Positions 1-14,467 of a DNA stretch of 14,467 nucleotides are shown piece after piece (the stretch's first letter is position 1; the number at the start of each line of letters is the position of its first letter). This DNA comes from Tidjanibacter sp. GTDB taxonomy: Bacteria > Bacteroidota > Bacteroidia > Bacteroidales > Rikenellaceae. Under the pieces are notes generated by a model that was not told the origin of the DNA, searched no databases, and saw nothing but the letters and a program-made list of their open reading frames with translations. The stretch lies in contig JAFNVE010000042.1 of assembly GCA_017379955.1 (NCBI GenBank), forward strand, positions 1-14,467. Reading direction: 5' to 3'. The position numbers and the translations under genes are program-made.

Positions 1-933
1 ATAGCCCTCATCGAGAGTCATCTTAACCAGAGCAATCTGGATGAAGTTACTTGAATTAACACCAATCAGGTAACCCTCAACGAGTACATTGGCATTGTTC
101 TCAAAGCCCTCAACAAGCGCATCGGGAGTGTAGGAGAAACTACCCTTAGCCGACGAGCCGTGTACGTTGAAGTTGTAGTAGTTGTAGCCCTTGCCCGAAT
201 CCGAGAAGGTGTAAACACCTGCCATCTTCACATACTTAGCAACCACGTTCTCTTTGTATGCGGTAAACTCCTCGCCACCAACCTCTTCGGGAGTAGGAGC
301 CCAAGCCGAGTCGGTGCCGGTCTTCTCTACAACAACACCGGTCTTGTCAATCTGCTTCAAACCTGCATACTCACCAATAGCACCCTTAACGGTAGCCTTG
401 TCGCCAATAGCAACGGTAGGCTCATCGCCAAGGAATACCACGATAGCACCGGTATTGTCAACCAACACAAAGCTCTGAGTGGTTACAGCACCAACAGTAC
501 CCTTCAAGGTAACCTGCGCGCCCTTATCCATAGCCAAAGCGTCAGCAATAGGAGTTGCGCCCTCGCCCTCCTGAGCTACGTTGATGATGATAGGATCGGT
601 CATAGCGGGCGACGAGATGGTCAGCTGTGCGCTACGAGGACCGCCCTCATTTGCGGTTGCGGTAACATTAACAGTGGTTCTCTTCTCTGCGCCGGTCTTG
701 TTGTCGTCCGATGCGGGCGAAGCAACCAACCAGGTATCAGATGCGGTGATAGTCCACGAACGGTTAGCATCGATATCAAAAGTTACGCTACCACCATCCT
801 TGGTAAAGCTAATGTTACGATTTCCCACTGTAAGGTAGGGATTCGAGTAGGTAGGGTCGTCATCGTTACACGACACCATCACCATAGCCAACGGAAGCAC
901 GAAGGCCAGGAGTTTTCTGAACGAAAATTTCAT
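1..933 (-). CDS. BACON-domain surface lipoprotein (C-terminus cut by window edge)
   Basis: This is an exported lipoprotein of unknown ligand; the reading frame is open to base 1, so 311 residues are visible and the end is missing. Residues 1-21 form a signal peptide (FRKLLAFVLPLAMVMVS) and Cys22 is the lipidation site of the lipobox MVSC. It is followed by N-D-D-D, resembling the acidic lipoprotein export signal that sends Bacteroidetes lipoproteins to the cell surface. Residues about 33-123 match a BACON domain: a GGSVTF strand, two Trp (W60, W68) and the terminal IIINVAQEGE strand. Residues about 130-196 look like an OB-fold beta barrel (VTLKGTV, SFVLVDNTGAIVVF, ATVKGAIG), and 223-305 look like a second one (VKMAGVYTFSD, NVLVEGYLIG). 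BACON domains are thought to bind carbohydrate or mucin; a role here is inference. The domain calls come from reading alone. Confidence 0.85.
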   Translation of the reverse strand, partial: MKFSFRKLLAFVLPLAMVMVSCNDDDPTYSNPYLTVGNRNISFTKDGGSVTFDIDANRSWTITASDTWLVASPASDDNKTGAEKRTTVNVTATANEGGPRSAQLTISSPAMTDPIIINVAQEGEGATPIADALAMDKGAQVTLKGTVGAVTTQSFVLVDNTGAIVVFLGDEPTVAIGDKATVKGAIGEYAGLKQIDKTGVVVEKTGTDSAWAPTPEEVGGEEFTAYKENVVAKYVKMAGVYTFSDSGKGYNYYNFNVHGSSAKGSFSYTPDALVEGFENNANVLVEGYLIGVNSSNFIQIALVKMTLDEGY

Positions 934-988
934 TGTGTAAAATTTAGTTAATTTTAAGTATTATAGTTTTTATTATAATTTTCTGCTG

Positions 989-1006
989 TAAAAATATCTA
1001 TTTTTA
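989..1006. repeat. Perfect 18-bp palindrome over the lipoprotein -7 box
   Basis: TAAAAATA-TC-TATTTTTA is a perfect 8+2+8 palindrome, and its left arm is the candidate -7 box of the lipoprotein gene. A further inverted pair TGCTGT (984-989) / ACAGCA (1013-1018) lies around it. It could be an operator, or simply a feature of AT-rich intergenic DNA. Confidence 0.5.
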
Positions 1007-1020
1007 AGAAAAACAGCAAC
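989..1020 (-). promoter_or_regulatory. Candidate promoter of the BACON lipoprotein
   Basis: On the minus strand, TATTTTTA (989-996) differs at one base from the Bacteroidetes -7 consensus TAnnTTTG. GTTG (1017-1020) lies 20 bases upstream as a -33 element. The predicted leader is about 50 bases. The region is very AT-rich, so a chance match is possible. Confidence 0.4.
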
Positions 1021-1101
1021 TTTTGTATCTTTTTTTAACACACTTTTCATCCTAATAACCGCTCCAAAAGATTTTTGCGGATATTATAACTATTCGACAA
1101 A

Positions 1102-1130
1102 AAGGGTTATATTTGCATTATTAAACCCTT
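1102..1130. promoter_or_regulatory. Promoter -7 box inside a 7-bp inverted repeat, upstream of the exporter operon
   Basis: TATATTTG at 1108-1115 is an exact TAnnTTTG -7 element, 40 bases before the start codon at 1156. No clear -33 TTTG sits at the expected 19-20 base distance (bases near 1084-1088 read TTATA), which suggests a weak or activator-dependent promoter. The perfect inverted repeat AAGGGTT (1102-1108) / AACCCTT (1124-1130), with a 15-base spacer, encloses the -7 box and probable start site, as expected for an operator. The promoter element is seen; the operator role is inference. Confidence 0.55.
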
Positions 1131-1155
1131 AGACAGAGTTATTTTCACCTAACAA

Positions 1156-2868
1156 ATGGGCATCAGAGAGGCATACAGGCTTATCTCACCAACGCACCGC
1201 AAGAGACTTCCTGCGGTGGTTGTGGCGAGTATCGTGGCGGCACTGCTCGACTTGGTCGGCATTGCAGCACTTATCTCTGTGTTGCTGCTCGTGCTCGACG
1301 AGGAGGCGGTGGTGGCTCACCCTGCCATCGGCGCCGTTTATGATTGGTGCGGTTTCACCTCTACGGGGTCGTTTGTGATAGCCGTAGCACTGCTTGTGCT
1401 TGGGGTTATCATCATCAAGAGCTTCCTTGCGGTGGTTATCGGCGACCGTCTGCACCGCTACTCCATCAGCCTCTACCACGACCTGTCGCGCCGTATGTTC
1501 AACAACTACTTAGGCAGAGGGTTGCTCTTCATCCGCGCACACAACACCACGACTCTTGTCAACAATGTAAACTCGCTCTGCTACCGTTTTGCGCTCTATG
1601 TGGTTGGCACACTGCTCACTATACTCACCGAGGCGATACTATTAGTTGTTCTGCTGGGTGCTCTCACAATCTACAACCCGACCATTATGGCACTTGCAGC
1701 GGCAGTCTTCATCCCGACCGCCCTCGTCTACTCACGAGTGGTGCGCAAGCGTATGATTGAGAACGGCACAGGCGAGAATCGAGAGCAGGTGGCGCAAAAC
1801 AAGGCTATGTTCGAGACCCTGCGCGGCTATGGCGATATGATCATCGGCAACGCCCGCCCCTATGTCAGTCGCCGCTTTGCCGACAACCTCCAAAGACTCG
1901 GCAACTACTCCATAAAGGCCAACCGTATGCGCACCATTTCGCGTTACACCACCGAGTTATCGCTCGTTGCGGCAGTGGTGCTTATCATCACCGTGGGCCT
2001 TGCTACGGGTAGCAATCTGGGCGACTTGAAGATTGTGCTCGGCATTTTCGCAATGGCGGCCTATCGTATGATTCCCGCAATCAACCGCATACTCGCCTCG
2101 TGGACCGAGTACAAACGACACGCCTACGTTATCGAAACTCTCACCACCGAACTTGCTGATGCAGAGAGTATTGCAACCGACGACACCACCGAACGACTCC
2201 CCTTCGAGCGCGAGATAAAACTCGAAGGCGTTACCTTCGGTTACTCCGACGAAGCAGAGCCCGTCATCAAAAACCTCTCGCTCACCATCGGCAAGGGCGA
2301 GCGCATCGGCATCAAGGGCCCATCGGGTGCAGGCAAGAGCACTCTGTTCAACATCATTGCCGCCCTTATCGAGCCGCAGAGTGGCACGCTGAGTGTTGAT
2401 GGAGTGGAGATTACGGCAGATAATTGTCGCAAGTGGCAGAATAATATAGCCTATGTTTCGCAGGACCTCTTCCTGCCCGACCAATCGATAGCAGAAAATG
2501 TCGCCTTTGGTGTTGAGCCATCGAAGATTGACCGCGCGCGTCTGGCCGAGGCTCTCCGTGCGGCATCGCTTGACGAACTTGTAGCATCGCTTCCCGAGGG
2601 GGCAGACACAATAACGGGCGAGGCTGGTTGTCGTCTATCGGGCGGACAGCGTCAGCGCATCGGCATTGCCCGTGCACTCTACAAGCAGGCATCGGTGCTG
2701 CTATTTGACGAGGCGACCTCCTCACTCGACCATCAGACGGCCGAGGAGATTGTGGAGAGCATAGAGCGATTGTCGGCAGCCGACAGTTCGCTGACAATAC
2801 TTTTCATCTCGCACAACGACCAGACACTCGACTTCTGCGAGCGCATATTTAACCTTGATGCACAGTAA
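1156..2868 (+). CDS. ABC exporter, fused membrane and ATPase domains
   Basis: A 570-residue half-transporter, expected to act as a homodimer that exports a substrate across the inner membrane using ATP. Residues about 15-310 form the transmembrane domain with six likely helices (about 18-46, 72-95, 145-170, 175-192, 262-283, 292-308). The nucleotide-binding domain follows: Walker A GPSGAGKST 388-396, Q-loop Q436, signature LSGGQ 494-498, Walker B VLLFDEA 514-520 and H-loop H553. All catalytic motifs are intact. There is no N-terminal C39 peptidase domain, so this exporter does not cut leader peptides itself. It is first in a tight operon; the peptidase gene starts 3 bases after its stop. By sequence alone it could export lipid, peptide or glycan; the neighbours favour a peptide. 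The start ATG follows an A-rich stretch with no Shine-Dalgarno sequence, normal for this phylum. Confidence 0.92.
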   Translation: MGIREAYRLISPTHRKRLPAVVVASIVAALLDLVGIAALISVLLLVLDEEAVVAHPAIGAVYDWCGFTSTGSFVIAVALLVLGVIIIKSFLAVVIGDRLHRYSISLYHDLSRRMFNNYLGRGLLFIRAHNTTTLVNNVNSLCYRFALYVVGTLLTILTEAILLVVLLGALTIYNPTIMALAAAVFIPTALVYSRVVRKRMIENGTGENREQVAQNKAMFETLRGYGDMIIGNARPYVSRRFADNLQRLGNYSIKANRMRTISRYTTELSLVAAVVLIITVGLATGSNLGDLKIVLGIFAMAAYRMIPAINRILASWTEYKRHAYVIETLTTELADAESIATDDTTERLPFEREIKLEGVTFGYSDEAEPVIKNLSLTIGKGERIGIKGPSGAGKSTLFNIIAALIEPQSGTLSVDGVEITADNCRKWQNNIAYVSQDLFLPDQSIAENVAFGVEPSKIDRARLAEALRAASLDELVASLPEGADTITGEAGCRLSGGQRQRIGIARALYKQASVLLFDEATSSLDHQTAEEIVESIERLSAADSSLTILFISHNDQTLDFCERIFNLDAQ

Positions 2869-2871
2869 GTT

Positions 2872-3345
2872 ATGAGCCTCAACACAAAACAGATAACCAT
2901 CAACAACGACTTCTTCTTCCAATCGGTGGAGGAGATGTTGGAGCAGGGGCTCTCGGTCGATATCAAGGTCAAGGGACTCAGTATGCGCCCATTTCTGCGT
3001 AGCGAGGTGGATAGTGCAAAGTTGGTGAAGGTGAGTGCTGAGGAGTTGGTGCGCGGGGATGTGGTACTCTTTCGCAACCACGGCCACCACACACTCCACC
3101 GCTACTATGGCACACGAGAGGGAAAACTTATCTTCAAAGGCGACGGAAATTGCCGCCTGACGGAGTTGGTAGAGCCTGCCGATATTGTTGCCAGAGTGGT
3201 GAGCATAATGCGCCCCGACGGAACGGTAACAGACTATGGCACAAAGGATTGGCAGAGAAAATCCCGCCGCAGTCTGTGGTGCAAAGCACTTCGCACACCC
3301 ATATTTATTGCAAAGCAAATAGTAAAGAAAATCATACGAAGATGA
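2872..3345 (+). CDS. S24/S26-family peptidase, soluble, Ser-His type
   Basis: A 157-residue signal-peptidase-fold serine protease. The nucleophile box is GLSMRPFL (35-42) with Ser37. GDVVLFRN (62-69) is the following conserved strand. LHRYYG (75-80) puts His76 where bacterial signal peptidase I has its catalytic Lys, and FKGDGN (88-93) matches the KGDxN box. This is the Ser-His arrangement known from the ER/archaeal/SipW-like branch. Unusually there is no N-terminal transmembrane anchor; residues 1-34 are hydrophilic. The C-terminus (about 137-157) is strongly basic with a short hydrophobic run and could be amphipathic and touch the membrane. It lies between the exporter and a PqqD-like gene and overlaps the latter by 4 bases (ATGA), so translation is probably coupled. 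A role in removing the leader of an exported peptide is inference. It could also be an S24-like self-cleaving regulator, but it lacks a DNA-binding domain. Confidence 0.8.
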   Translation: MSLNTKQITINNDFFFQSVEEMLEQGLSVDIKVKGLSMRPFLRSEVDSAKLVKVSAEELVRGDVVLFRNHGHHTLHRYYGTREGKLIFKGDGNCRLTELVEPADIVARVVSIMRPDGTVTDYGTKDWQRKSRRSLWCKALRTPIFIAKQIVKKIIRR

Positions 3346-3611
3346 GAATCAAGAGTGAGTACAAAATCCGCAAAATAGCGGGTGAAAATGTAATTGTAGC
3401 GGCAGGTGCTACCAATGTAAACACAACATCCATTATCTCCTTCAACTCCACCAGCGTAGAGTTGTGGAACGCACTCTCGGGCAGAGAGTTTGAGGTGGCC
3501 GATGTTGTGGCTATCATCATGGGCGACTACGGCCAGAGCGAGGAGGTTGCCTCGCGTGATGCAGCAGCCTGGGTTGAGAAGTTGCGCGAAGCAAAACTCA
3601 TTGAGGAATAA
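3342..3611 (+). CDS. PqqD-like small protein (RiPP recognition element fold)
   Basis: An 89-residue protein resembling the PqqD family, whose winged-helix fold binds leader peptides of ribosomally made peptides (the RRE of lasso, PQQ and sactipeptide systems). The visible pattern fits: an N-terminal beta section (EYKIRKIAGENVIVA, then TSIISFNS), helix one around STSVELWNAL (37-45), a central helix EVADVVAIIM (51-60), and a C-terminal helix DAAAWVEKLREAKLIEE (73-89). The start at 3342 is chosen because ATGA overlaps the stop of the peptidase gene and because it gives the standard PqqD length of about 90 residues; a longer reading from 3150 would lie almost wholly inside the peptidase gene in another frame. 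The kinase gene follows after 6 bases. What peptide it would bind is unknown; no precursor gene is visible nearby. Confidence 0.78.
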   Translation: MRIKSEYKIRKIAGENVIVAAGATNVNTTSIISFNSTSVELWNALSGREFEVADVVAIIMGDYGQSEEVASRDAAAWVEKLREAKLIEE

Positions 3612-3617
3612 GGATTT

Positions 3618-4511
3618 ATGGTAAGATTCAGCATTGCCGACCACATCATCGAGTGGCAGGGCGAGGGCGTGAAAGAGTTGGCCGACAAGACCCCAAACTA
3701 CCCCCGTTTCTACACCACCGATAGCGACGCACGCCCACGCATGCGCCTCTGTTTCGATGGCGAGGTGACACCTCCCGCCACCGAGCCACTCCTCACGCAC
3801 GACTACGACCTGGCGGAGGGGCGTTGTACACTGCGCTACTATGAGGAGTGCTACCTGCTCACCCTCTGGTCGGGCGATGAGCGTTTCTCGGCAACCCTGC
3901 TCTGCCCCACTGCGGAGGGCGCAGAGAGCGAGCCGCTCTACACCTACCACACCAACTTCCCCACCTCCGCCCCCGAGTGGCGATACCTGCTCGACCACCT
4001 GATGGTCTTTGCCTACTCGCTCGCCACACTCAACGCGCGCACCCTGCTCATCCACTCCTCGACTATCGTTCACACTGAGCGCGGAGCGATGTTTCTCGGC
4101 GAGTCGGGCACAGGTAAGTCGACACACACCCGCCTGTGGCTCAAACACATAGAGGATTGCCGCTTGCTCAACGACGACGGCCCTATCATCCGCACCGACC
4201 GCCCCACTCCTCGCGTCTATGGCTCACCGTGGAGCGGCAAGACACACTGCTACAACAATCAGTCGGTGGAGCTTGCTGCAATGGTGCGACTGCGACAAGC
4301 ACCCTACAACCGCATCACACGCCAGTCGACAATCACCGCCTTCGGTGCACTGCTCCCATCCTGCCTCCCCACACTCCAAAAGCGCGAGCGCGACCTTGAC
4401 GAGATCTGCACTACCCTCTCGGAGTTGCTGTCGAAAGTGCCTATCTACCTGTTGGAGTGCCTTCCCGACGAGGCGGCAGCCCACACTTCGCACGACGCTA
4501 TTTTCCAATAG
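3618..4511 (+). CDS. HprK-like P-loop kinase (HPr kinase C-domain homologue)
   Basis: A 297-residue protein whose C-terminal half resembles the HPr kinase/phosphorylase and PEP-carboxykinase-like P-loop fold. It has HSSTIVH (146-152), Walker A GESGTGKST (161-169), an acidic LLNDDGP (183-189) probably for Mg-ATP, and YGSPWSGKTHCYNN (201-214). The first 120 residues form a beta-rich domain without the usual HprK N-terminal domain, and no HPr gene is nearby, so classical carbon catabolite control is unlikely. HprK homologues occur in some lasso peptide clusters, where they phosphorylate the precursor. By analogy this enzyme may phosphorylate a peptide or small metabolite; that is inference. It is last in the four-gene operon, and a hairpin terminator begins 35 bases after its stop. 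Confidence 0.78.
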   Translation: MVRFSIADHIIEWQGEGVKELADKTPNYPRFYTTDSDARPRMRLCFDGEVTPPATEPLLTHDYDLAEGRCTLRYYEECYLLTLWSGDERFSATLLCPTAEGAESEPLYTYHTNFPTSAPEWRYLLDHLMVFAYSLATLNARTLLIHSSTIVHTERGAMFLGESGTGKSTHTRLWLKHIEDCRLLNDDGPIIRTDRPTPRVYGSPWSGKTHCYNNQSVELAAMVRLRQAPYNRITRQSTITAFGALLPSCLPTLQKRERDLDEICTTLSELLSKVPIYLLECLPDEAAAHTSHDAIFQ

Positions 4512-4546
4512 CCACTCCCCGCAACGACATCTAAGCACAAAAAAAA

Positions 4547-4570
4547 GCCCGACCACTAATGTAGTCGGGC
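4547..4570. terminator. Intrinsic terminator between convergent genes
   Basis: GCCCGACCAC-TAAT-GTAGTCGGGC forms a 10-bp stem with one C/A mismatch and a four-base loop. Eight A residues (4539-4546) precede it, giving a U8 tract on the minus-strand transcript. The plus-strand tract (TTCCCTATTT) is poorer. It should stop the acyl-CoA ligase transcript strongly and the exporter operon more weakly. Confidence 0.8.
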
Positions 4571-4592
4571 TTCCCTATTTGTTATGAAAAAC

Positions 4593-4619
4593 ATATAGCC
4601 GTCGGCAATGCAGCTATAT
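4593..4619 (-). terminator. Weak hairpin just past the acyl-CoA ligase stop
   Basis: ATATAGC (4593-4599) and GCTATAT (4613-4619) can pair as a 7-bp stem with a 13-base loop. On the minus strand it is followed by GTTTTTC. The stem is AT-rich and the loop long, so this is at most an auxiliary stop before the stronger hairpin at 4547-4570. Confidence 0.3.
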
Positions 4620-4623
4620 CTCT

Positions 4624-6300
4624 CTACTCTGCAAGTTTTGCCGCATCGGGGTAGAGATAGCGACGGATACTGCGCTTAGGAGTCTTCGAGAACTCCTCGG
4701 TGCAGAGTTTAATCTCGCTCACCTTCTCGTATGGGGCAACCAGAGTATTTAATTTTGCAAGGTTTGCCTGCATCAGTTCTTTAACATCTGCGGGCGAAAG
4801 TTTATTTGTGCGAACAAAATCCGGATCTGCCACAACAAGTGCAGTCATACGACCACCCTTCTCATAGACAAGGCTCTCCAATACACCTGTCAGGGCGTTG
4901 AGCTTTGCCTCAATCTCCTCGGGATAGATATTCTGACCATTAGCGGTAAGAATCATAGTCTTGCTACGGCCACGGATATAGATAGTGCCGTCGGGGTCGG
5001 CGATACCAACATCGCCTGTGTGCAACCAGCCCTCCTTGTCGAATACAGCATTGGTAGCCTCCTCGTTCTTGTAGTAGCCGAGCATCACATTTTCGCCACG
5101 CACGCAAATCTCGCCGGGGATATTCTGAGCATCGGGCGAGTCGATACGCACCTCCATACCGGGCAGAATCTTACCACACGAGGTAAGTTTGTACTGACGC
5201 CAAGGGGTGTAACTAATCAGAGGAGCGCACTCGGTCATACCGTAACCAACAGTGAAGGGGAAGCGTACCTTTTTGAGCAACTTCTCCACATCGGGAGCCA
5301 CAGCAGCACCACCCATATTCACCTCCGAAAGGCAACCACCAAACGAAGCGAGCATAGTATCGCGCACCTTATTATAAATAATGCGGTTCAGACCGGGGAT
5401 AGCGGTCAGAATCTTCATCACAGGCTTGTTGAGTTTGGGCATAACCTGCTTGCGAACTACCTTCTCCATCACCAAAGGTACGGTGCAGAGCAGGCTGGGA
5501 CGCACCTCCTTCATCGCCTTGATAAGGACAGCAGGTGCGGGAGTCTTGCCGAGGAGGTGAATCTCCGAGCCGGCAGCCAGCGGTGTGAGCATATCAAATG
5601 CACAACCATAGGCGTGAGCCAGAGGCAACAGACCCAACACACGCGAGCCACGAACGTGGAACTTGTGGTCGAGAGCGAACTTTACATTGGCACTCAGGTT
5701 GTTGATGGTGAGCATTACGCCCTTGCTGTAACCTGTTGTACCTGAGGTATAACTGATGATTGCAAGTTTCTCGTTGGGCACCTCGGGATAATTGATATCG
5801 GCAGTGGTAAAGCCGTTGGGATAACGCTCAGCAAAAATCTCGTTGCGCGCACTCTGGAAATCGGTCACCACACTACCCTCACGCTCATAGGAGCAGTGGA
5901 AGTCATCGAGGTCGATAGCCGCCTCAATCTTCTTGCAAGCCGCCATATCGAGATTTTCGAGGATATTGGCAGTCACAAACAGAAGACGCGAGTCGGAGTG
6001 GTCGATGATATTTGTCATATCAACGGGGTTGAAGTCTTGGAGCACAGGTACCAAAACAGCACCGTATGTGATTGTTGCCACATAGGTCATCACCCAACGG
6101 GGGTTGTTACGACCAATAAGGGCAATCTTATCGTCGGGCTGAATACCAACCTTCTCAAAGAGGAGGTGCAGTTTGGCAATCTCGGTAGCGAGCTCCATAT
6201 AGCTCATCTTCTCGCCACTGAAATAGTCATCAAGAGCGGGCAACTCAGCATTTGCTGCAAAGCTCTCGGCATACATCTTAACCAGATTCTCTTTTATCAT
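4624..6300 (-). CDS. Long-chain fatty acid--CoA ligase-like AMP-binding enzyme
   Basis: A 558-residue member of the adenylate-forming superfamily, expected to activate a fatty acid with ATP and join it to CoA. Motifs in order: P-loop YTSGTTGYSKG (184-194), LLPLAHAYG (224-232), YGMTE (353-357), HTGDVG (427-432), GRSKTMILTANGQNIYPEEIE (443-463) and a C-terminal KTPKRSIRRYLY (539-550). Length and motifs fit the FadD15-like long-chain group. The position where most relatives have the catalytic lysine before the IxR segment appears to be Ser here, with Lys542 two residues earlier. The start at 6300 (MIKENLVKMY) is preferred over an in-frame ATG at 6357, because a good promoter lies at 6329-6358, inside that longer version. 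It is transcribed alone. The exact acyl substrate cannot be read from sequence. Confidence 0.88.
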   Translation of the reverse strand: MIKENLVKMYAESFAANAELPALDDYFSGEKMSYMELATEIAKLHLLFEKVGIQPDDKIALIGRNNPRWVMTYVATITYGAVLVPVLQDFNPVDMTNIIDHSDSRLLFVTANILENLDMAACKKIEAAIDLDDFHCSYEREGSVVTDFQSARNEIFAERYPNGFTTADINYPEVPNEKLAIISYTSGTTGYSKGVMLTINNLSANVKFALDHKFHVRGSRVLGLLPLAHAYGCAFDMLTPLAAGSEIHLLGKTPAPAVLIKAMKEVRPSLLCTVPLVMEKVVRKQVMPKLNKPVMKILTAIPGLNRIIYNKVRDTMLASFGGCLSEVNMGGAAVAPDVEKLLKKVRFPFTVGYGMTECAPLISYTPWRQYKLTSCGKILPGMEVRIDSPDAQNIPGEICVRGENVMLGYYKNEEATNAVFDKEGWLHTGDVGIADPDGTIYIRGRSKTMILTANGQNIYPEEIEAKLNALTGVLESLVYEKGGRMTALVVADPDFVRTNKLSPADVKELMQANLAKLNTLVAPYEKVSEIKLCTEEFSKTPKRSIRRYLYPDAAKLAE

Positions 6301-6328
6301 TGTATTCCTATTTGGATAATTAAACATA

Positions 6329-6358
6329 CAAAAATAGTGTTTTGTTGTTTCCCGCAAT
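6329..6358 (-). promoter_or_regulatory. Promoter of the acyl-CoA ligase gene
   Basis: On the minus strand, TATTTTTG (6329-6336) exactly fits the -7 consensus TAnnTTTG. ATTG (6355-6358) lies 18 bases upstream as the -33 element. Transcription should begin near 6322-6325, giving a leader of about 23 bases to the ATG at 6300. Confidence 0.65.
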
Positions 6359-6365
6359 CGGGAAA
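6348..6365. promoter_or_regulatory. Palindromic candidate operator over the -33 box
   Basis: TTTCCCG-CAAT-CGGGAAA is a perfect 7+4+7 inverted repeat. The -33 element of the acyl-CoA ligase promoter is exactly its four-base loop. A dimeric repressor bound here would block RNA polymerase. It lacks a U tract on either strand, so it is not a terminator. Which regulator would bind is unknown. Confidence 0.5.
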
Positions 6366-6451
6366 GTTAATAATTGCTACGATACCCAAACCACCCATAC
6401 CGCAAGTACAACAACGAAAACCACCACCACAAAGAGCCATAACAACAAAAA

Positions 6452-6477
6452 TGGCTATCGCATTTCTACGATAGCCA
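6452..6477 (-). terminator. Intrinsic terminator of the tgt-permease operon
   Basis: TGGCTATCG (6452-6460) and CGATAGCCA (6469-6477) form a perfect 9-bp stem with an 8-base loop. On the minus strand it is followed by TTTTTGTTGTT. It begins 28 bases after the permease stop codon. Confidence 0.7.
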
Positions 6478-6504
6478 AACCATAAATTTCGTTCTGCTTA
6501 CTCT

Positions 6505-7629
6505 CTACTTCGGAGCCTTGCGATAGAGCACAACGGCGATTACCGCAAATACAATATCGGGAATCCACACCAGCAGTCCGGGCATTGTTCCACTACCCTT
6601 AGCCACCTCCTCTGCTACACGCGCAATCATAATATAGGTAAAGCAGAGGCCGATACCCAAACCGATATGCAGACCTGTGCCACCCCTCACCTTGCGCGAG
6701 GAGAGCGACACACCGATAATCGTGAGGATAAATGTAGCCAGCGGGTAGGAGTAGCGTTTCTGTCGCTCAACCTCGAAGTAGGCAAGCATATCCGAGCCCT
6801 TTTCTCGCTGTTGTTCAATAAATTCGTCGAGTTCGCCAATCTTCATCGTGGTAACCACATCAGTCAGTTTACCCATCTCCACCAGCGAAAGATTGAGCAT
6901 AGTATCGAGGTCGGTGAATCTCTCCAACTTCTCCACCTCACCCTCAAAAGTTCGGATTGTGTATTGGGGAGCAGTCCAGCGCATACTCTCCTCGTCGAAC
7001 TTCACATTGCGTGCTTCGAGCGATGAGACAATGCTATTATCTGCGTAGGTCTCTACCGAGAGGAAAGTTGCCGCATCGCCACCTGTAAAGTTGCGGATAT
7101 AGACAAAAGTGCCGTCATCTACCTGACGATATATCTGTGGCTCATAGCGCAACGACCTGTTCTTTTTAAGGTACTGACGCTCAAACTCTACCACATGCCC
7201 CTGCGCAACAGGGATAATCCACAGATTGAGCACCAACGATAGGATGGTAATCACAATCGAGGAGATAAAGTAGGGCCACATCAGTCGGCGGAAACTCATA
7301 CCGCCACTGAGCATAGCCACAATCTCGGTCTGGTAGGCCATCTTCGAGGTGAAGAAGATAACGGCAATAAAGGTAAACAGACCGCAGAAGAGGTTGATGA
7401 AGTAGGGGATAAAATTGAGGTAGTAGTCGCCGAGGATTGCCGACAGAGGTGCCTTCATCTCGATAAAGTCATCCACCTTCTCAGCAGCATCAAAGACCGC
7501 CACCACAACAACAATCAGAGCAATGGCAAAGAGGAACGTACCCAAAAACTTTCGGGTAATATAGCGGTCGAGAATCTTGAAACCAAGACCCTCACGCCTG
7601 CCTGTGTGTATATTCTTCTCCTGCTCCAC
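6505..7629 (-). CDS. LptF/LptG-family permease (LPS export)
   Basis: A 374-residue inner-membrane protein of the YjgP/YjgQ family, which with LptB and LptC extracts LPS from the inner membrane for transport to the outer membrane. Six membrane helices are visible (about 28-47, 68-95, 118-141, 296-310, 319-338, 350-369). Between helices 3 and 4 lies a periplasmic domain (142-290) of beta strands with conserved-looking YIRNFTGGDAATFLSVETY. Length is normal. The likely start is GTG at 7629: no ATG occurs before the first conserved segment (LGFKILDRYITRKFLGTF), and the frame upstream closes at the stop codon of tgt, 30 bases away and in the same frame. Co-transcription with tgt is expected from the short spacer without a promoter. 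Whether it is the LptF or the LptG partner cannot be decided. Confidence 0.88.
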   Translation of the reverse strand: MEQEKNIHTGRREGLGFKILDRYITRKFLGTFLFAIALIVVVVAVFDAAEKVDDFIEMKAPLSAILGDYYLNFIPYFINLFCGLFTFIAVIFFTSKMAYQTEIVAMLSGGMSFRRLMWPYFISSIVITILSLVLNLWIIPVAQGHVVEFERQYLKKNRSLRYEPQIYRQVDDGTFVYIRNFTGGDAATFLSVETYADNSIVSSLEARNVKFDEESMRWTAPQYTIRTFEGEVEKLERFTDLDTMLNLSLVEMGKLTDVVTTMKIGELDEFIEQQREKGSDMLAYFEVERQKRYSYPLATFILTIIGVSLSSRKVRGGTGLHIGLGIGLCFTYIMIARVAEEVAKGSGTMPGLLVWIPDIVFAVIAVVLYRKAPK

Positions 7630-7659
7630 TATAAATAAAATTACCTTATTATCAAAAAC

Positions 7660-8787
7660 TTACAAACGGCGAGCGAGTTTCACCACCATCTCCGCCTTCC
7701 ACTCTGCAAATGTTCCATCAAGAATCCTGCGGCGAGCCTCCTTAACCAGCCACAGATAGAAACCAATGTTGTGCAGCGAGGCAATCTGTGCCGCCATCAT
7801 CTCGCCCGAGATATTGAGGTGGCGAAGATATGCCTTCGAGTAGAGTGTGTCGACAAAGGCCGTGCCCGCAGGGTCGATGGGCGAAAAATCGTTTTTCCAC
7901 TTCTCGTTGCGGATATTGATGATACCCTCACTCGTAAAGAGCATACCGTTGCGGCCGTTACGAGTAGGCATCACGCAGTCGAACATATCAACTCCGCGCT
8001 CGATATTTTCAAGCAGGTTGACGGGAGTACCAACACCCATCAAATAGCGTGGACGGTCGGTGGGGAGTACATCGTTGACAATCTCCACCATCTCGTACAT
8101 CTTCTCGGTAGGCTCGCCAACTGCCAGACCACCAATAGCATAGCCATCGGCATTGAACTGCTGCACAAACTCCGCCGAGCGCACTCTGAGTTCGGGATAG
8201 ACACAACCCTGCACAATCGGGAAGAGCGACTGATGATAGCCATACTTTGGCTCTGTGGAGTGGTAGCGATTGAAGCAACGCTCCAACCAGCGATGGGTCA
8301 AATCGAGCGAGCGGGCAGCATAGCGATAGTCCGAGTCACCGGGAGGACACTCATCAAACGCCATCATAATATCCGCACCGATACTGCGCTGAGTATCAAT
8401 CACATTTTCGGGTGTAAAGAGATGTTTCGAGCCGTCGATATGCGAACTGAAACGGCAACCCTCCTCAGTCAGTTTACGGCAAGCGGCAAGCGAGAAGACC
8501 TGAAAGCCACCGCTATCGGTCAGCACGGGTCGTTGCCAGGTACTAAAACCGTGAATACCGCCGGCCGCTTCCAAGACCTGCGTTCCGGGGCGGAGGTAGA
8601 GGTGGTAGGTATTGGCAAGGATAATCTGTGCGCCAACATCCTCCAAGTCGCGGTGGAAAATTCCCTTCACACTTGCAGCAGTGCCTACGGGCATAAAAAT
8701 AGGGGTCTCGATTACTCCATTGTCGGTAGTAATCAGACCTGCTCTCGCCCTCGATGAGGGGTCGGTATGTAATAATTCGAACTTCAT
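7660..8787 (-). CDS. tgt: Queuine tRNA-ribosyltransferase, without the zinc cysteines
   Basis: A 375-residue TIM-barrel enzyme that exchanges guanine 34 in GUN-anticodon tRNAs for the queuosine precursor preQ1. Catalytic motifs are intact: TDSGGFQ (90-96, general acid-base Asp91), QGCVYPELR (193-201), IGGLAVGEP (218-226) and GVDMFDCVMPTRNGRNG (265-281) with the nucleophile Asp270. The C-terminal zinc site is altered. Where E. coli has Cys302, Cys304, Cys307 and His333, this protein has Gly308, Ala310, Asp313 and His339 at identical spacing. The neighbouring YSKAYLRHL segment and the rest are well conserved, so loss of function is unlikely. The start is ATG 8787 (MKFELLHTDP). A GTG at 8796 would overlap the -7 promoter box, and GGAG lies just before the ATG. 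It leads an operon with the LPS permease. Confidence 0.95.
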   Translation of the reverse strand: MKFELLHTDPSSRARAGLITTDNGVIETPIFMPVGTAASVKGIFHRDLEDVGAQIILANTYHLYLRPGTQVLEAAGGIHGFSTWQRPVLTDSGGFQVFSLAACRKLTEEGCRFSSHIDGSKHLFTPENVIDTQRSIGADIMMAFDECPPGDSDYRYAARSLDLTHRWLERCFNRYHSTEPKYGYHQSLFPIVQGCVYPELRVRSAEFVQQFNADGYAIGGLAVGEPTEKMYEMVEIVNDVLPTDRPRYLMGVGTPVNLLENIERGVDMFDCVMPTRNGRNGMLFTSEGIINIRNEKWKNDFSPIDPAGTAFVDTLYSKAYLRHLNISGEMMAAQIASLHNIGFYLWLVKEARRRILDGTFAEWKAEMVVKLARRL

Positions 8788-8795
8788 TTTCTCCA

Positions 8796-8826
8796 CAAAA
8801 ATACCTATTATTCCGTTTTTGACAAA
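8796..8826 (-). promoter_or_regulatory. Promoter of tgt, consensus type
   Basis: On the minus strand, TTTG (8823-8826), a 19-base spacer and TATTTTTG (8796-8803) match the Bacteroidetes -33/-7 consensus fully. Transcription would start roughly at 8789-8793, only a few bases before the ATG at 8787, predicting a very short or nearly leaderless mRNA. Confidence 0.75.
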
Positions 8827-8833
8827 ATTTAGT

Positions 8834-8841
8834 TAAATTTG
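8834..8841 (+). promoter_or_regulatory. -7 box upstream of the glycosyltransferase operon
   Basis: TAAATTTG matches TAnnTTTG exactly, 27 bases before the ATG at 8869. No good -33 TTTG is found 18-21 bases upstream (8811-8814 reads TTCC), though TTTG occurs at 8818-8821. It is back-to-back with the tgt promoter, whose -33 box lies 7 bases away. Confidence 0.5.
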
Positions 8842-8868
8842 TGGGTTAATTAAGCAATTAAAAAGAAG

Positions 8869-10038
8869 ATGGAGTCATTTATCGCCGCCATTGAGTGGCT
8901 TACAGAATATCTTGGAGAGTGGGGATTGCCTATTGCATTGGTTGCCCTGGTGACCTTTGTGGCACAGATTATCTACTATGCTCGTCGCTATGGGCGCATT
9001 GCGACCTATCGTCGCCGTCGCCATACCACACAGGGCGAAGAGCCACCAGCAGTGTCGGTCATCATCCCCTTTTTCGACCCCGATTTCAGTTATTTTGAGC
9101 GAGTTATACCTAAGCTGCAACAGCAGACCCACCCCCGATTTGAGGTTATCTTTGTGGTAAACACCCCCGACGAGGAGTTCAACGCACAACTCAGCACCAT
9201 CTGCGACAACGATTATCGTCTGTCGGTGACCAAGATGGTCTACAACCCCCGCATCGGTATTGGCAACAAACTTGCCCTCAATGTCGGCATCAAGGCCGCT
9301 CACTACGACAACGTCATCCTCTCCACCCAGAGTGCAGAGCCCGCCTCGCCTCGCTGGCTGGAACTTATGGCTCGCGGCTTTGAGAGCGCAGAGGTGGTGA
9401 TTGGCTATTGCGGCATCGTACCTGGCAAGGGTCTGGCAAACAAACTTATCCGTTGCGACAACCTCTACGCCTCAGCACGCTGGCTCTCTTCGGCTATGCG
9501 CCACAACCCATATCGCGGCTCAATCCACAACCTCGGTATGCGCAAGTCGCTCTATTTCAGCACAGGAGGCTTCAACCACCTCAGCCTCAACATGGGCGAG
9601 GACGACCTCTATGTAATGACTATTGCTTCGGCCGAGAACACAACAGTTGTAGCAGGCCCATCGTCTGTGGTGCGTCGCAAGGCGTGGGGCGGTATTGGTT
9701 GGTGGCAGCAGGAGCGCAAGCGTCTGCGCCAAACTTTTAAACATTATGCGCCTGCACTTAGGATTGGCATCGCAATAGAGTATTGGGTCAGAACCATATT
9801 CTTTGCGGCAATCATCTTCCTGCTTATCACCGCACCTCTCTACGGCAAAATCTTTGCTGCCGCACTATTGCTGATTCGTGCAAACTGTCTGATGTTCCAA
9901 ACGCACCGCTTGGGCAGACGACTTGGTGAGCGTGGTCTGATGTGGATTTATCTCCTCTACGACCTCTTCTCCCCCATCTACGAAACACAACTCGCACTCC
10001 TGTCGATAAAACTGCGCAAACGTAAAAGATGGAAATAG
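8869..10038 (+). CDS. Membrane-bound family-2 glycosyltransferase, atypical active site
   Basis: A 389-residue GT-A-fold protein with an N-terminal membrane helix (about 18-38), a cytosolic catalytic domain (60-290) opening with SVIIPFFD (63-70), and C-terminal membrane helices (about 306-324 and 326-342). The catalytic-base motif GEDDLYV (243-249) and the WWQQERKR segment (278-285, like the QxxRW region) are present. The metal- and nucleotide-sugar-binding positions are not: the usual LLFTDADCxP is VILSTQSAEP (149-158), replacing both Asp of DxD with Thr153 and Ser155, and the earlier VVND is VVNT (96-99). It may use a different donor or metal arrangement, or be non-catalytic. It heads a plus-strand gene run, and its last 10 bases overlap the sigma factor gene. 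The acceptor is unknown; envelope glycans are the usual target of such proteins. Confidence 0.8.
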   Translation: MESFIAAIEWLTEYLGEWGLPIALVALVTFVAQIIYYARRYGRIATYRRRRHTTQGEEPPAVSVIIPFFDPDFSYFERVIPKLQQQTHPRFEVIFVVNTPDEEFNAQLSTICDNDYRLSVTKMVYNPRIGIGNKLALNVGIKAAHYDNVILSTQSAEPASPRWLELMARGFESAEVVIGYCGIVPGKGLANKLIRCDNLYASARWLSSAMRHNPYRGSIHNLGMRKSLYFSTGGFNHLSLNMGEDDLYVMTIASAENTTVVAGPSSVVRRKAWGGIGWWQQERKRLRQTFKHYAPALRIGIAIEYWVRTIFFAAIIFLLITAPLYGKIFAAALLLIRANCLMFQTHRLGRRLGERGLMWIYLLYDLFSPIYETQLALLSIKLRKRKRWK

Positions 10039-10607
10039 GCAGTTACATAATCCTCACCGACCAGCAGTTGGTATCTCTCATATCGGATGGCGACTCCTCA
10101 GCCTTTGAGGTGCTCTTCAACCGATACAAAGATGCCATCTACAAATTCTATGTGCAGCGTTGCGGTGGGGGTAGTAACGAAGATATCGAGGACCTGATGC
10201 AGGAGACCTTCGTAAAAGTCTTTCTCAACATCGACAAATATAACCCTGCCTACACCTTTGGGCAGTGGATTTACACCATAGCGCGCAACACGCTGATTGA
10301 TTGGTCACGCAAGCGTCACGACGAACTCTCCATCGACTCCCTGCGCGGGACGAGCGATGTGATGCAGTCGGCATCGACAGAGATTCTGCCCGACGAGCGC
10401 ATCATCAACTCACAGCGTCGCACCGAACTTGAACGCCACCTTTCGCAGATGGACGAGCGTTATCGCAAACTCATCGAACTCCGCTTCTTCAAGGAGTACT
10501 CATACGAGGAGATTGCAGAGGCTCTCTCTCTGCCACTCGGCACGGTCAAGACCCAGATTCATCGTGCGCGCGAAAGGATTTGCAAACTGATTACAACCGA
10601 ACTCTAA
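10029..10607 (+). CDS. ECF-type RNA polymerase sigma factor
   Basis: A 192-residue sigma-70 family protein with only regions 2 and 4. Region 2 spans about 23-97, with DLMQETFVKVFLNIDKY (55-71) and the -10-binding FGQWIYTIARNTLIDWSRKR (77-96). Region 4 spans about 130-187, ending in the helix-turn-helix YSYEEIAEALSLPLGTVKTQIHRARERI (157-184). The linker (98-128) is longer than in minimal ECF factors. No anti-sigma factor gene (FecR-like or zinc type) lies next to it; the neighbours are a glycosyltransferase, overlapping upstream, and mqnE, 3 bases downstream. It may therefore be controlled by expression rather than by a linked anti-sigma factor. Its target promoters cannot be told from this window. 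Confidence 0.92.
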   Translation: MEIGSYIILTDQQLVSLISDGDSSAFEVLFNRYKDAIYKFYVQRCGGGSNEDIEDLMQETFVKVFLNIDKYNPAYTFGQWIYTIARNTLIDWSRKRHDELSIDSLRGTSDVMQSASTEILPDERIINSQRRTELERHLSQMDERYRKLIELRFFKEYSYEEIAEALSLPLGTVKTQIHRARERICKLITTEL

Positions 10608-10610
10608 GTT

Positions 10611-11678
10611 ATGGAAAAGATATACAACAAAATAGAACTTGGTGAGCGCATCACCACCGACGAGGCACTCAGACTTATGGAGGAGGCACCCTTGGAGGAG
10701 TTATCCCGACTCGCCACACTATGTCGTGTGCGCACCTGCGGCGATGCACTCTACTACAACCGCAACTTCCACATCGAGCCGACAAACATCTGTCGTTTCA
10801 ACTGCCTCTTCTGCTCCTACCGTCGTCCGCGCGGCTCGGCTGAGGCGTGGGACTACTCGCTCGACGAGATTGAGCAGATAGCACTCTCTAAGGCAGATAG
10901 CGGAGCCACAGAGGTTCACATTGTTGGCGGTGTCCATCCCGACCACGACCTTGACCACTATATCGAGATGATTTCGCGCATCAAGCGTGCCGTGCCGGGT
11001 GCTACTGTCAAGGCATTTACCGCTATCGAACTCGCCTATATGATTGAGAAAGCGGGACTTACCTACACCGAGGGTCTTACCCGCCTGCGTGAGGCAGGTA
11101 TGGAGGCTATCCCTGGCGGTGGTGCCGAGATTTTCGACGAGGAGCTTCGCGCCAAGATTTGCCCCGACAAGGGCAGCACAGCGCAATGGTTAGCACTCCA
11201 CGAGGCGGCACACTCAATCGGCATACCCACCAACGCCACAATCCTCTACGGACATATGGAGAGTCGTGCTCAGCGCATCGACCACCTCAACCGTCTGCGC
11301 GAGTTGCAGGACCGCACCGGTGGCTTCAACGCCTTCATCCCCCTCAAATATCGTAGTGCGGGCAACAAAATGGAGTCGCTGGGTGAGGTGAGCCTCGAAG
11401 AGGACTTGCGCACCTTGGCACTCTCGCGCATCTTCCTCGACAACATCCCCCACATCAAGGCATATTGGGTGATGTATGGCAAGCAGACGACAGAACAGGC
11501 TCTCGCCTATGGTGCCGACGATATTGACGGCACAATCGACGACAGCACAAAGATATATTCGATGGCAGGTGCTGAGGATCAGCGTCCGCGTCTGACTATT
11601 GCCGAGATTGAGGCGATGGCGGCTCGCAATGGTCGCACACCCATCGAGCGTGACACCTTCTACAACCCTGTAAAATAA
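10611..11678 (+). CDS. mqnE: Aminofutalosine synthase, menaquinone (futalosine pathway)
   Basis: A 355-residue radical SAM enzyme that joins 3-[(1-carboxyvinyl)oxy]benzoate to the SAM-derived adenosyl group, making 6-amino-6-deoxyfutalosine in menaquinone synthesis. The Fe-S cluster motif CRFNCLFC gives Cys61, Cys65 and Cys68. Further family-typical stretches are EVHIVGGVHPD (101-111), VKAFTAIEL (127-135), EAIPGGGAEIFDEELRAKICP (161-181), NATILYGHMES (208-218) and GGFNAFIPLKYRSAGN (237-252). These read as MqnE rather than MqnC (which has a different GG-HP surround), though ThiH and CofH are more distant relatives. It starts 3 bases after the sigma factor stop. Other futalosine genes (mqnA, B, C, D) are not in the window, so they must be elsewhere if the pathway is complete. 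Confidence 0.88.
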   Translation: MEKIYNKIELGERITTDEALRLMEEAPLEELSRLATLCRVRTCGDALYYNRNFHIEPTNICRFNCLFCSYRRPRGSAEAWDYSLDEIEQIALSKADSGATEVHIVGGVHPDHDLDHYIEMISRIKRAVPGATVKAFTAIELAYMIEKAGLTYTEGLTRLREAGMEAIPGGGAEIFDEELRAKICPDKGSTAQWLALHEAAHSIGIPTNATILYGHMESRAQRIDHLNRLRELQDRTGGFNAFIPLKYRSAGNKMESLGEVSLEEDLRTLALSRIFLDNIPHIKAYWVMYGKQTTEQALAYGADDIDGTIDDSTKIYSMAGAEDQRPRLTIAEIEAMAARNGRTPIERDTFYNPVK

Positions 11679-11692
11679 AACAAAGAAAAGAT

Positions 11693-12691
11693 ATGGAACA
11701 GAGAAAACCTACCCCCAAACGCCCCGCGGCAAACAAGCCTACCTCACAAAAGGCGAGCGCACCCGCTGAGCGCACAATGAAGCAGACCGTCATCCGCCAC
11801 CTGGTATTGGCTGCGAGCCTACTGATTATCGGTGTCTTTGTGGTACAGGTACTTCTTGGCATCTTCACCCGCCACGGTCACTACCGCGAGGTGCCCGAGA
11901 TGGTGGGGCTTTTGCTTGACGACGCTATGGCAGTAGCCGAGAGCAATGGTAACCTGCGTATCGAGGTGAGCGATTCACTCTTCGTGCCTATCTATGATGG
12001 TGGCGTGGTCTTGGAGCAGAATCCTAAGGCGGGCACTGAGGTAAAGAAGGGTCGTCGCGTCTTTGTAACCGTCAACTCCTACCGTCAGAAGATGGTCGAG
12101 ATACCCTACGTCACGGGCTACTCCCTGCGTCAGGCAAAGAACAACCTCGAAAATGTAGGTCTTGAAATAGAGCGACTCGAATATGTAGAGGATATCGCCG
12201 CAAACTACATCCTTTCGCAAAAGTTCAATGGTCGCACCATCGAGGAGGGTGACAAGGTGGAGGCCGAGGTTGGCTCGGGCATTACCCTTGTTGTAGGCCG
12301 TGGCGAAGATGAGGAGAAGAGCCGCGTATCGGTGCCCCGTCTGGTGGGTATGACCCTCTACGAGGCAAAGAGCCGCCTTTGGGACTCGGGTCTGAACGTG
12401 GGCAGAATTACCTCCGACGAGGGTGTCAACCAACTCAACGAGCGCAACGCACGCGTATATGTGCAGTCGCCCGCGCAGGGTTCGGTGGCTAATCTCGGTA
12501 GCAGCGTAGCACTCTCGCTCTCGCTTGATGATGAGCGCATTAACCGTGGTGTGACAGCCGCAGATGAGGATGCTCGTCGCCGCGAGGAGGCAGAGGCTAA
12601 GGCACGCGAAGAGGCTGCCGAGGCGGAGGCACGAGAGAAACTGATGGAGGCTGCCGGCATGCCTACCGACTACGAAGAAGATTTTTTCTGA
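11693..12691 (+). CDS. Membrane protein with three PASTA domains
   Basis: A 332-residue bitopic protein: a basic, Pro/Lys-rich cytoplasmic tail (1-32), one transmembrane helix (about 34-58) and three PASTA repeats outside (about 64-129, 134-204, 211-279), each with the V/IP-x-V/L-x-G opening and the xQxPxxG turn or a variant. The C-terminus (288-322) is an Ala/Glu/Arg-rich probable coiled coil, followed by an acidic tail. PASTA domains bind peptidoglycan stem peptides or beta-lactams in serine/threonine kinases and PBPs. Here there is no kinase or transpeptidase domain, which is usual for the Bacteroidetes stand-alone form. In this phylum such genes often lie beside an RluD-type gene, as here, sometimes with D-Ala-D-Ala ligase, which is absent. 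A structural role in cell-wall sensing is inference. Confidence 0.88.
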   Translation: MEQRKPTPKRPAANKPTSQKASAPAERTMKQTVIRHLVLAASLLIIGVFVVQVLLGIFTRHGHYREVPEMVGLLLDDAMAVAESNGNLRIEVSDSLFVPIYDGGVVLEQNPKAGTEVKKGRRVFVTVNSYRQKMVEIPYVTGYSLRQAKNNLENVGLEIERLEYVEDIAANYILSQKFNGRTIEEGDKVEAEVGSGITLVVGRGEDEEKSRVSVPRLVGMTLYEAKSRLWDSGLNVGRITSDEGVNQLNERNARVYVQSPAQGSVANLGSSVALSLSLDDERINRGVTAADEDARRREEAEAKAREEAAEAEAREKLMEAAGMPTDYEEDFF

Positions 12692-12714
12692 TTTTGGTCG
12701 TGCAAGTGATACCG

Positions 12715-12751
12715 TCAGGAAGGTAGAATCAGGAAGGTAGAATCAGGAAGG
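12715..12751 (+). repeat. 14-bp tandem repeat, 2.6 copies, ahead of rluD
   Basis: The unit TCAGGAAGGTAGAA occurs at 12715-12728 and 12729-12742, and its first nine bases recur at 12743-12751. Copies are identical. It fills much of the 80-base gap between the PASTA gene and rluD. Each copy carries the purine run AGGAAGG, which resembles a Shine-Dalgarno sequence, but the last is 20 bases from the ATG at 12772, too far for direct use. Confidence 0.85.
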
Positions 12752-12771
12752 AAAAACATATAGAGAAAAGA

Positions 12772-13857
12772 ATGGAGTATAAAGAGATATTGGAGGAGCA
12801 GGCAGTAGCACTTACCGATCCCGAACTCGAAGAGGGCGAGGAGCAGGATGAGTTATACGAGCACTTCTCGGTAACGGTCGACAAGGGGCAATCGATGTTG
12901 CGCATCGATAAATACCTGGTAGACCGATTGGAGCACTGCTCGCGCTCGCGTGTGCAGGCAGCAGCCGATAGTGGCTCTATACTTGTCAATGGCAAGGCTG
13001 TCAAGTCGAGTTATAAGGTAAAGCCGCTCGACCGCATCTCTATTGTAATGCCCTACCCCAAGCGTGAGATTGAGATTATCCCGCAGAACATACCTCTCGA
13101 AATACTCTATGAGGACGACAGCCTGCTGATTGTCAACAAACACGCAGGTATGGTCGTTCACCCCGGCCACGGCAACTATGAGGGTACGCTTGTCAATGCG
13201 CTGGCTTGGCACTTGAAGGATGCACCCGGATTTGCCGATGGCGATATGAGGGCAGGACTTGTACACCGTATCGACAAGGACACCTCGGGACTGCTGGTGG
13301 TTGCCAAGAACGAGAAGGCACACGCACACCTCGCACGCCAATTCTTCGACCACTCCATCACCCGCCGCTACCTCGCACTTGTCTGGGGCGACTTCGCTGA
13401 GGACGAGGGCAGGATTGAGGGCCACATCGGCCGTAGCCTGAAAGATAGGTTGAAGATGGCGGTATTCCCCGACGGCAGTCAGGGCAAGGAGGCAGTGACT
13501 CACTGGCGCGTGGTGAAACGCTTTGGCTATGTGACACTTGTCGAGTGCCGCCTCGAGACGGGCCGCACACACCAGATTAGGGTACATATGGAGTATATCG
13601 GCCATCCGCTATTCAACGATGCGCGCTATGGTGGCGACAGAATTTTGAAGGGTACGACCTTTGCTAAGTATAAGCAGTTTGTGGAAAACTGCTTCGAATT
13701 GTTGCCCCGACAGGCACTCCACGCACGCTGCCTCGGCTTTGTACATCCCACAACGCACAAGGAGATCTACTTTGAGACCCCTCTGCCTGCCGATATGGAG
13801 GCCGCAATCGCCAAGTGGGAGAACTACACCTCTGCCCGCCCATTGGAGGAGGAGTAG
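12772..13857 (+). CDS. rluD: RluA/RluD-family rRNA pseudouridine synthase
   Basis: A 361-residue enzyme converting uridines to pseudouridine; RluD itself modifies helix 69 of 23S rRNA, and the exact target here is inferred from family resemblance. Residues about 43-92 form the S4 RNA-binding domain (LRIDKYLVDRLEHCSRSRVQ, SILVNGKAVKSSYKV). The catalytic domain follows, with HRIDKDTSGLL (165-175; Asp168 is the nucleophile), a YLALVWG strand, the LETGRTHQIRVH motif near 261-272, and NDARYGG. The N-terminal 30 residues form an acidic extension (PELEEGEEQDE). The later insertion with KYKQFVENCFELLPRQALHA is characteristic of this group. It lies 80 bases after the PASTA gene, without a visible promoter or terminator between, and 41 bases before ndk. 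Confidence 0.92.
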   Translation: MEYKEILEEQAVALTDPELEEGEEQDELYEHFSVTVDKGQSMLRIDKYLVDRLEHCSRSRVQAAADSGSILVNGKAVKSSYKVKPLDRISIVMPYPKREIEIIPQNIPLEILYEDDSLLIVNKHAGMVVHPGHGNYEGTLVNALAWHLKDAPGFADGDMRAGLVHRIDKDTSGLLVVAKNEKAHAHLARQFFDHSITRRYLALVWGDFAEDEGRIEGHIGRSLKDRLKMAVFPDGSQGKEAVTHWRVVKRFGYVTLVECRLETGRTHQIRVHMEYIGHPLFNDARYGGDRILKGTTFAKYKQFVENCFELLPRQALHARCLGFVHPTTHKEIYFETPLPADMEAAIAKWENYTSARPLEEE

Positions 13858-13898
13858 CCTACACTCGCCCAAGACCTAACTACCTAAAAACTAATACT

Positions 13899-14315
13899 AT
13901 GAGCAGAACTTTTACCATTATTAAACCCGACTCAATACGAAAAGCGGCCGAGGGAAAGATTATCGACATCCTTCGCTCTCGCGATTTCCGCATTGCCGCT
14001 ATGCGTGCCACACGCCTCTCACAGGAGAAGGCTGGCGAATTCTACGCAATCCACAAGGGGAAGGTGTTCTTCGACGAACTGATGGAGTATATGACCTCGG
14101 GGCCCGTTATCGTAGCAGTCTTGGAGCGCGACGACGCGGTGGCTGAGTTGCGCAGAGTAGTTGGCGCGACCAACCCCCAAAAGGCCGAGCCCGGCACTAT
14201 CCGTGCTATGTTCGGCAAGGATGTAACCGAGAACGCCATCCACGCCTCCGACAGCGACGAAAATGCAAGGATAGAAGCCGCACATTTCTTCTCGGAAGAA
14301 GATTATTGCTTGTAA
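13899..14315 (+). CDS. ndk: Nucleoside diphosphate kinase
   Basis: A 138-residue enzyme that transfers the gamma phosphate of ATP to nucleoside diphosphates through a phosphohistidine. Key parts are present: TIIKPDSI (6-13, with Lys9), the FFDELMEYMTSGPVIVAVLE core (57-76), GATNPQKAEPGTIR (89-102) and NAIHASDS (112-119) with catalytic His115. Ala replaces the common Gly after the histidine, a conservative change. Length is normal. The start ATG at 13899 (MSRTFTIIKP) is chosen over an in-frame ATG at 13815, which would add 28 unrelated residues overlapping rluD. No promoter motif is visible in the 41-base gap, so co-transcription with rluD is likely, though housekeeping expression from an unseen promoter is possible. 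Confidence 0.95.
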   Translation: MSRTFTIIKPDSIRKAAEGKIIDILRSRDFRIAAMRATRLSQEKAGEFYAIHKGKVFFDELMEYMTSGPVIVAVLERDDAVAELRRVVGATNPQKAEPGTIRAMFGKDVTENAIHASDSDENARIEAAHFFSEEDYCL

Positions 14316-14356
14316 GGTATATAGAGAGCATCACGCTACTAAAACTCGCGACACCT

Positions 14357-14374
14357 GCTTTCCTGAGGGAAAGC
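14357..14374. repeat. Hairpin downstream of ndk
   Basis: GCTTTCC-TGAG-GGAAAGC is a perfect 7-bp stem with a four-base loop, 41 bases after the ndk stop. It lacks a T tract on the plus strand (AATTCC follows), so termination there is uncertain. It might stabilise the mRNA end. Confidence 0.5.
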
Positions 14375-14387
14375 AATTCCAAATCTG

Positions 14388-14460
14388 ACCCACCCCCAAG
14401 CCCCCGCCTCGGCGGGGGATGTGTCCTCGGCTGAGAGCCGAGGCGAAAGTGGGGATGGGT
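14388..14460. repeat. Composite GC-rich inverted-repeat element (two hairpins inside an outer stem)
   Basis: The outer arms ACCCACCCCCA (14388-14398) and TGGGGATGGGT (14450-14460) pair over 11 positions with one mismatch. Inside are two perfect hairpins: CCCCCGCC-TC-GGCGGGGG (14401-14418) and CCTCGGCT-GAG-AGCCGAGG (14425-14443). GCCTCGGC (14406-14413) is also the exact reverse complement of GCCGAGGC (14437-14444), so an alternative fold exists. TCTG (14384-14387) and CAGA (14464-14467) may extend the outer stem past a bulge. The layout resembles a dispersed REP/MITE-like intergenic element. The window ends 7 bases later, so its full extent is unknown. Confidence 0.7.
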
Positions 14461-14467
14461 TTCCAGA

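What the first reader, a model, noticed from the sequence alone, without database searches (positions are those of the whole stretch)
1156..4511. Exporter, peptidase, PqqD-like and HprK-like operon: a possible orphan peptide-modification system
Four genes with gaps of 3, -4 and 6 bases encode an ABC exporter without its own peptidase domain, a soluble Ser-His S26-type peptidase, an RRE-fold PqqD-like protein and an HprK-like kinase. These four functions (leader binding, leader cutting, phosphorylation, export) occur together as accessory genes of RiPP clusters such as some lasso peptide loci. Yet the cyclase, radical SAM enzyme, transglutaminase-like peptidase and precursor are all missing, and there is no room for a precursor inside the operon. 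I also found no plus-strand ATG in 934-1155. Either the precursor is encoded in trans, or the set makes a simpler phosphorylated peptide or handles something else.
Basis: partly seen in the sequence, partly recalled or inferred. Interest (0 to 1): 0.72.

Follow-up and report, generated by a model that had tools for sequence, protein, structure and literature searches.

The report
Peptide-maturation operon with scattered peptide genes
This gut bacterium carries a four-gene machine that very probably matures and exports small peptides whose genes lie elsewhere in the genome, usually right in front of a gene for a large surface lipoprotein; I found no earlier description of these peptides.

Summary
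The four genes are as described (ABC exporter, S24/S26-fold peptidase, PqqD/RRE, HprK/PEPCK-fold kinase). The 'missing precursor' exists, in trans. A complete operon in another Bacteroidales genome exposed a 45-aa ORF. Profiles grown from it and a relative find a family of roughly 35-60 aa peptides: a leader YxAPxxExxEVxxExG[F/I]AxS, then a short acidic core. Of 200 Rikenellaceae genomes 118 have them (813 places, median 6): 113 of 115 genomes with the kinase, 5 of 85 without (p 6e-47). The window's own genome has three. Of 46 peptide genes, 40 are followed within 160 nt by a lipoprotein-type gene (background 79 of 656). Two loci hold everything in one row: peptide-(lipoprotein)-kinase-peptidase-PqqD-nucleotidyltransferase-exporter. 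A fifth gene, NTP_transf_5, co-occurs (100 of 115) but usually sits in polysaccharide clusters. The lasso protease is absent (0 of 24). Best reading: one shared maturation/export machine serving many dispersed peptide-lipoprotein cassettes. The modification (phospho-Ser, perhaps sugar) and the lipoprotein's role are inferred, not shown. Ten paper searches (listings of at most 20) showed no description.

The parts
1108..1115 (+). TATATTTG, fits the Bacteroidota -7 promoter motif TAnnTTTG (motif recalled), 40 nt before the exporter's ATG
   Evidence: sequence; position found; function not tested
1156..2868 (+). ABC exporter, one fused TMD-NBD protein of 570 aa, no C39 peptidase domain listed
   Evidence: Pfam ABC_tran 1.2e-34, ABC_membrane 2.6e-9; NCBIfam best scores PglK 258 and MsbA 256 bits, below cut-offs
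2872..3345 (+). S24/S26-fold peptidase with Ser37 and His76-Arg77, candidate leader peptidase
   Evidence: Pfam Peptidase_S24 0.0096 and TIGR02228 1e-4, both below cut-off; S37 in 36 of 36 and H76, R77 in 37 of 37 relatives; model pLDDT 82.8 matches LexA, SPase I, SipA
3342..3611 (+). PqqD-like RRE, candidate binder of the YxxP leader
   Evidence: PF05402 2.7e-12; co-occurs with the kinase in 113 of 115 genomes
3618..4511 (+). HprK-like kinase of the HPrK/PEPCK superfamily (GESGTGKST P-loop, LNDD, GSPWSGK)
4541..4576 (.). 16-pair hairpin between the operon and the converging AMP-binding-enzyme gene, terminator-like on the - strand
   Evidence: 5 such sites found, 3.0 expected in shuffles, so weak as a statistic

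Best explanation
The operon encodes a shared maturation and export machine for a multigene family of roughly 35-60 aa ribosomal peptides made elsewhere in the genome. Proposed steps. (1) The PqqD-like RRE binds the leader Y-x-[A/S]-P-x-x-E. (2) The HprK-like kinase phosphorylates the peptide; the near-invariant Ser/Thr of the G-[F/I]-A-x-S step is the best candidate. (3) The unlinked NTP_transf_5 protein, where present, elaborates the phosphate with a nucleotide or sugar, as PsmN does for the lasso peptide pseudomycoidin. (4) The Ser-His S26-type peptidase removes the leader next to A-x-S, a small-x-small site like that of signal peptidases. (5) The ABC exporter carries the acidic core out, where it meets the large surface lipoprotein encoded just behind it. 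Shown here: the precursor family, its genome-by-genome tie to the kinase and PqqD, its cassettes with lipoprotein-type genes, two all-in-one loci, and the folds of kinase and peptidase. Inferred: every biochemical step, the phospho-site, the cut site and the function of the product.
For: Precursor profile A3 hits 118 of 200 Rikenellaceae genomes at E<=0.01, 813 places: 113 of 115 kinase-positive against 5 of 85 negative, p 6e-47; leaving out the 36 family genomes first searched, 86 of 88 against 5 of 76, p 1.3e-37. Of the 5 exceptions, 3 have PqqD and 2 are 54% and 59% complete. All-in-one loci: L207 precursor 2292-2429, lipoprotein, HprK, S26, PqqD, NTP5, ABC, + strand; L334 precursor 14343-14522, HprK, S26, PqqD, NTP5, ABC, - strand, genes overlapping or 6 to 97 bp apart. 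Of 46 precursors 40 are followed within 160 nt by a gene with a lipobox, background 79 of 656, p 1e-27. The ORFs look coding: pN/pS 0.35 over 15 overlapping pairs. Of 47 peptides, 40 have Ala and 41 Ser two positions further on at the proposed step; 47 of 47 cores are net acidic; 41 of 47 have an aromatic residue in the last four. RRE groups that include PqqD are assigned W/Y/LxxP/L/I recognition motifs (PMC12710340, passages). PsmK phosphorylates a peptide Ser and PsmN adds hexoses (PMC9266682, passage).
Against: No peptide, modification or binding has been measured. Genomes are related: kinase-positive genomes fall in 8 of 22 genera, precursor-positive ones in 7, so the p-values overstate independence. 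The 47 peptides are mostly best-scoring hits and include close relatives. 7 of 47 lack Ala and 6 lack Ser at the step; 8 of 47 cores have no Ser/Thr beyond it. The Ser could be a phospho-site or part of the cut site, not clearly both. NTP_transf_5 was not found in the window's own 77%-complete genome and usually sits in polysaccharide clusters, which this reading does not explain. The two all-in-one loci are in one family, f70. At order level only 16 of 295 genomes hold A3-type peptides while 93 hold NTP_transf_5 over its cut-off, so NTP_transf_5 serves other systems too, or the profile misses distant precursors. L052 and L053 have PqqD-HprK without exporter and peptidase beside them. G109 has precursors but no kinase or PqqD found (59% complete).
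Confidence: 0.8

Rival explanations
1. The short ORFs are regulatory leader ORFs that tune translation of the lipoprotein behind them; they are not matured or exported, and the four-gene operon has another substrate.
For: Very close spacing to the lipoprotein gene (mostly -4 to 49 nt).
Against: Co-occurrence with kinase and PqqD, 113 of 115 against 5 of 85, would be unexplained. In L334 the ORF precedes the kinase directly, not a lipoprotein. A YxxP leader plus a variable acidic core looks like a precursor, and amino acids are under selection, pN/pS 0.35.
Confidence: 0.08
2. The module belongs to surface-polysaccharide biogenesis: the exporter is a PglK/MsbA-like flippase and the peptides are glycan acceptors or side pieces.
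For: NTP_transf_5 loci lie beside rml, sugar-transferase, glycosyltransferase, aminotransferase or Wzz-like genes in 16 of 17 and 14 of 17 anchored loci (of 20 and 20), against 2 of 37 kinase loci and 0 of 12 PqqD loci. L074 has PqqD-NTP5-HprK between a bacterial sugar transferase and Poly_export and Wzz-type genes; L208 has the same order behind a sugar transferase. PglK and MsbA are the best NCBIfam matches of the exporter.
Against: In most genomes exporter, kinase, peptidase and PqqD are not near polysaccharide genes. The annotating profiles were built from the first set of NTP loci, so the first count is partly circular. The NCBIfam scores do not pass cut-offs. The gene behind a precursor is a lipoprotein-type gene in 40 of 46, not a glycan gene.
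Confidence: 0.15
3. A conventional antimicrobial peptide family with the co-transcribed lipoprotein as immunity or receptor protein.
For: Several variable cores per genome, dedicated exporter, one lipoprotein per peptide.
Against: Cores are acidic and short (median 17 aa; 47 of 47 net acidic), unlike most bacteriocins (recalled). The lipoproteins are long (271 to 2231 aa where complete) and of mixed domain content: LRR_5, DUF4465, Mfa_like_1, BACON. The operon is in 21 of 23 genomes of the genus, unlike mobile bacteriocin loci.
Confidence: 0.12

Closest known systems
Lasso peptide clusters with kinase and nucleotidyltransferase (paeninodin, pseudomycoidin)
   Same: PqqD-like B1/RRE, HprK-like kinase, NTP-transferase, ABC exporter; leader with an aromatic-xx-Pro motif (motif passage; PsmK/PsmN passage)
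   Different: No lasso protease (0 of 24 genomes); no cyclase among the neighbours scanned beside the two all-in-one loci; S26-type peptidase instead; precursors dispersed and paired with lipoproteins
Prochlorosin-type RiPPs (recalled): one modification enzyme, many dispersed precursors
   Same: One enzyme set and many precursor genes in trans
   Different: Enzymes, leaders, chemistry and lipoprotein partner differ as recalled. No LanM search was made
HPr kinase/phosphorylase and ATP-PEPCK superfamily
   Same: Fold and P-loop
   Different: No curated family above cut-off; HPr as substrate is not expected here
Type I signal peptidases and SipA-like pilus peptidases (S26)
   Same: Fold and a conserved Ser
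   Different: Conserved His76 where bacterial enzymes use Lys (recalled); 157 aa; no N-terminal membrane anchor evident on reading the sequence

Membership tests
RiPP biosynthesis system | Genetically encoded precursor with conserved leader and variable core | tested here: met
   A3 family, 813 places in 118 of 200 genomes; three in the window's own genome
RiPP biosynthesis system | RRE or other leader-binding domain | tested here: met
   PF05402 2.7e-12; by sequence only, binding not tested
RiPP biosynthesis system | Post-translational modification of the core | not testable with these tools
   Kinase fold only
Lasso peptide system | B2 transglutaminase-like protease PF13471 | tested here: not met
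   0 of 24 kinase-positive genomes; the same model passes its cut-off in 28 of 296 genomes of the phylum
Lasso peptide system | Asn-synthetase-like cyclase | tested here: inconclusive
   None among 10 neighbours of L334 and L207 scanned with Pfam; whole genomes not searched for it
HPr kinase/phosphorylase | HprK/PEPCK fold with P-loop | tested here: met
HPr kinase/phosphorylase | Curated family score | tested here: not met
   TIGR04352 and TIGR04355 far below cut-off; PF07475 not listed up to E 0.1
HPr kinase/phosphorylase | Phosphorylation of HPr | not testable with these tools
   needs an assay
S26 signal peptidase | S24/S26 fold with catalytic Ser and general base | tested here: met
   S37 36 of 36, H76 37 of 37; fold matches; activity not tested
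PglK / MsbA lipid flippase | Curated family score | tested here: not met
   258 of 1000 bits and 255.7 of 602 bits; a tree was not made
Peptidase-containing (C39) peptide exporter | N-terminal C39 peptidase domain | tested here: not met
   No such domain listed; the 570-aa protein begins with the membrane domain

The most novel reading that the evidence does not exclude
A new kind of surface-assembly system: each genome keeps several peptide-lipoprotein cassettes, and one shared machine phosphorylates, possibly glycosylates, trims and exports the peptides so that each becomes a ligand, strand donor or covalent attachment of its own fimbrillin-like lipoprotein on the cell surface. RiPP logic would then build cell-surface structures rather than antibiotics.
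Probability: 0.25. Interest if true: 0.92.

Novelty: new variant of a known kind. Interest (0 to 1): 0.82.

Why it matters
It gives a substrate to an orphan PqqD-kinase-peptidase-exporter set that is common in Rikenellaceae (115 of 200 sampled genomes), and points to 813 short-gene places as its likely precursors. Of 26 family members scanned, none has a convincing Pfam or NCBIfam match (best 0.025 and 0.015, one member each). It makes the question 'what do gut Bacteroidales do with a phospho-peptide machine that has no cluster' directly testable, and suggests that RiPP searches confined to gene clusters overlook systems with dispersed precursors. The frequent pairing with large lipoproteins hints at a role at the host-facing surface.

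Tried and rejected
Lasso cluster: rejected, PF13471 0 of 24. Precursor inside the window or operon: none. Precursor beside the split PqqD gene of genus g22: the neighbours are a TonB receptor and an HMA-domain protein in 12 of 13 loci and a RecQ-type helicase in 7 of 13 within the range listed (one set named by Pfam); no short conserved ORF was seen. Precursor beside NTP_transf_5: neighbours are polysaccharide genes (rmlA- and rmlC-type named by Pfam). A loose regular expression over 2.4 Mb of loci gave 91 hits against 46 in reversed sequence, too noisy by itself; only the L207 and L208 hits were followed. The first gene maps lost short genes to antisense ORFs and were redone. The Rikenellaceae codon model failed on other families and was retrained per locus. 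Many of the 120 listed relatives of the kinase carry PF27840 in the precomputed column, but that model did not appear for four of them in the Pfam copy here. phmmer against the PDB found nothing up to E 1 for kinase and PqqD. The 60 shown of 300 PDB hits of the exporter include multidrug exporters, PglK and MsbA, not decisive. Weak hits of single A3 members to the Nif11 leader model (0.055) and to Herpeto_peptide (0.025) were not followed. Papers: ten searches; their listings, at most 20 papers each (searches matched 619 and 650), showed nothing on this peptide family. Passages only were read of PMC9266682, PMC7533575, PMC10352776, PMC7470986, PMC12710340 and PMC5067487. PMC10352776, a survey of Bacteroidales RiPPs, has no occurrence of Alistipes, nucleotidyltransferase or lipoprotein in its main text. 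The library lacks most subscription journals.
Full report

ORGANISM AND SPREAD. The genome is a 1.49 Mb, 77% complete assembly. The nearest named loci, 91% and 87% identical in the kinase, are titled Tidjanibacter sp., a genus of the Rikenellaceae; I use that family name for the search tool's family f1. The kinase gene is in 115 of 200 genomes of the family and 21 of 23 of the genus. In 20 fetched loci of the genus, 12 have ABC-S26-PqqD-HprK in this order, 3 more with one gene inserted, 2 (L052, L053) have PqqD-HprK alone, 3 are cut or lack a call. In the largest other genus (g22; I take it for Alistipes, not shown) all 14 fetched kinase loci that match its main pattern read ABC-HprK-S26, 12 of them behind a UvrD/AddA-type helicase gene and 9 of the loci near an EF-Ts gene, with PqqD elsewhere in the genome. 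The operon thus tends to keep housekeeping neighbours rather than travel as a mobile cluster.

A FIVE-PART MODULE. PqqD (PF05402) is in 117 of the same 200 genomes, 113 of them shared with the kinase (2 kinase only, 4 PqqD only; p 2.6e-48). NTP_transf_5 (PF14907) is in 104 over cut-off, 100 shared (15 kinase only, 4 NTP only; p 7.6e-35). The window's genome lacks it, perhaps through incompleteness. The lasso protease PF13471 is in 0 of 24. Five-gene sets occur in other Bacteroidales (L198, L205, L207).

FINDING THE PRECURSORS. In L207 a 45-aa ORF and a lipoprotein gene precede HprK-S26-PqqD-NTP5-ABC on the same strand. In L208, where PqqD-NTP5-HprK stand behind glycosyltransferase and sugar-transferase genes, lies a 61-aa ORF with the same motif. 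It has 213 relatives at E<=1, the 120 listed all at 3.2e-16 or better, and neither ORF has a Pfam or NCBIfam match. A profile of 26 such peptides (A2) was run on 41 genomes at E<=5. It hit 22 of 27 kinase-positive Rikenellaceae genomes, mostly in short frames; of the 9 kinase-negative ones only G020 had a hit, inside an 1825-aa frame. Reading those hits gave a second profile (A3, 26 rows) with consensus YxAPxxExxEVxxExGFAxS, then a core.

TEST. A3 over the 200 genomes: 118 positive at E<=0.01, 813 places, median 6 and up to 22 per genome. Kinase-positive: 113 of 115; kinase-negative: 5 of 85 (p 6e-47). The misses G051 and G078 are 68% and 69% complete. Of the extras, G149, G171 and G175 have PqqD, and G030 and G109 are 54% and 59% complete. 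Because A3 grew mainly out of kinase-positive genomes, I repeated the count without the 36 family genomes: 86 of 88 against 5 of 76 (p 1.3e-37). Within genera the contrast holds for G022 (99% complete) and G090 (85%): both lack kinase, PqqD, NTP_transf_5 and precursors; G109 is a counter-example unless its assembly is missing the genes. The genomes are related (8 of 22 genera kinase-positive, 7 of 22 precursor-positive), so the p-values are not counts of independent events. At order level 16 of 295 genomes have A3 peptides, 12 of them with NTP_transf_5, against 81 of the other 279 (p 3e-4).

ANATOMY OF THE PEPTIDES. From the held loci, which favour best-scoring hits, 47 distinct peptides score 20 bits or more. 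Residue pattern at the G-[F/I]-A-x-S step: 40 of 47 Ala, then 41 of 47 Ser (4 Thr, 1 Ala, 1 Gly). Cores beyond it: median 17 aa (9-37), all 47 net acidic, 41 with W/F/Y in the last four residues, no Cys, 39 with Ser/Thr. The A-x-S fits a signal-peptidase-like cut; the same Ser may instead be the phospho-site, and in the 26 rows of A2 the Ser is invariant. These are inferences. Selection acts on the amino acids: pN/pS 0.35 over 15 overlapping pairs. Single members touch two RiPP-type models weakly: Nif11 leader 0.055, Herpeto_peptide 0.025; 25 of 26 do not.

THE PARTNER. Of 46 precursors with at least 400 nt of sequence behind them, 41 are followed within 160 nt by an ORF of 200 aa or more (or 120 aa running to the locus end), and 40 of these carry a lipobox pattern, against 79 of 656 genes in other loci (p 1e-27); the forty-first is the kinase gene in L211. 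The lipoproteins are long and mixed: of ten scanned, two hit LRR_5 (one of them also DUF285), one DUF4465, one Mfa_like_1, one BACON, one weakly DUF4097, four nothing. A loose N-terminal TR...W..D pattern is in 31 of 41 against 5 of 79 other lipoprotein-pattern genes; the pattern was made after seeing the sequences, and its likeness to fimbrillins is recalled. In the window's genome the precursors are at C167:3464-3586 and C58:8140-8247, followed by lipoprotein genes of 592 aa and 732-746 aa (start uncertain), and at C18:4937-5032, near a contig end.

ALL-IN-ONE LOCI. L334, - strand: precursor 14343-14522, HprK 13441-14304, S26 13001-13450, PqqD 12735-13004, NTP5 11619-12728, ABC 9977-11521; the flanking genes scanned are GH97, GH109-type, APH, DNA polymerase III beta and isocitrate dehydrogenase genes. 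L207, + strand: precursor, lipoprotein, HprK, S26, PqqD, NTP5, ABC; flanks LPG_synthase_C, GNAT, CorA and tRNA synthetase. Both are in one family (f70, different genera). They tie precursor and machine physically. In L067 a precursor-lipoprotein pair stands convergent to the five-gene set.

MECHANISM. RRE groups that include PqqD are assigned W/Y/LxxP/L/I recognition motifs (PMC12710340, passages), and PadeB1 binds its leader at nanomolar strength (PMC5067487, passages). In pseudomycoidin PsmK phosphorylates a Ser and PsmN installs one or two hexoses, possibly by way of a nucleotidyl step (PMC9266682, passage). By analogy: RRE binds the leader, kinase phosphorylates, NTP_transf_5 elaborates, S26 cuts, ABC exports. 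NTP_transf_5 lies beside polysaccharide genes in 16 of 17 and 14 of 17 anchored loci, against 2 of 37 kinase loci and 0 of 12 PqqD loci (the profiles were built from the first set, and 6 of 40 loci could not be anchored). That may mean it draws on the same sugar nucleotides, or that the peptides meet the glycan. This is unexplained.

VERDICT. What is new, as far as the held library shows, is the precursor family, its number, its pairing with lipoproteins and the fifth gene. It works like a RiPP system with dispersed precursors. Whether it is a RiPP in the strict sense awaits a modified product.

Noticed in passing
L124-L143, L213-L232: NTP_transf_5 sits in or at the edge of surface-polysaccharide clusters (rml, sugar transferase, Wzz-type genes) although by co-occurrence it goes with the peptide machine.
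   Followed up: partly
L100-L111: In genus g22 the PqqD gene lies near a TonB-dependent receptor gene (about 790 aa) and a secreted HMA-domain protein gene (about 100 aa), often with a RecQ-type helicase on its other side.
   Followed up: partly
L045, L047, L048: A 246-250 aa protein, with a membrane-like N-terminus in L047 on reading, is inserted between PqqD and HprK in three genomes of the window's genus.
   Followed up: no
window 1-933 (- strand): A BACON-domain lipoprotein gene is divergent to the operon; relatives stand there in 12 loci, the window included (cluster C6), yet no precursor precedes it.
   Followed up: no
L074 and L208: PqqD-NTP_transf_5-HprK lie inside exopolysaccharide-type clusters; in L074 they are flanked by a bacterial sugar transferase and by Poly_export and Wzz-type genes; L208 also holds a precursor.
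   Followed up: partly
L209, L240, L242, L243: Lasso-protease-bearing loci of the phylum carry relatives of HprK, PqqD and NTP_transf_5, and the ABC exporter profile also hits in three of them.
   Followed up: no
window 10611-11678: Radical SAM protein with a CofH/MqnC C-terminal region, probably an ordinary menaquinone-type gene and not part of the peptide system.
   Followed up: no
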